From: Leeuwenhoekiella aequorea | Lineage (GTDB): Bacteria > Bacteroidota > Bacteroidia > Flavobacteriales > Flavobacteriaceae | Length of the DNA: 64,000 nucleotides | Assembly: GCF_004104375.1 (NCBI RefSeq) | Contig: NZ_QOVM01000001.1 | Span: 558,001-622,000 of the forward strand | Direction of reading: 5' to 3' | Part shown: in pieces, positions 1 through 64,000 of the stretch | Layout: each line of letters opens with the position of its first letter | Position numbering within the stretch: the stretch's first letter is position 1 | Made by a program: the position numbers and the translations under genes | The notes under the pieces: model-generated | Database searches by the model: none | What the model saw: the letters and a program-made list of their open reading frames with translations, nothing else | Told to the model about the DNA's origin: nothing

Positions 1-1
1 T

Positions 2-805
2 GAGCGCCTATCTATTATTACTTCAAAAGCTCAAACTACAAGGCATCGTATTCTAGGGATTGTAAACGGGGAAGATTTTCAGGCAATTTTGAGTGATACA
101 CCAGGTATAATCAAACCTGCATATGAACTGCAAGCATCAATGATGGATTTTGTAAAGTCTGCTTTTGAAGATGCTGATGTGTTAGTTTATATGGTAGAGT
201 TAGGTGAGAAGGAATTAAAAGATGAAGCGTTTTTCAATAAAATTCGTAATTCAAAAATCCCGGTTTTATTACTTATTAATAAAATTGATAATGGTAACGA
301 AGAAACATTAGAAGCAAGCCGTACACATTGGAAAGAACAAGTTCCTAATGCAGAGATTTTTGCTATTTCAGCTTTAGAAAATTTTGGAGTTGCTCAGGTT
401 TTTAATAGAATCCTAGAGGCTTTACCGGTATCTCCACCGTTTTATCCTAAAGATGCATTAACAGATAAGCCAGAACGCTTTTTTGTAAACGAGATTATAC
501 GCGAGAAAATACTTATTCATTATAAAAAAGAAATTCCATATTCAGTAGAGATTGATACTGAAGAGTTTTTTGAAGAAGACAATATCATACGTATGCGCAG
601 CATTATTATGGTTGAGCGCGATAGTCAAAAGGGAATTATTATAGGACATAAAGGTGCAGCTCTTAAACGTGTAGGTATTGAGGCACGTAAAGACCTAGAG
701 GTTTTCTTCGGAAAGAAAGTGCATATGGAATTATATGTGAAGGTCAACAAAAACTGGAGGAGTAGTGAGCGAGAACTACGTCGCTTTGGATACAACGGAA
801 AATAA
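2..805 (+). CDS. era: GTPase Era, 5'-truncated
   Basis: Era is an essential GTPase that binds 16S rRNA and helps 30S subunit maturation. The reading frame is open from base 2, so the gene begins before the window; a TTG at 89 is internal Leu, not a start. Visible parts are the switch I region (TSKAQTTRHRILGI), G3 (DTPG), G4 (NKID), G5 (SAL) and a C-terminal KH domain with GxxG (IGHKGA). The P-loop, about 27 N-terminal residues, lies outside. The 267 visible residues plus the missing part match the usual length of about 295. Family call is secure. Confidence 0.95.
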   Translation, partial: ERLSIITSKAQTTRHRILGIVNGEDFQAILSDTPGIIKPAYELQASMMDFVKSAFEDADVLVYMVELGEKELKDEAFFNKIRNSKIPVLLLINKIDNGNEETLEASRTHWKEQVPNAEIFAISALENFGVAQVFNRILEALPVSPPFYPKDALTDKPERFFVNEIIREKILIHYKKEIPYSVEIDTEEFFEEDNIIRMRSIIMVERDSQKGIIIGHKGAALKRVGIEARKDLEVFFGKKVHMELYVKVNKNWRSSERELRRFGYNGK

Positions 806-812
806 AAGTTTT

Positions 813-904
813 AAAGTGTATTTGATATAGCCACAGACTTATCAATGCTGTTTAGCAAATGCGGTTAGATAACTATAGTTACTTAGCTATACCAAATACA
901 TTTT
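813..904. terminator. Inverted repeat between convergent era and kinase genes
   Basis: Arms at 813-831 and 886-904 are inverted copies matching at 17 of 19 positions (right arm read on the minus strand: AAAATGTATTTGGTATAGC). The loop is 54 nt. It fills the gap between the two convergent stop codons, so a bidirectional terminator is the simplest reading, although the loop is long for an intrinsic terminator and there is no clean T-run. Confidence 0.4.
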
Positions 905-906
905 AT

Positions 907-1923
907 TTAATTACTTATATTACGTACCAGAATAGATCTTGCTTCTTCTAGCAAGTGGGTGCGTTGCTCGAGCGATAAAGTTAGCGGTAATTGTGCCAAG
1001 CCTAAAATACGTCTCAAGAGTTCGGCCGCCATATATTTATAGCATAATTGCTTATCTAAAGGGGCTTTTTCTTCATAAAGCTCAATTGCTTTATTTATAA
1101 TTTTTTCAGATTGTGCTGCCATTTTCAAATGAGCAAGTGTAACACCAAGTTCAAATTCTGCATCACCAAAAAAGCAAAATTCGGGATCTATAATCTTTAA
1201 GCCTTTTGAAGTTTTTAACCAACTTCCCGGAAAATAATCGCCGTGTAAAAGGGTGTTTCCTTCTTTTAAATATCGAGATCCTAAAATTTGCAGTTCAGCT
1301 TTTAAGACATCGTCTGATTTATAAAGAGCTGCAACTTCGGCAAGTCCCGGTAAAATAGTATTCAAATCAAGACCATTATCTGCGAGATAAGGATAATTAT
1401 AGATGTGCTCGTGGTTGAGTTTACGCATTTCAAGATTTGCAAGTGTGTTTGTTGTCGTCGTTGTATTTATAGAGGTATGTAACCGAGCTATAAAAGAAAT
1501 AATCTCCTGCAGTTCATCTTCTTCCAGTATGGTATCTTTTTCATACAAATAACTGTAATCTGTGCTAGACCCCAGATCTTCAAGATTGAGAACGTGATTC
1601 TCAGAATCTACACCGTTGAGCACAGGCATTAATTTACTCAATGTATCTTCTATAGATACAAGTGTGTAAAATGCAGCTTCTTTAAGAGCACGCTCTTCGG
1701 GAGCTGCAACTTGCGGATATTTCTCCACATAATCCCGACTTTGCTTAATTATATAGCTGCGATCGTGGGTCTTTATTCGTAGCGTGAAATTCATGTTGCC
1801 GGCACCGGGAATTTCTACGTGTTCTATAGTCTCATTCAAAAGCAACCAACCCTGCGCTTTGAGATAGGATTCCAGAGCAGTTTTATTTGTAGTCAAGCGT
1901 ATATTTTTCATCAGGCTATTCAT
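907..1923 (-). CDS. APH-fold phosphotransferase, MtnK-like small-molecule kinase
   Basis: Protein of 338 aa with the aminoglycoside phosphotransferase/choline kinase fold. Lys60 (YIIKQ) fits the ATP-binding lysine. The Brenner motif is HGD at 227-229 (LLHGDYFPGSW) and the metal-binding motif is DPE at 246-248 (IIDPEF), followed by FFGDAEFELG. The HGD...GS...IDPEF pattern is closest in my memory to methylthioribose kinase (MtnK); thiamine kinase and other APH sugar kinases share the fold. It is the last gene of the SusC-to-kinase operon, 6 nt after the nucleoside hydrolase, so it probably phosphorylates the sugar or the imported compound. Start is ATG at 1923; Met5 is an alternative. The substrate is unknown. 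Confidence 0.75.
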   Translation of the reverse strand: MNSLMKNIRLTTNKTALESYLKAQGWLLLNETIEHVEIPGAGNMNFTLRIKTHDRSYIIKQSRDYVEKYPQVAAPEERALKEAAFYTLVSIEDTLSKLMPVLNGVDSENHVLNLEDLGSSTDYSYLYEKDTILEEDELQEIISFIARLHTSINTTTTTNTLANLEMRKLNHEHIYNYPYLADNGLDLNTILPGLAEVAALYKSDDVLKAELQILGSRYLKEGNTLLHGDYFPGSWLKTSKGLKIIDPEFCFFGDAEFELGVTLAHLKMAAQSEKIINKAIELYEEKAPLDKQLCYKYMAAELLRRILGLAQLPLTLSLEQRTHLLEEARSILVRNISN

Positions 1924-1929
1924 TACTAT

Positions 1930-2856
1930 TTAATCTTTGATTAGACTTTGCATTAATTTCTGATGATAATCGGCTACCACATTATAACAATAAATTACTT
2001 TATAGCCAGGGGTATGATCGCATATTAAGTACTGTTTGTAGTTATATTCAGAGGTGTCTAATAGCATGTCGTTAGGATGAATCTCAAGATGAGCTTGTAA
2101 CTCTTCAGTAATTAAATCATCTGGGGCAATAAGATAATGACTGGCAAGTACATCAAAAGGGTTAAATCCATCTTCTCCGCTCGATACCCATTGCTCTAGC
2201 CAAGGTTGTGATTGTTCTGAAAGCCAGATATTACCAGGATTATTAGTTTTTAATTTTTCTAGGTCATTGGCTGTAATCCATACTTTATTTGAAATTTCAA
2301 AAGGGCATAAAACAACCTTGATGTTATTTTCAAAAAGTATTCTAAACGCATCATTATCCAAATCAAAATTTAAGTCTGGCGCATGATGCGAAGTGGGTTT
2401 TCCTACTTTAAAAAAGTCATTTCCGGCACGTCTCCCTGCAACAAGAACGACTTCCTTAATCTGCTTAATTAATTCTGGATATAAAAGAATTAGAATCCCA
2501 ATGTTAGTCGCAGGGCCAATTGCCAAAATGTGTTGAGGTTCTTTACGTAGTACTTGAGCTAGCGCTTCTACAGCCTCGTTAGTTTTGACTTCAGCAAGAT
2601 CTATTTTTTTTTCTGCACCCTTATAAACAGGGATTTTATAAGGAGCAAATTCCGTAGCCATTTTAAGTGAAAGACGATAGGCATCATCAATCTTTGTATT
2701 TCCAAAGACTGCACTAATACCCGTTACTTCGATAGTTTCCGCTTTAAATAATTGAAGAACGGCATAGCCATCATCTACGTCGCTATAACCTTCTTTATGG
2801 TATCGCTTCATACCCACAGACAGGTCTGTGTCTATCCAAACTTTTTTCTTACTCAT
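1930..2856 (-). CDS. Nucleoside hydrolase (IUNH family), atypical active site
   Basis: Protein of 308 aa of the inosine-uridine nucleoside N-ribohydrolase family, which splits N-glycosidic bonds using a calcium ion held by Asp residues. The N-terminal signature is split: DTD at 9-11 is separated from DVDD at 26-29 by 14 residues, whereas the classic motif is a compact DTDxGxDD. The central NFDLDNDA (163-170) fits the ribose-binding EFN...DPEA region. At the C-terminus the usual HD is replaced by NPFD (232-235): the Asp ligand is kept but the His of IU-type enzymes is absent. It lacks a signal peptide, so it is cytoplasmic. It overlaps the ATPase gene by 8 nt, so it is translationally coupled to the importer. 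Substrate is probably not plain inosine/uridine; this is inference. Confidence 0.85.
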   Translation of the reverse strand: MSKKKVWIDTDLSVGMKRYHKEGYSDVDDGYAVLQLFKAETIEVTGISAVFGNTKIDDAYRLSLKMATEFAPYKIPVYKGAEKKIDLAEVKTNEAVEALAQVLRKEPQHILAIGPATNIGILILLYPELIKQIKEVVLVAGRRAGNDFFKVGKPTSHHAPDLNFDLDNDAFRILFENNIKVVLCPFEISNKVWITANDLEKLKTNNPGNIWLSEQSQPWLEQWVSSGEDGFNPFDVLASHYLIAPDDLITEELQAHLEIHPNDMLLDTSEYNYKQYLICDHTPGYKVIYCYNVVADYHQKLMQSLIKD

Positions 2857-3607
2857 TTATAGTATTTTTTAATTCTGAACCAGCTTCAATTTGTAAGCTT
2901 TTCCAGAAGTTTATCTCTTGATTAACCCCTGTTGTCGGGTCATTGAGAAAATCTTGTTTCGACTCGTAAACATGAAGATTTCCATTTTGCATAAAACCAA
3001 TTTTATCTCCCATTAAAATCGCTTCTTTAAGATCGTGCGTTATAAATAAGGAGGTTATTTTATACTCTCGTGTGAGATTCTTAAAAAGCGATTGCATACG
3101 TTGACGCGTACCACTGTCCAGACTTCCAAATGGCTCATCTAGCAACAAAACACTGGGATTAATAATAATCGCCCTTCCAAATGATACCCGCTGTCGTTGC
3201 CCACCAGAAAGTTGGTGAGGCATCTTATCTAATTGATTATGTAGCTCCAGACTATGAGCCATTTGATCTACTTGATCTTTAATAGCTTTTGAATTGATTT
3301 TTTTTAAGCGAAGCCCAAATGCGATGTTTTCAAAAATAGTAAGGTGTGGGAACAAGAGATCTTCTTGATAGAGATAGACCATATTTCGCTGTTCTGGCTT
3401 TAGTAGAGTTACTTCATTCCCGTCTAGAAATACATTTCCCGAGTCTGGATTTACAAGACCACTTATCATTTTAAGCATCGTTGTTTTCCCACATCCAGAC
3501 TTCCCTAAAATACTCAATGTTTTTTGCTTTTCAAGCTCAAAAGAAAGCGCTTCGACAACGTGCTCTTTATTAAACTTTTTATTGAGATTATTTACTTCTA
3601 AAAACAT
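2849..3607 (-). CDS. ABC importer ATPase (YnjD-like)
   Basis: Cytoplasmic ATPase of 252 aa for the importer encoded by the next two upstream permease genes. Walker A is GKSGCGKTT (35-43), Q-loop Gln81, signature LSGGQ (133-137), Walker B VLLLDE (153-158) followed by PFGSLD, and the H-loop is in ITHDLKEA. It lacks a long C-terminal TOBE domain. It shares one base with the permease stop codon (TAATG arrangement), so the subunits are coupled. The binding protein resembles E. coli YnjB, so I place this as the YnjD equivalent; it also resembles spermidine/thiamine importer ATPases, and substrate cannot be read from it. Confidence 0.85.
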   Translation of the reverse strand: MFLEVNNLNKKFNKEHVVEALSFELEKQKTLSILGKSGCGKTTMLKMISGLVNPDSGNVFLDGNEVTLLKPEQRNMVYLYQEDLLFPHLTIFENIAFGLRLKKINSKAIKDQVDQMAHSLELHNQLDKMPHQLSGGQRQRVSFGRAIIINPSVLLLDEPFGSLDSGTRQRMQSLFKNLTREYKITSLFITHDLKEAILMGDKIGFMQNGNLHVYESKQDFLNDPTTGVNQEINFWKSLQIEAGSELKNTINE

Positions 3608-4380
3608 TAAGCTATTTTTTTAAATACATATTTTTTGTTGATGTACAACAATACCACCGGCGGAAAGATTAAGAGACAGCAACTAAGAGCGCCATAAAAA
3701 TAGTTGGCTTCCTTTATAAACATAAATACTTTAATGGTGATCGTTTGCACTTTGCCAACCCCTATAATTGAAGTTAATCCATACTCAAACCACGAGATTA
3801 AATAGGTTTGAAAAAAGCAGACTAACAACAAACCTTTGGCCAGCGGAAATAATACCTTAAAATAACGATCGAGGGTATTACCTCCTAAAGTTGATACAAG
3901 ATTTTCATAGTTTTTAATACGTTCATTCCAAAAGCTACTAAAAAAGATTAGTGCGTATGGAAAACTGATTAAAAATTGCGCTGTGATTACTCCTGTGACA
4001 TTTCCAAACAAGCCCAATTTTAGAAAAAAATAGCTCAGGCAAGCCGCAAAAACTACAGGAGCTAAAATATAAGGTAAATAGGCAAGCAAATTAAGAATAC
4101 GTTTGTGAGGATGATAATACACAGTTTTGCTAATAAAAAATCCACTTAGCGTTGAGACTATAGCCACCGCAAGTGAAATACCGGTTGACATTAAAAAACT
4201 TTGCAATAAACCGGTTTCTGAGCTGAGAATTGTTCTCCAATTACGCAATCCAAAATACTTAGGCAAAACATCAGGGTAATACCACGCACCTGATAAACTT
4301 AAAAACAATAAATAGGTAAAAGGGAATAGCACAAGGAGTACGAGAAAAGGTAATACGTAAGCGCGCCAATTTTTATACAT
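3607..4380 (-). CDS. ABC importer permease 2
   Basis: Integral inner-membrane permease with about six hydrophobic segments. A longer frame opens at 4431, but I choose the ATG at 4380 (MYKNWRAYVLPFLVLLVLF) because it directly precedes the first membrane segment and overlaps the upstream permease stop by 8 nt, as elsewhere in this operon. A cytoplasmic loop around NERIKNYENLVSTLGGNTLDRYFKVLFP fits the EAA coupling-helix motif (G-x9-x-LP) that contacts the ATPase. It pairs with the other permease to form the channel. In E. coli the equivalent YnjC is a single double-length protein; here the halves are separate. Confidence 0.8.
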   Translation of the reverse strand: MYKNWRAYVLPFLVLLVLFPFTYLLFLSLSGAWYYPDVLPKYFGLRNWRTILSSETGLLQSFLMSTGISLAVAIVSTLSGFFISKTVYYHPHKRILNLLAYLPYILAPVVFAACLSYFFLKLGLFGNVTGVITAQFLISFPYALIFFSSFWNERIKNYENLVSTLGGNTLDRYFKVLFPLAKGLLLVCFFQTYLISWFEYGLTSIIGVGKVQTITIKVFMFIKEANYFYGALSCCLLIFPPVVLLYINKKYVFKKIA

Positions 4381-5248
4381 ACTGCTCTCTTTTACGGGGT
4401 AGAAATAAAAATACTGCTGCAATAGCAACAATTATAGTGTACATAACAGCGACCACATATCCTTCTGGTATTTTATCCAAATCATACTGCTTTAATTCTT
4501 GAATTACTAATACAGAAATCATCTGAGGAGATTCTTGACCTAAGATTAATGGAACCTCATACGATCCTAATAAGAAAATGAAATATAAGGCTATAAGGAC
4601 TCTTGTTTTCTTTAATAGTATAGGAAGTACTACTTTATTACGAACTTGCCGTGATGTTGCTCCTAATGAATATGCAAGTATTCTTAAATCCTCTATGCGT
4701 TCATTTTTGTAAACATTTAGAAACAGAAGCATAAAAAACGGTATAATCATCGTTAAGAAAGCCAAAATAATTCCTAAAGCTAAGTTGTCATTTACTAAAT
4801 CTGGAAATTCATTAGATTCATTAATTAATCTTGATGCATAACTTATACGCGATAAGAATCCGCCTTTTGCCAGTAATTGAATTATAAAAAATGCTGTAGC
4901 AAGTCCTGGGATTGCAAGTGGCATATATACCATCATAAGTATAAACTTATTTTCTAAGGCACTCTTAAATTTTAAGGTAAGCCATAATGCTATAACCACA
5001 GATAAGAAAACGGCAATTCCTGCTATAGCAGCGCTATATCCGAGTGACTTAAAAAAGCTTCCTGTTTTAATCACAGAAACCCAGAACTCTGTTGTAAACC
5101 CAGAACTAATGACACCTACAAGTCCAAAGCTATACAGTAGTGCGTAGATAAATGCTGCAGCAAAAGGCAAAACTCCTAAAACTATAAATAGCAAAATGCC
5201 CGTAGCGCTCGTTTTATTTTTCAATAACGGCCGTTCTAAAATCTTCAT
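4373..5248 (-). CDS. ABC importer permease 1
   Basis: Inner-membrane permease of 291 aa with about six predicted membrane helices, the first beginning near residue 17. The segment NERIEDLRILAYSLGATSRQVRNKVVLP is a good EAA motif for docking the ATPase. The start ATG at 5248 lies 35 nt inside the end of the binding-protein gene, and the stop overlaps the next permease. It resembles the N-terminal half of YnjC/thiamine- and spermidine-type permeases. Part of the SusCD-linked importer. Confidence 0.8.
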   Translation of the reverse strand: MKILERPLLKNKTSATGILLFIVLGVLPFAAAFIYALLYSFGLVGVISSGFTTEFWVSVIKTGSFFKSLGYSAAIAGIAVFLSVVIALWLTLKFKSALENKFILMMVYMPLAIPGLATAFFIIQLLAKGGFLSRISYASRLINESNEFPDLVNDNLALGIILAFLTMIIPFFMLLFLNVYKNERIEDLRILAYSLGATSRQVRNKVVLPILLKKTRVLIALYFIFLLGSYEVPLILGQESPQMISVLVIQELKQYDLDKIPEGYVVAVMYTIIVAIAAVFLFLPRKREQYV

Positions 5249-6437
5249 AAAGTTTAATCATATATTCTGGAGCAGGTTCTTGGATTACGTGTTCTTTAAG
5301 ATCATCCATTGAAGGACCATATTTACGTGTTTTGGTTTTTGCGTATAATTTTTGATACGCTTCTGGAAGACGATCTATATCCAGAACCATATTTGCATTC
5401 ATACTTTCTGGACTCGCTTTTTTGAGTTGCGCTTCAGGAGAGATTAAAAAATTTATAACCTGCATTGCCGCTGCCTTTTGAGGTGCATTTTGTAAAATAC
5501 CTAAATAGTTCGAATTTTTTATGGTGCCATTATCCCAGGCATATCCTTTTACAGTATTTGGAAATAAACCACTACGTACATTTTCTTCGATACCGCCCTC
5601 ACCATAACCATAAGCAATTTTTAATTCGCCACTTGCAAAAAGCTGTTTCATCTTAGTCTGCTCTTTGGGAAAGGTTTCTCCACTTTTCCAAAAGTATTTT
5701 TTATTTCGGTTTATAAAATCCCACAATTTAGCAGATAATCTATCATATTTTTCCTGATCAAACTTACCATCCAGACTTTTCGGACTTCCACCTAATTCAG
5801 CCATAAACGATTTTAAAAGTGTCATACCGGTAAAATCATTTGAGATTGTAAAAGTACCGGGATTCTCTTTAACAAAACGCTCGAGTTCTTCTAGATTTTT
5901 TGGGGGATTAGCAACATGCAGCGTATCTGTAAACAAGGCAAACTGACTTATACTCCACGGGGATTCCATATAATTTACCGGCTGCTGAAAATCAACACTT
6001 ATAAAAGGGTCTTCAAAATTTATATATTTTGAATTTGGTAGCTTATCAACAAATGGTCCCCATAGGCCGTCTAATTTTCTTAACTGGAAGAAAGTTTCGC
6101 CATTTATCCAAACCATATCTACCTGCCCTTGCGCTATACCTGCCTGTTTTTCTCCTATTACCAGTTGTACAATTTCTGGACCTTGACCGCCGCTTATTTG
6201 CAAATTAATACCATAACGCTCTTTAACTGTAGGAACGACATAGTTATTTATATATTCATTAATCACAGGACTTCCCTGCCACATCATAAAATTTACTGTT
6301 TTGCCAGAGGTAGAATCTACTAGTGTTTCCCAGTCTGTATTTTCTAAATCCAGAGTAGTTCTCTTAGTGTCAGACCCACAACTTGCACTTAATAAAGCCA
6401 GGAATAATAGCGTAAGATATTGAATAAGTTTAGTCAT
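5214..6437 (-). CDS. YnjB-like ABC substrate-binding lipoprotein
   Basis: Protein of 407 aa with a lipoprotein signal peptide ending in LLSASC (Cys20). In Bacteroidota it would be anchored in the periplasm. The mature part is a type II binding protein. The stretches RYGINLQISGG, GQVDMVWINGETFFQL and LWGPFVDKLPN strongly recall E. coli YnjB (COG4134), a family whose ligand I do not consider established. It sits between SusD (16 nt upstream) and the permeases and would hand the ligand from the SusCD outer-membrane pore to the ABC channel. Family assignment is from memory of YnjB, not from a search. Confidence 0.8.
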   Translation of the reverse strand: MTKLIQYLTLLFLALLSASCGSDTKRTTLDLENTDWETLVDSTSGKTVNFMMWQGSPVINEYINNYVVPTVKERYGINLQISGGQGPEIVQLVIGEKQAGIAQGQVDMVWINGETFFQLRKLDGLWGPFVDKLPNSKYINFEDPFISVDFQQPVNYMESPWSISQFALFTDTLHVANPPKNLEELERFVKENPGTFTISNDFTGMTLLKSFMAELGGSPKSLDGKFDQEKYDRLSAKLWDFINRNKKYFWKSGETFPKEQTKMKQLFASGELKIAYGYGEGGIEENVRSGLFPNTVKGYAWDNGTIKNSNYLGILQNAPQKAAAMQVINFLISPEAQLKKASPESMNANMVLDIDRLPEAYQKLYAKTKTRKYGPSMDDLKEHVIQEPAPEYMIKLYEDFRTAVIEK

Positions 6438-6453
6438 TTAAATCGTTTAAATA

Positions 6454-7902
6454 TTAGTTCTTTTCCCACCAGTTTTTACTGTTGATGTTGTCTCCACCTA
6501 TACGTGCTGCTGCTGCTTCATAATTATCTTTATTTGCAGCTTGTTCAGATTCTGGATAGAGATATCTAACGGGATATTTGTCTTCATTAAAATTATCTGG
6601 TCCGGGTGTTAATGCAGGAATTCCTGTTCGACGAATATTAAACCAGGCTTCGTGTCCCACCATAAAAAGGCTTAACCATTTTTGAGTTAATATTTTAGTC
6701 AGGTTTTGATTCATTGACCCGTTTAAAGCTATTGCGCTACGCGAAAAATAATCTGATGGTAACGCAATATCATAGTATTCAAAATGAGCACGTATACCGT
6801 TTTGATAGTAAACTTCTGCATTGCCAGTAATGTAACCACGCTCGACAGCCTCAGCCAAGGCAAATTGAATTTCAGAATACAGCATTAATTGAGCGTCTAC
6901 ACCATCAGGTACCCCTCTAAAACGATCTGCCATTAAGGACAAATCATTAAGTACAAAACCTTGTTCACTTATTGACTGGGTACTTAGACCATTAGGTAAT
7001 CCCTTATATGTAGGATTGCCTGCCGTTACGCTTTCTGGTGTAGGATTAAAAAATACTGCGATTCTAGGATCATCCCAACTTTTAAGAACGTCTTCTACAG
7101 TTTTACTCATTTTTAATCCTTGAAATATTCCTGTAGAAGCACTAAATAATGGAAACTGATTTGGTGAAGTGGCTAAATAGGGCAGGACCGCATTATCTGC
7201 ATTGGACTCCATAAGCATATTGCTATTGGCAAGTTTTTGAAGTTTAGAGAAGCTGGTATTGCGCTTGCTGGTACGCAGCAGGTAGCGCACCTGAAGTGAA
7301 TTTCCGAAGCGCGCCCATTTTGTAAGATCATTACCAAACATTATATCGCCTTTAATTGTCTCGCTGGTGTTTTGAAGTTTTTCAACTGCTGCTTCAAGGC
7401 GCGCTAAAATACCTGTTTGTTGATTTGTATAAATACTTTCTTGGGTGTCATAAACAGGTGTGAAATTTAACGAGGCAAATTGTAATGCTTCTGTGTATGG
7501 AACGTCGCCCCACATATCGGTGAGTTGAGAGAAAAGAAAACTGCGTAATATTTCTGCTACTCCGTCATAGGCATCGTTATAACCCGGTAAACTTTTCATA
7601 GATTCCAGATCGGTAAGCAGGCCAAAAATTAAATTCCAATATCCGCTATTACCGCCCAGTTCATAACGGTCTATACGTTCAAATTCAATATCAGAATTAA
7701 ATTGAACTAGGTAATTGTTAAGTCGTAGTCCCTGATTGTATGTATTTTCATTAAGTTCTGTTGCTATAACATTTGTAAGTAAAAATTCTGGACTTACTTC
7801 TTGAGGAGCGTTTGGATTATCATTAATAGCATCAAAGTCATTTGTACAACCTATAAAGTTGAAGCAGATAATAGTGACTATAAGTAGTTGTATATTTTTC
7901 AT
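6454..7902 (-). CDS. SusD/RagB-family surface lipoprotein
   Basis: Protein of 482 aa; lipoprotein signal peptide with lipobox FIGC (Cys19) followed by NDFDAINDNPNAP, a typical start of SusD-like proteins of the SusD_2 type. The C-terminal region NYEAAAARIGGDNINSKNWWEKN is also typical. It forms the ligand-capturing lid of the SusC pore. It lies 10 nt after SusC and 16 nt before the binding protein. No glycoside hydrolase, sulfatase or peptidase is nearby, so the pair probably serves a small molecule rather than a polysaccharide. Confidence 0.92.
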   Translation of the reverse strand: MKNIQLLIVTIICFNFIGCTNDFDAINDNPNAPQEVSPEFLLTNVIATELNENTYNQGLRLNNYLVQFNSDIEFERIDRYELGGNSGYWNLIFGLLTDLESMKSLPGYNDAYDGVAEILRSFLFSQLTDMWGDVPYTEALQFASLNFTPVYDTQESIYTNQQTGILARLEAAVEKLQNTSETIKGDIMFGNDLTKWARFGNSLQVRYLLRTSKRNTSFSKLQKLANSNMLMESNADNAVLPYLATSPNQFPLFSASTGIFQGLKMSKTVEDVLKSWDDPRIAVFFNPTPESVTAGNPTYKGLPNGLSTQSISEQGFVLNDLSLMADRFRGVPDGVDAQLMLYSEIQFALAEAVERGYITGNAEVYYQNGIRAHFEYYDIALPSDYFSRSAIALNGSMNQNLTKILTQKWLSLFMVGHEAWFNIRRTGIPALTPGPDNFNEDKYPVRYLYPESEQAANKDNYEAAAARIGGDNINSKNWWEKN

Positions 7903-7912
7903 TTTAATAGTC

Positions 7913-10900
7913 TTAAAAATTTGTTTTTAAACTCACTCCAAAGCTGCGTGTTGATGGGTAAGAGAAATCATCAACTCCATAAACTATATTACGCTCTTGA
8001 AAGGCGTTAAGTTCTGGATCAAAGTGTGGATTTTCAGTAAAAAGTAATAGGTTGCTTCCTACAAGGCCCAGCTTTAAATTTTCTACTCCTAAGCTTGTCG
8101 CTGTTGCTTTAGAAAATGTATAGTAAATGCTTACTTGTCTCAACTTTAGATAGGATGCGTCATACAAGGAGCTTGCTTCATTTCCACGATCATAAAATGC
8201 ATTATTAAAAGTACTTGCAGCTACCGCAGTAGTGTTAGGTACATATTGCGGATTTTCAGCGGTTCCTATATTAACAACACCTTCTCCAATAATACCATTC
8301 CCATCCACAAATTGCGTAGTTGCAGAACCTCCTTCACGACCTAATAGGGTTTCTTTTAGAACCCCAGATGTGCTGCCTAATGCTTTTGTGCGGGAAACGA
8401 TTGTGCCCCCTTGGCGCCAGTCAAAAAGAACAGTTAGGTCAAAGTTTTTATATTTAAAATTATTACTGAAACCCATGGAGAAATCAGGGTTGTAGTTTCC
8501 AAGTAAACGCAGCGTACCATCTTGAATGGGCAATCCATTTGAACCGTAAAGTGTTTTGCCATCTACTTGAACAAAGCCGGTACCATACATATCACCAACA
8601 CGGCCATTCTCTTTTGCGATAAAGAAAACCGTATTAGAGCCTCCGCTACCACTAAACACACTTGCAGTGGCTGTTACAAATTGATCTACACCCTGAGGAA
8701 GTTCGGTTACTACGCTTTTGAACGCACTAAAATTAACTGAAGTATTCCATTGAAAATCGCTTGTTTTAATAGGAGAAGCACTCAGCATTAACTCGATCCC
8801 GCGCGTTCTTATTTTTCCGCCATTTTCATTAAAACTTGCAAATCCGCTACTATTGGATACCGGGCGTGATATAATTTGGTCTTTGCTCACATTTTGATAA
8901 ACAGATGCATCAAACTGAATTCTACCTTTTAAAAACCACGCTTCTAAACCAACCTCATAGGCATCAAGTCTTTCTGGTTTTAAATTTGTGTTTTTTAGTA
9001 CATTTTCATTAGTAACCTTAAAGTTAGAAGCATAATTACCATTCAGTAAAAAAGTTTGATTATTCTGAAAAGGGTCTGTGTCATTACCTACGGAGGCAGC
9101 ACTAAATCTTAATTTTAGAAATGAAATCGCATCTGGAAGCTTAAAACTGTTTGAAGCTATGTAACTAAAACCGGCAGAATAGTATCCAAAAGAATTGTTT
9201 GCTTCCGGGAGTGTGCTACTCCAGTCGTTACGATAGGTGAAATCCAGATAAAGTTGGTTTTCGTAAGAAGCATTTGCCGTCCCATATGCGCTATTTATAC
9301 GTTTTTCAAAATTTTCACTATTGCCCAAAAGAGGTGCTCTGGAATTTGCTAATGTATAAATCGATGGTAATGCCAGCTGAGAAGCTTCCGCGTATGCGTA
9401 ATGAATTTTCTGATCAAAGCGATTTGCTCCTGCTGTAATTGTGTACTTCCAACTGTCGTTTATTTTATCGTTAAACGTAAGTAAGAAATCAGTATTCATT
9501 TCTGTAAATCGAATATTGTCCTCCCGATACGAACCAAATGGATTTGCATTTGTACTTACAGCCCGCCTAAATTCCCGGTCTTCATTATAATTATCTATTC
9601 CTGTACGGATTTTAAAATTTAGTTTATCTGAAAATTTATAAGTAGCTGAAACATTTCCTAGCAAACGATTTTTAATAAAACTGTTTGTGTTTTCGTTAAG
9701 TGTGAGGTAAGGGTTAGTTAGCCATAAATAATTGATATCATAGTGTTGACGGCCTTCTTGACCGGCTTGCCAGTAATTTTTTAAAGCACTAATATCGGTT
9801 TGTCTGCCGGTCCAGTTAAAACCATACAATACATTCTCATACCCGTATCCCAGATTAGGGCGATTGCCACTACGGGTATTAATATAATTTAGAAAGGTAT
9901 TAAGACTAAGCTTCTCATTTAATTGTTGGTCAAGACTTACAGCGATACCGTCCCGCTTTAAATCTGTATTAGGTAAAATTCCTTCATTGCGGAGGTTGCT
10001 GTATGAAAGCCGAGCACTACCCGAGTCTCCCGTATTGCTTATTGCAATGTTATTTTGATAGGTAATTCCTGTCCTAAAAAATTCTTTTACATTATCTGGT
10101 CTTGATATCCAGGGTGTGGCAGTGATATCTGTAAAGCTGCCATCTGGAAAAGTACGGGCAAGTACATCACCACCTCGTACAGGATTACCATTAATATCTA
10201 CTGAAGGGCTATCAAACTGGGGAATAAGGAGTCCAGAATCTAAGCGTGGGCCATAACTACTTATACCGCCATCATTTATACCTGCACCTACACCATTAAC
10301 AAATGAATACTGGCCATTAGACCCTACACCATATTCATTTTGATAGTCTGGTAATGTTAGAAGTGTTTCAACCGTAAAATTGCTGTTTATGCTCACTCCA
10401 AAACCTTTGGCTCTGTTTCCTCTTTTAGTTGTAATTAAGACAACACCATTTGCTGCACGAGCACCATAAAGCGCGGCTGAACCTGCTCCTTTTAAAATGG
10501 ATATAGAAGCAATGTCATCTGAACTAATTTCTGAACTTCCATTTCCAAAATCTACTTCTTGGAGAGCACCATTATTAACAAGATCACTTGTGATTTGCTC
10601 ATTACTAATGGGCACACCATCAACTACAAATAAAGGTTGATTACTGCCACTTAAAGAGTTTTCTCCTCTAATTATAATGCGAGATGAAGAGCCCACACCG
10701 CTAGAGCCACTAGTAATTTGTACCCCGGCAACTTGTCCCGCAAGACTATTAACTAAGTTAGTTTGTGAAACGGTTGTTAATTGATCTGCACTTACAGTAG
10801 AAACAGCAGAAACCAGAGCTTGTCGCTCTTTTTCTATGCCCAAAGCTGTTACAATAACCTCATCTAAATTTGTTGTTGCCTCTTGGAGATATATACTTAA

Positions 10901-11164
10901 AGCTTGCTCTTCTTTATCAATTCTAAGTGTTTGCGTAGTAAAACCTATTGATGCAAAACGGAGTTGATTATTTCCGGGAGGAATAGTAATACTAAAATTT
11001 CCATTTTCGTCTGAAGTTGTTCCTACCGTGGTATTTACGACAACAATATTTACAAAAGGAATTCTTGTGTTGTCTGTTGTATTATAGATGGTGCCACTCA
11101 CATTTGTTTGTGCATTAGCTAAAAAGCACAAAAAGAATAAACACCCTGCGTAAAGGTTTTTCAT
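7913..11164 (-). CDS. SusC/RagA-family TonB-dependent outer-membrane transporter
   Basis: Protein of 1083 aa. A signal peptide (cleavage probably after Ala18, ANA|Q) precedes a carboxypeptidase-regulatory-like domain (about 20-100), a plug domain (about 110-245, containing LFVVDGVPISNE and ISILKGAGSAALYGARAANGV) and a long beta-barrel that ends in aromatic Phe (TNF), as outer-membrane proteins do. There is no N-terminal STN/FecR-signalling extension, so it is not an obvious anti-sigma-linked receptor. First gene of the operon; 133 nt separate it from the preceding gene on the same strand. I looked for a TPP or other riboswitch in that leader and saw none; two copies of AAGCCTGT occur there. 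Confidence 0.95.
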   Translation of the reverse strand: MKNLYAGCLFFLCFLANAQTNVSGTIYNTTDNTRIPFVNIVVVNTTVGTTSDENGNFSITIPPGNNQLRFASIGFTTQTLRIDKEEQALSIYLQEATTNLDEVIVTALGIEKERQALVSAVSTVSADQLTTVSQTNLVNSLAGQVAGVQITSGSSGVGSSSRIIIRGENSLSGSNQPLFVVDGVPISNEQITSDLVNNGALQEVDFGNGSSEISSDDIASISILKGAGSAALYGARAANGVVLITTKRGNRAKGFGVSINSNFTVETLLTLPDYQNEYGVGSNGQYSFVNGVGAGINDGGISSYGPRLDSGLLIPQFDSPSVDINGNPVRGGDVLARTFPDGSFTDITATPWISRPDNVKEFFRTGITYQNNIAISNTGDSGSARLSYSNLRNEGILPNTDLKRDGIAVSLDQQLNEKLSLNTFLNYINTRSGNRPNLGYGYENVLYGFNWTGRQTDISALKNYWQAGQEGRQHYDINYLWLTNPYLTLNENTNSFIKNRLLGNVSATYKFSDKLNFKIRTGIDNYNEDREFRRAVSTNANPFGSYREDNIRFTEMNTDFLLTFNDKINDSWKYTITAGANRFDQKIHYAYAEASQLALPSIYTLANSRAPLLGNSENFEKRINSAYGTANASYENQLYLDFTYRNDWSSTLPEANNSFGYYSAGFSYIASNSFKLPDAISFLKLRFSAASVGNDTDPFQNNQTFLLNGNYASNFKVTNENVLKNTNLKPERLDAYEVGLEAWFLKGRIQFDASVYQNVSKDQIISRPVSNSSGFASFNENGGKIRTRGIELMLSASPIKTSDFQWNTSVNFSAFKSVVTELPQGVDQFVTATASVFSGSGGSNTVFFIAKENGRVGDMYGTGFVQVDGKTLYGSNGLPIQDGTLRLLGNYNPDFSMGFSNNFKYKNFDLTVLFDWRQGGTIVSRTKALGSTSGVLKETLLGREGGSATTQFVDGNGIIGEGVVNIGTAENPQYVPNTTAVAASTFNNAFYDRGNEASSLYDASYLKLRQVSIYYTFSKATATSLGVENLKLGLVGSNLLLFTENPHFDPELNAFQERNIVYGVDDFSYPSTRSFGVSLKTNF

Positions 11165-11297
11165 TTTTCATTTTTAAATAACAATACTAGTAACGCTCAG
11201 GCACAGGCTTGATCGTTTTATAAAACAGGCTTAATAGTGTCTATAATTAATTTAAGGATTCACGATGTTTAGGTAAATCGCTTAAATAAAAAGACAT

Positions 11298-11984
11298 CTA
11301 GCAAGCGATTAAGTGTGTTTTATTGTAGTATGTTCTAAAAAGGAATATATCTAGAAAGAGACTGCATTTAGTCTGCCTAGATATAGAATAAAACTTTGCA
11401 GATCGTAATAAGTGGATAAGCTCTTTAGAAAGAAATTTTGTGTCGTTGAGGATTTCCTCAATGTCTTTTTCTGAATCTAAATCATTAAGAGGTTCAAGAA
11501 GAGAAACCTCAATTTTTTTAGTATTTAAAAGTCTTATAATACTTGTTGACAACGAGGCTGTTTGCCAAGGAAGCCGTAAAAAAGATTCTGCATTAAAGTG
11601 AGACTTTTGAAGTCCCATTAGGTAGAAACCCCCATCTCTAGAAGGGCCGAGTACTAATGGAGATTTGATAAGTCTTTTAGCTGCTTCTTGAATATGTGAA
11701 GCATTTAAATGCGGACAATCATTACCTATAGTAATTATATTATCATAGCCTCTGGCGAATAATTTATTAATCTCATTAATAAATTTACCTCCAAAACCAT
11801 CTCCCGATTGGTTTTTTTCTGAAGATATATAGTAAGGAATTCCAGACTCTTTGGCTACTTTAAGCGTGTGATTATTTAAGGCGTTAAATACAGCCAGACC
11901 ATTATTAATAGACTTATTTTTTGCTTCAGATTTTGCAGAGCGAGCAAATATTAATATGGCCGTAGTTGACTTTATAATCTTAAT
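11298..11984 (-). CDS. DUF2064 protein with non-standard start codon
   Basis: A 228-aa frame related to the TIGR04282/DUF2064 nucleotide-diphospho-sugar transferase-like proteins. The only Met is deep inside (11618), which would cut off the active-site half, yet the frame is open and homologous-looking from an in-frame stop at 11988-11990 onward. It reads IKIIKSTTAILIFARSAK, later IITIGNDCPHL (metal/nucleotide-site Asp) and GPSRDGGFYLMGL. No ATG, GTG or TTG is available upstream; the best start is ATT at 11984. It lacks the GKVKTRL motif of its paralog at 12944-13624. Alternatives are a sequencing error at the start or a decaying gene; the otherwise intact frame argues for function. Confidence 0.7.
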   Translation of the reverse strand: MKIIKSTTAILIFARSAKSEAKNKSINNGLAVFNALNNHTLKVAKESGIPYYISSEKNQSGDGFGGKFINEINKLFARGYDNIITIGNDCPHLNASHIQEAAKRLIKSPLVLGPSRDGGFYLMGLQKSHFNAESFLRLPWQTASLSTSIIRLLNTKKIEVSLLEPLNDLDSEKDIEEILNDTKFLSKELIHLLRSAKFYSISRQTKCSLFLDIFLFRTYYNKTHLIAC

Positions 11985-12050
11985 GTATTAGAGGGTACTA
12001 ATCTATAATATTAAAATAACACAAAATATTATATTAGGATGTAAATCTTA

Positions 12051-12084
12051 AGTGATTCAAAATTTACTGCAAATGTGAATCACT
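12051..12084 (-). terminator. Hairpin between PNP and DUF2064 genes
   Basis: AGTGATTCA at 12051-12059 and TGAATCACT at 12076-12084 form a perfect 9-bp stem with a 16-nt loop in the 138-nt gap after purA-type nucleoside phosphorylase. No strong T-run follows, so it may be a weak terminator or an mRNA processing/stability element. Confidence 0.4.
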
Positions 12085-12122
12085 CAAGATCTACGATATT
12101 CTATGAGTTCTGGTTTTAGAAA

Positions 12123-12935
12123 TTATAAACGTTTAATTAATTCTGTAAATAATACAACCATATTGGGTTCGGCTAAAGCAGCAGCTTCCATTATATCTGA
12201 AATTTCTACGGGCTCCAGATCATTAGGATTACATTCATCTGTAATTACAGAAAGACCCACAACTGGTAAACTTAGGTGATTTGCCACTATAACTTCTGGT
12301 ACAGTACTCATACCTACTGTATCTGCGCCTATAAGTTTAAGATAACGATATTCTGCGCGGGTTTCAAGTTGAGGTCCTACAACGGCTACATAAACCCCCT
12401 GGTGCAGTGAAATCCCTTTGTCATTTGCTACGTCTTTTAAAATGGTATTCATAGTAGCGTCATAAGGAGCACTCATATCTGTAAAACGAGAGCCTAATTG
12501 TTCTACTCCTTTAAAAGCCAGTGGAGAACCACCTTGTAAATTGATGTGATCATCGATAAGCATAATCTCTCCTTTTTTGTAGTCAAGATTAATCGCTCCT
12601 GCCGCATTACTTATTAAAAGTTTTGAGATCCCCAATTCTTTCATAACCCGTACTGGATAGCTTACATCAAATAAGGTATAACCCTCATAAATATGAAAAC
12701 GACCCTGCATCACAATTACTTTCTTGCCGCCAAGGGTACCGTAAATTAATTTACCGGTATGAAACTCTACAGTAGCGGTAGGAAAATTGGGAATGTGATT
12801 ATAACTCACAGTGCTTATAACTTCAACCTGATTTACAAATTGTCCTAATCCGGTACCTAAAATTATACCTATCTCTGGAGCTTCAAAACCCCGACTTCTT
12901 AAGAATTGAGCAGACTCATCAATAAATTTTTTCAT
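12123..12935 (-). CDS. punA: Purine nucleoside phosphorylase
   Basis: Protein of 270 aa of the trimeric PNP/MTAP family; it cleaves purine nucleosides with phosphate to give base and ribose 1-phosphate in the cytoplasm. GTGLG (27-31) is the phosphate loop; GRFHIYEGY (78-86) carries the phosphate/ribose residues; GPQLETRAEYR (187-197) carries the base-binding Glu191. In the loop SVITDECNP the position equal to Asn243 of human PNP is Asp (233), a residue associated with tolerance for 6-amino purines. It follows the TIGR04282 gene by 8 nt. It may salvage purines, or act on a modified adenosine if the cluster makes arsenosugars. Confidence 0.93.
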   Translation of the reverse strand: MKKFIDESAQFLRSRGFEAPEIGIILGTGLGQFVNQVEVISTVSYNHIPNFPTATVEFHTGKLIYGTLGGKKVIVMQGRFHIYEGYTLFDVSYPVRVMKELGISKLLISNAAGAINLDYKKGEIMLIDDHINLQGGSPLAFKGVEQLGSRFTDMSAPYDATMNTILKDVANDKGISLHQGVYVAVVGPQLETRAEYRYLKLIGADTVGMSTVPEVIVANHLSLPVVGLSVITDECNPNDLEPVEISDIMEAAALAEPNMVVLFTELIKRL

Positions 12936-12943
12936 ACTGTTTA

Positions 12944-13624
12944 TTATTTTAAATGGTTTGGCAAAAATGGTATAAATGCATCAATACCTTTAATATCTTC
13001 ATAGTAATCAACATCATTGCGCACTTCAAGTAGTTTAAACGAATGGGATCTCAAATCTTTAAGTGTATCTTCTAAAACTGTTTCTGTACCCCATTCTTTA
13101 TTTTGAAAAAGTTGAGGTAGTAAAAAGGTCATTCCCAGCAAATAGTAACCGCCATCTTGTGCAGGTCCTACGACAAAATCGTGATGATCTAATTCGGAAA
13201 ACGCCAGTTCAATATCTTTTTGAGAAAGATCATACATATCACTACCTATAATAATTACTTTCTTATAACCAGCTTTAAATGAGTCTTCAAAGGCTTTATG
13301 CATGCGCGCACCCAGATCAACACCATATTGCAATTTTTTAATATAATTGCTTTCATTCCAAAGATCTTCAGAACGTATTTTTTCAGAATAAAAAACGTGT
13401 TTATCTGCGCTTAAATCTTTAGTTATGCTAACCGTGTGCTCAAGAAGAAATTTATATATAGCTAATGCAGCTTCATCTCCCACACCTGCAGCAAGTCTGG
13501 TTTTTACTTTGCCTAATTCAGGATTCCGTGTAAAAATTAAAACTGTTTGTTCTGAAGTTGGGAAATAAAATTCTGATTCGAAGTCTTTAGTTTCCTTAGT
13601 GTCTTTTTTGCTTAGTAAGCCCAT
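12944..13624 (-). CDS. TIGR04282-family transferase
   Basis: Protein of 226 aa with a GT-A-like nucleotide-diphospho-sugar transferase fold. After an extra N-terminal stretch of about 25 polar residues it has VLIFTRNPELGKVKTRLA (28-45, nucleotide-binding), VIIIGSDMYDLS (metal-binding Asp region) and GPAQDGGYYLLGM. TIGR04282 is the family named after arsenosugar-linked glycosyltransferases. It is the second gene of rhodanese-transferase-PNP-DUF2064. The real donor and acceptor are unknown. Confidence 0.85.
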   Translation of the reverse strand: MGLLSKKDTKETKDFESEFYFPTSEQTVLIFTRNPELGKVKTRLAAGVGDEAALAIYKFLLEHTVSITKDLSADKHVFYSEKIRSEDLWNESNYIKKLQYGVDLGARMHKAFEDSFKAGYKKVIIIGSDMYDLSQKDIELAFSELDHHDFVVGPAQDGGYYLLGMTFLLPQLFQNKEWGTETVLEDTLKDLRSHSFKLLEVRNDVDYYEDIKGIDAFIPFLPNHLK

Positions 13625-13654
13625 TAAAGGTTTATTAATTGATTGCGTTCAAAA

Positions 13655-14146
13655 TTAATGAACAGGAATGCCTGTTTTCAAATAATCTTCCCAATTTTTT
13701 GAAAAAGTATGCACGCGCATTGTGGTTTTATTTTTGGAGTCCTTTAAACTATAACCGGCATCTTTCCACGCAAATATTCCTCCATATAAGTTGAAAACCG
13801 TTTGATTGTTTTTACGTATAATTTTTTCTCCAAAATCTTCACTGCGTATTCCTACCGTGCAATAAACCACAATAGGTTTATTTGAATTCATGTAAGTCGT
13901 TAAATCGGCTTTAGAATAATTGGTGCCTGCCCAAATGGCGTTGGGTAAATGGCTTACTTCATATTCCGCTTTAAGTCGAGTGTCTAATATGATATAATTG
14001 TCAGGATTCATTTTAAGTTCCTGAACAGAAAGATATGGGACACTTCTGGAATTATGAATTTCTAAAAGATCATCAATTGATTTTTTTTGACCATTAGCAA
14101 GGGCAAAGCTTAATATCATACTCAAAAATAAGAGCTTTTGATTCAT
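13655..14146 (-). CDS. Exported rhodanese-domain protein
   Basis: Protein of 163 aa with an N-terminal signal peptide (about residues 1-19) and one rhodanese domain. The active-site Cys is Cys96 in VYCTVGIRSE. Such single-domain proteins transfer sulfur or bind oxyanions in the periplasm. It is first in a four-gene minus-strand group and has a plausible promoter upstream (14201-14232). Rhodanese, TIGR04282 protein and PNP also occur together in arsenosugar-type clusters as I remember them, but arsM and arsS are not in this window. Confidence 0.88.
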   Translation of the reverse strand: MNQKLLFLSMILSFALANGQKKSIDDLLEIHNSRSVPYLSVQELKMNPDNYIILDTRLKAEYEVSHLPNAIWAGTNYSKADLTTYMNSNKPIVVYCTVGIRSEDFGEKIIRKNNQTVFNLYGGIFAWKDAGYSLKDSKNKTTMRVHTFSKNWEDYLKTGIPVH

Positions 14147-14200
14147 AGATAAAATTGAAATGTATAAATTAATTCACGCAAGCACATAGAAAACAATGCG

Positions 14201-14232
14201 TAAATATACCTTCACGTGATCTGTGTGTTCAA
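14201..14232 (-). promoter_or_regulatory. Candidate promoter for rhodanese-PNP operon
   Basis: On the minus strand, TTG (14232-14230) is followed after 21 nt by TATATTTA (14208-14201), close to the Bacteroidota -33 TTTG / -7 TAnnTTTG pattern with one mismatch in the -7 box. Position, about 55 nt upstream of the rhodanese ATG, is suitable. Confidence 0.4.
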
Positions 14233-14442
14233 TTAAGTTACGATGTTTTTATCCATTTAGTTTTTTGTCATTTTAAATAGATTCAAGCTATTGTAAAATT
14301 ACCCACTTTGTTGTTTCATTCTAAAGGATCATTAGATTGATCCCAAATACATTAAAATCGAATATACTTTTAAGCAGCTAGACTTTCACACCTATAATCG
14401 CATTACAATTTTATATATTTAACGTTATAAATAGAACTGCTT

Positions 14443-15459
14443 TTGATTTTAATTAAACCCTTTGAAAATACACAAGACGGACATGTAGTTTTACAAGTAC
14501 GATTAATCAATTCTGCCGGTATGGAAGCTCATTTTTTATCCTACGGCGCTATCTTACAACGATTGCTCGTGCCAGACAAATCTGGAAATAAACGAGATGT
14601 TGTATTGGGTTTTGAAGACTTGAAATCTTATGAAGCAGATACGTCATACATTGGCCAATTAGTAGGGCGTAATGCTAATCGTATTGCAAATGCCCAAATA
14701 GAACTCGAGAATAAAAAGATTGCGCTTACAGCAAATGAAGGCAAAAATCAATTGCATGGAGGTTTTGAGTCGTTTGGTAAAAAAGTGTGGGAGGTAACCA
14801 ATCTAGGCGAGGAAGTTGTTTTTAGCTATATAAGTGCAGATGGAGAGGAAGGATTTCCCGGAGAATTAGAAACTAATTTTTTTGTAAAGCTTACTAACGA
14901 TAATACGTTAGTTATGCGCTATGAAGCCAAGACAGAGAAAGAAACTATTGTTAACCTGACACGTCATGAATATTTTAATCTGGATGCGGGTTTGACCGAT
15001 TCGGTTCTAGGACATCAGTTAAGAATTAATGCTGAAAGTTACTTACCTATAAACAAAGAGAATATCCCAACAGGAGAAGTGCTTCCGGTTGCAGAAACTC
15101 CCTTTGATCTTCGTGAAGATAAAAAAGTGAGTGAATTTATAAACCGAATGCAAGGTGGTTATGACCATAATTTTGTTTTAAATAACCACGGAAATAAACC
15201 AGCGGCTGTTTTATCATCTTCAGATAATAAATTGAAGATGGAGCTTTATTGTTCCCAACCCGGATTACAATTTTATAGTGCAGATGGAATGGTAGATTTT
15301 CACGGAAAAAATATGAATATCCCTGGACCTTCTGCTGCCCTTTGTCTTGAAGCACAACATTTTCCAGATACGCCTAATCACGATAATTTTCCGACAACAA
15401 TTTTAAATCCTAACCAACTTTACTCACATCATTTAAGCTATAAATTTTACTATGACTGA
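14443..15459 (+). CDS. galM: Aldose 1-epimerase (mutarotase)
   Basis: Protein of 338 aa that interconverts alpha and beta anomers of galactose/glucose, the entry step of the Leloir pathway. NRIANAQ, LHGG, the catalytic His in LTRHEYFNLDAG and the catalytic Glu in LCLEAQHFPDTPNH are visible. No signal peptide, so cytoplasmic. The start is TTG at 14443 because an in-frame stop lies at 14428 and no ATG is near. It overlaps the glycerol kinase fusion by 8 nt, so the two are translationally coupled. The 296 nt before it (14147-14442) contain only the divergent rhodanese promoter and no further gene. Confidence 0.93.
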   Translation: MILIKPFENTQDGHVVLQVRLINSAGMEAHFLSYGAILQRLLVPDKSGNKRDVVLGFEDLKSYEADTSYIGQLVGRNANRIANAQIELENKKIALTANEGKNQLHGGFESFGKKVWEVTNLGEEVVFSYISADGEEGFPGELETNFFVKLTNDNTLVMRYEAKTEKETIVNLTRHEYFNLDAGLTDSVLGHQLRINAESYLPINKENIPTGEVLPVAETPFDLREDKKVSEFINRMQGGYDHNFVLNNHGNKPAAVLSSSDNKLKMELYCSQPGLQFYSADGMVDFHGKNMNIPGPSAALCLEAQHFPDTPNHDNFPTTILNPNQLYSHHLSYKFYYD

Positions 15460-18400
15460 ATCATATATAATAGCATTTGACCAGGGTACAACAAGTACAC
15501 GTGCAATTTTATTTAATAGTAAAGGAGAAGCAGTAGCTACGTCCCAAAAAGAATTAAAGCAATATTACCCGCAAAGCGGTTGGGTAGAGCACGATCCTCA
15601 GGATTTATATAATGATCAGTTTGAGGCATTTGAGAAAGTTGTTGCAGAGGCTAATATTCCATTAGAATCAATTAAAGCAGTAGGAATTACAAACCAGCGG
15701 GAAACTACACTGGTTTGGGATAGAAATACCGGGGAACCAGTTTATAATGCAATAGTCTGGCTGGATAAACGTACCGAATCAATCTGCGAAATGCTAAGGG
15801 AACAAGACCTCGCTCGTTATATTCTAAAAAATACAGGTCTTGTTATAGATAGCTATTTTTCTGCCACAAAAATTAAATGGATACTGGATAATGTAGAAGG
15901 AGTGCGTGAGCGGGCAGAAGCAGGTGAGCTGTTGTTTGGTACTGTTGATAGCTGGTTAATCTACAAATTTACTGGTAAGCATCTTACAGATCATACCAAT
16001 GCAAGTAGAACAATGCTCTTTAATATTAAAAACTTAGATTGGGATGATGAGTTGCTAGAAGCTTTAGAAATTCCGCGTAATATGTTGCCAGAAGTTCAGG
16101 CTTCTTCTTCAGACTTTGGACGCCTGGAGTATAAAGGATATTCACTTCCTATTTATGGTGTTGCCGGTGATCAACAAGCGGCTTTATTTGGTCAAGGCGG
16201 TTATAAAGCAGGAATGGCAAAAAGTACATATGGTACTGGCTGTTTTATGCTTTTGAATATTGGTAAAAAGCCTTCCTTTTCAAAGAATGGTTTAATTACC
16301 ACATTATGCTGTACACTGGAAAATGAACCTAATAAATATGCGCTAGAAGGTAGTGTTTTTGTGGGCGGTGCATCGGTGCAATGGTTACGTGATGCAGTGG
16401 GGTTAATTAATGACCCAATGGAAACTGAGGCTATCTGTAAAAGTATACCAGCATTAAAAGATTTATATTTTGTACCTACTTTTAATGGTATGGGAGCGCC
16501 TTATTGGGATAGCGAGGCAAAAGGAAGTATTCAAGGTTTATCTTTTAATACAGGAAGAAAAGAGCTCATTAAAGCGACTATCGAAGCTATGGCTTATCAA
16601 GTAAGTGATCTTCTTAATTCTATGATAGAAGATAGCGGAAAGCAGCTAAAAGAGTTGAAAGTAGATGGTGGTGCAAGCGTTAATAATTATTTGATGCAGT
16701 TTCAGGCAGATATTTTAGATACTCGTGTCGATAGACCGGTAATGCTTGAGGTAACCGCTTTAGGTGCAGCTTTCTTAGCAGGAATTAAAGCTGGTATCTG
16801 GACTAAAAAAGATATTGCCTCAGTGCGTAATGTAGATACTATTTTTGAGCCACAAATGGAGGTGCGCCTTCGTAATTATAAAAAGGAAGGTTGGAATCTA
16901 GCAGTTGCGCGTACACGTTCTGGATATGCAGAAAGTATAGAGAAAGAAAAAAGTCCGTTGCGTTTTAGCATATTGGATCGTAAAAGATATATCAAGAAAG
17001 CCAAGTCAAAAAAGTTTGATGTAGTTGTCATAGGAGGTGGTGTTACAGGAGCTGGTATTGCTCTTGATGCAGCAACTCGGGGTATGAGTGTTTGTCTTAT
17101 TGAAAAGAATGATTTTGCTTCGGGAACTAGTAATAAAAGTACAAAGCTTGTTCACGGGGGCTTACGCTACCTCAAGCAAATGGAAATAGGTCTTGTTAAA
17201 GAATCGGGTACAGAACGAGCAATCGTTCATAAACTAGCTCCACATCTCGTAGTACCTGAAAAAATGTTGCTTCCACTCATAGAGGGGGGGCAATACGGTA
17301 AATTTCTTACCTCAATAGGTTTAAAAGTTTATGATCTACTAGCAAATGTAGAAGGTAACGATAAACGCAGAATGCTAACTAAAGAAGAAACCATAAAGCG
17401 TGAGCCTATGCTTGATGAATCTTCATTACTAGGTGGGGGATATTATGCAGAATATAGAACAGATGATGCCCGCCTCACTATAGAGCTTATAAAAAAGGCT
17501 GCAGATTTTGGAGCTGTTTGCATTAATTATTGTGAAATGACAGATTTTGTTTATGATCACAAAGGAAAAATCACTTCGGTTAAATGCAAAGATTATAATA
17601 CCACAAGCTCTTTTGAAATTGAGGCAAGAACATTTGTTTCTGCAACGGGACCTTGGGTAGATAAACTTCGTATTAAAGATGAATCAATGAATAATAAACA
17701 TTTACATCTTACAAAAGGAGTGCACCTTGTATTTCCGAAGAAAAAGCTGCCCGTACACCAATCATTATATTTTGATGTACCAGATGGGCGAATGATATTT
17801 GCAATTCCGCGAGGTAAAGTAACGTATGTAGGAACTACAGATACTAATTATTCTGGGAGTCTAGACCGAGTGGTTGTGACTAAAGATGATATCCATTATT
17901 TACTCGATGCGATTAATAACACTTTTCCGGATATAACTTTACAAGAAACTGATATAGAATCAAGTTGGGCTGGCTTAAGACCGCTTATTCACGAGGAAGA
18001 AAAAGACCCTTCAGAACTTTCTAGAAAAGACGAAACATTTATTAGCAATAGTGGTTTAATATCTATTGCTGGCGGAAAATTAACCGGTTATCGCAAGATG
18101 GCACAACGCGTAAATGATACAGTATTAAAACAGCTGAAGGAAAAATACGCTGAGAAATTTGAAGATTCAAGAACAGAACATATAGCACTTACTTCACACG
18201 CTATGCGTAATTCTAAAGAAGTAGCAAACTATCAAAAAAATCTTACTGAAACTTTAGAATCACTGGGAGTCGAAGATGCAGAATATAAAGGCTGGTACTT
18301 GACAACAACTTATGGCAAACAGGCTGAGCTTATAAAAAAGAAGATAAATTATTTTAGAGACGCTGATGCAAATGATCGGCTTTTGCGTGCAGAATTATGG

Positions 18401-18628
18401 TATAGTGTGTATTATGAAATGACTAATAGTCTTGCAGACTTTTTTGTAAGACGCACCGGCAGACTTTATTTTGATATCAATACCGTAACACAATACCGCC
18501 AGATTGCAGTTGAAGATTTTGTAAATTATTTAGATTGGACAGAAACCCGAGTGCAGCAAGAGAATAAAAAGTTAGACGAACTTATTTATGATGCTACGCA
18601 CTTTTATAATACTGAATTTGAGCACTAA
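15452..18628 (+). CDS. glpK-glpD: Glycerol kinase - glycerol-3-phosphate dehydrogenase fusion
   Basis: One uninterrupted 1058-aa frame with two complete enzymes. Residues 1 to about 490 are a FGGY glycerol kinase (FDQGTTSTRAILF, GITNQRETT, NGMGAPYWD, VDGGASVNNYLMQFQ, ending ...RNYKKEGWNLAVARTR). Residues from about 505 are a FAD-dependent glycerol-3-phosphate dehydrogenase (VVIGGGVTGAG at 525-535, STKLVHGGLRYLKQ, GPWVDK, SIAGGKLTGYRKMA, C-terminal DAO_C domain). The short linker YAESIEKEKSP contains no Met. Together they convert glycerol to DHAP, passing electrons to quinone. It overlaps galM and precedes the HAD-galE pair by 42 nt. Both halves keep their motifs, so I infer both are active. 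No glpF is nearby. Confidence 0.93.
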   Translation: MTESYIIAFDQGTTSTRAILFNSKGEAVATSQKELKQYYPQSGWVEHDPQDLYNDQFEAFEKVVAEANIPLESIKAVGITNQRETTLVWDRNTGEPVYNAIVWLDKRTESICEMLREQDLARYILKNTGLVIDSYFSATKIKWILDNVEGVRERAEAGELLFGTVDSWLIYKFTGKHLTDHTNASRTMLFNIKNLDWDDELLEALEIPRNMLPEVQASSSDFGRLEYKGYSLPIYGVAGDQQAALFGQGGYKAGMAKSTYGTGCFMLLNIGKKPSFSKNGLITTLCCTLENEPNKYALEGSVFVGGASVQWLRDAVGLINDPMETEAICKSIPALKDLYFVPTFNGMGAPYWDSEAKGSIQGLSFNTGRKELIKATIEAMAYQVSDLLNSMIEDSGKQLKELKVDGGASVNNYLMQFQADILDTRVDRPVMLEVTALGAAFLAGIKAGIWTKKDIASVRNVDTIFEPQMEVRLRNYKKEGWNLAVARTRSGYAESIEKEKSPLRFSILDRKRYIKKAKSKKFDVVVIGGGVTGAGIALDAATRGMSVCLIEKNDFASGTSNKSTKLVHGGLRYLKQMEIGLVKESGTERAIVHKLAPHLVVPEKMLLPLIEGGQYGKFLTSIGLKVYDLLANVEGNDKRRMLTKEETIKREPMLDESSLLGGGYYAEYRTDDARLTIELIKKAADFGAVCINYCEMTDFVYDHKGKITSVKCKDYNTTSSFEIEARTFVSATGPWVDKLRIKDESMNNKHLHLTKGVHLVFPKKKLPVHQSLYFDVPDGRMIFAIPRGKVTYVGTTDTNYSGSLDRVVVTKDDIHYLLDAINNTFPDITLQETDIESSWAGLRPLIHEEEKDPSELSRKDETFISNSGLISIAGGKLTGYRKMAQRVNDTVLKQLKEKYAEKFEDSRTEHIALTSHAMRNSKEVANYQKNLTETLESLGVEDAEYKGWYLTTTYGKQAELIKKKINYFRDADANDRLLRAELWYSVYYEMTNSLADFFVRRTGRLYFDINTVTQYRQIAVEDFVNYLDWTETRVQQENKKLDELIYDATHFYNTEFEH

Positions 18629-18651
18629 TTTTAAATTAAACGTTAATTTTA
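18617..18651 (+). promoter_or_regulatory. Candidate promoter before HAD phosphatase-galE
   Basis: TTTG at 18617-18620, at the end of the glpK-glpD coding region, is followed after 23 nt by TAATTTTA (18644-18651), one base from the TAnnTTTG -7 consensus. The -7 box lies inside the palindromic operator at 18635-18659, as expected for a repressed promoter. Confidence 0.4.
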
Positions 18652-18659
18652 CATTTAAA
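18635..18659 (+). promoter_or_regulatory. Putative galactose-regulon operator, copy A
   Basis: A 25-bp near-palindrome; the left part reads ATTAAACGTTAA and the right part TTTACATTTAAA around a central T. On the opposite strand the galK upstream site (22818-22842) has the same sequence at 22 of 25 positions. It fills the short gap between glpK-glpD and the HAD gene. The repressor is not encoded in the window. Class of regulator unknown. Confidence 0.65.
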
Positions 18660-18670
18660 CAAGCAGCCTA

Positions 18671-19477
18671 ATGGATAAAGGATTTTTAATTGACATGGAT
18701 GGAGTTATTTACAGTGGTAATGACATGATTCCGGGAGCAGATGTATTTATCAAAACATTACAAGATCGCGGTATCCCATTTTTATTTATGACAAACAATA
18801 GTCAGCGTAGCCCCATCGATGTGGTGAATAAATTAATCCCTATGGGGATTAAAATAAATGAAGATAATGTGTATACCAGTGCAATGGCTACAGCTTGGTT
18901 TTTAGGTTTTACTAAGCCTAATGGTACGGCTTATGTTCTTGGAGAGGGAGGTTTGCTTTCAAGTTTACATCAAAATGGGTACTCATTAGTAACTCAAGAT
19001 CCTGATTATGTGGTTATAGGTGAAGGAAGAAATTTTACGCTAGAGATGGCAAACAAAGCGGTAGATATGATCTTAGGAGGTGCTAAGCTAATCGCAACAA
19101 ATCTTGATCCGTCACCTATGAAAATTGGTTGGTCTAATCTAGGTATAAAGGCTATTGTTAAAATGATTGAAGAAGCTACCGGCCGTAAAGCTTTTTCAGT
19201 AGGAAAACCGAGTCCGGTGATGATGCGTGCAGCCAGAAAAAAATTAGGTCTTACGACAGATCAAACTATTGTTATAGGAGATACTATGGATACAGATATT
19301 CTAGGCTCTATACAAATGGGATACAAAACTATTTTAACATTATCGGGAGTTTCAAAAGCTAAACATATTAACCATTATGCTTACGCACCAGATATGATAA
19401 TAGACTCTTTAAAAGATTTTAATATTGACGAGGCTTTAGAAAAGTTAAGCGTTAAAAGTAACACATCAGAATTTTGA
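18671..19477 (+). CDS. HAD-IIA (NagD-like) phosphatase
   Basis: Protein of 268 aa. Motif I is LIDMDGVIYSG (6-16) with the nucleophile and acid/base Asp; motif II is TNN in MTNNSQRSP; motif III Lys is in VGKPSP; motif IV is GDTMDTDI. The C2-type cap between motifs II and III marks subfamily IIA (NagD, phosphoglycolate and glycerol-3-phosphate/sugar phosphatases). Its stop overlaps the galE start, and a putative operator precedes it, so it probably acts on a sugar phosphate or glycerol phosphate of this locus. The substrate cannot be fixed from sequence. Confidence 0.88.
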   Translation: MDKGFLIDMDGVIYSGNDMIPGADVFIKTLQDRGIPFLFMTNNSQRSPIDVVNKLIPMGIKINEDNVYTSAMATAWFLGFTKPNGTAYVLGEGGLLSSLHQNGYSLVTQDPDYVVIGEGRNFTLEMANKAVDMILGGAKLIATNLDPSPMKIGWSNLGIKAIVKMIEEATGRKAFSVGKPSPVMMRAARKKLGLTTDQTIVIGDTMDTDILGSIQMGYKTILTLSGVSKAKHINHYAYAPDMIIDSLKDFNIDEALEKLSVKSNTSEF

Positions 19478-20493
19478 AAATAGTAGTAACAGGCGGACTA
19501 GGTTTTATAGGATCACATACTGTGGTAGAATTACAGAATGCGGGGTATGAGGTGGTGATTATTGATGATCTATCTAATGCATCAGAATCTGTACTTGATG
19601 GTATAGAAGCAATAACAACTAAAAAACCAACTTTTGTAAAACTGGATTTACGCGATCGCAATGGAGTTTCGGAGTTTTTTAAGAAGCACACTAATATTAC
19701 CGGAGCAATTCACTTTGCGGCTTCTAAAGCAGTAGGGGAAAGTGTAAATAAACCATTAGAGTATTATGAAAATAATCTAAGCTCTTTAATCTATTTGCTT
19801 CAAGAGTTAACGGCAAAAGAAGGGGCTAATTTTATATTTAGTTCTTCTTGTACAGTTTATGGACAAGCAGATGAATTGCCTATTACAGAAGAAGCTCCGG
19901 TAAAACCTGCAGAATCTCCTTACGGAAACACTAAGCAAATAGGTGAGGAAATCATTAAGGACACTGCAAATGTTTGTCACAACTTCAATGCTATAGCCTT
20001 GCGTTATTTTAACCCAATAGGTGCTCACGAAAGTTGTGAAATAGGAGAATTGCCTCTAGGAGTTCCTCAAAATTTAGTTCCTTTTATCACTCAGACAGCA
20101 GCGGGACTACGTAAGGAACTGGCCGTCTTTGGGAATGATTATCCAACGGCTGACGGAACGTGTGTGAGAGATTATATTCACGTTGTAGATCTTGCCAAAG
20201 CCCACGTAATGGCACTAACACGTTTAGTAAATAAAAAAAATATATCGAATTATGAGACTTTTAACTTAGGTACAGGAAAGGGGAGTTCTGTTCTTGAAGT
20301 TATACAAACATTTGAAAAAGTGACGGGTGTCGATCTTGCCTATAAAATTGTAGATAGAAGGGAAGGAGATGTAATTGCTGCTTATGCAGATACAACAAAG
20401 GCAAATGATATTTTAGGTTGGAAAGCAGAGCTTACTTTAGCTGAGGCATTAGATTCTGCCTGGAATTGGGAGAAAAAAGTACGCGGACTATAA
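19474..20493 (+). CDS. galE: UDP-glucose 4-epimerase
   Basis: Protein of 339 aa of the extended SDR family that interconverts UDP-galactose and UDP-glucose. NAD-binding GGLGFIGSHT (7-16), catalytic Ser region SSSCTVYG, and YGNTK giving the YxxxK pair. The start is TTG at 19474, overlapping the HAD stop (TTGA arrangement), which gives direct translational coupling. With galT, galK and galM it completes the Leloir pathway. Confidence 0.95.
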   Translation: MKIVVTGGLGFIGSHTVVELQNAGYEVVIIDDLSNASESVLDGIEAITTKKPTFVKLDLRDRNGVSEFFKKHTNITGAIHFAASKAVGESVNKPLEYYENNLSSLIYLLQELTAKEGANFIFSSSCTVYGQADELPITEEAPVKPAESPYGNTKQIGEEIIKDTANVCHNFNAIALRYFNPIGAHESCEIGELPLGVPQNLVPFITQTAAGLRKELAVFGNDYPTADGTCVRDYIHVVDLAKAHVMALTRLVNKKNISNYETFNLGTGKGSSVLEVIQTFEKVTGVDLAYKIVDRREGDVIAAYADTTKANDILGWKAELTLAEALDSAWNWEKKVRGL

Positions 20494-20558
20494 GTTAGTT
20501 AGCGTACTTATTTAATAATTGAAATAGTTTCAGTAAGCTTTTATTATTCAACAATAAA

Positions 20559-21599
20559 TTATTGCAGATTAGAATAATGAATATCTGATAAATTGCGCAA
20601 GGTTTCCGCAGCCATCTCAGCGGTTATATCGCGTTGAGGTGTGGCAAACATTTCATAGCCAACCATAAATTTTTTAACCGTAGCAGATCGTAATAATGGT
20701 GGATAGAATGACATGTGAAAATGCCACGACTCCCAATCTTGCCCGTCTGTAGGTGCCTGATGAATTCCCGAACTATACGGAAATGATATTTTAAATAGGT
20801 TGTCGTATTTAATTGTAACTGCTTTTATAATTCTTGCGTAATCAAGGCGCTCTTCTGAATTAAGTGTAAGAATATTGCGGTGCTGTTTTTTTGGAGCGAT
20901 CATAACTTCATAGGGCCATACCGCCCAGTAAGGTACTAGGGCTATAAAATTTTCATTCTCACTAATTACCCGCTCCTTTAATTCCTGCTCTTCTTTAATG
21001 TAATCACCAAGTAAACTGGAGTGATTATTCTGCCAGTATTCTCTTAGCTGTTTGTTCTTTTTAGCTACTTCTTGTGGAATAGTACGTTGTGCCCAAATCT
21101 GACCATGTGGATGCGGATTGCTACATCCCATTAGATCTCCTTTGTTTTCAAATATTTGAATGTGATTAATATCTGCTTTATCGCTAAGCTTTTTGAACTC
21201 TTTTTGCCATAATGCTATAACATCATCTATAGCCTCTACACGCATTACGGGAAGTGTAAGCGAATGATCTGGTGAGAAGCAAACTACTTTACATATCCCA
21301 CTTTCTGATTCAGCTTTGAGAAGACCAGATTTAAATTTCGACAGCGGAACATCTTTTTTTAAAGCAGCAAAGTCATTAACAAACGACCAAGGTTTTGTAT
21401 AATCTTCATTTATATGACCACCTGCTCGTTCATTGCCAGGACACAAGTAGCATTTCGCATTATAAGAAGGACGTATTTCCCTTACTATCTTTTCTTCTTT
21501 CCCTTGCCAAGGGCGTTTTGTTCTATGTGGAGATACGAGTACCCATTCACCTGTTAATATGTTATATCTTCTGTGTGAATTATCATTAAAATCTACCAT
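20559..21599 (-). CDS. galT: Galactose-1-phosphate uridylyltransferase
   Basis: Protein of 346 aa that exchanges UMP between UDP-glucose and galactose 1-phosphate. Zinc-site CYLCPGN (Cys-x2-Cys), and the active-site motif NPHPHGQIWA with the nucleophilic His of HPH; later HFHMSFYPP. It lies 6 nt after galK on the minus strand, so the two form an operon. It converges on galE; the 65-nt gap shows no strong terminator. Confidence 0.96.
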   Translation of the reverse strand: MVDFNDNSHRRYNILTGEWVLVSPHRTKRPWQGKEEKIVREIRPSYNAKCYLCPGNERAGGHINEDYTKPWSFVNDFAALKKDVPLSKFKSGLLKAESESGICKVVCFSPDHSLTLPVMRVEAIDDVIALWQKEFKKLSDKADINHIQIFENKGDLMGCSNPHPHGQIWAQRTIPQEVAKKNKQLREYWQNNHSSLLGDYIKEEQELKERVISENENFIALVPYWAVWPYEVMIAPKKQHRNILTLNSEERLDYARIIKAVTIKYDNLFKISFPYSSGIHQAPTDGQDWESWHFHMSFYPPLLRSATVKKFMVGYEMFATPQRDITAEMAAETLRNLSDIHYSNLQ

Positions 21600-21605
21600 A
21601 CATTA

Positions 21606-22775
21606 TTAATTAAATATGCGCTCAACTCCGTTAGAGGGCATTGCTGTAAAAGCTGTTAACTCTATATTAAAGACTTTTTTATAAGCCAGACTTGCGTCTG
21701 CTATATAAGCATCAATTGCATCTTGATGAATTAGATTTAAGGTGCAACCACCAAAACCACCACCCATCATTCTACACCCTAATATAGCTTCATTATTTTC
21801 AGAAAATTCAGTTAAAAAATCAAGTTCTTTACAGCTTACCTCATATTTATTTTGAAGACCTTGGTGCGATGCGTACATCAATTCACCAAAAGTTTTTAAA
21901 TTCTTATTTTCTAAAGCAAGGGCTGCATCACTTACTCGTTTGTTTTCTTCTAAGACATATTCACAACGCTTGTAAATTAGAGGATCAAATTGCGATTGAT
22001 GATTCTGAAGTTGTTCCATACTGCAATCTCGTAGCGATTTAATTTCTGGATACCACTGCTGTAATATAGTGACGCCTTGCTCACATTCTGCTCTACGGGT
22101 ATTGTATTCACTTGTAGATAAACTATGTGAAACATTTGTATTTAATAAAAGCAGCCCGTAGGGTTCTATCATAAAGGGAACCAACTCATATTCTAGCGAT
22201 TTACAATCCAGTTTTATTATGTGATTTTTTTTACTCATTACAGATGAAAACTGATCCATAATACCACATTGTGTTCCTACATAATTATGCTCTGCTAACT
22301 GCGAAAGCTTTACAATTTCTAATTGAGTGAGACCTAAATCAAACAGTTCATTAATTCCTGTCGCGAGTCCGCATTCTAATGCAGCAGATGAACTTATACC
22401 TGCACCTATGGGTAAATTGCTAAGCATTATGCAGTCAAATCCTTTTATTACTTTTCCAAGTTTTTTGATTTCTTCAAGAACTCCGGTGATGTAACGGGTC
22501 CACTCTTCCTGATTAGAGTTAGGTGAATTTAAATCAAATTTATAGCAGCTATTATAATTAAGACTTTGAATAGAACAAGATGATTCAGAACCATTTAATT
22601 TTAAATAAAACTGAATGTTCTTATCTATCGCCGTAGGCATTACAAACCCATTGTTGTAATCGGTATGTTCTCCAATTAAATTCACTCTTCCGGGTGCATT
22701 AATGATTACCTCTGCATTAAATGATGCAATCTGGCTATCAAATTGGGTCAAGCTATTTAAATACTTATTTTGCAC
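21606..22775 (-). CDS. galK: Galactokinase
   Basis: Protein of 389 aa of the GHMP kinase family that phosphorylates galactose at C1. Signature GRVNLIGEHTDYNNGFVMP near residue 30, ATP loop LPIGAGISSSAALE, and GGGFGGCTLNL. The start is GTG at 22775 (cac on the plus strand). A -7 box (22806-22813) and the palindromic operator (22818-22842) lie immediately upstream, so a dedicated repressor probably controls galK-galT. Confidence 0.96.
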   Translation of the reverse strand: MQNKYLNSLTQFDSQIASFNAEVIINAPGRVNLIGEHTDYNNGFVMPTAIDKNIQFYLKLNGSESSCSIQSLNYNSCYKFDLNSPNSNQEEWTRYITGVLEEIKKLGKVIKGFDCIMLSNLPIGAGISSSAALECGLATGINELFDLGLTQLEIVKLSQLAEHNYVGTQCGIMDQFSSVMSKKNHIIKLDCKSLEYELVPFMIEPYGLLLLNTNVSHSLSTSEYNTRRAECEQGVTILQQWYPEIKSLRDCSMEQLQNHQSQFDPLIYKRCEYVLEENKRVSDAALALENKNLKTFGELMYASHQGLQNKYEVSCKELDFLTEFSENNEAILGCRMMGGGFGGCTLNLIHQDAIDAYIADASLAYKKVFNIELTAFTAMPSNGVERIFN

Positions 22776-22805
22776 TTAAAATCATTAAAAGTTAAAAGAA
22801 TAAAA

Positions 22806-22813
22806 CAAAGATA
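22806..22813 (-). promoter_or_regulatory. galK promoter -7 box
   Basis: CAAAGATA on the plus strand is TATCTTTG on the minus strand, a full match to the Bacteroidota TAnnTTTG -7 element, 31 nt upstream of the galK start. No good TTTG is visible at -33; that interval is occupied by the operator. Confidence 0.55.
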
Positions 22814-22817
22814 CTAT

Positions 22818-22842
22818 TTTAAATGTAAATTTTACGTTTAAA
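22818..22842 (-). promoter_or_regulatory. Putative galactose-regulon operator, copy B
   Basis: A 25-bp near-perfect palindrome; read on the minus strand it begins TTTAAACGTAAA and ends TTTACATTTAAA. It starts 5 nt upstream of the galK -7 box, covering the -33 position, which is what a repressor site would do. It matches copy A (18635-18659) at 22 of 25 positions. A third weak half-match (TTTAACGTTATAAA) occurs before galM near 14420 and is not called. Confidence 0.7.
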
Positions 22843-23082
22843 AATTAATGTTACTGAATTAGCCTCGAAAGGTTGATGATTATAGTAGAACCAACTTATA
22901 AATTATAATTGATAGACACCTTATAGCGATTTTTAAAATTTTGAGATTTAGGGTCAATTTGTCACCATAAATGAATGCAGCATTGCTCAAAATACGTTAC
23001 TTTAACGCCTGAATAAAATAATTATATCGTTTTCATATAACTATCTAATAGCCTGTGCAAACGATTTTTTGAAAAATTAACC

Positions 23083-24732
23083 ATGACAATAATTTCTTTT
23101 TTAGCATTCACAATTTTAGTGGCTCTTGTCTCTTGGCTGGCCGTGAGAAAACAAGATGAAAGCACATCTGACGGATATTTCCTAGGAGGTAGGAGCTTAA
23201 CTGCTGGTGTAATAGCAGGTTCACTATTACTTACAAATTTATCCACAGAACAAATTGTGGGTCTTAATGGTAGTGCTTATAAAGACGGACTTTCCGTAAT
23301 GGCTTGGGAAACATTAGCAGCCATTTCAATCGTTGTCACTGCTATCTTTTTACTTCCCAGATATTTAAAAGGAGGTTTAACGACCGTGCCTCAATTTCTT
23401 GCGCAGCGTTTTGATGTTTCTACAAAAACAATAACCTCAATTTTATTTTTGTCGGGTTATGTAGTCGTTTTATTACCAGTAATCTTGTATTCGGGATCTG
23501 TAGCTTTAAGTGGAATGTTTAATGTGCCAGAACGTTTAGGGGTTTCAGATACAACAGCTTTAGTGATTTGTATTTGGGGGATAGGTATTATAGGCTCTAT
23601 TTATGCGGTTTTCGGAGGTTTAAAGGCAGTAGCCGTGTCAGATAGTATTAATGCTGTAGGATTAATTATAGGTGGTGTTTTAATTCCTGTTTTCGGTTTG
23701 ATGGCTATAGGGGATGGGAGTATGATGGATGGTCTAAATCTATTAATAGATTCTGATCCTGCACGATTTGATTCTACAGGAGAACCAGGTCAGGAAGTTC
23801 CGTTTGCAACCATATTTACTGGAATGATGCTTGTGCAATTATTTTACTGGGGTACAAACCAGCAAATTATTCAGCGTGGTTTAGGGGCTAAAAATCTTGC
23901 AGAAGGACAAAAAGGACTTTTATTAGCTGCATTTTTAAAGATTTTAGGGCCTATTATTCTTGTGTTGCCTGGTATGATAGCTTATTACTATTTTGAAGGT
24001 GGTCTTTCTAGTAGTGATCTTGCATATCCTGAACTAGTACGGGCTGTATTGCCAAAACCACTTGTAGGTTTCTTTGCTGCTGTATTGTTTGGTGCAATAT
24101 TAAGTTCGTTTAATAGTGTTTTAAACAGCTCTGTAACGCTTTTTGGTATAGACGTATATAAACAACACATAAACAAGGATGCTCCTGAAGCAACTGTTGT
24201 GAAATATGGTAAAATATTTGGAGTATGTCTTGCACTGGCAGCTATGTTTATAGCTCCATTTATTGCAAATGCAGGTAGTTTATTTAGCTACCTTCAAGAG
24301 ATAAATGGTATTTACAGTATTCCAATTTTCACGATAATTGTTGTAGGATACTTAACTAAAAGAGTGCCCGCAATCGCAGCTAAAATTGGTATTATAAGTG
24401 GTTCACTTATGTATATATTTAGTCAGTTTTGGCTTAAACCTAATATGATTGATAGCGCTGTCGAAGCAGCAAAAGCAAGTGGAGTAACAGATGTAGAAGC
24501 ACTTCGTATGGTTGAAGTAGGTGCGTATCCACATTATCTACACGTAATGGCAATCCTATTTGTGGCAAACATTATCATTATGCTTATAATAGGTAAGATT
24601 TATCCGCGTAAAGAGCCATTTGTGCTTGAGTACACAAAGCAAGTTTCTATTGAACCTTATAAATATGTAAAGCAGGTGGGAATTATAATCTGCCTAATCG
24701 TTGTCGGGATATATATCTACTTTGCGAAATAA
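23083..24732 (+). CDS. Sodium:solute symporter (SGLT type)
   Basis: Protein of 549 aa with about 14 hydrophobic segments. SDGYFLGGRSLTAGVIAGSLLLTNLSTEQIVGLNGSAYKDGLSVMAWE is typical for the sugar branch of the SSS family (vSGLT-like), including the region that binds sodium and sugar in Vibrio galactose symporter. It is divergent from galK-galT and belongs by position to the galactose locus, so galactose or a galactoside is the likely substrate (inference). A strong terminator follows at 24757-24788. Confidence 0.9.
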   Translation: MTIISFLAFTILVALVSWLAVRKQDESTSDGYFLGGRSLTAGVIAGSLLLTNLSTEQIVGLNGSAYKDGLSVMAWETLAAISIVVTAIFLLPRYLKGGLTTVPQFLAQRFDVSTKTITSILFLSGYVVVLLPVILYSGSVALSGMFNVPERLGVSDTTALVICIWGIGIIGSIYAVFGGLKAVAVSDSINAVGLIIGGVLIPVFGLMAIGDGSMMDGLNLLIDSDPARFDSTGEPGQEVPFATIFTGMMLVQLFYWGTNQQIIQRGLGAKNLAEGQKGLLLAAFLKILGPIILVLPGMIAYYYFEGGLSSSDLAYPELVRAVLPKPLVGFFAAVLFGAILSSFNSVLNSSVTLFGIDVYKQHINKDAPEATVVKYGKIFGVCLALAAMFIAPFIANAGSLFSYLQEINGIYSIPIFTIIVVGYLTKRVPAIAAKIGIISGSLMYIFSQFWLKPNMIDSAVEAAKASGVTDVEALRMVEVGAYPHYLHVMAILFVANIIIMLIIGKIYPRKEPFVLEYTKQVSIEPYKYVKQVGIIICLIVVGIYIYFAK

Positions 24733-24756
24733 ACAATGTAATGAAGATTGCAGATA

Positions 24757-24788
24757 TAAAAAAAAGCCCTATTAAGGGCTTTTTTTAT
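24757..24788 (+). terminator. Intrinsic terminator after symporter
   Basis: AGCCCT (24765-24770), a short ATTA loop and AGGGCT (24775-24780) form a stem flanked by A-run upstream and T-run downstream; it works in both directions between convergent symporter and acyl-CoA dehydrogenase genes. Confidence 0.9.
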
Positions 24789-24805
24789 ATATAAGAATAG
24801 GACCT

Positions 24806-25948
24806 TTAAGAATCCAGTAAACCTCGAGAAATCACAATTTTTTGAATTTCTGAAGTTCCTTCATAAATCTGAGTGATTTTTGCATCTCGCATAAGACGTT
24901 CAACGTGATACTCTTTTACGAAACCATTGCCACCGTGAACTTGAACAGCTTCAACAGAAACATCCATTGCTACTTGTGAAGCGTATAATTTTGCTCGGGC
25001 ACTTGAGATATCGTAGTTGCTACCTTGATCTTTATCCCAGGCAGCCTTCATAACAAGATGACGAGCAGCATCTATAGATACATCCATATCAGCAAGTTTA
25101 AATGCGATAGCTTGATGATTACAAATTTCTGTACCAAAAGCTTTACGTACCTTAGAATAATCACGAGCCAGTTCATAAGCTCCTGAAGCAATACCTAATG
25201 CTTGAGCTGCAATACCTATACGACCACCACTCAAGGTTTTCATTGCAAATTTAAATCCAAAGCCATCTTCACCTATTCTATTCTCTTTAGGCACTTTAAC
25301 ATCATTAAATATTAGAGAGTGGGTGTCACTTCCTCGAATACCTAGTTTTTGCTCCTTAGGTCCTATTTCAAAACCTTCCCAGCCTTTTTCAACTATAAAA
25401 GCGTTTATACCTCTGTGTTTCTTATCTTTATCAGTTTGGGCAATGACTAGGTAATAATCTGCAGAACCGCCATTTGTAATCCAGTTTTTAGTTCCATTAA
25501 GGATATAATGATCTCCTTTATCGATTGCGGTAGTTTTTTGAGAAGTTGCATCACTTCCTGCTTCTGGTTCACTTAAACAAAATGCGCCCAATTTTTCGCC
25601 GGTTGTGAGTTTTGAAAGGTATTTTTCTTTTTGTGCTTGAGAGCCATATTGCGACAGTCCATAATTTACGAGACTGTTGTTTACAGAGACTATAACTGAA
25701 GCAGATGCATCTACCTTAGAAAGTTCTTCCATTACCAAAACATAGGAAATGGTATCCATTCCGCCACCTCCAAACTCTGTTGGTGCCATCATACCCAAAA
25801 ATCCCATATCTCCCATTTTCTTAATGAGTTCTGTAGGGAAGTGCTGTTTTTCGTCACGCTCGATTACACCTGGTAATAGTTCGTTTTGTGCAAATTCACG
25901 AGCAGCATCTCGTATCATAATGTGTTCTTCACTCAAGCTAAAATCCAT
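24806..25948 (-). CDS. Acyl-CoA dehydrogenase
   Basis: Protein of 380 aa that introduces the alpha-beta double bond into acyl-CoA using FAD and passes electrons to ETF. LGAFCLSEPEAGSDA (substrate/FAD loop), NGTKNWITNGG, and the catalytic Glu in QIYEGTSEIQ near the C-terminus, as in short-chain/butyryl-CoA dehydrogenases. I use ATG 25948 (MDFSLSEEH), the typical family start; a longer frame to 26044 would translate the upstream palindrome and is rejected. A single-gene unit. Confidence 0.93.
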   Translation of the reverse strand: MDFSLSEEHIMIRDAAREFAQNELLPGVIERDEKQHFPTELIKKMGDMGFLGMMAPTEFGGGGMDTISYVLVMEELSKVDASASVIVSVNNSLVNYGLSQYGSQAQKEKYLSKLTTGEKLGAFCLSEPEAGSDATSQKTTAIDKGDHYILNGTKNWITNGGSADYYLVIAQTDKDKKHRGINAFIVEKGWEGFEIGPKEQKLGIRGSDTHSLIFNDVKVPKENRIGEDGFGFKFAMKTLSGGRIGIAAQALGIASGAYELARDYSKVRKAFGTEICNHQAIAFKLADMDVSIDAARHLVMKAAWDKDQGSNYDISSARAKLYASQVAMDVSVEAVQVHGGNGFVKEYHVERLMRDAKITQIYEGTSEIQKIVISRGLLDS

Positions 25949-25992
25949 AACCAATTTTTGATTAAAAAATATTTTTCCTTTATACCTTAGTA

Positions 25993-26040
25993 TGCAAAAT
26001 AAACCATTTACTATGCTTGCATAGTACTTTGCAAAATAAA
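25993..26040 (-). promoter_or_regulatory. Palindrome flanked by direct repeats before acyl-CoA dehydrogenase
   Basis: ACTATGC and GCATAGT form a 16-bp palindrome with TT centre (26010-26025). It lies between two copies of TGCAAAATAAA (25993-26003 and 26030-26040), which read TTTATTTTGCA on the coding strand and resemble degenerate -7 boxes. Likely an operator plus promoter about 60 nt upstream of the start. Confidence 0.45.
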
Positions 26041-26144
26041 TCAATTTTATTATAGAAAGTTCAATAAATAAAACTAATTATGGTGAAATTTACGATTTTA
26101 ATAGAAAATAGCTAATATATTAAGAATACTTGTAAAATAGAATT

Positions 26145-27221
26145 TTGAACGCAACTTGCTATACAATTTTAGGGGTGATGAGCGGTACTTCGCTTGATGG
26201 AGTAGATCTTGCTTACATAAAATTCACCAAGAAAGAATCTTGGGAGTACGAATTATTAGATTGTAAAACAATTGCTTATGAAGATAATTGGGTAATACGG
26301 CTGCGAGAAGCTGTAAATACGAGTAATGAAGAATTAGCCCAGCTTGATGAAGATTATACGTATTACTTATCGACTTTAATAAATACGTTCATAGCTCAAT
26401 ATCCTCTTAAGAATCTAGATGCTATTGCTTCTCATGGCCATACGATACTGCACCAGCCTAATCAAGGATTTACGTTACAAATAGGCAACCTCCCCAAAAT
26501 TGCTAAGTTGTGCAATCAGTTAGTTATATGTGATTTTAGAGTAGAAGATGTGGCGCTGGGTGGACAAGGAGCACCTTTAGTGCCTATAGGAGACGAATTA
26601 TTATTTAATAATTATGGAGCCTGTTTAAACATTGGTGGTTTTGCAAATATTTCCTTTAATCAAAACGGAAAACGTATTGCTTATGATATTTGCGCAACAA
26701 ATTGTGTCCTCAATAGTTTAACCACCCAACTCGGATACGCTTATGATAAGGATGGGAAATTTGCAGAATCGGGGGTAGTGCATTTAAATGTATTAAACCA
26801 CTTGAATAATCTCCCGTTTTATAAGCAATCTTACCCAAAGTCGCTAGGTCTAGAATGGGTGCAACAAAACATCTTTCCTATTCTGAAAGAAGCTAACCTG
26901 TCCATAATAGATTGTATAGCTACATATACAGAGCATATGGCACAACAACTAGCTCTTGTTTTAAAAGCGTGTAAATCTATTACAGAGTCAAATGAAATTT
27001 TAGTTACCGGCGGTGGAGCCTATAATTTATATTTTATGCGACGACTAGAAGAATTATCGGGTCTAAAAATTACAAAAGCACCTGTAAAAATTATAGAATT
27101 TAAAGAAGCACTCATATTTGGTTTTATGGGAGTTCTACGATTACGCAACACAATCAACGTGTTGCATAGTGTAACAGGAGCTTCAAAAGATCACTGTGCA
27201 GGAAAGGTGTATTCACCTTAA
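26145..27221 (+). CDS. anmK: Anhydro-N-acetylmuramic acid kinase
   Basis: Protein of 358 aa of the ASKHA superfamily. It hydrolyses and phosphorylates 1,6-anhydroMurNAc to MurNAc-6-phosphate in cell-wall recycling. MSGTSLDGVDLAYIKF (phosphate loop), HGHTILHQP, LGGQGAPLVPIGD and GGGAYNLYFMRRL are family hallmarks. Start is TTG at 26145. Stands alone, divergent from acyl-CoA dehydrogenase; no murQ in the window. Confidence 0.94.
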   Translation: MNATCYTILGVMSGTSLDGVDLAYIKFTKKESWEYELLDCKTIAYEDNWVIRLREAVNTSNEELAQLDEDYTYYLSTLINTFIAQYPLKNLDAIASHGHTILHQPNQGFTLQIGNLPKIAKLCNQLVICDFRVEDVALGGQGAPLVPIGDELLFNNYGACLNIGGFANISFNQNGKRIAYDICATNCVLNSLTTQLGYAYDKDGKFAESGVVHLNVLNHLNNLPFYKQSYPKSLGLEWVQQNIFPILKEANLSIIDCIATYTEHMAQQLALVLKACKSITESNEILVTGGGAYNLYFMRRLEELSGLKITKAPVKIIEFKEALIFGFMGVLRLRNTINVLHSVTGASKDHCAGKVYSP

Positions 27222-27259
27222 TTTAATACGAAAACTATAGGGAAAACCGCCTAAGTAGT

Positions 27260-27267
27260 TATATTTG
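27260..27267 (+). promoter_or_regulatory. Promoter -7 box before amino-acid dehydrogenase
   Basis: TATATTTG matches the TAnnTTTG -7 consensus exactly, 20 nt before the start codon at 27288. No clear TTTG at -33. Confidence 0.5.
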
Positions 27268-27287
27268 TCAACCTTCTAAATAATTTA

Positions 27288-28514
27288 ATGAAAGAATTAC
27301 TAAAACGTTACGAAACTAAAGAACCAGAAATTGTTTTTCACTGGAATGATCCTGAAACAGAAGCTGAGGGCTGGACGGTAATTAATTCACTTCGTGGGGG
27401 AGCTGCCGGTGGTGGTACACGTATGCGCAAAGGACTTGATCGCAATGAAGTACTTTCCTTAGCAAAAACAATGGAGGTTAAATTTACAGTCTCAGGTCCG
27501 GCAATTGGCGGGGCTAAAAGTGGGATTAATTTTGACCCTAACGATCCTCGTAAAAAAGGAGTTTTGGAGCGCTGGTATGCAGCTGTTTCTCCATTGCTAA
27601 AAAGCTATTACGGTACGGGAGGAGATCTTAATGTAGATGAGATTCACGAAGTTATTCCTATAACTGAAGAAAGTGGAGTTTGGCACCCTCAGGAAGGTGT
27701 TTTTAATGGGCATTTTAGACCAACAGAGGCAGATAAGATTAATCGTATAGGTCAGTTAAGACAAGGTGTTATAAAAGTGCTCGAAAATCAGCATTTCTCA
27801 CCAGATGTATTTAGAAAATATACCGTTGCAGATATGATTACGGGGTATGGTGTTGCGGAAGCGGCAAAACATTTCTATGATATTTATGGCGGAAGTATTG
27901 AAGGGAAGCGAGCAGTTATACAGGGTTTTGGTAACGTAGGGTCTGCAGCAGCATATTACTTGGCTCAGCAAGGAGCAAAGATCGTAGGTATCATCGATGC
28001 GGCTGGTGGACTTATAAATGAAGAAGGATTTTCATTTGAAGAAATTAAAGATCTGTTTCTGAATAAGAATGGAAACAAATTGCAAGCAGATAATCTCATT
28101 CCTTTTGATGAAGTCAATGAGAAAATATGGAATATCAAAACTGAAATATTTGCACCTTGTGCAGCATCAAGATTGGTGCAAAAAGAGCAGATAGATGCGA
28201 TGATAAATGCGGGTCTAGAGGTTATCTCGTGTGGGGCTAATGTGCCCTTTGCAGATAAAGAAATTTTCTTCGGCTCTATTATGGAGCATACCGATGAACG
28301 TGTTTCAGTAATACCAGATTTTATATCTAATTGCGGTATGGCTCGTGTTTTTGCATATTTTATGGAGCGTCGAGTTCAAATGACAGATGAAGCAATTTTT
28401 AGCGATACATCACAGACAATACGTGATGCAATTCAAAATACATATAATCACAATAGCAGTAATAAAAATATTAGCCGCACCGCATTTGAAATAGCATTGC
28501 AGCAGCTTATATAA
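27288..28514 (+). CDS. Glu/Leu/Phe/Val dehydrogenase
   Basis: Protein of 408 aa; NAD(P)-dependent oxidative deamination of an amino acid. GGAAGGGTRM, the catalytic-Lys/Gly region GPAIGGAKSGINFDP, the GTGGDLNVDE substrate region and the Rossmann motif VIQGFGNVGSAAA are visible. The sequence is closer to the Leu/Val-like branch common in Flavobacteria than to hexameric glutamate dehydrogenases. Exact substrate not certain. Followed 28 nt later by nhaB. Confidence 0.9.
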   Translation: MKELLKRYETKEPEIVFHWNDPETEAEGWTVINSLRGGAAGGGTRMRKGLDRNEVLSLAKTMEVKFTVSGPAIGGAKSGINFDPNDPRKKGVLERWYAAVSPLLKSYYGTGGDLNVDEIHEVIPITEESGVWHPQEGVFNGHFRPTEADKINRIGQLRQGVIKVLENQHFSPDVFRKYTVADMITGYGVAEAAKHFYDIYGGSIEGKRAVIQGFGNVGSAAAYYLAQQGAKIVGIIDAAGGLINEEGFSFEEIKDLFLNKNGNKLQADNLIPFDEVNEKIWNIKTEIFAPCAASRLVQKEQIDAMINAGLEVISCGANVPFADKEIFFGSIMEHTDERVSVIPDFISNCGMARVFAYFMERRVQMTDEAIFSDTSQTIRDAIQNTYNHNSSNKNISRTAFEIALQQLI

Positions 28515-28542
28515 ATAATCATTAACCAACAACTAAATACAC

Positions 28543-30015
28543 ATGTTAAAATATTTTTTGGGTAGCAGCCCGCGCTGGTTCAAGTTAGCAATGGTAGCTT
28601 TCTTAATTTTTAATGTCTTTGCATACTACTTGCTAGGCCCTATGATAACCGCTTGGATTTTCATTGGTGAATTTATCTTTACATTAGCAATGGCACTTAA
28701 GTGCTATCCCCTACAATCTGGTGGGATACTCGCTTTAGAAGGATTAATTCTCGGGCTTACAAGTCCTGAGGCAGCGTACTCTGAGGTTGCTCAGAATCTC
28801 GAAGTGGTATTGCTTTTAGTGTTCATGGTGGCAGGTATCTACTTTATGAAGCCTATGCTTATGTTTATTTTCAGTAAAGTTTTTACTAAAATAAAATCTA
28901 AAGCAGTGCTCTCGATGCTTTTTGTCTTCCTGGCAGCTGTATTATCAGCGTTTTTGGATGCATTAACCGTTACTGCTGTTTTAATTAGTGTTGCAGTTGG
29001 TTTTTATGGAGTTTATCATAAAATTCACTCTAGTACTACTGCAGATTACGATGATGACAGTGTTTTAGATAGAAAAGCATTAAGTGGTGAAACTCTTGAG
29101 CAATTCAGAAGTTTCTTACGTAGTCTTATTATGCACGGTGTGGTAGGTACTGCTCTTGGTGGTGTTTGTACACTTGTAGGTGAGCCTCAGAACTTATTAA
29201 TAGGGGAAAAGTTAGGATGGGAATTTGTTGAATTCTTTCAACGTATGGCTCCTATTACTATACCAGTATTAATATGCGGGTTGATTACTACATTAATATT
29301 AGAGAAAACAAAAACTTTCGGTTTTGGTGCAAAGCTTCCGGAAGTTGCACGTACAATTATTGAAAAATACACTGAGGAGGAAGATGAGAAACGTACTCCA
29401 AAAGAATCATTTGGTCTTTGGGTGCAGGGTATTTCAGCAATACTTCTAATCATAAGTTTAGCTCTTCACTTAGCTCCTGTAGGTTTCATAGGTCTTTTCT
29501 TAATTGTTGTTCAGACAGCATTTATGGGTATTACAGACGAGCACAGTTTAGGTAAAGCTTTCGAAGAAGCATTACCATTTACAGGTCTTTTAGTAGTATT
29601 TTTTGTAATTGTTGCAATGATTCACGATCAGCATTTATTTACTCCTATTATCGACTATGTATTGAGTCTTCCTGTTGATGCACAACCTTCAATGTTCTAC
29701 TTAGCTAATGGAATTTTATCAATGATTAGTGATAACGTTTTTGTGGCTACCGTTTATATTAATGAAGTACAAGTTGCATATGACGCTGGTACCATTACTA
29801 GAGAACAGTTTAATCATCTTGCGGTAGCAATTAACACGGGTACAAATTTACCAAGTGTTGCTACTCCTAATGGTCAGGCGGCGTTCCTATTCCTATTAAC
29901 GTCATCACTTGCCCCATTAATTAATCTTTCTTATGGAAAAATGGTAAAGATGGCATTGCCTTATACTATTGTATTAGGAGGGGTAGGTTTAGCAGGAGTA
30001 TATTTTCTACTTTAA
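28543..30015 (+). CDS. nhaB: Na+/H+ antiporter NhaB
   Basis: Protein of 490 aa with about 12 membrane segments. [29 protein letters not shown] at the start, [57 protein letters not shown] and [26 protein letters not shown] are all typical of NhaB. Exports sodium in exchange for protons, in keeping with a saline habitat and with sodium-coupled transport elsewhere in the window. Confidence 0.95.
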
Positions 30016-30071
30016 GCGTATAATTAAATCCTAATTTACTCGTTAACCATATAACTAATTAATAAAAACTT

Positions 30072-30776
30072 ATGCTTACACTCTTGTTGCAAGAAGGTGC
30101 AGATACGCTTCCATCACTTGCTGCCGAAGAAGAACCGGTAGAAAAAACCCTTTCTCTTTTTGACCTCTTAATGAGCGGTGGCTTACCGGGTCAAATTATA
30201 ATCCTTGTTCTTTTTATTTTACTATTTGTTGCAATCTATATTTACTTTGAACGTCTATTTGCAATTAAAGCTGCTTCCCAGATGGATAGTAACTTTATGA
30301 ATCAAATAAAAGATCACGTTGCAAATGGAAATATCGAAGCTGCAAAAATACTTTGTGCGCAACAAAATAGTCCGGTTTCAAGATTAACAGCAAAAGGGAT
30401 TAGCCGTATTGGGAGTCCGCTTGAGGATATAAACACAGCGATTGAGAACTCCGGGAAATTGGAGGTTTATCGTTTAGAGAAAAATGTAAGTGTCTTAGCT
30501 ACTATAGCCGGTGCAGGTCCTATGATAGGTTTCTTAGGTACGGTAATAGGTATGGTTCTTGCTTTTCACCAACTAGCAACTAGCAGTGGCCAGGCAGAAA
30601 TGGGTAATCTTGCAGAAGGGATTTATACGGCGATGACAACAACGGTTGCCGGTCTTATTGTAGGTATTGTAGCTTATATAGGTTACAACCATCTCGTGGT
30701 GCGTACAGATAAAGTAGTGCATCAAATGGAGGCTACAGCTGTTGATTTTCTAGATATGTTAAACGAACCAGCTTAG
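30072..30776 (+). CDS. exbB: ExbB/TolQ/MotA proton-channel protein
   Basis: Protein of 234 aa with three membrane segments: one after a short N-terminal tail (about 37-60) and two in the C-terminal half (IAGAGPMIGFLGTVIGMVLAF, and TAMTTTVAGLIVGIVAYIGY). These are the ExbB/TolQ signature regions. With ExbD (2 nt downstream) it uses the proton gradient to energise TonB-dependent receptors such as SusC. Confidence 0.93.
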   Translation: MLTLLLQEGADTLPSLAAEEEPVEKTLSLFDLLMSGGLPGQIIILVLFILLFVAIYIYFERLFAIKAASQMDSNFMNQIKDHVANGNIEAAKILCAQQNSPVSRLTAKGISRIGSPLEDINTAIENSGKLEVYRLEKNVSVLATIAGAGPMIGFLGTVIGMVLAFHQLATSSGQAEMGNLAEGIYTAMTTTVAGLIVGIVAYIGYNHLVVRTDKVVHQMEATAVDFLDMLNEPA

Positions 30777-30777
30777 T

Positions 30778-31170
30778 ATGAATCTACGCGGAAGAAATAA
30801 AGTAAGCCCAGAGTTTAGTATGAGCTCCATGACAGATATAGTATTTCTGTTACTGGTTTTCTTTCTGCTTACTTCACCGGCAATAACGCCAGACGCATTA
30901 GATCTCATATTGCCTAAAGCTAAAGGTAAAACGAGTAACCAGCAAAATCTTTCAGTGAGTATTACAAAAGATTTAGATATCTACGTTAACAAAGAGCGTG
31001 TTACTCAAGCAAACTTAGAATCTTTTATCGCCAGCGAATTAGCTGGAGTAGAAGATCCTACTATAATTCTTAGAGCAGAAGAAGGTGTGCCTATTGAAGA
31101 GGCTGTTGCAGTAATGGATATTGCAAACCGTAATAAATATAAAATAGTTTTAGCAGTGCGTCCTAATTAA
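30778..31170 (+). CDS. exbD: ExbD/TolR biopolymer transport protein
   Basis: Protein of 130 aa with one N-terminal membrane helix. MTDIVFLLLVFFLL contains the conserved Asp that carries protons through the ExbB channel. The periplasmic part (SITKDLDIYVNKERV...IILRAEEGVPIEEAVAVMDIANR) is the ExbD fold. In an operon with exbB; the next gene, a TonB-like protein, follows after a REP-like element. Confidence 0.93.
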   Translation: MNLRGRNKVSPEFSMSSMTDIVFLLLVFFLLTSPAITPDALDLILPKAKGKTSNQQNLSVSITKDLDIYVNKERVTQANLESFIASELAGVEDPTIILRAEEGVPIEEAVAVMDIANRNKYKIVLAVRPN

Positions 31171-31172
31171 TT

Positions 31173-31264
31173 GGGGCGTTACGGCTAGCGCCGTCAGGCT
31201 TTTAGCTTAATCTTTTTTAGAATTAATTAATTCTAAAAAAGGATATCGCTTCAATCCTTAACGC
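31173..31264. repeat. REP-like palindromic intergenic element
   Basis: About 92 bp between exbD and the TonB-like gene, starting GGGGCGTTA and ending CCTTAACGC (GCGTTA/TAACGC inverted ends). It contains a small hairpin ACGGC-TAGC-GCCGT (31181-31194) and a perfect 30-bp palindrome (31212-31241, half arm CTTTTTTAGAATTAA). The end sequences recall the dispersed GGGCGTT...TAACGC repeats I remember from Flavobacteriaceae genomes, where they act as terminator-like REP elements. Only one copy is seen here. Confidence 0.6.
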
Positions 31265-31316
31265 AAACTAGAAACTCCTTTTTAAATCATATACTGCACT
31301 TAAATAGATCGCCATA

Positions 31317-32147
31317 TTGAGCTTTTTAGATACAAAATATAAACGCAAATCATTTACCATTACAAGCATTTTATATGCCTTGTTATTGGTTGTTTTGTTT
31401 TTTGCCGGATTCAAATATTTAGATCCACCACCAGAGAGCGGTATTGCAATTAACTTTGGTACCTCAGACGTGGGAATGGGTGCTATTCAACCTAAAGAAG
31501 CAGTACAATCTGCTCCTCGAAATGCATCTCCAGAACCCCAAACTCAACAATCTGCTGAGTTAAAAGAAGAGGTGGTAACTCAGGATGTTGAGGAAGCACC
31601 GGTTATCAAAAATGAACCCAAAAAAGAAATAAAAAAGCCGGTTACCGAGCAGCCAAAGAAAGTGACAACCAAGCCGGTTGAAGCTAAAAAACCAGATCCT
31701 AAACCAGACAAATCTACCACAGATGCACTATCAAGTATTCTCAATGGTCCTAAAAGTTCTGGAACTACAAGTGGTGGAGAAGGTAATGATAATAAAGCGG
31801 GAGATAAAGGTGATCCTAATGGAGACCCTAATGCTTCTAGTTATTACGGTACCGGAAAAGGACTTGATGGTGATGGTAACTACCAGTTAGGAGGGCGCAA
31901 AGCCCTGAGTAAACCAAAGCGCGTTCAAGAATGTAATGAGGCAGGTATTGTCGTGGTAAGTATTGAAGTAGATCGTAATGGAAATGTAACTAAGGCAACT
32001 CCCGGAGTGAGAGGTACTACTAATAACAGTCGATGTCTATTGGACCCTGCACGAGCTGCTGCGCTTGCTACAAAATTTAACGGCGATTCTGATGCGCCTT
32101 CAAGACAAATAGGTAAAATCGTTTATAAGTTTAGTTTATCTGAATAA
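31317..32147 (+). CDS. TonB-like energy transducer
   Basis: Protein of 276 aa: short cytoplasmic N-terminus, one membrane anchor (about 16-37), a long Pro/Lys/Glu-rich linker (about 55-130), a Gly/Asn-rich stretch and a C-terminal domain (about 185-276; VVVSIEVDRNGNVTKATPGV) like TonB/TolA C-termini. By position it is the partner of ExbB/ExbD. The C-terminus contains two Cys. Start is TTG 31317 directly before the anchor. It overlaps folC by one base (TAATG). Confidence 0.85.
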   Translation: MSFLDTKYKRKSFTITSILYALLLVVLFFAGFKYLDPPPESGIAINFGTSDVGMGAIQPKEAVQSAPRNASPEPQTQQSAELKEEVVTQDVEEAPVIKNEPKKEIKKPVTEQPKKVTTKPVEAKKPDPKPDKSTTDALSSILNGPKSSGTTSGGEGNDNKAGDKGDPNGDPNASSYYGTGKGLDGDGNYQLGGRKALSKPKRVQECNEAGIVVVSIEVDRNGNVTKATPGVRGTTNNSRCLLDPARAAALATKFNGDSDAPSRQIGKIVYKFSLSE

Positions 32148-33373
32148 TGGATTACGAAGAAACGCTGCAGTGGATGTTCTCAAAACTTCCGATGTTTCAG
32201 CGTCAGGGAGCGCCAGCTTACAAGAACAATCTCAATAATATTTTGCACTTAAGTGATCATCTGGGAAATCCACATCATTCGTTTAAAAGTATTCATGTAG
32301 CTGGGACCAATGGTAAAGGTTCAACCAGTCACATGTTGGCTTCGGTGCTACAAGAAAGTGGTTACAAAACGGGTTTGTATACATCTCCTCACTTAAAAGA
32401 TTTTAGAGAGCGCATACGCGTAAATGGTGTTCTTGCAGATAAACAATTTGTCATTCAATTTGTTGAGGAGCATAAAGATTTTTTAGAAGATAATCATTTG
32501 TCATTTTTTGAGCTAACTGTGGGAATGGCATTTCAATATTTTGCACTTCAAGAAGTGGATATTGCAATAATTGAAGTAGGACTGGGAGGCAGGCTTGATG
32601 CAACTAATATTATAAATCCGCTACTTTCAGTAATTACTAATATAGGTTTAGACCACACTGCTTTTCTAGGAAACACTTTAGAGAAAATCGCTGCCGAAAA
32701 AGCAGGTACAATCAAAAACAGGATTCCGATAGTTATAGGTGAACGACAAGCAGAAACAACAGCGGTTTTTAAAAATGTAGCTTACGAAAAATCAGCTCCG
32801 CTCTATTTTGCAGATGAAACAACTTATCCGGATTTAGAAAGTGAGCTTAAAGGTTCTTATCAATTTAAGAATAAGCAAACCGTACAAAAAGCTATTGAGG
32901 TTCTAAATGCCACATCAAATTATAAAGTAGAGGCATCGGCATTAAAAACAGGTATAAAAAATGTTGTTACTAATACTGGGTTAATGGGTAGATGGCAAAT
33001 CATACAAGATAGAAATCCGAAGATTATTTGTGATACCGGGCATAACGCTGAAGGGTTGCTTTATGTAACCGCACAATTGCAGAAAGAAGAGTATCACAAA
33101 CTTCATATTGTTTTAGGAGTTGTTTCTGATAAAGAGTTGAATACTATACTTCCTCTATTTCCAAAGGATGCTATCTATTATTTTACTAAACCTGATGGAC
33201 CTCGTGGTTTAGATGAGTCCATTTTGAAAGAAAAAGCTTTTGATTTTGAGCTTTTAGGTGAGAAATATAAATCAGTAGTGCAGGCTTTACACGCTGCAAA
33301 ACAGGCTTCAGGCGCTGATGATCTGATATTTATAGGGGGAAGTACCTTTGTTGTAGCAGAAGTGATTGAATAA
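32147..33373 (+). CDS. folC: Folylpolyglutamate synthase / dihydrofolate synthase
   Basis: Protein of 408 aa of the Mur-ligase superfamily; adds glutamate to dihydropteroate/folates. P-loop HVAGTNGKGSTSHMLAS, TSPHLKDFRERIRVNG, EVGLGGRLDATNII, GLDHTAFLGNTLEKIAAEKAGTIK and the C-terminal DTGHNAEGL are visible. Starts one base inside the preceding gene. Housekeeping. Confidence 0.95.
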   Translation: MDYEETLQWMFSKLPMFQRQGAPAYKNNLNNILHLSDHLGNPHHSFKSIHVAGTNGKGSTSHMLASVLQESGYKTGLYTSPHLKDFRERIRVNGVLADKQFVIQFVEEHKDFLEDNHLSFFELTVGMAFQYFALQEVDIAIIEVGLGGRLDATNIINPLLSVITNIGLDHTAFLGNTLEKIAAEKAGTIKNRIPIVIGERQAETTAVFKNVAYEKSAPLYFADETTYPDLESELKGSYQFKNKQTVQKAIEVLNATSNYKVEASALKTGIKNVVTNTGLMGRWQIIQDRNPKIICDTGHNAEGLLYVTAQLQKEEYHKLHIVLGVVSDKELNTILPLFPKDAIYYFTKPDGPRGLDESILKEKAFDFELLGEKYKSVVQALHAAKQASGADDLIFIGGSTFVVAEVIE

Positions 33374-33388
33374 TTTTAAAAAAAAGTG

Positions 33389-33419
33389 TTTGGTATATTT
33401 AAAAGTTGGTTTATATTTG
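33389..33419 (+). promoter_or_regulatory. tRNA-Val promoter
   Basis: TTTG (33389-33392), 19-nt spacer, TATATTTG (33412-33419): a full match to the Bacteroidota -33/-7 consensus, 11 nt before the mature 5' end of the first tRNA. The best promoter in the window. Confidence 0.8.
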
Positions 33420-33430
33420 CACCCGCTAAA

Positions 33431-33505
33431 GGGCAATTAGCTCAGTTGGTTCAGAGCACCTCGTTTACACCGAGGGGGTCGGGGGTTCGAATCCCTCATT
33501 GCCCA
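33431..33505 (+). tRNA. tRNA-Val (anticodon TAC), copy 1
   Basis: 75-nt cloverleaf. Acceptor stem GGGCAAT pairs with ATTGCCC before discriminator A; anticodon stem CCTCG/CGAGG encloses loop TTTACAC with anticodon TAC; T arm has GGTTCGAATCC. CCA is not encoded. Followed at once by a terminator. Confidence 0.96.
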
Positions 33506-33506
33506 C

Positions 33507-33536
33507 AAAGGTTTTCAGTATTGAAAACCTTTTTTT
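33507..33536 (+). terminator. Terminator after tRNA-Val copy 1
   Basis: AAAGGTTTTC and GAAAACCTTT form a perfect 10-bp stem with a 6-nt loop followed by a T-run, two bases after the tRNA end. Confidence 0.92.
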
Positions 33537-33597
33537 ATCCTTTAGCATCTAATTAGTGATTACTTTTTAGGTATAGGAATTTAAATATGCCTTAAAC

Positions 33598-33672
33598 GGG
33601 CAATTAGCTCAGTTGGTTCAGAGCACCTCGTTTACACCGAGGGGGTCGGGGGTTCGAATCCCTCATTGCCCA
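33598..33672 (+). tRNA. tRNA-Val (anticodon TAC), copy 2
   Basis: Identical over all 75 nt to the copy at 33431-33505, 92 nt downstream. No equally strong promoter is visible; AAATATG-like sequence precedes it, so it may depend on readthrough or on a weak promoter. Confidence 0.96.
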
Positions 33673-33673
33673 C

Positions 33674-33703
33674 AAAGGCTTCCAGAAATGGAAGCCTTTT
33701 TTT
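33674..33703 (+). terminator. Terminator after tRNA-Val copy 2
   Basis: AAAGGCTTCC and GGAAGCCTTT form a 10-bp stem (loop AGAAAT) plus T-run. The stem sequence differs from the first terminator although the tRNAs are identical. Confidence 0.92.
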
Positions 33704-33809
33704 ATGCCTTTTGATTCTTGATATTTCATATTAAAGATTAATTCAAAATTTATTGGGATGGGATATACTAAAATTTGAACTTTAAAGTTTCAGATTATAG
33801 TTTTCAATA

Positions 33810-35141
33810 TTGAATATTTTAGAAAATAAAATAGACGTAAAACATACTTCCATATTGGTGATAAAATCAAAATTTCTTCTTTTCATTACTATTTTAGGTC
33901 TTTTAATTTATGTGTCTTTAACAGCTTGGGGTGTTGAGTCTAATACTCATTTAGAATCTACCTCAATCAATGACGCGATTAATCAGGCCAATAAAAAAGA
34001 AGAAGTTTCATTACATTTATTACGTAAAGAAATTTTAATCAAACATTTAGAAGCTTACTTTCAGGATGCGTTGGATGCACATTTAATTATAGGCGCAGGT
34101 GTGAGTATTGTATCTGGAGATTCAGTCTTATTTAATGGTGGATTTGGCAGGCGCAATTCAACTTTAAACGAGCGAGTTAATGCACAGACTGTTTTTAGGT
34201 TAGGATCGCTTTCAAAAGGTTTTACCGGTGTACTTGCAGGTATAGAAGTGCATAACGGAAATTTAAATTGGGAAGATAAACTAGCCGAGGCAATTCCTCA
34301 ATTTCATTTGAAGGATAAGGAAAATGAGGAAGCTATAACTTTATCCACAATTTTATCTCATACTACTGGAGTACCTTATCATTGTTATACAAACTTAGTA
34401 GAGGCGGGTTTGAGTATGTCTCAAATTGCCGAGCGGTTTGATATCATTAAAAGCACTTCAAAACCTGGTCAACTCTACAGTTATCAGAATGCAATGTTTG
34501 CTCTTAGTGGAGAGATGTTGCAAATAGCAACTGGTGACAATATGCACGAACTTCTTCAGAATAGAATATTCAATCCCTTAGATATGCAATTTGCGTCAAC
34601 AGATTATGACGCTCTGGTAGGAGGTACTAATTATGCATACCCGCACAAAAATACTGCTCAGGGATTTAAACCAATACCTGTAAATAAGAAATATTATAAC
34701 GCGATACCCGCAGGAGGTATTAACGCAAGTCCTGAAGATATGTCTAAGTGGATGCGTTTCTTATTAGGTTATAACGAATCTGTTTTGAGTAAAACAAATT
34801 TGCAAACCATATTTACACCTCAAATTGAAATGATTGAAGCGCGTAAATATTATCAGCGTTGGGAAGGCCACCTAAAATCTTCTTATGCTTATGGGTGGAG
34901 AATACATGAGTTTAAAGATAGTGCCACCGAAAAGAAAACCACGATGATACATCACGGAGGTTCTGTAAATAATTATAGAAATGAAATTGCATTGTACCCA
35001 GAAGAAGAATTGGGAATTTGTATTCTTTTTAATAGTATGACCCCATTGGCAACATCGGTGATTCCCGATGTGCACAAAATTGTAAGAAAGGTAATGCAGC
35101 AATCTCTAGCAGATTTTGAAAGAAATGCTGAATGTCTATAA
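33810..35141 (+). CDS. Serine hydrolase, class C beta-lactamase fold
   Basis: Protein of 443 aa with an N-terminal hydrophobic segment (about 19-41) that exports or anchors it. SLSK (in RLGSLSKGFTG) is the SxxK nucleophile motif, YSYQN gives the Tyr-x-Asn motif, and HHGGSVNNY is the KTG-equivalent. Such proteins are esterases, D-aminopeptidases or penicillin-binding-like enzymes; substrate unknown. The start is TTG 33810; GTG 33858 is possible. A weak hairpin (35146-35163) follows. The next 255 nt contain an inverted pair ATAAAAATCG/CGATTTTTAT but no gene. Confidence 0.88.
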   Translation: MNILENKIDVKHTSILVIKSKFLLFITILGLLIYVSLTAWGVESNTHLESTSINDAINQANKKEEVSLHLLRKEILIKHLEAYFQDALDAHLIIGAGVSIVSGDSVLFNGGFGRRNSTLNERVNAQTVFRLGSLSKGFTGVLAGIEVHNGNLNWEDKLAEAIPQFHLKDKENEEAITLSTILSHTTGVPYHCYTNLVEAGLSMSQIAERFDIIKSTSKPGQLYSYQNAMFALSGEMLQIATGDNMHELLQNRIFNPLDMQFASTDYDALVGGTNYAYPHKNTAQGFKPIPVNKKYYNAIPAGGINASPEDMSKWMRFLLGYNESVLSKTNLQTIFTPQIEMIEARKYYQRWEGHLKSSYAYGWRIHEFKDSATEKKTTMIHHGGSVNNYRNEIALYPEEELGICILFNSMTPLATSVIPDVHKIVRKVMQQSLADFERNAECL

Positions 35142-35396
35142 GTGCAAAAATTCTTGAATTTTTATTTTCACTCATCTACTATTTTAACATTTATTGGATT
35201 TTTGATTATGTAATATTTAAATCATTCGATAAAAATCGGCGTGTAGTTTAAATAATATTCAATTGATTGCGATTTTTATTAATTGATTCTTCTTCAAAAG
35301 GATTTATAGTTAATACGTATTTATAAGCGCCGCATATAATGTAATTTAGGCTTATTAGATATGATTTTTGTATTTTAAAAATCGAAATAAGAAATT

Positions 35397-36215
35397 ATGC
35401 AAAAACCAAATGAGCGTTTAAAAGGTCAAACAGCAATTGTTACTGGATCAAGTTCTGGAATTGGAGCTGCTGTAGCGCTGGCCCTTGGTAGAGATGGGGC
35501 TAACGTAGTAGTAAATTATAATTCATCAGATGAGGGAGCGCAAGAGATTGCTAAGCAGATTAATGATGATAACTTATGTGGTGAGGCAATTGTGGTAAAA
35601 TGCGATGTGAGCAAGGAGGAGGATGTGCAGAATATGTTTAAACAAACAATTGATAAATTTGGTACTGTAGATATTCTGGTTGCCAATGCAGGTCTGCAAA
35701 AAGACGCGCCACTCCATGAGATGACATTAGAAGATTGGCAACTGGTAATAGATGTTAATCTTACGGGACAATTTTTATGTGCTAGGGAAGCTTTGCGAGA
35801 ATTTATGAGAAGAGGCATGCGCCCAGAAGTTTCCAAGTCTCTTGGTAAGATAATTCATATGAGTTCGGTACATCAGATTATTCCTTGGGCTGGACATACT
35901 AATTATGCGGCCTCAAAGGGTGGACTGGTAATGCTTATGGAAAGTATTTGTCAGGAGTATGCACCTCTAAAAGTGCGATGTAATAGTATAGCTCCGGGAG
36001 CGATAAAAACTCCTATTAATAAAGAGGCTTGGGAAAGTGATGAGGCATTAGAAAAATTAAATAAGTTAATCCCCTATAAACGTATTGGTGTACCAGATGA
36101 TATAGGTAGTGCCACTGCATGGTTAGCTTCAGATGAGTCAGAATATATTAATGGCACTACACTCTATGTAGATGGAGGTATGACGTGCTATCCAGGATTT
36201 ACAACAAATGGTTAA
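35397..36215 (+). CDS. SDR-family oxidoreductase, glucose 1-dehydrogenase-like
   Basis: Protein of 272 aa, classical short-chain dehydrogenase. Cofactor motif TGSSSGIG (about 17-24), NAG in VANAGLQ, catalytic Ser in HMSSVHQI and YAASK, and the C-terminal LYVDGGMT. The overall sequence looks like bacterial glucose 1-dehydrogenases. It overlaps the glucosidase gene by 8 nt, so released glucose could be oxidised by this enzyme; that link is inferred. Confidence 0.88.
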   Translation: MQKPNERLKGQTAIVTGSSSGIGAAVALALGRDGANVVVNYNSSDEGAQEIAKQINDDNLCGEAIVVKCDVSKEEDVQNMFKQTIDKFGTVDILVANAGLQKDAPLHEMTLEDWQLVIDVNLTGQFLCAREALREFMRRGMRPEVSKSLGKIIHMSSVHQIIPWAGHTNYAASKGGLVMLMESICQEYAPLKVRCNSIAPGAIKTPINKEAWESDEALEKLNKLIPYKRIGVPDDIGSATAWLASDESEYINGTTLYVDGGMTCYPGFTTNG

Positions 36216-38844
36216 GAAAAATACAGAAGAACAAAAAAGGTTAGATGCTCATTATTCAAATAGGGAAGACTGGTTACACTGGGGACCTTACTTGAGTGAA
36301 AGGCAGTGGGGAACGGTTCGGGAAGATTATAGTGCAGAAGGAAATGCGTGGGGATATTTTACCCACGATCACGCAAGAAGCCGGGTCTATAGATGGGGTG
36401 AAGATGGTCTCGCGGGTTTTACAGATCGCTATTGTAATATATGTTTTGGGCTTGCGCTTTGGAATGGAAAAGATAAAATTTTAAAGGAGCGTTTGTATGG
36501 ATTGACAGGTCCTGAAGGGAATCATGGTGAAGATGTTAAAGAACTTTACTATTATTTAGAAAACACGCCTACTCACTCATACATGAAACATTTGTATAAG
36601 TATCCGCAAAAGGAATTTCCCTATGGAGAACTTATCAAATTAAATAAAAACAGAACTCGACAGGAGTTAGAGTACGAACTCTTAGATACAGGGATATTTA
36701 AAAAAAATGAATATTTTGATATAGTTACCGAATATGCCAAAGCAGGTCCTGAGGATATGTGCATCAAAATTTCCGTAACTAATAGAAATTCAAGGGCTGC
36801 AGAATTACATGTGTTACCAACACTTTGGGTTCGTAATTTTTGGGATTTTAGAGAAATGCCATTTAAGCCATCTATAACCAAAACTAAGACTCGCAAAAAT
36901 CCTTCGGTTCATATAAAACATCCTTATACAGGAGAATACAAGTTTTACTTTCAGAAACCAGACCATTTACTGTTTACTGAAAATGAAACTAATGAAGAAA
37001 AGCTTTATCTCCAGCCTAACGATCATCCTTATAAGAAAGACTTTTTTCATAATACGGTTGTAAAAAATGATTACCGACTCAGTAAAAAGAAGCAGGAGGG
37101 AACAAAATTTGCCCCGCATTATAAACGTAAATTAAAAGGTGGTGAGACTGTTGTGTTCAAACTTCGTCTTACTAAAGAAGAGCCTAAAGATGCTTTTGAT
37201 AAAAATTTTGATAAAGTTTTTGAGGACCGAATTCGAGAGTGTGCTGAATTTTACGACGGAATAAAATCTGTTGAGAATCCTGAAGCTAAGAAAATACAAC
37301 GACAAGCTTTTGCCGGTTTATTATGGTCTAAGCAATATTATAATTACGAGGTCGAACAATGGTTAAAAGGAGATCCTAAAGTTTCTACGCCTCCAAAAGA
37401 ACGTCGCAATGGGCGTAATAACAACTGGCGAACTTTACGTAATCACGATATTCATCTGATGCCAGATGCCTGGGAATATCCTTGGTATGCCGCGTGGGAT
37501 AGTGCATTTCACTGCATTACGATGGCTTATATAGATCCTGATTTTGCAAAGAAGCAACTTTTGCTTTTTACCAAAGAGTGGTATATGGCTCCTAATGGCC
37601 AAATTCCAGCATATGAATGGAATTTTAGTGATGTGAATCCGCCTACTCAGGCATTTGCAGCATTACAAATATTTAAAATTGAACGCGATAGTGCAGGTAA
37701 ATCAGATATCGATTTTCTCAAACGTATATTTAATAAGCTTTCACTCAATTTTACATGGTGGGTAAATCAAGAAGATAGAAAACAGAATAATGTCTTCCAA
37801 GGTGGTTTTCTTGGTCTGGATAATATTGGGGTTTTTGATCGTAGTAGTGGTATACCGGGTAATGCACATTTAGAGCAGGTAGATGGTACTTCGTGGATGG
37901 CGCTGTACTGTCTAAATATGTTAGAAATAAGTATAAAAATAGCCTTAGTAGATAGCTCTTATGAGGAAATGTGTACTAAGTATTTTGGACACTTCATTTT
38001 TATAGCAGAGGCTCTCAATAAACGCAGTGAGGAGTATGAAGGTATTTGGGATGAAAAGGAAGGCTTCTTTTATGATAACCTAGTTTTTCAAGATGGCACT
38101 TCACAACCTATAAAAGTGCGTTCTATTGTAGGGATGATGTCACTTGTTGCGGTACTCCACATATCTCAAGAGACTTTAGACAGACTACCTAATTTTAAAT
38201 ACAGTGTTGACTGGTTTAGAAAATATCGTATGAAGAATCTAAAATATATGGTTATTCAAGAGTTTTCTGATGAATCTGATCTTTTACTAGCATTGGTACC
38301 TAAAGAGAGGTTAGAGATATTATTGCAAACTATGTTTGATGAAAAAGAATTTTTGAGTAATCAGGGTATACGTTCTTTATCTAAAATACATGAACAGACT
38401 TACACAATCAACATAGCCAATATTAGCTACGATATCAAGTATGAGCCTGCAGAATCTGAGTCATCTATGTTTGGTGGTAACTCAAACTGGCGTGGGCCTG
38501 TTTGGATGCCTTTTAATTATTTATTTACTACTGCTCTAAAAGAATTTAGAGATTATTATGGTAGTGCACTAGAGCTAGAGTATCCTACTGGTAGTGGTAA
38601 TATTGCGAGTCTTGAAACCATACGCAAAGATCTTATGAGTCGTCTAATAAGTATTTTTCAGGAAGATGAAAATGGTGACAGACCTGTTAATGCTCTGCAT
38701 AAAGAAACTTACAGAGATCCCCATTTTAAAGATCTTATTTTATTCTATGAATATTTTCATGGGGATAATGGTAGAGGGATAGGTGCAAGTCATCAAACAG
38801 GGTGGACATCATTAGTAGCAAATATGATTCACGAGATTTATTGA
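36208..38844 (+). CDS. GH63/MGH1-like glucosidase
   Basis: Protein of 878 aa without signal peptide, so cytoplasmic. The N-terminal part (about 1-350; LSERQWGTVREDYSAEGNAWGYF, YRWGEDGLAGFTDRYCNICF) is a beta domain; the C-terminal part is an (alpha/alpha)6 barrel with WYAAWDSAFHCITMAYIDPDFA (candidate acid Asp), EWNFSDVNPPTQA and GGNSNWRGPVWMPFNYLF (family motif WRGPVW). This matches the long GH63-like proteins annotated as glucosidase; characterised relatives act on alpha-glucosides or glucosyl/mannosyl-glycerate. Coupled to the SDR gene. Substrate not proven. Confidence 0.88.
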   Translation: MVKKNTEEQKRLDAHYSNREDWLHWGPYLSERQWGTVREDYSAEGNAWGYFTHDHARSRVYRWGEDGLAGFTDRYCNICFGLALWNGKDKILKERLYGLTGPEGNHGEDVKELYYYLENTPTHSYMKHLYKYPQKEFPYGELIKLNKNRTRQELEYELLDTGIFKKNEYFDIVTEYAKAGPEDMCIKISVTNRNSRAAELHVLPTLWVRNFWDFREMPFKPSITKTKTRKNPSVHIKHPYTGEYKFYFQKPDHLLFTENETNEEKLYLQPNDHPYKKDFFHNTVVKNDYRLSKKKQEGTKFAPHYKRKLKGGETVVFKLRLTKEEPKDAFDKNFDKVFEDRIRECAEFYDGIKSVENPEAKKIQRQAFAGLLWSKQYYNYEVEQWLKGDPKVSTPPKERRNGRNNNWRTLRNHDIHLMPDAWEYPWYAAWDSAFHCITMAYIDPDFAKKQLLLFTKEWYMAPNGQIPAYEWNFSDVNPPTQAFAALQIFKIERDSAGKSDIDFLKRIFNKLSLNFTWWVNQEDRKQNNVFQGGFLGLDNIGVFDRSSGIPGNAHLEQVDGTSWMALYCLNMLEISIKIALVDSSYEEMCTKYFGHFIFIAEALNKRSEEYEGIWDEKEGFFYDNLVFQDGTSQPIKVRSIVGMMSLVAVLHISQETLDRLPNFKYSVDWFRKYRMKNLKYMVIQEFSDESDLLLALVPKERLEILLQTMFDEKEFLSNQGIRSLSKIHEQTYTINIANISYDIKYEPAESESSMFGGNSNWRGPVWMPFNYLFTTALKEFRDYYGSALELEYPTGSGNIASLETIRKDLMSRLISIFQEDENGDRPVNALHKETYRDPHFKDLILFYEYFHGDNGRGIGASHQTGWTSLVANMIHEIY

Positions 38845-38853
38845 ATCTAAAAA

Positions 38854-39300
38854 ATGATGAAATATATATTTATTACACTACTAGCGTTATTAACCATGCA
38901 GATAGCCGAAGCACAGGAGTTTAAGTTTAATAAAGATCACGATGCACTTTTAGTAAAGGATTTGGATAAATCTGCACAATTCTATGCCGAGGTTCTAGGG
39001 TTGAAGGAAATTGATAATGCAGGACTAGGACCTAAATTTAGATGGTTTGAACTTGAAAATAAAGTTCAAATACACCTTATCGAAAGTAGTGAGCAATTTA
39101 CACCACATAAAGGAGTTCACTTAGCACTCAATATTGATGATCTCGAAAATTATATGAAGTTTTTGAAGGAAGCGAATGTTCCATTTGAGAATTGGCAAGG
39201 AGAAAAAAACAAGACTAACACAAGACCCGATGGGGTAAAGCAAATCTATTTCACAGATCCTGATGGATATTGGATTGAAGTAAACAACAATACACTTTAG
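38854..39300 (+). CDS. Exported VOC/glyoxalase-domain protein
   Basis: Protein of 148 aa with a clear signal peptide (MMKYIFITLLALLTMQIAEAQ) and one vicinal-oxygen-chelate domain: KDLDKSAQFYAEVLGLKE, HLALNIDDLENYMKFL, and YFTDPDGYWIEVNN with a metal-ligand Glu. Most glyoxalases are cytoplasmic, so export is noteworthy. Nine nt after the glucosidase; terminator follows at 39318. Function unknown. Confidence 0.85.
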   Translation: MMKYIFITLLALLTMQIAEAQEFKFNKDHDALLVKDLDKSAQFYAEVLGLKEIDNAGLGPKFRWFELENKVQIHLIESSEQFTPHKGVHLALNIDDLENYMKFLKEANVPFENWQGEKNKTNTRPDGVKQIYFTDPDGYWIEVNNNTL

Positions 39301-39317
39301 TTTTAATTCAAAATCTT

Positions 39318-39353
39318 AAAAACTGATTGATTTAAGATCAATCAGTTTTTTTA
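39318..39353 (+). terminator. Terminator of the SDR-glucosidase-VOC unit
   Basis: A perfect 14-bp stem (AAAAACTGATTGAT / ATCAATCAGTTTTT) with TTAAG loop and T-run. Confidence 0.93.
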
Positions 39354-39405
39354 TGCCGTAATAATAGGTTACCCTAATAATTATTAATTATAGAGAGTGG
39401 TCATC

Positions 39406-39429
39406 AAAAGCCCGTTACTTTCGGGTTTT
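39406..39429. other. Short CCCG/CGGG hairpin
   Basis: AAAAG-CCCG ... CGGG-TTTT with a 7-nt loop; terminator-like but weak. It lies in the otherwise gene-free 39301-39691 interval, between the terminator at 39318 and the small-RNA candidate. Confidence 0.35.
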
Positions 39430-39552
39430 GTCTAACGACCTTCAGGTTAGCTGATTATTAGATTAAAATATTTACTAATAGGAAGTAACTACCGAAATAT
39501 GAAACTGCTTGAAAATTTTTAATAATTATCAGTAATAATTATACAAATATTT

Positions 39553-39560
39553 TATTTTTG
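39553..39560 (+). promoter_or_regulatory. -7 box of candidate small RNA
   Basis: TATTTTTG followed by C matches TAnnTTTG(C). No TTTG at -33. It would start transcription near 39566, in a region without any ORF. Confidence 0.45.
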
Positions 39561-39565
39561 CATAA

Positions 39566-39690
39566 AATTTTAAAATCGGGAAAACTTCTAAAAATTTTTA
39601 AAGTCTTTGCCGGAATAGGGTTTAGGGACTCGTTCAGAGATGAACATTATTTTCTGGCAATTTAAGCCCCCGAGAGGGGGCTTTCTCTTG
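39566..39690 (+). ncRNA. Candidate structured small RNA
   Basis: About 120 nt with no ORF, bounded by a -7 box (39553) and a GC-rich terminator hairpin (AAGCCCCC/GGGGGCTT, 39664-39683). Inside, TTGCCGGAA (39607-39615) pairs with TTCTGGCAA (39652-39660), 9 bp with one G-U, enclosing a GTTC-AGAGAT-GAAC hairpin. I do not recognise a known family; SRP, tmRNA and RNase P signatures are absent. The start is a guess from the promoter. Confidence 0.45.
39664..39683. terminator. GC-rich terminator hairpin
   Basis: AAGCCCCC, GAGA loop, GGGGGCTT; 8-bp stem with tetraloop. It lies directly downstream of the minus-strand membrane endonuclease gene (its stop is at 39692) and at the end of the candidate plus-strand RNA, so it may serve both. 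Confidence 0.75.
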
Positions 39691-39691
39691 A

Positions 39692-40741
39692 TTATTCTGC
39701 GCTTTCGAGTCCTTCATTTATGCGCTCTTCAATCTCTTCATTGATTTCTTCATCCAGTTCCGGATTTTCTAAAATCTCTCCGGTTTCTAACCAAAATGTA
39801 AAAAACATAGGGTAATGATCTGATCCTATATGTTCTAGTCGTTGCATTTTGTCTACAACTACATCTTCAGAATGAAAAAGATGATCTATAGGGAATCTCA
39901 AATACCAGTAGTCTGCGTGAAATGTAGGGAATAAACCACGACCTATTCTAGGATCTATTAAGCCAGTCATCTTTGCAAATAATCTGCTTACCCGCGACCA
40001 AACTACATCGTTTAAATCTCCACAAACAATTACCGGACTCTCTAATTCACGTACAGCTTTACCTATTATTAAAAGCTCTGCGTCACGCTCTTCAGAGGTT
40101 TCATTTTCGGTAGGGCTAGGTGGTGCAGGATGTACACAAATTAGATTAATGAACTTATTTTTAGAATAGTAGACTTTTGTGAAAATTGATGGAATATCTT
40201 TTTCAACCAGATAATTTATTTGTGTGTCTGCCAGCTCATATTTGCTGTAAAGATGCATTCCATAGAAATTATCTAAAGGCACCGGTACAATGAAAGGATA
40301 ATCTGCTTCTATAGATTTGAGTCCATTTTCCCAATTTTTGTCCGTTTCCATAACAAGAAGCAGATCTGGATTTAGATGAGTTACTTGTTTTTTAAGTTTA
40401 TCATAATCTGTATTTGTTTGTAATACATTAGAAGTGAGTAAACTTATTTGTTGCAAGCTATCAGGATTTTTTGGTTTTTTATCCCGTATGGGGTAATAAT
40501 GAGAGTAAGGAAATACCTTGTAAATTTGAAATATCAAAGTGGCAAATAGACCTATGGTAACACAATATTCCCAGATTTCTATAGGAAATGAAAAAGCAAA
40601 TATCAAAGCGAGAACTAGCATTTGCAGGAAACTTGTTTGAACACGTATAAAATCCCAGCCTCGTATAATCCAGTGAGTACCTTGCGTAAGTGGCAGTAAC
40701 GCAATTAGAATTAGAAATAATGCAAGAGCGTAAAATACCAT
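39692..40741 (-). CDS. Membrane-anchored endonuclease/exonuclease/phosphatase-family protein
   Basis: Protein of 349 aa. Two or three N-terminal membrane helices (about 1-20, 35-55, 55-80) are followed by an EEP domain: SLLTSNVLQTN, LLLVMETDKNW (metal-binding Glu), CVHPAPPSP, VIVCGDLNDVVWS and the terminal HIGSDHYPMFF (catalytic Asp-His). The C-terminus is a run of Glu-rich residues. Substrate may be a nucleic acid, phosphoester or lipid. It follows gldA by 3 nt. Confidence 0.85.
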   Translation of the reverse strand: MVFYALALFLILIALLPLTQGTHWIIRGWDFIRVQTSFLQMLVLALIFAFSFPIEIWEYCVTIGLFATLIFQIYKVFPYSHYYPIRDKKPKNPDSLQQISLLTSNVLQTNTDYDKLKKQVTHLNPDLLLVMETDKNWENGLKSIEADYPFIVPVPLDNFYGMHLYSKYELADTQINYLVEKDIPSIFTKVYYSKNKFINLICVHPAPPSPTENETSEERDAELLIIGKAVRELESPVIVCGDLNDVVWSRVSRLFAKMTGLIDPRIGRGLFPTFHADYWYLRFPIDHLFHSEDVVVDKMQRLEHIGSDHYPMFFTFWLETGEILENPELDEEINEEIEERINEGLESAE

Positions 40742-40743
40742 AT

Positions 40744-41640
40744 TTAGTTACTAGTGAGTTGTTGAAAAAGTTGTTCTAGAGATCTATTTTTCTTAACGAG
40801 CTGTAAAATTTTTAGTCCGTTATCATGGGCAAAATCAAATATTGCGGGCCGCATATCTATTGAAGATGAAAAGGTAATTTCATAAACAAAACCTCTTGTG
40901 TTTTTGACCGCTGTAGCTTTATTGAATTGCATTAGGGCAATTTCTTCGATACGATAATCAAATTCTACTTCAATTATTTGTTCATTTTCATCTCGCAGAT
41001 TCTCCATCTTTTTATCTGCTACGATTTTGCCTTTATTAATTATAATGACACGATCACATATCGCTTCAACCTCTTGCATAATATGAGTTGAAAGTAGAAC
41101 AGTCTTAGTCTTACCTATATTTTTTATGAGCGCTCTAATTTCTTTAAGTTGATTAGGATCTAAGCCAGTTGTGGGTTCATCCAGAATAAGAACTTCAGGA
41201 TCATTAATGAGCGCAGCTGCAAGCCCTACGCGTTGTTTGTATCCTTTACTTAAGTGCTTTATTTTCTTAGTCATTTCTGGCGTTAATCCGGTAAGTGTTA
41301 TGACTTCATTAATGCGCGATAGGGAAGCACTATTCAATTCTGCCTGAAACTTGAGATATTCTCTCACATACATTTCAGGATAAAGGGGATTGCTTTCGGC
41401 TAAATATCCTATGCTTTTTTGTACATCAAGACTTTGTGTTTGAGTTGAGAAGTTATTAACAAGAGCTTCACCAGATGTAGGTTTTAAGTAGGTTGTCAAG
41501 ATTTTCATCAGGGTGCTTTTTCCGGCACCATTAGGACCTAAAAATCCGGTAATCTCTCCTTTTCGAATAGTAAAACTAATAGAATCAAGGGCAATTTGCT
41601 TTCCGTAATTTTTTGTGATAGTAGTTACAGAGATGGACAT
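40744..41640 (-). CDS. gldA: Gliding-motility ABC ATPase GldA
   Basis: Protein of 298 aa. Walker A GPNGAGKST near residue 35-43, signature LSKGYKQRVGLAAAL, Walker B VLILDEPTTGLDPNQ, H-loop STHIMQEVEAI, and a C-terminal domain ending LEQLFQQLTSN as in GldA. In Flavobacterium, GldA works with GldF and GldG and is needed for gliding; gldFG are not in this window. GldB and GldC are encoded at 59.8-61.1 kb. Confidence 0.88.
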   Translation of the reverse strand: MSISVTTITKNYGKQIALDSISFTIRKGEITGFLGPNGAGKSTLMKILTTYLKPTSGEALVNNFSTQTQSLDVQKSIGYLAESNPLYPEMYVREYLKFQAELNSASLSRINEVITLTGLTPEMTKKIKHLSKGYKQRVGLAAALINDPEVLILDEPTTGLDPNQLKEIRALIKNIGKTKTVLLSTHIMQEVEAICDRVIIINKGKIVADKKMENLRDENEQIIEVEFDYRIEEIALMQFNKATAVKNTRGFVYEITFSSSIDMRPAIFDFAHDNGLKILQLVKKNRSLEQLFQQLTSN

Positions 41641-41916
41641 AGGTTACACATATTAGTTTGCTTGAGGGGCTAAAATTAAACAAATAGCAGACAGGCATCT
41701 CTTTCTAAATGCTTAAAATATCATTGTTAATGTAAAATGGATGAACTAAAAGACTTCTACAAAATGTTATCTTTAAAAAATGGTTGCTTTTAAAAGGTCT
41801 TATTTAATTTCGTTTAAAGAAAGTAGCTATTTAATTGAATATCTGTAAAAGTTATTTGTATTTAAGTGGGTTCCTAATTATTTAATTACTTTAGCAACGT
41901 AAAACAGAAACAATAC
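41641..41916. other. Gene-free region upstream of pheA leader
   Basis: Together with the leader, a 443-nt interval between divergent gldA and pheA. AT-rich. A TTTG near 41853 and TACTTTAG near 41889 resemble promoter elements, but their spacing (about 28 nt) is too long for a confident call. No other structure seen. Confidence 0.5.
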
Positions 41917-41988
41917 ATGTTAAACGTACCTTATTTTTATAGCCGTTATTACTTCTTTTTCTTTATTAGAGAAACGGGACCGCTATAA
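41917..41988 (+). CDS. Phe/Tyr-rich leader peptide of the aromatic operon
   Basis: ATG to TAA encoding 23 residues. It contains PYFY (5-8) and then YYFFFF (11-16): five Phe and four Tyr among 23, with the last codons (TGPL) lying inside the 5' arm of the antiterminator. It sits 95 nt before pheA. Ribosome stalling at the Tyr/Phe block when charged tRNA-Phe or tRNA-Tyr is scarce would leave the antiterminator arm free. This is the arrangement of classical attenuation leader peptides (pheL, trpL). Confidence 0.85.
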   Translation: MLNVPYFYSRYYFFFFIRETGPL

Positions 41989-42020
41989 GCATATAGTATT
42001 GATATATCATATAGGTCCCG
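41975..42020 (+). promoter_or_regulatory. Antiterminator stem of the aromatic attenuator
   Basis: CGGGACC (41975-41981) pairs with GGTCCCG (42014-42020), 7 bp. The 3' arm shares TCCCG with the terminator stem, so the two structures exclude each other. The 5' arm lies at the end of the leader ORF, seven bases before its stop codon, where a ribosome that finishes the leader would cover it. Confidence 0.8.
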
Positions 42021-42046
42021 ATTTAAATTAAATCGGGATTTTTTTT
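42016..42046 (+). terminator. Attenuator terminator before pheA
   Basis: TCCCGATTTA (42016-42025) and TAAATCGGGA (42029-42038) form a 10-bp stem, followed by eight T residues (42039-42046). It ends 37 nt before the pheA start, so it can act only as a premature terminator. Confidence 0.93.
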
Positions 42047-42083
42047 GTTATAAACTGAACGTAAATATTTTAATCAAGCGCAC

Positions 42084-42905
42084 GTGATACATAAAGTAGC
42101 CATACAAGGAATAAAAGGATCCTTTCATCATAAAGTAGCTCAGGATTTTTTTAGTGAAGATGTTGAGGTTGTGGCTTGCCGCAATTTTCAAGATGTGGTA
42201 AACAGTTTATTAAGTGGCGAAAGTACAGACGCTGTAATGGCTATTGAAAATTCTATTGCTGGAAGTATCATCCCTAATTATGCGTTAATAGACCATCATA
42301 ATTTAAACATTGAAGGGGAGCATTATTTGCCTATAAGTCAAAATTTAATGGCGCTTCCCGGCCAGTCTTTAGATGCTATTAAAGAAGTATGGTCTCACCC
42401 TATGGCTCTTTTACAGTGTAAAGACTTTTTTAAAGATAAAAGTGAAATACGTCTTGTTGAAGATGATGATACCGCAGGAGCAGCAAAGCGCATTGCAGAT
42501 GGGAAAATATTAAATGTAGCAGCTATAGCCAGTGCGACTGCAGCAAAAATCTACGGCCTGGAGGTTTTAGCTGAAAATATGCAAACTATAAAAGATAATG
42601 CAACTCGCTTTTTTATTTTGAACAATAACGGGCGTACAGATACAGATGTACCAGACAAAGCTTCAGTTAAATTTTTGACAGATCACAAACGCGGTAGTCT
42701 TGCAGCGGTACTTAATGTAATGAGTGATTGTAAATTAAACCTTACTAAAATACAATCGTTACCTGTTATCGAGACGCCTTGGGTTTACTCATTTTTTGTA
42801 GATGTTACGTTTAAGAATTACGAAGATTTTGACAAAGCAAAAAAATTATTAGCTATCATGACTGCAGAGTTTAAAGTACTTGGCGAATACAAAAATCGAA
42901 AATAA
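42084..42905 (+). CDS. pheA: Prephenate dehydratase
   Basis: Protein of 273 aa converting prephenate to phenylpyruvate. The periplasmic-binding-like catalytic domain has the Thr-Arg-Phe motif in NATRFFIL; the C-terminal ACT domain starts at GSLAAVLNVMSDCKLNLTKIQSLP. The usual ACT phenylalanine-binding ESRP motif is QSLP here. The start is GTG at 42084. No chorismate mutase domain; that activity is fused to DAHP synthase three genes on. Stop and next start share one base. Expression is probably attenuated by the leader at 41917-42046. Confidence 0.94.
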   Translation: MIHKVAIQGIKGSFHHKVAQDFFSEDVEVVACRNFQDVVNSLLSGESTDAVMAIENSIAGSIIPNYALIDHHNLNIEGEHYLPISQNLMALPGQSLDAIKEVWSHPMALLQCKDFFKDKSEIRLVEDDDTAGAAKRIADGKILNVAAIASATAAKIYGLEVLAENMQTIKDNATRFFILNNNGRTDTDVPDKASVKFLTDHKRGSLAAVLNVMSDCKLNLTKIQSLPVIETPWVYSFFVDVTFKNYEDFDKAKKLLAIMTAEFKVLGEYKNRK

Positions 42906-44056
42906 TGATAATAGAATCGGCAAAACGTTTGCAACAGACGTCAGAATATTATTTTTCTCGTAAGCTTAAAGAGGTAAGAGCACTTGCAGCTGCTGGGAAA
43001 CCCATCATAAATATGGGTGTGGGAAGTCCAGATTTACCACCACCACCTCAAGTAATCGACGCTCTTACGCGCTCATTAATAGACGGTCCTGCTCACCAGT
43101 ATCAAAGTTATAAGGGATTGCCTCAACTTACACAGGCAATGAGCGATTTTTATAATAATAAATATGAAGTTCAATTAGATCCTGAAACCGAAATCTTGCC
43201 TTTAATGGGTTCTAAGGAAGGTATCATGCATATTAGTATGGCTTTTCTTAATCAAGGAGATCAGGTTTTAATACCTAATCCTGGTTACCCAACTTATTCT
43301 TCAGTGACTAATTTGCTAGAGGCAGAACCTGTGTATTATAATCTAGATGCGTCGCATAATTGGATGCCTAATTATGATGAGTTAGAATCGCTTGATCTAA
43401 ACAAAGTAAAGCTTATGTGGGTAAATTATCCGCATATGCCTACCGGAGCAAAGGCAACAACAGAGGACTTTGAGCAGTTAATTGCCTTTGCGACAAAAAA
43501 CAATATACTACTGGTAAATGACAACCCGTATAGTTTTATCCTTAATGAAAATCCCCAAAGTATATTGAGTATCCTCGGAGCCAAAGAGGTAGCATTAGAG
43601 CTTAATTCGTTAAGTAAATCATTTAATATGTCTGGGTGGCGTGTAGGAATGTTGCTTGGAGCAGAAGATTATATAAATGCGGTGCTTACAGTTAAAAGCA
43701 ATATGGATAGTGGTATGTTCTACGGAATACAGAAAGGAGCAGCTGCAGTATTAACTGAAGGAACAAGCTGGTTTAATGAACTTAATTTGGTTTATAAGTC
43801 ACGAAGAGAACTTATGTGGCAACTGGCAGATGTTTTGGGATGTATTTATGATAAAGAAGCTGCCGGAATGTTTATTTGGGCAAAATTACCAGAAGGCTCT
43901 CTGGACGCAGAAGCTTTTATAGATGATATTTTAATCGAAAAAAGCATTTTTATAACACCGGGAACCATTTTTGGTTCTCAAGGAGCTGGGTATATTCGAT
44001 TTTCACTTTGTGTTTCCGAAGATAAAATAAGAGAGGCAATTTCAAGGTTTAAATAG
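42905..44056 (+). CDS. Class I/II PLP aminotransferase, aromatic operon
   Basis: Protein of 383 aa. VGSPDLPPPPQV near the N-terminus, PNPGYPTYSS, NYPHMPTGA, DNPYSF and the PLP-binding Lys in LNSLSKSFNMSGWRVGM are typical of the AspC/DapL-like fold-type I group. Because it sits between pheA and tyrA it most likely transaminates phenylpyruvate, 4-hydroxyphenylpyruvate or prephenate. Linked to pheA by TAATG overlap. Confidence 0.9.
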   Translation: MIIESAKRLQQTSEYYFSRKLKEVRALAAAGKPIINMGVGSPDLPPPPQVIDALTRSLIDGPAHQYQSYKGLPQLTQAMSDFYNNKYEVQLDPETEILPLMGSKEGIMHISMAFLNQGDQVLIPNPGYPTYSSVTNLLEAEPVYYNLDASHNWMPNYDELESLDLNKVKLMWVNYPHMPTGAKATTEDFEQLIAFATKNNILLVNDNPYSFILNENPQSILSILGAKEVALELNSLSKSFNMSGWRVGMLLGAEDYINAVLTVKSNMDSGMFYGIQKGAAAVLTEGTSWFNELNLVYKSRRELMWQLADVLGCIYDKEAAGMFIWAKLPEGSLDAEAFIDDILIEKSIFITPGTIFGSQGAGYIRFSLCVSEDKIREAISRFK

Positions 44057-44089
44057 TACTTATTAATCAGAAGATTAGAAATAAATAAA

Positions 44090-44950
44090 TTGGAAGATTT
44101 CAAAAATATTTTCGTTTTAGGTATAGGTCTTATTGGCGGTTCTATGGCGCGTGATTTAAAACGTGTTTTGCCTGAAAGTACACTATATGGGATAGACAGT
44201 AGTGAGAATCATCTTAGCGAAGCTGTAGGTTTAGGAGTTATTGATCACTCTTCAAGATTTGAAGCGTTGAGTCAAGCAGATTTAGTTATATTATCTATAC
44301 CTGTAGATCAGGCAAATTTATTTTTACCTCCCGTTTTAGATGCAATTTCAGAGCATGCTCTTGTTATCGATGTGGGATCTACAAAAGGTAGCGTATGTGA
44401 TGCTGTGCGTAACCATCCTAAACGTGCTAATTTTTTAGCAGCACATCCTATTGCCGGTACAGAGTTTTCTGGACCTACCGCAGCCATTGAATATTTGTTT
44501 AAAGACAAGACAATGATTCTTTGCGAAGTAGAAGATACAGATACTGAATTATTAAAAAAGGCTATGCAATTGTTTGAAGTTTTAGAGATGCGTATTCGCT
44601 ATATGAATCCGCATTCTCATGATAAGCATATTGCTTATGTCTCACACCTATCACACATAAGTAGTTTTATGTTAGGGAAAACTGTGATCGAAAAAGAAAA
44701 AAACGAGAAAGATATTTTTGATATGGCAGGTAGTGGATTTGCTTCGACCGTACGCCTGGCAAAAAGTAATCCCGCCACTTGGACTCCTATTTTTAAGGAA
44801 AATAAGGCTAATGTGTTAGAAAGCCTTACTGAATATATAACCAATTTAACTCATTTCAAAAATGTTCTCGAAGCAGATGACTACGAAGAAGTTTATAATG
44901 AAATGGAAAATACAAACCACATAAAATCAATACTCAAAGGATTATCGTAA
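44090..44950 (+). CDS. tyrA: Prephenate dehydrogenase
   Basis: Protein of 286 aa; NAD-binding GIGLIGGSMARDL (about 11-23), DVGSTKG, AHPIAGTEFSGP and the HxxYVSHLSHISSF segment (catalytic His region) are those of TyrA. Converts prephenate or arogenate to the tyrosine precursor. TTG start at 44090. Third gene of the operon. Confidence 0.93.
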   Translation: MEDFKNIFVLGIGLIGGSMARDLKRVLPESTLYGIDSSENHLSEAVGLGVIDHSSRFEALSQADLVILSIPVDQANLFLPPVLDAISEHALVIDVGSTKGSVCDAVRNHPKRANFLAAHPIAGTEFSGPTAAIEYLFKDKTMILCEVEDTDTELLKKAMQLFEVLEMRIRYMNPHSHDKHIAYVSHLSHISSFMLGKTVIEKEKNEKDIFDMAGSGFASTVRLAKSNPATWTPIFKENKANVLESLTEYITNLTHFKNVLEADDYEEVYNEMENTNHIKSILKGLS

Positions 44951-44978
44951 TTGGCAAAATGCCGTAAATTTGTAGGAT

Positions 44979-46070
44979 ATGGAAAACAAAAAAGAACTTA
45001 GAAACTGGTTAGATGCATTCAATCTGGATCATCCTCTGGTAATCGCAGGACCTTGTAGCGCAGAAACTGAAGAGCAAGTGCTTAAAATAGCACACGAATT
45101 AAAAGACACTGACGCAACAGTATTTAGAGCAGGTATCTGGAAACCACGTACGCGTCCAGGAATGTTTGAAGGAGTTGGAGCTTTAGGTTTAAAATGGCTT
45201 CAAAAGGCTAAGGAAGAAACAGGAATGCTTACTACTACTGAAGTGGCAAATCCTAACCACGTAGAGTTAGCGCTTAAGCACGATGTAGATATTCTTTGGA
45301 TAGGTGCACGTACTACCGTTTCTCCATTTAACATTCAGGAAATAGCTGAAGCATTAAAGGGTACAGATAAAGTTGTTCTTATTAAAAATCCTGTTAACCC
45401 AGATTTAGCGTTATGGTTAGGTGCCGTTGAGCGCTTTTACACTCAGGATGTTAAAAATTTAGGTGTTATACATAGAGGTTTTTCTACTTACGAGAAAACC
45501 CGTTATAGAAATAATCCAGAATGGCAAGTAGCTGTTGATCTTCAAGATAAATTTCCAGATTTACCTTTAATATTAGATCCATCGCATATTGCGGGACGTC
45601 GTGATATTATATTTGATTTGTGCCAAACAGGACTTGATCTTAATTACGATGGTATTATGGTAGAGACGCATTACGATCCTGATAATGCGTGGAGTGATGC
45701 TGCGCAACAAATTACTCCTTCTACGCTAGTTCAAATTATGAAAGATTTGAAAATACGTAAAGAAGAAGGTACTGCAGCAGAGTTTAATAACAAATTAAAT
45801 ACACTACGTACTCAAATAGATGTAGTAGATCATCAGCTTATTGAAAGTCTGGGTAAACGTATGAAAATTGCAGATTCTATAGGAGAGCTTAAAACGCAAA
45901 ACAATGTTGCGATTTTACAGTCTAAACGTTGGAACGAGATTTTAGGAGCAATGATCTTAGAAGGTGAGAAACACAATTTAAGCGAAGAATTTATTCTGCG
46001 TGTATTTAAAGCGATTCACCAGGAATCAATTAACCACCAGAAGAAAATCTCAAGAATGGAGGAAGCATAG
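44979..46070 (+). CDS. aroG: DAHP synthase - chorismate mutase fusion
   Basis: Protein of 363 aa. Residues 1 to about 255 are a type I-beta DAHP synthase (IAGPCSAETEEQ, FRAGIWKPRTRPGMFEGVG, LIKNPVNPD, LILDPSHIAGRRD, GIMVETHYDPDNAWSD). Residues from about 268 are an AroQ chorismate mutase (LNTLRTQIDVVDHQLIESLGKRMKIADSIGELK...FILRVFKAIHQESI). It catalyses the first shikimate step and the first committed Phe/Tyr step. C-terminal AroQ fusions of this type are known in Bacteroidota and give feedback control through the mutase domain. Last gene of the operon; terminator at 46089. Confidence 0.95.
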   Translation: MENKKELRNWLDAFNLDHPLVIAGPCSAETEEQVLKIAHELKDTDATVFRAGIWKPRTRPGMFEGVGALGLKWLQKAKEETGMLTTTEVANPNHVELALKHDVDILWIGARTTVSPFNIQEIAEALKGTDKVVLIKNPVNPDLALWLGAVERFYTQDVKNLGVIHRGFSTYEKTRYRNNPEWQVAVDLQDKFPDLPLILDPSHIAGRRDIIFDLCQTGLDLNYDGIMVETHYDPDNAWSDAAQQITPSTLVQIMKDLKIRKEEGTAAEFNNKLNTLRTQIDVVDHQLIESLGKRMKIADSIGELKTQNNVAILQSKRWNEILGAMILEGEKHNLSEEFILRVFKAIHQESINHQKKISRMEEA

Positions 46071-46088
46071 TCCTCGTTTCTTAAATAT

Positions 46089-46119
46089 AAAAAAAGGCAC
46101 TCATCGAGTGCCTTTTTTT
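46089..46119 (+). terminator. Terminator of the aromatic operon
   Basis: GGCACTC, ATC loop, GAGTGCC (46096-46112), preceded by A-run and followed by seven T; bidirectional between convergent genes. Confidence 0.94.
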
Positions 46120-46139
46120 ATGTACTTAAACTTTTCAAG

Positions 46140-46787
46140 TTATTTAGTGTAAGCGAGTCTTCTTGAGGCTTTACGCATCAAAACATTTATAAGGTCGTCA
46201 GAATTACTTCCAAAACTTCCGGAAACTTTCTTGTTGTAATTCCATAATAATTCGCCATCTCCAGAATTGTTAATATTCATATTCACAACGGCAGAATTAG
46301 TACGTCCCCAAACGCCTATAAGAAGCCCTAAAGCTACAGAAGCACCTTCAGACATAGGCTTGTTAGTTTCATAGGTGCCCGATATTATTGCATCAACTTC
46401 CAGAATTTGTGCAAGCTCTTCTGGTGTGAAGGCATCTATATTTTCAGAATTTATATTTTGTTTCAATAATAACGTGCGTGTGCGTGATGGTGGTTGTACA
46501 TCAATAGCTAGAGTACCTCGTTTTTTACGCTTTAAAAACCACGAGTGCATTGCTTCCTGAAGACTTTCAGCTTCACTTTTTTGCATCTCCTCCAGTTGGC
46601 CAGATTCTAATTTTTCCATTTGCTTAGGACGCAATTCTATTTTTGTTCTAAAGGGAAGAATAGCAATGTTTTTGTGATCTTTAGCGAGCTCATCAAATTT
46701 TGGGTTTTCATACAAATGAGTTTGTGCTTGAGCGATAAAACCGCTTAAAAAAGCCATTAAGAAAAGGAATTGAGTAATTTTTTTCAT
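46140..46787 (-). CDS. Exported protein of unknown function
   Basis: Protein of 215 aa from ATG 46787, which gives a clean signal peptide (MKKITQFLFLMAFLSGFIAQAQ); a longer frame to 46820 would add residues in front of it. The mature part has KNIAILPFRTKIELRPKQ, a segment IDAFTPEELAQILEVDAIISGTYE and NNSGDGELLWNYNKKVSGSFGSNSDDLINVLM. The pattern of a predicted alpha/beta fold with ILPF and DAIISG resembles CsgG/GNA1162-like secretion-associated proteins, but I do not claim that family firmly. Confidence 0.75.
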   Translation of the reverse strand: MKKITQFLFLMAFLSGFIAQAQTHLYENPKFDELAKDHKNIAILPFRTKIELRPKQMEKLESGQLEEMQKSEAESLQEAMHSWFLKRKKRGTLAIDVQPPSRTRTLLLKQNINSENIDAFTPEELAQILEVDAIISGTYETNKPMSEGASVALGLLIGVWGRTNSAVVNMNINNSGDGELLWNYNKKVSGSFGSNSDDLINVLMRKASRRLAYTK

Positions 46788-47005
46788 ATTAGATGTTATT
46801 GTTCGAATCGCAATAACCATAAATCTTATGACTTTTGAAAGTGTTATTATTCAAAATAATTTTATAAGTAATATTTTTTATTTGTAGTGAGTTCGTCTAT
46901 ACATTTGGTTCATTAAACTCTTTAATCCCAATGTATTTTACGCTTTGCCTATTTGAGTTCTTTAAAATAAAGTAGTTTTACAGTCTTATATATTAAATGT
47001 AATTT

Positions 47006-47959
47006 TTGAAAGGAACAGTTTACAAATCTACCGGAAGTTGGTATAGCGTTAAGGCAGATGATGGTCATTTTTATGATTGTCGTATAAAAGGGCGCTTTAG
47101 AATTCAGGGAATAAAAAGTACAAACCCTGTAGCAGTAGGGGACCGTGTTATATTTGAATTAGAGAAAACAAGCGATGCCGTTACCGGCGTGATCATTGAT
47201 ATTGATACTAGAGACAACTACATCATACGTAAGTCTGTAAATCTTTCAAAACAAACACATATTATTGCGGCAAACATTGATCAATGTTTTTTAATTGTTA
47301 CTCTCAATAATCCGCCCACATTTACTGCATTTATTGACCGATTTCTAGTAACCTGCGAGGCCTATCATATTAAGGCAATTTTACTTTTTAATAAGGTAGA
47401 TACTTTTAGCGAAGAAGAGTTTGGCGAAGTAAAATATCTGGCAGAAATGTATCGTGAAATAGGATATACCTGTGTAGGTGTTTCTGCAAAAACCGGTAAA
47501 AATGTAGATCAGGTAAAAGAAATGATGCTGGGAAAAACCAGTATGTTCTCTGGTCATAGTGGGGTGGGTAAATCTACATTAGTAAATGCGCTAGAGCCTT
47601 CATTAGATTTAAAAACTAAGGAAATAAGTGGGCAGCATATGCAAGGACAGCATACAACTACATTTGCAGAGATGTTTGATCTCACTTTTGAAGCACGTAT
47701 AATAGATACTCCTGGGATTAAAGGTTTTGGTGTTGTTGATATTGAGAAAGAAGAGTTGGGTAATTATTTTCCAGAATTTTTTGCTTTAAAAGATCAGTGT
47801 AAATTCAATAATTGCTTGCACATAGAAGAGCCTAAATGCGCAGTAAAAGAGGCACTGGAAAATGATGAGTTAAGTTGGTCAAGATACCAGAGTTATAAGC
47901 AAATCATTGAAGGAGATGAAGAAAATTATAGGCGAAACGTTTACGATCAACAACCATAG
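47006..47959 (+). CDS. rsgA: Ribosome small-subunit GTPase RsgA
   Basis: Protein of 317 aa. OB-fold N-terminus (GTVYKSTGSWYSVKADDGHFYDCRIKGRFR), circularly permuted GTPase: NKVD (G4) precedes GHSGVGKSTLVNAL (P-loop) and DTPG (G3), and a C-terminal zinc site CKFNNCLHIEEPKC. It releases late assembly factors such as RbfA from the 30S subunit. TTG start. Begins a plus-strand series rsgA-dtd-MazG-aroA. Confidence 0.96.
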   Translation: MKGTVYKSTGSWYSVKADDGHFYDCRIKGRFRIQGIKSTNPVAVGDRVIFELEKTSDAVTGVIIDIDTRDNYIIRKSVNLSKQTHIIAANIDQCFLIVTLNNPPTFTAFIDRFLVTCEAYHIKAILLFNKVDTFSEEEFGEVKYLAEMYREIGYTCVGVSAKTGKNVDQVKEMMLGKTSMFSGHSGVGKSTLVNALEPSLDLKTKEISGQHMQGQHTTTFAEMFDLTFEARIIDTPGIKGFGVVDIEKEELGNYFPEFFALKDQCKFNNCLHIEEPKCAVKEALENDELSWSRYQSYKQIIEGDEENYRRNVYDQQP

Positions 47960-47978
47960 TCATTCTTAATAAATTTGT

Positions 47979-48431
47979 ATGCGTGTAGTAATTCAGCGGG
48001 TAAGTGAAGCTTCAGTAACGATAGATAATATAATTAAAGGTGCTATAGGAACCGGATATATGATTTTGCTAGGAATACGAGCAGAAGATACGCTTGAAGA
48101 TATTGACTGGTTAACATCAAAAATTTGTGGACTTCGTGTTTTTAGTGATTCCGAAGGTTTAATGAATGAAAGTATCACCGATCAACATGGAGATGTTCTC
48201 TTAATAAGCCAGTTCACCTTATACGCATCTACAAAAAAAGGAAACCGGCCTTCATTTATAAATGCCGCAAAACCAGATATAGCTATCCCATTGTATGAAG
48301 AATTTGTGAATATGCTTTCTCAAAAGCTTGGAAAGGCTGTGAAAACTGGCGAATTTGGTGCAGATATGAAAGTTTCTCTGGTAAACGATGGTCCAGTTAC
48401 AATCACTATTGATTCTAAAAACAGAGAATAA
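47979..48431 (+). CDS. dtd: D-aminoacyl-tRNA deacylase
   Basis: Protein of 150 aa that removes D-amino acids (and glycine) from mischarged tRNAs. SQFTLYA is the catalytic SQxTL motif and NDGPVTI corresponds to the NxPVT cross-subunit motif. Length equals the family standard. Nineteen nt after rsgA. Confidence 0.96.
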   Translation: MRVVIQRVSEASVTIDNIIKGAIGTGYMILLGIRAEDTLEDIDWLTSKICGLRVFSDSEGLMNESITDQHGDVLLISQFTLYASTKKGNRPSFINAAKPDIAIPLYEEFVNMLSQKLGKAVKTGEFGADMKVSLVNDGPVTITIDSKNRE

Positions 48432-48490
48432 CCTGCTTGCATTTTTCGACTTTACCTTATTTTAGCTGTACAAGCTAGAATAAACAGATT

Positions 48491-48817
48491 ATGAAAATCG
48501 ATAATGCCCAGTTAGCAGTTGACACGTGGATAAAAGATCACGGTGTTCGCTATTTCAACGAACTTACAAATATGGCACAACTTACTGAAGAAGTAGGTGA
48601 GGTTGCCCGTATTATTGCCCGTAGATATGGGGAACAAAGTGAAAAAGAGAGTGATAAAAATAAAGATCTAGGAGAAGAACTGGCAGATGTTTTATTTGTA
48701 GTTCTATGTCTGGCAAATCAAACTGGTATTAACCTGCAAGAAGCTTTTGACAAGAAACTAGACTTAAAGACAGAAAGAGATCACGATCGCCATCACAATA
48801 ACGAAAAACTGAAGTAA
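48491..48817 (+). CDS. MazG-like nucleotide pyrophosphohydrolase
   Basis: Protein of 108 aa with a single MazG domain: LTEEVGEVARIIARRYG and DLGEELADVLFVVLCLAN provide the ExxE...ExxD magnesium-binding motif. Probably hydrolyses non-canonical or surplus NTPs. Placed between dtd and aroA. Confidence 0.9.
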   Translation: MKIDNAQLAVDTWIKDHGVRYFNELTNMAQLTEEVGEVARIIARRYGEQSEKESDKNKDLGEELADVLFVVLCLANQTGINLQEAFDKKLDLKTERDHDRHHNNEKLK

Positions 48818-48842
48818 CAGGATTTTCATAATATATTACATT

Positions 48843-50066
48843 TTGATACTTAAACTACAACAGAAAACACCTCATTTATCAGGAGATGTGCGTATTACCG
48901 GTTCAAAGAGTGAAAGCAACAGGCTTTTATTACTTCAAGCACTTTTCGGAAATTTTGAAATAAACAATCTTTCAAATAGCGATGATAGTGATGTGATGCA
49001 ACGAGCACTGGCATCAACCCAACGTGTGGTAGATATTCATCACGCAGGAACTGCGATGCGCTTTCTTACAGCATATTTTGCAACTTACGAAGGGCGCGAA
49101 ACACTGCTTACAGGTAGTAATCGAATGAAGGAACGGCCCATTGGTCTTCTAGTTGACGCGCTTAGAACGCTTGGAGCAGATATTACCTATACTGAAACAG
49201 AAGGTTATGCCCCGCTTTTAATAAAAGGGAAAAAGTTAACCAAAAACACGGTTTCTCTGGCGGCGAATGTGAGTAGTCAATATATTTCTGCACTTATGAT
49301 GATAGGTGCTTCTTTAGAGAAGGGTCTTGAGATTACTCTACTAGGTAATATTACTTCGGTACCCTATATAGAAATGACCCGTTCGCTATTAACGCAGCTG
49401 GGTATTGTGAGTAGTTTTGAGAACCAACTCATAAAAATAGAGCCTGCAAAAAATGTCTCGATATCAGAGATGACTGTAGAGTCTGACTGGAGTAGTGTTT
49501 CTTACTATTACAGTTTAGTAGCACTATCTAAAACTGCAAAGCTCAATTTGTCTAGCTATAAAAAGGAGAGTTTGCAGGGTGATGCAGTATTGGCAGAACT
49601 CTATGATAAATTGGGGGTACAAACTACATTTCTTGAAAATACAATTGTGTTGGAAAAAGAAGTTGAATCAAAGCCGCGACGTGTATCTTTTGATTTGGCA
49701 AATTGTCCAGACATTGCCCAGACAATTGCAGTAACATGTTTTGGTTTAGGTGTCGCTTGTGATTTAACCGGTCTGCATACGCTCAAGATTAAAGAAACAG
49801 ATCGTTTAGAAGCGTTAAAAAATGAATTGACAAAATTAGGAGCCACTATAACCGTTACAGATAAATCACTTCATCTAAAAGAAGGTGGAACTTGTAACGA
49901 AAATATCACGATTAAAACCTATCAAGATCATAGAATGGCGATGGCTTTTGCACCTTTGGCTCTAAAAGTGCCAATTATTTTTGAAGATGCAGAGGTTGTA
50001 AACAAATCATATCCCGATTTTTGGGCTGATTTTAGAGGCTTGGGCTTTAAAACGGAGCAACTTTAG
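48843..50066 (+). CDS. aroA: EPSP synthase (3-phosphoshikimate 1-carboxyvinyltransferase)
   Basis: Protein of 407 aa, sixth shikimate step. GSKSESNRLLLLQAL (PEP/S3P-binding Lys), HAGTAMRFLTAY, GSNRMKERPIGLLVDALRTLGA, LKIKETDRLEALKNEL and TYQDHRMAMAFAPLAL are typical, but the family's NAGTA reads HAGTA. Start is TTG 48843. Lies 2.8 kb downstream of the aromatic operon but is not part of it. Confidence 0.93.
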   Translation: MILKLQQKTPHLSGDVRITGSKSESNRLLLLQALFGNFEINNLSNSDDSDVMQRALASTQRVVDIHHAGTAMRFLTAYFATYEGRETLLTGSNRMKERPIGLLVDALRTLGADITYTETEGYAPLLIKGKKLTKNTVSLAANVSSQYISALMMIGASLEKGLEITLLGNITSVPYIEMTRSLLTQLGIVSSFENQLIKIEPAKNVSISEMTVESDWSSVSYYYSLVALSKTAKLNLSSYKKESLQGDAVLAELYDKLGVQTTFLENTIVLEKEVESKPRRVSFDLANCPDIAQTIAVTCFGLGVACDLTGLHTLKIKETDRLEALKNELTKLGATITVTDKSLHLKEGGTCNENITIKTYQDHRMAMAFAPLALKVPIIFEDAEVVNKSYPDFWADFRGLGFKTEQL

Positions 50067-50094
50067 TATACTATTAAATTAAACCCCGATTTAC

Positions 50095-50126
50095 TTGACA
50101 ACCCCTACCTTGAGGTTGTATATTTG
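50095..50126 (+). promoter_or_regulatory. queA promoter
   Basis: TTG (50095-50097), 21-nt spacer, TATATTTG (50119-50126) followed by C; close match to the Bacteroidota consensus, about 35 nt before the start codon. Confidence 0.65.
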
Positions 50127-50165
50127 CACGCTATTTTAAATACCTAAAAAAGACATCCCATGGGA

Positions 50166-51215
50166 ATGAAACTTTCGCATTTTAATTTTGATTTGCCTAA
50201 TGAGCTATTGGCTGAATATCCTGCAGAAAATAGGGATGAGGCACGCTTGATGGTTCTTAATCGAAAAACTAAAACTATTGAGCACAAGCTTTTTAAAGAT
50301 ATAATAGATTATTTTGAGCCTAATGATATTATGGTTCTTAACAATACAAAGGTTTTCCCGGCACGTCTTTATGGAAATAAAGAAAAAACAGGAGCGCGTA
50401 TCGAGGTTTTCTTGTTGAGAGAACTTAATTCTGAAACTCGTTTGTGGGATGTACTTGTAGATCCTGCACGTAAGATACGTATTGGGAATAAGCTTTATTT
50501 TGGTGATGATGAGAGTCTAGTTGCTGAAGTAATTGACAATACGACTTCTAGAGGTAGAACTTTACGTTTCTTATACGATGGTTCGTACCAGGAATTTAGA
50601 AATAAATTGACAGAATTAGGAGAAACGCCACTTCCTAAATATATTAAAAGAGAGGTGGAGCCAGAAGATGCAGAGCGTTACCAGACTATTTTTGCAAAAG
50701 AAGAAGGTGCTGTTGCAGCTCCTACTGCAGGGTTGCATTTTAGTAAGCACTTATTAAAGCGTCTTGAAATTAAAGGACTTGATTTTGCAGAGGTTACCTT
50801 GCATGTAGGTCTAGGAACGTTTAGTGCTGTTGAAGTTGAAGATCTTTCTAAGCACAAAATGGATAGTGAGGAAGCTTATATTAAGCCAGAAGCAGTATCT
50901 ATTATTAATAAGGCAATTAGCGAGAAGCGCAAGATTTGTGCGGTAGGTACTACCGTTATGCGTACTCTAGAAAGTGCGGTGAGCTCTAACCATACTTTAA
51001 ATGAATTTGGTGGATGGACAAATAAATTTATCTTTCCTCCTTATGACTTTAGTATTGCAAACTGTATGGTAACTAATTTCCATACGCCTAAGTCTACTTT
51101 GATGATGATGGTTTCTGCATTTGCAGGGCACGATTTTATGAAGCAAGCTTATGAAGAAGCAGTAAAAGAAAAATACAAGTTTTATACTTATGGTGATGCG
51201 ATGTTGATTATCTAA
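50166..51215 (+). CDS. queA: S-adenosylmethionine:tRNA ribosyltransferase-isomerase
   Basis: Protein of 349 aa adding the epoxycyclopentane unit to queuosine in t[34 protein letters not shown] is the usual N-terminus, so I prefer ATG 50166 over 50160. Also [21 protein letters not shown] and the C-terminal [19 protein letters not shown]. Own promoter and terminator, a single-gene unit. Confidence 0.96.
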
Positions 51216-51236
51216 TCGAATCATTTATTATAATTT

Positions 51237-51268
51237 TTAAAATCCCCGGCTATGTCGGGGATTTTTTT
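51237..51268 (+). terminator. Terminator after queA
   Basis: AATCCCCG (51241-51248) and CGGGGATT (51256-51263), 7-nt loop, then T-run. Confidence 0.93.
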
Positions 51269-51327
51269 AGTATAAAACTTAAGACATTGTATATAGAAAG
51301 CAACGTGTTAATTGGTAACTTTACAGC

Positions 51328-52371
51328 GTGATACAAATTAAAAAAGATATACGAGCATTAACCCGTGATCAACTGCGGGAATATTTTGTAACTCAGGGCG
51401 AAAAGGCTTTTAGAGGTAATCAGGTTTATGAATGGTTGTGGAGTAAAGGAGCGCATTCATTTGATGATATGACAAACCTCTCAAAAGAAACCAGAACTTT
51501 TCTTGATACTCACTTTGTAATCAATCATATTAAGGTTGATCAAATGCAACGTAGCAAAGATGGCACTATAAAAAATGCTGTAAAGCTGCACGACAATCTT
51601 ACAGTAGAATCTGTATTAATTCCTACAGCGAGTAGAACAACTGCTTGTGTTTCTTCACAAGTGGGTTGTAGTCTCAACTGTAAATTTTGTGCAACAGCCC
51701 GCTTAAAGCGTATGCGTAATCTTAATCCTGATGAAATTTTTGATCAAGTGGTAGCGATTGATCAGCAAAGCCGATTATATTTTGACAGACCTTTATCTAA
51801 TATTGTATTTATGGGTATGGGCGAGCCTTTGATGAATTATAATAACGTCATAAAATCTATAGAAAAAATTACAGCTCCAGATGGTTTGGGAATGTCACCT
51901 AAACGTATTACAGTTTCTACTTCAGGAGTGCCTAAAATAATTAGGAAAATGGCAGACGATGCCGTAAAATTTAATCTGGCTGTATCCTTACATTCAGCAC
52001 TTGATGAGGTACGTACTGAGATTATGCCATTTAATGAGCAAATGCCACTTATAGAGCTTAAGGAGGCACTTCAGTACTGGTATATAAAAACTAAAAAATT
52101 TATTACTTACGAGTATGTTGTCTGGCGTGGTATTAATGATCGGGATCGCGATATCGAGGCATTGATAGATTTTTGTTTAGCTGTACCAAGTAAAGTAAAT
52201 TTGATAGAATACAATCCTATAGATGATGGTCAGTTTCAACAGGCAGATCCAGAAGCTATAGATAGATATGTAGCCAAGCTCGAAGCACGAGGAATTACCG
52301 TAACCGTACGTCGCTCACGCGGAAAAGATATAGATGCCGCTTGTGGTCAATTAGCAAATAAGAATGCGTAA
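51328..52371 (+). CDS. rlmN: 23S rRNA/tRNA adenine-C2 methyltransferase RlmN
   Basis: Protein of 347 aa, radical SAM methyltransferase. Cluster motif CSLNCKFC (C-x3-C-x2-C), MGMGEPLMNYNNV, SLHSALDEVRTEIMP and the catalytic C-terminal Cys in IDAACGQLA. It methylates A2503 of 23S rRNA and A37 of some tRNAs. GTG start at 51328. Confidence 0.96.
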   Translation: MIQIKKDIRALTRDQLREYFVTQGEKAFRGNQVYEWLWSKGAHSFDDMTNLSKETRTFLDTHFVINHIKVDQMQRSKDGTIKNAVKLHDNLTVESVLIPTASRTTACVSSQVGCSLNCKFCATARLKRMRNLNPDEIFDQVVAIDQQSRLYFDRPLSNIVFMGMGEPLMNYNNVIKSIEKITAPDGLGMSPKRITVSTSGVPKIIRKMADDAVKFNLAVSLHSALDEVRTEIMPFNEQMPLIELKEALQYWYIKTKKFITYEYVVWRGINDRDRDIEALIDFCLAVPSKVNLIEYNPIDDGQFQQADPEAIDRYVAKLEARGITVTVRRSRGKDIDAACGQLANKNA

Positions 52372-52409
52372 TCGCATAAACACTATAATTTAATAGCAGA
52401 TCTTCAAAA

Positions 52410-53387
52410 TTGAAAGTAGTCGAACAAATTAAGCAGCCTATAGCTCATGAGATGGAACTCTTTGAGCAAAAGTTTTCGCTTTCGATGAAGTCTAAAGTTC
52501 CTTTACTTAATAGAATCACCCACTATATTGTAAACCGAAAAGGAAAACAGATGCGACCTATGTTTGTTTTTCTGGTTGCAAAAATGTTAGGAGATGAGCG
52601 CTTAAATGATAGGACTTATAGAGGTGCTTCTATAATAGAGCTAATACATACCGCTACTTTAGTTCACGATGATGTGGTTGACGACAGTTATCGCCGCCGT
52701 GGCTTTTTTAGTCTTAATGCACTCTGGAAAAATAAAATTGCCGTTCTAGTGGGTGATTTTTTACTTTCTAAAGGGTTGCTACTTTCTATTGATAACGAGG
52801 ATTTTGATTTGCTTCAGATTATTTCGGTAGCAGTAAGAGAGATGAGTGAAGGTGAATTGCTTCAAATTGAAAAAGCCCGCAATCTTGATATAACCGAAGA
52901 AATTTATTTCGAAATCATACGTCAAAAAACTGCTACTTTAATAGCGGCTTGTTGTGCTATGGGGGCAAGTGCTGTTCACGCCGGTAAAAAAGATATTGAG
53001 AATATGCGCAAATTTGGGGAGCTTATAGGGCTTGCTTTTCAAATTAAAGATGACCTTTTTGATTACGGAACTCAAAAAATAGGAAAGCCTACAGGTATAG
53101 ATATTAAAGAGCAAAAAATGACTCTTCCACTTATTTATGCGGTTAATAATAGTGACAAGAAACAGCGCAAATGGCTCATAAACTCCGTTAAAAATCACAA
53201 CAAAGATAAACAGCGCGTTAATGAGGTTATTGATTATGTGAAAAAATCTGGTGGATTGGATTACGCTGTAAATAAGATGGTTTCTCTGCAGCAGGAGGCT
53301 TTAGGTTTATTAAATAAATATCCAGAATCTAAATACAAAGACTCTCTGGTACTTATGGTGAATTACGTTATTGAACGTAAAAAGTAA
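52410..53387 (+). CDS. Polyprenyl synthase
   Basis: Protein of 325 aa of the trans-isoprenyl diphosphate synthase family. GKQMRPMFVFL, first Asp-rich motif LVHDDVVDDSYRRRG and second Asp-rich motif QIKDDLFDYG. Medium/long-chain products such as octaprenyl diphosphate for menaquinone are usual for this length; chain length not determined. TTG start at 52410. Confidence 0.92.
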   Translation: MKVVEQIKQPIAHEMELFEQKFSLSMKSKVPLLNRITHYIVNRKGKQMRPMFVFLVAKMLGDERLNDRTYRGASIIELIHTATLVHDDVVDDSYRRRGFFSLNALWKNKIAVLVGDFLLSKGLLLSIDNEDFDLLQIISVAVREMSEGELLQIEKARNLDITEEIYFEIIRQKTATLIAACCAMGASAVHAGKKDIENMRKFGELIGLAFQIKDDLFDYGTQKIGKPTGIDIKEQKMTLPLIYAVNNSDKKQRKWLINSVKNHNKDKQRVNEVIDYVKKSGGLDYAVNKMVSLQQEALGLLNKYPESKYKDSLVLMVNYVIERKK

Positions 53388-53680
53388 CTATTCTCAATAG
53401 GTTGATCACACGATTTTCTGCAGTTATATTCTACCTATTGTTCACTTTTCTTCTTTAGGAACATAGGTTCTAGCACAGATTTGGTCTTTTTAAACTCTTG
53501 GGTTCCTTATTTCTTCAGTTCTAATAACTATTTTTTTTTTCAGGATGCTTCCATCTTTTTCTAAATATTTGGATGTTGATAATGAGCTATTTAAAAATTA
53601 ATTTATTTTTTTAATGCTCAGGCAACCATTTGATAAAATTTTGCGTCTATATAAGTGAAGGCAGTTTTAAACCATCTTTT
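53388..53680. other. Gene-free interval before the ECF sigma gene
   Basis: 293 nt, AT-rich with a ten-T run near 53532-53541. No RNA gene, convincing promoter or hairpin was found. A frame from TTG 53630 reads through its end but is probably not translated (see the sigma factor). Confidence 0.5.
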
Positions 53681-54250
53681 GTGAAAGTCATTTCATTTTT
53701 TAATAACGAAAAACAGCTTATAAAGAAAGCCGCTAACGGAAATCGTGATGCACAGCGCGCACTTTATAATCTGCACGCACCAAAAATGCTTAGCGTATGC
53801 AGAAGATATTTAAAAGATGTTATGCAGGCAGAAGAGGCGATGTGCAACGGATTTTTAAAGGTTTTTAAAAATCTAAAATCCTTTAGAGATGAAGGTAGTT
53901 TTGAGGGGTGGATACGGCGAATTATGGTTAATGAATCTATCTCTTATTTACGAAAAGAAGAAAAAATCACTTTTACCGATTTAAAAGAAGATTTTTCTGA
54001 TGCAAGTTATAGTCCGCAAGATAGTGATTTAGAAGTTGAGCATATTCAAGCATTGATAGATGAATTACCTGAAGGCTATCGCGCTGTATTTGTAATGTAT
54101 GCAGTAGAAGGTTATAAGCATCAAGAGATAGCAAAGTTACTGGAGATCTCAGAAAGTACATCTAAAAGTCAATTGTTTAAAGCTAGAAAATTGCTTCAGT
54201 TTAAGTTAAAAGAATCTAATTCATATCTCTATGGCACCGATGAAATTTGA
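53681..54250 (+). CDS. ECF-type RNA polymerase sigma factor
   Basis: Protein of 189 aa from GTG 53681 (VKVISFFNNEKQLIKKA), the start usual for this flavobacterial sigma subgroup; TTG 53630 would add 17 unlikely residues. Region 2: AQRALYNLHAPKMLSVCRRYLKDVMQAEEAMCNGFLKVFKNLKSF; region 4: ALIDELPEGYRAVFVMYAVEGYKHQEIAKLLEISESTSKSQLFKARKLL. It overlaps the next gene, a membrane protein, in the manner of sigma/anti-sigma pairs. Confidence 0.9.
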   Translation: MKVISFFNNEKQLIKKAANGNRDAQRALYNLHAPKMLSVCRRYLKDVMQAEEAMCNGFLKVFKNLKSFRDEGSFEGWIRRIMVNESISYLRKEEKITFTDLKEDFSDASYSPQDSDLEVEHIQALIDELPEGYRAVFVMYAVEGYKHQEIAKLLEISESTSKSQLFKARKLLQFKLKESNSYLYGTDEI

Positions 54251-54968
54251 AGAGAACATACGTGAGAAGCTTGAGAATCGAGAGATTAATCCGTCTCCTA
54301 GTGCTTGGGAGCAAATAGAAAGTGAGCTCAATGCTTCCGCAGCGCGTAAAGAAAATAAGGGCTTTGGGTGGTTTTTTATTGCGGCTAGTTTTATAGGAAT
54401 ACTAGTAATTGCCGGAATGTTTTTTCTAAATACTGATTTACCAGAGAATCAACAGATCGTTGTTAATCCTATTGAAGAAATCAAAACACAAGAACAAATA
54501 ACAGACGCAATTGAAGAGGTAAATGTACCTGATAAAGAGCTTGAATTGAATTCTAGTCCTGATGATGCACTAGTAAATGAAGAGAAGATCGAAGAAAAAC
54601 CAGTCATTACTAAAAAGCCAACTCAGATGTTTGCTGCAACCGAGAAAACCAAGAAAATAGTCCCCTTAGAAGAACCGGTTAAAAATCTTATAAATACTGA
54701 AGTAGATAATCTACTCTCAAAAGTTGAACAGCAGGAAAACACTGGTGTTGCCTATTCTGATGCAGAAATCGATAAGCTTTTGCGAGAAGCACAGCGTGAG
54801 ATTATCACTGAAAAATTATTTAAGAATGCTCAGCAAGAGGTAAGTGCACAGGCTTTGCTTTATGAGGTTGAGGAAGAGTTGGATCCCTCTTTTAGAGACC
54901 GCATTTTTGAAGCGCTTAAAGAAGGCTTTGTGAAAGCCAGAGAAGCTGTCGTTTCTCGAAATAACTAA
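54240..54968 (+). CDS. Putative anti-sigma membrane protein
   Basis: Protein of 242 aa from ATG 54240 (or 245 from 54231). A cytoplasmic N-terminal segment (FEENIREKLENREINPSPSAWEQIESEL) precedes one membrane helix (about 43-63) and a Glu/Lys-rich periplasmic part. The N-terminal motif with PSPSAWEQIE is frequent in Bacteroidota proteins next to ECF sigma genes. I infer an anti-sigma role from topology and from the 11-nt overlap with the sigma gene; no zinc-binding ZAS motif (HxxxCxxC) is present. Confidence 0.65.
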   Translation: MKFEENIREKLENREINPSPSAWEQIESELNASAARKENKGFGWFFIAASFIGILVIAGMFFLNTDLPENQQIVVNPIEEIKTQEQITDAIEEVNVPDKELELNSSPDDALVNEEKIEEKPVITKKPTQMFAATEKTKKIVPLEEPVKNLINTEVDNLLSKVEQQENTGVAYSDAEIDKLLREAQREIITEKLFKNAQQEVSAQALLYEVEEELDPSFRDRIFEALKEGFVKAREAVVSRNN

Positions 54969-54998
54969 ATATTCATTCATCAATCTTTGGGTAGCCCA

Positions 54999-55017
54999 TC
55001 TCCGTCATAGACGGAGA
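54999..55017 (+). other. Intercistronic hairpin
   Basis: TCTCCGTC, ATA, GACGGAGA: perfect 8-bp GC-rich stem with a 3-nt loop in the 77-nt gap before the outer-membrane protein gene. No T-run, so it is more likely an RNA processing, stability or pausing element than a terminator. Confidence 0.6.
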
Positions 55018-55045
55018 GCGGTGACCTGAAACTAAATCACAAATT

Positions 55046-56080
55046 ATGAGAACTTTAATTTTACTTTTTATTATTGGCTTAAGCTTTCTGCCACACACAA
55101 TTAATGCTCAAACTGAAGAACAAGTTGAGTCTCTTAAACAGCTTCAAGTTAAAAAAGAAGAAATAGTAAATCAAGAGAAAGAAGCTTTAAAGCTGGAAGT
55201 TCTTGCGATTAATAAACGTTTAACCGCTAATGAAATCACTGCAGAACAAGCTAGCGAATTGAAGAAAGAAGCGGCAAAAAAACACGCACGCAACATAGAA
55301 GATAAACTCACAATAATTGAAAGTCAGATAGATTTATTAGAGCGTAATGCCGGAGATGAAGATGATGAGAGTGTCTTTGGGATATTTATAGGTAAAAATA
55401 AGTTGCGTATAGGTCAAGCTGAAAGAGAGGTGGTTTACGATCGTCGTACCACATCAGATATTGTGCTGGCTATAGGATTAAATAATGCAATCATTGATGG
55501 TCAAGGTTTGAACGATTCTCCTTATAAAATAGGAGGTAGTCGTTTCTTTGAACTGGGTTATGCATGGAAAACACGCGTTTTTGAAAATTCTAATTTTTTA
55601 CGCTTAAAATATGGTTTTAGTTTTCAGTTTAATGGTTTGAAGATTGATGATAACCAGTATTTGGTTGAGCAGGGTGATGAGACGGTGCTAGAAACCTATC
55701 CTTTGAATCTGGATAAGTCAAAATTTAGAATGGACAACTTAGTCTTTCCTGTTCACTTTGAAATAGGTTCTTCAACTAAGAATGAAGGGGAAAATTATTT
55801 TAGATATTCAACAAAAAATAAATTCAAACTTGGTTTAGGTGGTTATGCGGGCTTTAATTTACTTACTATACAGAAACTCAAGTACGAAGAAAACGGAGAG
55901 GATCGCAAAGATAAGTTTAAGCAAAATTTCAACACTAATAATTTTATATATGGATTGAGTAGTTATGTTGCATTTGGTGATACAGCGCTCTATGTAAAAT
56001 ACGATTTGAATACTATATTTAAAAACAACCCGTTAGAGCAGCGCAATATTTCTGTAGGATTACGATTTGATATGGATTAA
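55046..56080 (+). CDS. Outer-membrane beta-barrel protein with coiled-coil N-terminus
   Basis: Protein of 344 aa. Signal peptide MRTLILLFIIGLSFLPHTINA, then a Lys/Glu-rich helical region (about 22-105, QVESLKQLQVKKEEIVNQEKEALKLE...) and a C-terminal region of amphipathic strands (FFELGYAWKTRVF, FLRLKYGFSFQFNGL, ISVGLRFDMD). By position it is probably a target or partner of the sigma/anti-sigma pair. Specific function unknown. Confidence 0.8.
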   Translation: MRTLILLFIIGLSFLPHTINAQTEEQVESLKQLQVKKEEIVNQEKEALKLEVLAINKRLTANEITAEQASELKKEAAKKHARNIEDKLTIIESQIDLLERNAGDEDDESVFGIFIGKNKLRIGQAEREVVYDRRTTSDIVLAIGLNNAIIDGQGLNDSPYKIGGSRFFELGYAWKTRVFENSNFLRLKYGFSFQFNGLKIDDNQYLVEQGDETVLETYPLNLDKSKFRMDNLVFPVHFEIGSSTKNEGENYFRYSTKNKFKLGLGGYAGFNLLTIQKLKYEENGEDRKDKFKQNFNTNNFIYGLSSYVAFGDTALYVKYDLNTIFKNNPLEQRNISVGLRFDMD

Positions 56081-56101
56081 CACCTACAAAACCTTCTAAA
56101 T

Positions 56102-56137
56102 ATGGTATTGAGCCTGTATGCTCAATACCATTTTTTT
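56102..56137 (+). terminator. Terminator of the sigma/OMP unit
   Basis: ATGGTATTGAGC and GCTCAATACCAT form a 12-bp stem with a CTGTAT loop, followed by seven T. Confidence 0.95.
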
Positions 56138-56174
56138 ATCTAGAATATACAGTCCATTTTTCAGGTCTAAAACT

Positions 56175-56182
56175 TAATTTTG
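56175..56182 (+). promoter_or_regulatory. dnaG promoter -7 box
   Basis: TAATTTTG followed by C matches TAnnTTTG(C), 52 nt before the dnaG start. -33 element unclear. Confidence 0.45.
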
Positions 56183-56234
56183 CAGTCTTCTTTAATTCGA
56201 TATAAAAAGGAAAACTTAATATAGATTAGCTGCC

Positions 56235-58190
56235 TTGATTTCAAAAACTACCATAGATAATGTATTTGAAACTGCTCGTGTCGAGGAGGTGATAGGTGAT
56301 TTTGTAAATCTTAAAAAGTCTGGAAGTAACTTCAAAGGTTTAAGTCCGTTTACAGATGAACGCTCTCCGAGTTTTATGGTCTCTCCGGTCAAACAAATTT
56401 GGAAGGATTTTTCTAGTGGAAAAGGGGGGAATGCTGTGGCTTTTTTAATGGAGCATGAGCATTTTACGTATCCTGAAGCAATAAAATATCTGGCTAAAAA
56501 GTACAATATAGAAATTGAAGAAACCGAACAAACAGACGAGCAAAAGGAGCAGGCCGATGAACGCGAAAGTATGTATGTGGTTTCTGAATATGCAAAAGAC
56601 TACTTTCACAATACACTCCTAAATTCTGAAGCGGGTAAGGCTATAGGTCTTACCTATTTTAAAGAGCGTGGGTTTACTTCAGAAACTATTGAAAAATTTC
56701 AATTGGGATATTCCCCAGATACCTGGGATGCGTTTACCAGTGAAGCTATACGTAAAGGCTATAAACTAGAATATCTCGAAAAAACCGGATTGTCTATAGT
56801 TAAGGACGAAAAGCAATTTGATCGTTTTAAGGGGCGCGTGATGTTTCCTATACAATCATTAAGTGGAAGGATATTAGGTTTTGGAGGGCGCATTTTAACT
56901 AATGATAAAAAGGCAGCCAAATATTTAAATAGTCCGGAGAGTGATATTTATCATAAGTCCAAGGTGCTTTATGGTATTTATCACGCAAAACAAGCGATTG
57001 CCAAAGAGGATAATTGTTTTTTAGTTGAGGGTTATACCGATGTAATTCAAATGCATCAGTTAGGAATTGAAAATGTAGTTTCTTCTTCAGGGACTGCACT
57101 TACGCCAGAGCAGATACGCTTGATAAATCGTCTCACTCCTAATATTACAGTTTTATTTGATGGAGATGCTGCAGGGCAGCGTGCATCCTTGCGTGGTATT
57201 GATTTGATTCTCGAGCAGGGAATGAATGTGAAAGTATGCAGTTTTCCCGAGGGAGAAGACCCGGATAGCTTTTCACGAAAAAATACATTAACTGAAGTTG
57301 AGGATTTTCTAAAGGAAAATGCTAAAGATTTTATTCAGTATAAGGCTTCTCTTCTTATGCAGGAGGCACAGGGAGATCCTATTAAAAAGGCTGGGCTCGT
57401 AAGAGATATGGTTGAGAGCATCGGTAAAATTCCAGATGTAATTAAGCGGGAAATCTATATACAAGAATGTGCGCGTATAATGGATATTAAGGAGGCAGTC
57501 CTTTTTAATACGTTAGCTCAAATTTTAAATAAAGGGCAAAAAAATATACCGGCAACTACTAAACCTGCTGCTGGTCAAATGCAGGTTGTAGAAAAGAAAA
57601 AGACAGAAAAAGTTGATCGTCAATTTGTATTAGAGCGTAAGCTTATTGAACTTTTGTTGCTCTACGGAAATCAGAAAATCAAGTTTGACGATGTTATTGT
57701 TAAAGAGAATGAAGATGGTGATCCTGTCGAAGAACCTATCGTTTTTGAGCTTGATGTATATGAGAAGATTTATCTAGATCTTCAGGAAGATGAAACCGAG
57801 TTTGCTAATGAGCAATTCAGGAATTTATACTTAAAATTGATTGATGCACTAACGCAGCAACGTGATAAGTTTAAGATTGATGTTTTTATAAATACGGTAA
57901 GTCCTGAAGAAGGAGCGCTCATTTCAGATATAATTCTAAATGAAGATAAGTACGTTTTACATAGGTGGGATACTCAAGAAATTTATGTAAAACTTAAAAA
58001 AGATACTATTGCTCAAGTAGTGTCGCAAACAGTGCTTTATCTACGTCGTTTTTACGTTTCACAAAAGATAGAACAACTTGCTGAAGTAATAAAGGTACCT
58101 GAGAATTCTTCTATGGAAGTACTAATGGATATCAAAGATTATCAAGAGCTGAATAAATTTATTGCCTTAAAATTAAATAGAGTAGTCTAA
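56235..58190 (+). CDS. dnaG: DNA primase without zinc ligands
   Basis: Protein of 651 aa that makes RNA primers at the replication fork. The N-terminal domain aligns with the DnaG zinc ribbon, but all four usual ligands are changed: GLSPFTDERSPSF has Ser37 and Thr40 for Cys and His, and IWKDFSSGKGG has Asp58 and Ser61 for the two Cys. The RNA polymerase core with TOPRIM (FLVEGYTDVIQM, VLFDGDAAGQRA, EGEDPDSF) is intact, and a helical C-terminal helicase-binding part follows. TTG start. I recall this ligand loss from other Flavobacteria. It ends 2 nt before the convergent regulator gene. Confidence 0.95.
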   Translation: MISKTTIDNVFETARVEEVIGDFVNLKKSGSNFKGLSPFTDERSPSFMVSPVKQIWKDFSSGKGGNAVAFLMEHEHFTYPEAIKYLAKKYNIEIEETEQTDEQKEQADERESMYVVSEYAKDYFHNTLLNSEAGKAIGLTYFKERGFTSETIEKFQLGYSPDTWDAFTSEAIRKGYKLEYLEKTGLSIVKDEKQFDRFKGRVMFPIQSLSGRILGFGGRILTNDKKAAKYLNSPESDIYHKSKVLYGIYHAKQAIAKEDNCFLVEGYTDVIQMHQLGIENVVSSSGTALTPEQIRLINRLTPNITVLFDGDAAGQRASLRGIDLILEQGMNVKVCSFPEGEDPDSFSRKNTLTEVEDFLKENAKDFIQYKASLLMQEAQGDPIKKAGLVRDMVESIGKIPDVIKREIYIQECARIMDIKEAVLFNTLAQILNKGQKNIPATTKPAAGQMQVVEKKKTEKVDRQFVLERKLIELLLLYGNQKIKFDDVIVKENEDGDPVEEPIVFELDVYEKIYLDLQEDETEFANEQFRNLYLKLIDALTQQRDKFKIDVFINTVSPEEGALISDIILNEDKYVLHRWDTQEIYVKLKKDTIAQVVSQTVLYLRRFYVSQKIEQLAEVIKVPENSSMEVLMDIKDYQELNKFIALKLNRVV

Positions 58191-58192
58191 TA

Positions 58193-58831
58193 CTACAAAT
58201 CTGAAGTTTGCAATAATCGCGCTTGTTGAATAAGTTCGGCGAGACTACCAGCATCTAATTTTTTAAGTAATCTCGTTTTATACGTGCTAACTGTTTTTTC
58301 ATTAATGTCTAATGACTCAGCTATATCTTTATTTCGTTTTCCTGAAGAAAGCATATTAAGCACTTCGGTTTCTCTAGTAGATAACTTTTTATATCGGTAT
58401 GCGAGCGAATTATTCTTGGAAGGATCTGTGTTAGATAGCATTTCTACCAGGGCATTGTTTAGATAAATGCCTCCTCGTGCCACTTGTATTAATGCTTTGA
58501 GTACAGTGGCAGAATCTACCGTTTTACCCACATACCCCATCGCACCGGCCTTAATTGCACTTAGAGCATACATCTCCTCCGGATGTGTACTAAAAATCAT
58601 AATTTTTAATCCGGGAAAGCTACGGCGCAGTTCTTTAATAGCAGATAATCCTTGTAGATTAGGAAGATCAATTTCCATAACTACCAGATCTGGAACTTCG
58701 TTTTCTAATGAAGCTTTTAAATCATTACCGTCAACAATAACATCCAGTATTTCGTGATCTGTATTGCGTAGTATGTGCGATAAACCATCAGTAATTACTG
58801 GATGATGATCTGCTATTGTGATTGTAATCAT
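58193..58831 (-). CDS. LuxR/NarL-type response regulator with atypical receiver
   Basis: Protein of 212 aa: receiver domain (1 to about 120) and HTH domain (LSTRETEVLNMLSSGKRNKDIAESLDINEKTVSTYKTRLLKKL). The phosphoacceptor Asp is replaced by Glu53 (LVVMEIDLPNLQG) and one of the two acidic-pocket residues by His (IADHHPV, D8-H9). Lys of VGKTV and Ser of IFSTHP are kept. Glu often mimics the phosphorylated state, so the protein may be phosphorylation-independent. No histidine kinase is adjacent. The next gene on the same strand, nadE, ends the 97-nt gap at 58929. Confidence 0.9.
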   Translation of the reverse strand: MITITIADHHPVITDGLSHILRNTDHEILDVIVDGNDLKASLENEVPDLVVMEIDLPNLQGLSAIKELRRSFPGLKIMIFSTHPEEMYALSAIKAGAMGYVGKTVDSATVLKALIQVARGGIYLNNALVEMLSNTDPSKNNSLAYRYKKLSTRETEVLNMLSSGKRNKDIAESLDINEKTVSTYKTRLLKKLDAGSLAELIQQARLLQTSDL

Positions 58832-58928
58832 AAGATGGGATTATTCTTCTAGAACGGCTAAAGTAGCATCATTAGTGTAAACTACAAATGCTTTTCGGTG
58901 TAAGAATAAATTTACAGGATTAAAGTCA

Positions 58929-59720
58929 TTATTCCTTCAAATTCATCGGGATCTCACATACCGGAATAGCTTCCATCTTATGTTTATTTGCGTTATTATA
59001 GCGTTTATAAATTTCAAATACGGTTTTTTTGCGACCATCAAAATCAGAAGCCGTACTACCTTTTTTATCTTCCTTCATTGCCCATTCTAGCTCATCGTAA
59101 CTTGCTCCTATTTGATCTTCATCGCTTCGATCATCTTGCCATAGACCATCTGTAGGTTTAGCCACCTGAATACTTTCTGGCACTCCTAAAACTTTGGCTA
59201 AAGCATATACTTCGCTTTTCATTAAATCTGCAATAGGACTTAAATCAACACCACCATCTCCATATTTAGTATAAAAACCTACCCCAAAATCTTCTACTTT
59301 ATTCCCTGTACCAGCAACCAGATATTTATGAATTCCTGCAAAATAATATAATGTACTCATACGCAATCTCGCTCTGGTATTGGCCAGACTAAGTTGTAAC
59401 TCCGGACTAGCAGATATTTCAGGTAGAGCGGCTTTAAAGACTTCAAAAGTTTCAGTAAGATCTGTATTTACATCACTCACATTTGCAAACTGTTTTTTTA
59501 ACTTGGCTATGTGCTCTTTACCACGTGTAACGTGTGCAGGAGGTTGATGAATAGGCATTTCTACACATAAAGTGCGTAAACCCGTTCTGGCGCAAAGTGC
59601 AGAAGTAACAGCACTGTCTATGCCACCACTAATACCTACAACAAAACCATTTATATTAGCATTAATTGCATAATTTTTTAACCAGTTTACGATGTGATCA
59701 ATAACTTTTTCAGTTTGCAT
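58929..59720 (-). CDS. nadE: NAD+ synthase
   Basis: Protein of 263 aa from ATG 59720 (MQTEKVIDHIVNWLK). ATP-pyrophosphatase loop GISGGIDSAVTSAL, VAGTGNKVEDFGVGFYTKYGDGGVDLSPIADLMKSEVYAL, and DGLWQDDRSDEDQIG are characteristic. No glutaminase domain, so ammonia-dependent. Diverges from gldB. Confidence 0.96.
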   Translation of the reverse strand: MQTEKVIDHIVNWLKNYAINANINGFVVGISGGIDSAVTSALCARTGLRTLCVEMPIHQPPAHVTRGKEHIAKLKKQFANVSDVNTDLTETFEVFKAALPEISASPELQLSLANTRARLRMSTLYYFAGIHKYLVAGTGNKVEDFGVGFYTKYGDGGVDLSPIADLMKSEVYALAKVLGVPESIQVAKPTDGLWQDDRSDEDQIGASYDELEWAMKEDKKGSTASDFDGRKKTVFEIYKRYNNANKHKMEAIPVCEIPMNLKE

Positions 59721-59748
59721 ATAGAACAAATTAATTAGATGTAAATAC

Positions 59749-59756
59749 TACCTTTG
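59749..59756 (+). promoter_or_regulatory. gldB promoter -7 box
   Basis: TACCTTTG followed by C, an exact TAnnTTTG match 17 nt before the gldB start; short 5' leader. No TTTG at the right -33 distance. Confidence 0.5.
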
Positions 59757-59773
59757 CGGCGCAATTTTTTGTT

Positions 59774-60787
59774 ATGGTGAATTTACTAAATTTAAGAAAG
59801 TCTGAAGTAGCAGGCAGGTCTATACTTGGCCTATTTAATATTTTTTTAGGGGTTTCTTTATTTTTTATAACGGCTTGTAAGAATGATGCAAAATTACCTG
59901 AAGATATTTCTAAAATTGCAATTGAAGTAAAGATTGATAGATTTGATAAAAAATTTGCACGTATAGACTCTGCGCACTTACCACAATTAATAAGCGAATA
60001 TCCCTATTTGTTTCCTTCAGAATATCCAGATGCGTTTTGGGTTTCAAAAATAAAAGATACCATTCAGCTCGAATTAAATACAGAGGTGGCTAAAGCATTT
60101 CCTGATTTTAAGGAAACTACGAGTGAATTGGGAAATCTTTTTAAACATATTAAATACTATTACCCAAAGTTTGAGGAGCCAAGAGTTGTTACCATTACTT
60201 CAGACGTTTCCTATAAAATGCCGGTTGTGTTAACTGACAGTTTACTTTTGATTGGTCTGGATAATTATTTAGGACCAGAACATCCTTTTTATGATGGTAT
60301 ACAGCGGTTTTATACACAAAATTTTAGAAGAGAGCAGATAGATGTAGATGTGGCAGAGGCTTTTGTGTCAAAATTGATTGCTCGTAAAGGAAATAGAAGA
60401 TTTTTAGATGAAATGATTTATCACGGTAAGCGACTCTATATGATGGAAGCTTTACTGACTTTAAAGCCGAAAAGCGAAGTTTTGGATTATACGACAGATC
60501 AATATGAATGGGCAGTAGCAAATGAAGTTGATATCTGGAAGTATTTTGTAGAGAACAAATTACTGTTTGAGACAGATAGTAAATTGTTAAGTCGCTTTAT
60601 AAATCCTGCTCCATTTTCTAAATTTTATTTAGATTTTGATAATGATAGTCCGCCTCGCTTAGGCAGATATATAGGCTGGCAAATTGTGAAGCGTTACATG
60701 GAGCGTACAAATGTTCCGCTGCAAATGCTTCCTGAAAAAAGCACTGATGAAATCTTTGAAAAAGCAAATTATAAACCCCGTAATTAA
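59774..60787 (+). CDS. gldB: Gliding-motility lipoprotein GldB
   Basis: Protein of 337 aa. After a 20-residue polar start comes a hydrophobic segment ending FFITACKND, giving a plausible lipobox Cys. The mature protein (IEVKIDRFDKKFARID..., YPFLFPSEYPDAFWVSKIKDT-like, FLDEMIYHGKRLYMMEALL, PPRLGRYIGWQIVKRYME) matches GldB, a lipoprotein required for gliding in Flavobacterium. Followed 9 nt later by gldC, as in other gliding bacteria. Confidence 0.92.
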   Translation: MVNLLNLRKSEVAGRSILGLFNIFLGVSLFFITACKNDAKLPEDISKIAIEVKIDRFDKKFARIDSAHLPQLISEYPYLFPSEYPDAFWVSKIKDTIQLELNTEVAKAFPDFKETTSELGNLFKHIKYYYPKFEEPRVVTITSDVSYKMPVVLTDSLLLIGLDNYLGPEHPFYDGIQRFYTQNFRREQIDVDVAEAFVSKLIARKGNRRFLDEMIYHGKRLYMMEALLTLKPKSEVLDYTTDQYEWAVANEVDIWKYFVENKLLFETDSKLLSRFINPAPFSKFYLDFDNDSPPRLGRYIGWQIVKRYMERTNVPLQMLPEKSTDEIFEKANYKPRN

Positions 60788-60796
60788 ACCCAGTTT

Positions 60797-61120
60797 ATGA
60801 AAACTGAAATAAAAATAAACGTAGAATTAGACGCAAACCGTGTACCTGAAAAAATTTCTTGGACTGCTCCTGACGGAGGTGTTTCTAATGAACCGGCAAA
60901 AGCATTAATGCTTGCTCTTTGGGATGCAAAAACGCAAGAAGCAGCACGTATTGATTTATGGACAAAAGACATGCCTGTAGATGAAATGAAGGTATTTTTT
61001 CATCAGACTTTAGTAAGTATGGCAAAAACATTTCAGCGTGCAACAGATGATGAGAAAATGTCTGCGACGATGATGGATTTCTGTGATTATTTTGCTGAAA
61101 AGTTAGAGCTAAAGAAATAA
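60797..61120 (+). CDS. gldC: Gliding-motility protein GldC
   Basis: Protein of 107 aa without signal peptide: EIKINVELDANRVPEKISWTAPDGG, AKALMLALWDAKTQEAARIDLWTKDMPVDEMKVFFHQTLVSMAKTFQRAT. This is the GldC pattern and neighbourhood. GldC is a small accessory of gliding with no clear biochemical role. Confidence 0.92.
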   Translation: MKTEIKINVELDANRVPEKISWTAPDGGVSNEPAKALMLALWDAKTQEAARIDLWTKDMPVDEMKVFFHQTLVSMAKTFQRATDDEKMSATMMDFCDYFAEKLELKK

Positions 61121-61122
61121 AA

Positions 61123-61488
61123 ATGAAGCTCGTATTTGTTTACAATGCAAATTCTGGAAAGCTTAATGGTTATCTAGACAGCTTGCACAAGGTTATAAGT
61201 CCTAAAACCTATCCTTGTAGTTTATGCGATATCACCTACGGTGTGCTTAAAATTAAACCGGAGTGGCAAGCTTTTAAAGATAGAACTAACCTGAATTTAG
61301 AATTTCATCATCTTGATGAGTTTGAAAATAAATTTGGGTCGATTACTAGAGCACGATATACCTATCCGATTATTTTGGAAGAGCATAATGGAGCGTTAGA
61401 AATATTTCTTAGTAAAGAAGAACTCGATGGTTTAAAAGATGAAAACGAGTTAATTAAGTGTATTGAAGCAAGAACTACTGCTCTTTAA
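61123..61488 (+). CDS. Conserved-looking protein of unknown function after gldC
   Basis: Protein of 121 aa beginning 2 nt after gldC. MKLVFVYNANSGKLNGYLDSLHKVISP then CSLCDITYGVLKIKPEWQAF contains a CxxC pair; the rest is mixed alpha/beta. No family recognised with confidence. Its 3' end overlaps the convergent engB by 14 nt. Confidence 0.75.
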   Translation: MKLVFVYNANSGKLNGYLDSLHKVISPKTYPCSLCDITYGVLKIKPEWQAFKDRTNLNLEFHHLDEFENKFGSITRARYTYPIILEEHNGALEIFLSKEELDGLKDENELIKCIEARTTAL

Positions 61489-62083
61489 GCTGTTCATTTA
61501 TAGCACCTATATAGTTAAGAATTTCTTCCTTTCCTACACTATTTGAGGCGCTACTCACAAAGTAATTAGGCATTTCTAGCCAAACCCCTTCTAAAAGTGC
61601 TTGTTTGTAATTTTCTATATTACGCTCAAGCGCTTTTGGTTTAAGCTTATCTGCTTTAGTAAAGATTATTGAAAACGGAATTTGTTTTTCGCCTAGATAT
61701 TGCATAAAGTCCCTGTCAATTGGTTGCGGTTCGTGTCTGCAATCTATAAGTACAAAAGCCGAAACTAACTGTTCGCGTTCTTCAAAATATTGAGTAATGA
61801 ATTTTTGGAATTCTTTTTTTGCTTTTTTAGAAACTCGAGCATATCCATACCCAGGTAAATCTACAAGATACCAAGATTCATTTATCGTAAAATGATTTAT
61901 AAGCTGAGTTTTACCTGGACGACCAGACGTTTTTGCTAAATTTTTACGATCGGTAAGCATATTTATTAAGCTAGACTTACCTACGTTTGACCTACCTATA
62001 AACGCATACTCCGGCATTTTGTTCTGTGGACATTTTGCCACGTTAGAGTTGCTTACAAGAAATTCAGCAGATTTAATTCGCAT
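61475..62083 (-). CDS. engB: Ribosome-biogenesis GTPase EngB/YsxC
   Basis: Protein of 202 aa. P-loop GRSNVGKSSLINML, GKTQLINHF (switch I), DLPGYGYARVSK (G3), FTKADKL (G4) and SSASN (G5). Acts in late 50S assembly. Ten-nt gap to the upstream alpha/beta hydrolase gene. Confidence 0.96.
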   Translation of the reverse strand: MRIKSAEFLVSNSNVAKCPQNKMPEYAFIGRSNVGKSSLINMLTDRKNLAKTSGRPGKTQLINHFTINESWYLVDLPGYGYARVSKKAKKEFQKFITQYFEEREQLVSAFVLIDCRHEPQPIDRDFMQYLGEKQIPFSIIFTKADKLKPKALERNIENYKQALLEGVWLEMPNYFVSSASNSVGKEEILNYIGAINEQLKEQ

Positions 62084-62092
62084 GATCTGTTT

Positions 62093-62857
62093 TTAGTAAT
62101 TGCGGTCTTTTAGCCACTGAGATAGAATCTCATTAAATTCAATTGGACGCTCCATCATCGCTGCATGACCACATTTATCTATCCAAAATAAATCAGAGTC
62201 TGGCAGCAGTTTATTAAAATCTTCTGCAACCTCTGGTGGTGTAACATTATCATTACGGCCCCATATTATACAAGTAGGCGTGGTCATATGTGGTAAATCC
62301 TGAGCCATATTATGACGTATAGCACTTTTTGCAATAGCTAAAGTTTTAATAAGTTTATTACGGTCATTCACAGTCTCGTAAACTTCATCTACAATTTCTT
62401 TAGTAGCGACTGCAGGATCGTAAAATACATCTTCGGCTTTTTTCTTTATATATTCATAATCTCCACGCTTAGGGTAACTCTCTCCCATCGCGCTTTCATA
62501 CAAACCAGAGCTGCCTGTTATTACTAATGCTTTAGTAGCTTCAGGATAAAGCTTTGTATGTATTAGTCCTATATGACCACCTAAAGAATTACCTAGTAAG
62601 ATAGGGTCTTCATATCCTCTAAGCTTAATAAATTCATTTAAGTAGTTTGCAAATGTTTTAACCCCAGTCTTAATGAGGGGCATCGAGTATAAGGGCAATT
62701 CTGGAATTACAATTTTGTAGCCAAGCTTTGAAAAATGTTCAGTGACTTCATCAAAATTGCTTAGCCCGCCCATTAGTCCGTGAAGAATAATTATAGGGGT
62801 TCCTTCGCCAGCTTCTAGATAGGTGAATTTTCCCTGTGTTTTTAATTGGTGCTTCAT
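62093..62857 (-). CDS. Alpha/beta-fold hydrolase
   Basis: Protein of 254 aa. Oxyanion region HGLMGGLSNF, nucleophile GNSLGG, acid Asp in WGRNDNVTPPE and His in CGHAAMMERPIEF. No signal peptide. Similar to carboxylesterase/meta-cleavage hydrolase-type enzymes; substrate unknown. Probably co-transcribed with engB. Confidence 0.9.
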   Translation of the reverse strand: MKHQLKTQGKFTYLEAGEGTPIIILHGLMGGLSNFDEVTEHFSKLGYKIVIPELPLYSMPLIKTGVKTFANYLNEFIKLRGYEDPILLGNSLGGHIGLIHTKLYPEATKALVITGSSGLYESAMGESYPKRGDYEYIKKKAEDVFYDPAVATKEIVDEVYETVNDRNKLIKTLAIAKSAIRHNMAQDLPHMTTPTCIIWGRNDNVTPPEVAEDFNKLLPDSDLFWIDKCGHAAMMERPIEFNEILSQWLKDRNY

Positions 62858-63015
62858 AATTGGTCGGCAAGAGGCTTTCGCACAAATATAGACATTTACA
62901 CTAAAATCAAAATTTAAAAATAGCGTGATTATAGAAGTCAGAGCTGGTATTCATAACAAGAGGTTTGCTTACAGACTAATAGCGCAATTTTAACTTTTGA
63001 GGAGTAGTCAACAAG

Positions 63016-63061
63016 TGGGGAGACTTATTAACAAAGTGGTAGATTGTGGGAGATTGTGGTA
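63016..63061 (+). promoter_or_regulatory. mraZ: MraZ-type operator repeats
   Basis: TGGTA (63037), TGGGA (63047) and TGGTA (63057) repeat with an exact 10-bp period, and a further TGGGG lies 21 bp upstream (63016). The first is part of AAAGTGG. MraZ is known to bind such TGGGN/AAAGTGG direct repeats before its own gene. The array ends 10 nt before the -7 box and covers the -33 region, so autorepression is expected. Confidence 0.8.
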
Positions 63062-63071
63062 ATAAATTCTC

Positions 63072-63079
63072 TATATTTG
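63072..63079 (+). promoter_or_regulatory. dcw cluster promoter -7 box
   Basis: TATATTTG, exact TAnnTTTG match, 30 nt before the mraZ GTG; TTG at 63054-63056 lies at a short -33 distance inside the operator repeats. Confidence 0.6.
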
Positions 63080-63109
63080 AAATTGTAAAATCTAAAACCT
63101 ACAGTATTA

Positions 63110-63583
63110 GTGCTCAGCCTAATAGGGACATATGAATGTAAAGTTGATGCTAAAGGCCGTCTTATGATGCCTTCTGCGTTGAAAAAACAGCTCGCAAAAG
63201 AGTTGCAGGAGGGCTTTGTGATAAAGCGTTCTGTTTTTAATTCTTGTTTAGAGTTGTGGCCTATGTCTGAGTGGGAAGTGATGATGGCAAAATTAAATGG
63301 TCTCAATCGCTTTGTTAAGAAAAATGTGGAGTTTATTAGAAGGTTTACAGCTGGTGTAAAGCTAATAGAGGCAGATGCTTCGGGTAGATTATTAATTCCC
63401 AAAGACTTGATTTCATTTGCTTCGATTTCAAAAGATATTGTTTTGACCTCTGGTGGAAACATTATTGAAATCTGGGATTTAGTAGCATATGAGGTTGCAG
63501 TAAGTGACAACGATGGTGATTTTGCTGCATTAGCAGAAGATGTTATGGGAGGTCAAAACGATATAATAGATGAGTTATCATAA
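63110..63583 (+). CDS. mraZ: Transcriptional regulator MraZ
   Basis: Protein of 157 aa with two SpoVT/AbrB-like halves: [24 protein letters not shown] and [22 protein letters not shown], each with the DxxGR motif. It represses the division/cell-wall (dcw) cluster that it heads. GTG start at 63110. Overlaps rsmH by 14 nt. Confidence 0.95.
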
Positions 63584-64000
63584 TCCAGTATTATTAGATG
63601 AGACTGTAAGTGGTTTGGCGATTAAGCCAGACGGCATTTATGTAGATGTAACATTTGGAGGAGGAGGCCATTCTCGGGAGATACTTAATCGACTTGGTGA
63701 GAACGGAAAGTTATTTGCCTTTGATCAAGACGCAGATGCGTTAGAGAATAAGATTGACGATCCCAGATTTACATTAATACACGAGAACTTTCGGTTTGCT
63801 AAGCGTTTTTTGCGGTTTTATGGTGCTTCACAAGTAGATGGGGTTTTAGGAGATTTTGGAGTTTCGTCACATCAGTTTGATGTTGCAGAACGTGGTTTTT
63901 CAACACGATTTGATGCGGAGCTGGATATGAGGATGAATCAAAAAAACAAATTATCTGCTTATCACGTAGTTAATGAGTATGCTGAAGAGGATATAAGCAG
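63570..64000 (+). CDS. rsmH: 16S rRNA m4C1402 methyltransferase RsmH, 3'-truncated
   Basis: The frame from ATG 63570 stays open to the window end (143 complete codons). [25 protein letters not shown] motif [26 protein letters not shown]-like [32 protein letters not shown] and DMRMN are typical of RsmH (MraW). Second gene of the dcw cluster; division and cell-wall genes should follow outside the window. Confidence 0.95.

Follow-up and report, generated by a model that had tools for sequence, protein, structure and literature searches.

A probable leader-peptide attenuator of phenylalanine and tyrosine synthesis in Leeuwenhoekiella aequorea and its counterparts across the Bacteroidia

Leader-peptide attenuation is generally portrayed as a mechanism of the Proteobacteria. 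Its origin has been placed in the Gammaproteobacteria, with few subsequent transfers (PMC3766115), and beyond the Proteobacteria the only cases known to another survey were those of Actinobacteria and of some Firmicutes (PMC2965389). Both surveys locate such attenuators chiefly in Proteobacteria and Actinobacteria. For the Bacteroidota, a B. thetaiotaomicron map mentions short ORFs reminiscent of leader peptides (PMC7366714), and a 2021 transcriptome study of Flavobacterium psychrophilum finds strong indications that amino-acid operons are subject to attenuation by leader peptides, together with 5' elements of pheA and hisG that are conserved in other Flavobacteriaceae and have no Rfam hit (PMC9723704). 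The initial annotation of the locus analyzed here held that no such leader had been described before pheA in Flavobacteriaceae; that statement has to be withdrawn in view of this passing mention, and the F. psychrophilum pheA element is very probably the same as the one reported here. The passages in which that paper touches on these elements give neither the peptide nor the alternative pairing, the covariation or the distribution beyond the family that are presented below. No account of the pairing evidence, the class-wide range or the serial form turned up in the literature searched, and the latter two appear to be unpublished; Bacteroidota cases may be included in Lopatovskaya 2010 (cited in PMC4833913).

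The pheA leader resembles the pheA, pheST, trp and his attenuators of Gammaproteobacteria (E. coli type, PMC3766115) in its short ORF rich in codons for the product, its overlapping antiterminator, its intrinsic terminator and the biosynthetic operon downstream. Unlike them, it contains codons for both Phe and Tyr, in keeping with an operon that makes both amino acids, and the 5' arm of its antiterminator occupies the final codons of the ORF or follows closely behind the stop; also, no consistent pause hairpin and no sequence family match were found for it.

Leader ORF and operon context

The window, that is, the whole 64-kb stretch of DNA analyzed, belongs to a 3.46 Mb genome whose nearest named relative, as judged by PheA, is Leeuwenhoekiella polynyae (Flavobacteriaceae, 82% identity). 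On its forward strand it carries pheA, encoding prephenate dehydratase from a GTG start (42084-42905; Pfam PF00800, E 7.9e-56), followed by genes for a class I/II aminotransferase (42905-44056; PF00155), the prephenate dehydrogenase TyrA (44090-44950; PF02153 and PF20463) and a DAHP synthase-chorismate mutase fusion (44979-46070; PF00793 and PF01817). All four are enzymes of Phe and Tyr synthesis, and their order is preserved in 79 of 80 named loci. The gene upstream of pheA, encoding an ABC-transporter ATPase, is divergent (40744-41640, reverse strand).

Between the two lies a leader ORF of 23 codons, MLNVPYFYSRYYFFFFIRETGPL (41917-41988, forward strand), which agrees base for base with the initial annotation. 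It reads ATG TTA AAC GTA CCT, then TAT TTT TAT, then AGC CGT, then TAT TAC TTC TTT TTC TTT, and ends ATT AGA GAA ACG GGA CCG CTA TAA. Nine of its 23 codons thus specify the products of the Phe/Tyr operon ahead of which it stands, and six of these are consecutive, forming the putative control codons YYFFFF (codons 11-16, 41947-41964). Among 12 genus members, variable leader sites fall on codon positions 1, 2 and 3 in the ratio 6/11/18, and TTT/TTC and TAT/TAC swap with each other while the aromatic run is preserved, which argues that the ORF is under coding constraint. The run is likewise kept in a set of 55 non-redundant loci, with a median of 6 codons. Phe and Tyr are both present in every one of these 55 leaders. 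Trp codons occur in 28 of them, consistent with DAHP synthase feeding Trp as well, and the window's leader has none. As its codons suggest, the window's leader is best read as sensing tRNA-Phe and tRNA-Tyr jointly.

An 8-nt element resembling the Bacteroidota -7 box, TACTTTAG (41887-41894, forward strand), lies approximately 23-30 nt 5' of the leader ATG; the promoter consensus for this phylum has been given as TAnnTTTG (PMC9723704). Of the 55 non-redundant loci, 43 have a TAnnTT[TA]G motif no farther than 60 nt from the leader start, where 5.2 would be expected; it lies approximately 26 nt before the start. The position of the element just before the leader start indicates that no other ORF precedes the leader on the transcript. 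No -33 box at consensus spacing was found by eye, and the promoter assignment is limited to the -7 element.

Given that the genome is AT-rich and that Phe and Tyr codons are rich in T, the ORF could in principle be a chance run, and the terminator behind it merely the end of the upstream transcription unit; runs of Phe/Tyr codons do occur 35 times genome-wide. However, since the upstream gene is divergent, the terminator can serve the pheA transcript only. Moreover, among the 30 runs inspected, a short ORF with a terminator was found only at the pheA leader. Across the 64-kb window, this is the single site where a short ORF holds an uninterrupted stretch of at least six Phe/Tyr codons and is followed by a strong terminator, and none of 60 dinucleotide-shuffled windows contained such a combination. 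Together with the conserved coding, pairing and covariation found across the class, these data already refute an accidental origin, the probability of which we consider negligible.

Mutually exclusive hairpins and the proposed switch

An intrinsic terminator sits between the leader ORF and the first structural gene, pheA (42014-42046, forward strand). It folds into a hairpin with a 3-nt loop followed by a T8 tract (42039-42046); the T8 is as first annotated, and the stem, originally given as 10 bp, is slightly longer (11-13 bp). The antiterminator was also correctly delimited at both arms. Its 5' arm, CGGGACC (41975-41981), lies within leader codons 20-22, so that the end of the ORF overlaps it as claimed, and its 3' arm, GGTCCCG (42014-42020), falls inside the 5' arm of the terminator, which makes the two hairpins mutually exclusive.

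The region 41917-42060 folds more stably than shuffled versions of itself (z = -3.5). The predicted antiterminator hairpin reaches -15.8 kcal/mol when its arm is free and the RNA has been made only through the loop. When the arm is masked, the terminator alone forms (-14.6 kcal/mol), and in the full RNA at equilibrium the terminator wins (-18.3 kcal/mol). As the terminator is favored at equilibrium, the switch would have to be kinetic, as it is in known attenuators. A synonymous-shuffle test for a pause hairpin (segment 1:2) gave a weak overall signal, with 3 of 55 loci individually significant and no consistent support.

Conservation of both helices was assessed in an alignment of 43 diverse sequences. 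In the antiterminator, 88% of cells are paired, 36 cells are compensatory and 6 of 7 pairs have changed on both sides; in the terminator, 91.8% of cells are paired and 45 are compensatory, and changes on both sides are seen at 9 of 9 pairs. The compensatory-cell counts of both helices were reached in none of 500 shuffles, and pairing fell to 24-53% when the partners were slid by 1-3 columns. The antiterminator was tested separately on the 55 non-redundant loci, since its arm had been picked by search. Its strength in the real spacers exceeded that in shuffled ones (combined p 1e-44), and each locus's own terminator arm paired better than arms taken from other loci (Wilcoxon p 1e-10). The arm sets differ by group, being GGGAC/GTCCC/GGGAC in one and GAGAC/GTCTC/GAGAC in another. 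Covariation and the preference for the own arm together imply that bases co-vary at three places, namely the leader codons and the 5' and 3' arms of the terminator. The comparison indicates that the antiterminator and terminator helices are both under selection.

The geometry of the leader is also kept across loci. The antiterminator arm starts 6-21 nt past the final aromatic codon, and its end lies anywhere from 24 nt upstream to 13 nt downstream of the stop, suggesting that a ribosome finishing the ORF would hide it completely or for the most part. A shorter ORF (RFYFSNSFYFFFRK, followed directly by the stop) is seen in some Flavobacterium; there the arm, ending 7-9 nt beyond the stop, would still lie under the ribosome.

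The attenuation that had been proposed from the window is consistent with the coding, the pairing, the geometry and the gene context alike. The locus is very likely a ribosome-mediated leader-peptide transcription attenuator through which the operon would respond to charged tRNA-Phe and tRNA-Tyr. Transcription would start approximately 15-20 nt 5' of the leader ATG, and a ribosome would follow RNA polymerase into the leader. The front edge of a ribosome lies approximately 12 nt from the first base of the A site. Should Phe- or Tyr-tRNA be scarce, the ribosome would halt in the YYFFFF run; with codon 16 in the A site its front edge would be at or before approximately 41973, short of the arm at 41975, and earlier stalls would leave more room. 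The free CGGGACC would then pair with GGTCCCG once this has been made and before the 3' arm of the terminator exists, resulting in readthrough. With both tRNAs plentiful, the ribosome at the stop codon would cover CGGGACC and leave GGTCCCG to the terminator. As this attenuator would work without Shine-Dalgarno-led initiation, it lends itself well to studying how transcription and translation are coupled in Bacteroidota.

Two other ways of operating the hairpins have to be weighed. Alternative hairpins are a frequent output of riboswitches, and it could be a riboswitch, a T-box or an RNA-binding protein that selects between them, the ORF being secondary. We judge this very improbable: within the leader, no match to an Rfam family attains the gathering score (Phe_leader, His_leader, Trp_leader and their like included), the approximately 15-20 nt 5' of the ORF leave no space for an aptamer, and the inter-arm spacer is constant neither in sequence nor in length. 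Neither a T-box core nor a known aptamer was found at the Rfam gathering score 5' of the terminator, where the best weak matches are far under the cut-off; those to PyrG_leader (30 bits against a cut-off of 65), NsiR1 and sok were dismissed as chance.

Alternatively, the nascent peptide itself could sense free Phe/Tyr in the manner of TnaC, instead of the ribosome being slowed at codons for scarce tRNAs. A short conserved peptide ahead of a metabolic operon would be in keeping with such an arrest peptide, and so would the conservation of its C-terminal residues within the genus, were it not that this conservation tracks the antiterminator bases. Between genera the aromatic composition alone is kept, and both the flanks and the C-terminus vary freely. 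The logic would also be inverted, since stalling on free Phe/Tyr would induce their biosynthesis. An arrest peptide is therefore a highly unlikely explanation, and slow decoding of the aromatic run is retained as the preferred one.

Distribution and serial modules

In order to survey the element, regions upstream of pheA were collected from whole genomes and named contigs, giving 144 distinct Flavobacteriaceae loci. In 143 of these, pheA is preceded by the complete set of Phe/Tyr-rich ORF, terminator and antiterminator. Loss of the leader in close relatives, which would have spoken against the original proposal, was not encountered: all 12 congeners examined keep the ORF and both helices. At the sole exception in the family (L028) the operon is dispersed, pheA and the DAHP synthase gene being approximately 950 kb apart. 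Two further candidates for loss (L025 and L136) were rejected, since the full element is present there and has been displaced approximately 300-500 nt upstream by later insertions, consisting of repeats in one of them. In L025 (850-1500; one genome, G025), repeated units of approximately 120 bp with hairpins such as CCCGCC...GGCGGG lie between the attenuator and pheA.

Other families of Flavobacteriales also carry the element (L140-L146 and L148-L150), and it is absent from the reduced-genome group f16 and from group f5, whose PheA is mostly distant. Among Bacteroidia outside Flavobacteriales it precedes 37 of 53 pheA genes, and denser sampling recovered it in 27 of 28 loci of family f23 and 22 of 27 of family f19. 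About 20 families are positive. Where pheA directly follows aroA (L216, L220) the element is absent, as it is from all 33 pheA loci outside the class Bacteroidia. The predicted element thus precedes this operon in most of the Bacteroidia that were examined and is not special to Flavobacteriaceae.

Some loci harbor a pair of consecutive full modules, both equipped with a Phe/Tyr ORF, an antiterminator and a terminator of their own. This arrangement was counted in 7 of 28 f23 loci and 10 of 27 f19 loci (17 of 55 together) with a stricter detector, which was reserved for the serial counts since it misses 31 of 79 Flavobacteriaceae leaders, those with AT-rich arms. The same detector called no module in 165 shuffled regions or in 28 leaderless controls (27 from outside the class), and never two modules per locus in the 79 named Flavobacteriaceae-type loci. 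One serial locus occurs in another family (L305, in f80); the serial loci listed are L306, L307, L294, L305, L369-L377 and L391-L412, from f19, f23 and once f80. In the tandem attenuators of Salmonella mgtCBR, the two ORFs answer to different signals. Like the mgtCBR leader described in PMC3641672, the leaders with serial pheA switches hold two short attenuator ORFs; they differ from it in that, in f19 and f23, both ORFs are Phe/Tyr-rich. The effect of adding a second attenuator could be studied on these naturally occurring pairs. We consider it evenly balanced whether the Phe/Tyr attenuator is ancestral in Bacteroidia, having arisen apart from the proteobacterial ones, with the series in f19 and f23 giving a steeper or lower-leak response than one attenuator alone.

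Other leaders in the genus and minor features of the window

Short ORFs of comparable design precede other amino-acid operons of the genus. Upstream of hisG, an ORF with a His run (MKRTALHHHHFYSRTQAR in the window's genome) is followed by a terminator in 12 of 13 genomes, and upstream of trpE a WWW ORF (MKNKALNIWWWISQQ) is followed by a terminator in 12 of 12. The occurrence of a covariation-backed attenuator in about 20 families of Bacteroidia, together with these His and Trp leaders of the genus, suggests that attenuation may be a principal control of amino-acid synthesis in the class. No Phe leader was found before pheS in the genus.

At the hisG leader loci (L235, G000:C2, and L230-L242 generally) a candidate antiterminator, CTCAAGCG/CGTTTGAG, accompanies the terminator. 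At those of trpE (L252, G000:C8, and L243-L254 generally), the post-ORF sequence GTCGTGA can pair with TCACGAC of the terminator. In several genus members, short Ile/Val-rich ORFs such as MRKQLISVRSIIVIKLF, with a CCTTCCG hairpin, were observed at ilvD (L259-L267); they are not clearly present in the window's genome.

Elsewhere in the window, a Flavo-1 RNA (RF01705) was recognized at 31188-31273 on the reverse strand with 55 bits, and two tRNA genes with identical scores lie 92 nt apart on the forward strand (33431-33505 and 33598-33672), probably representing a duplicated pair.
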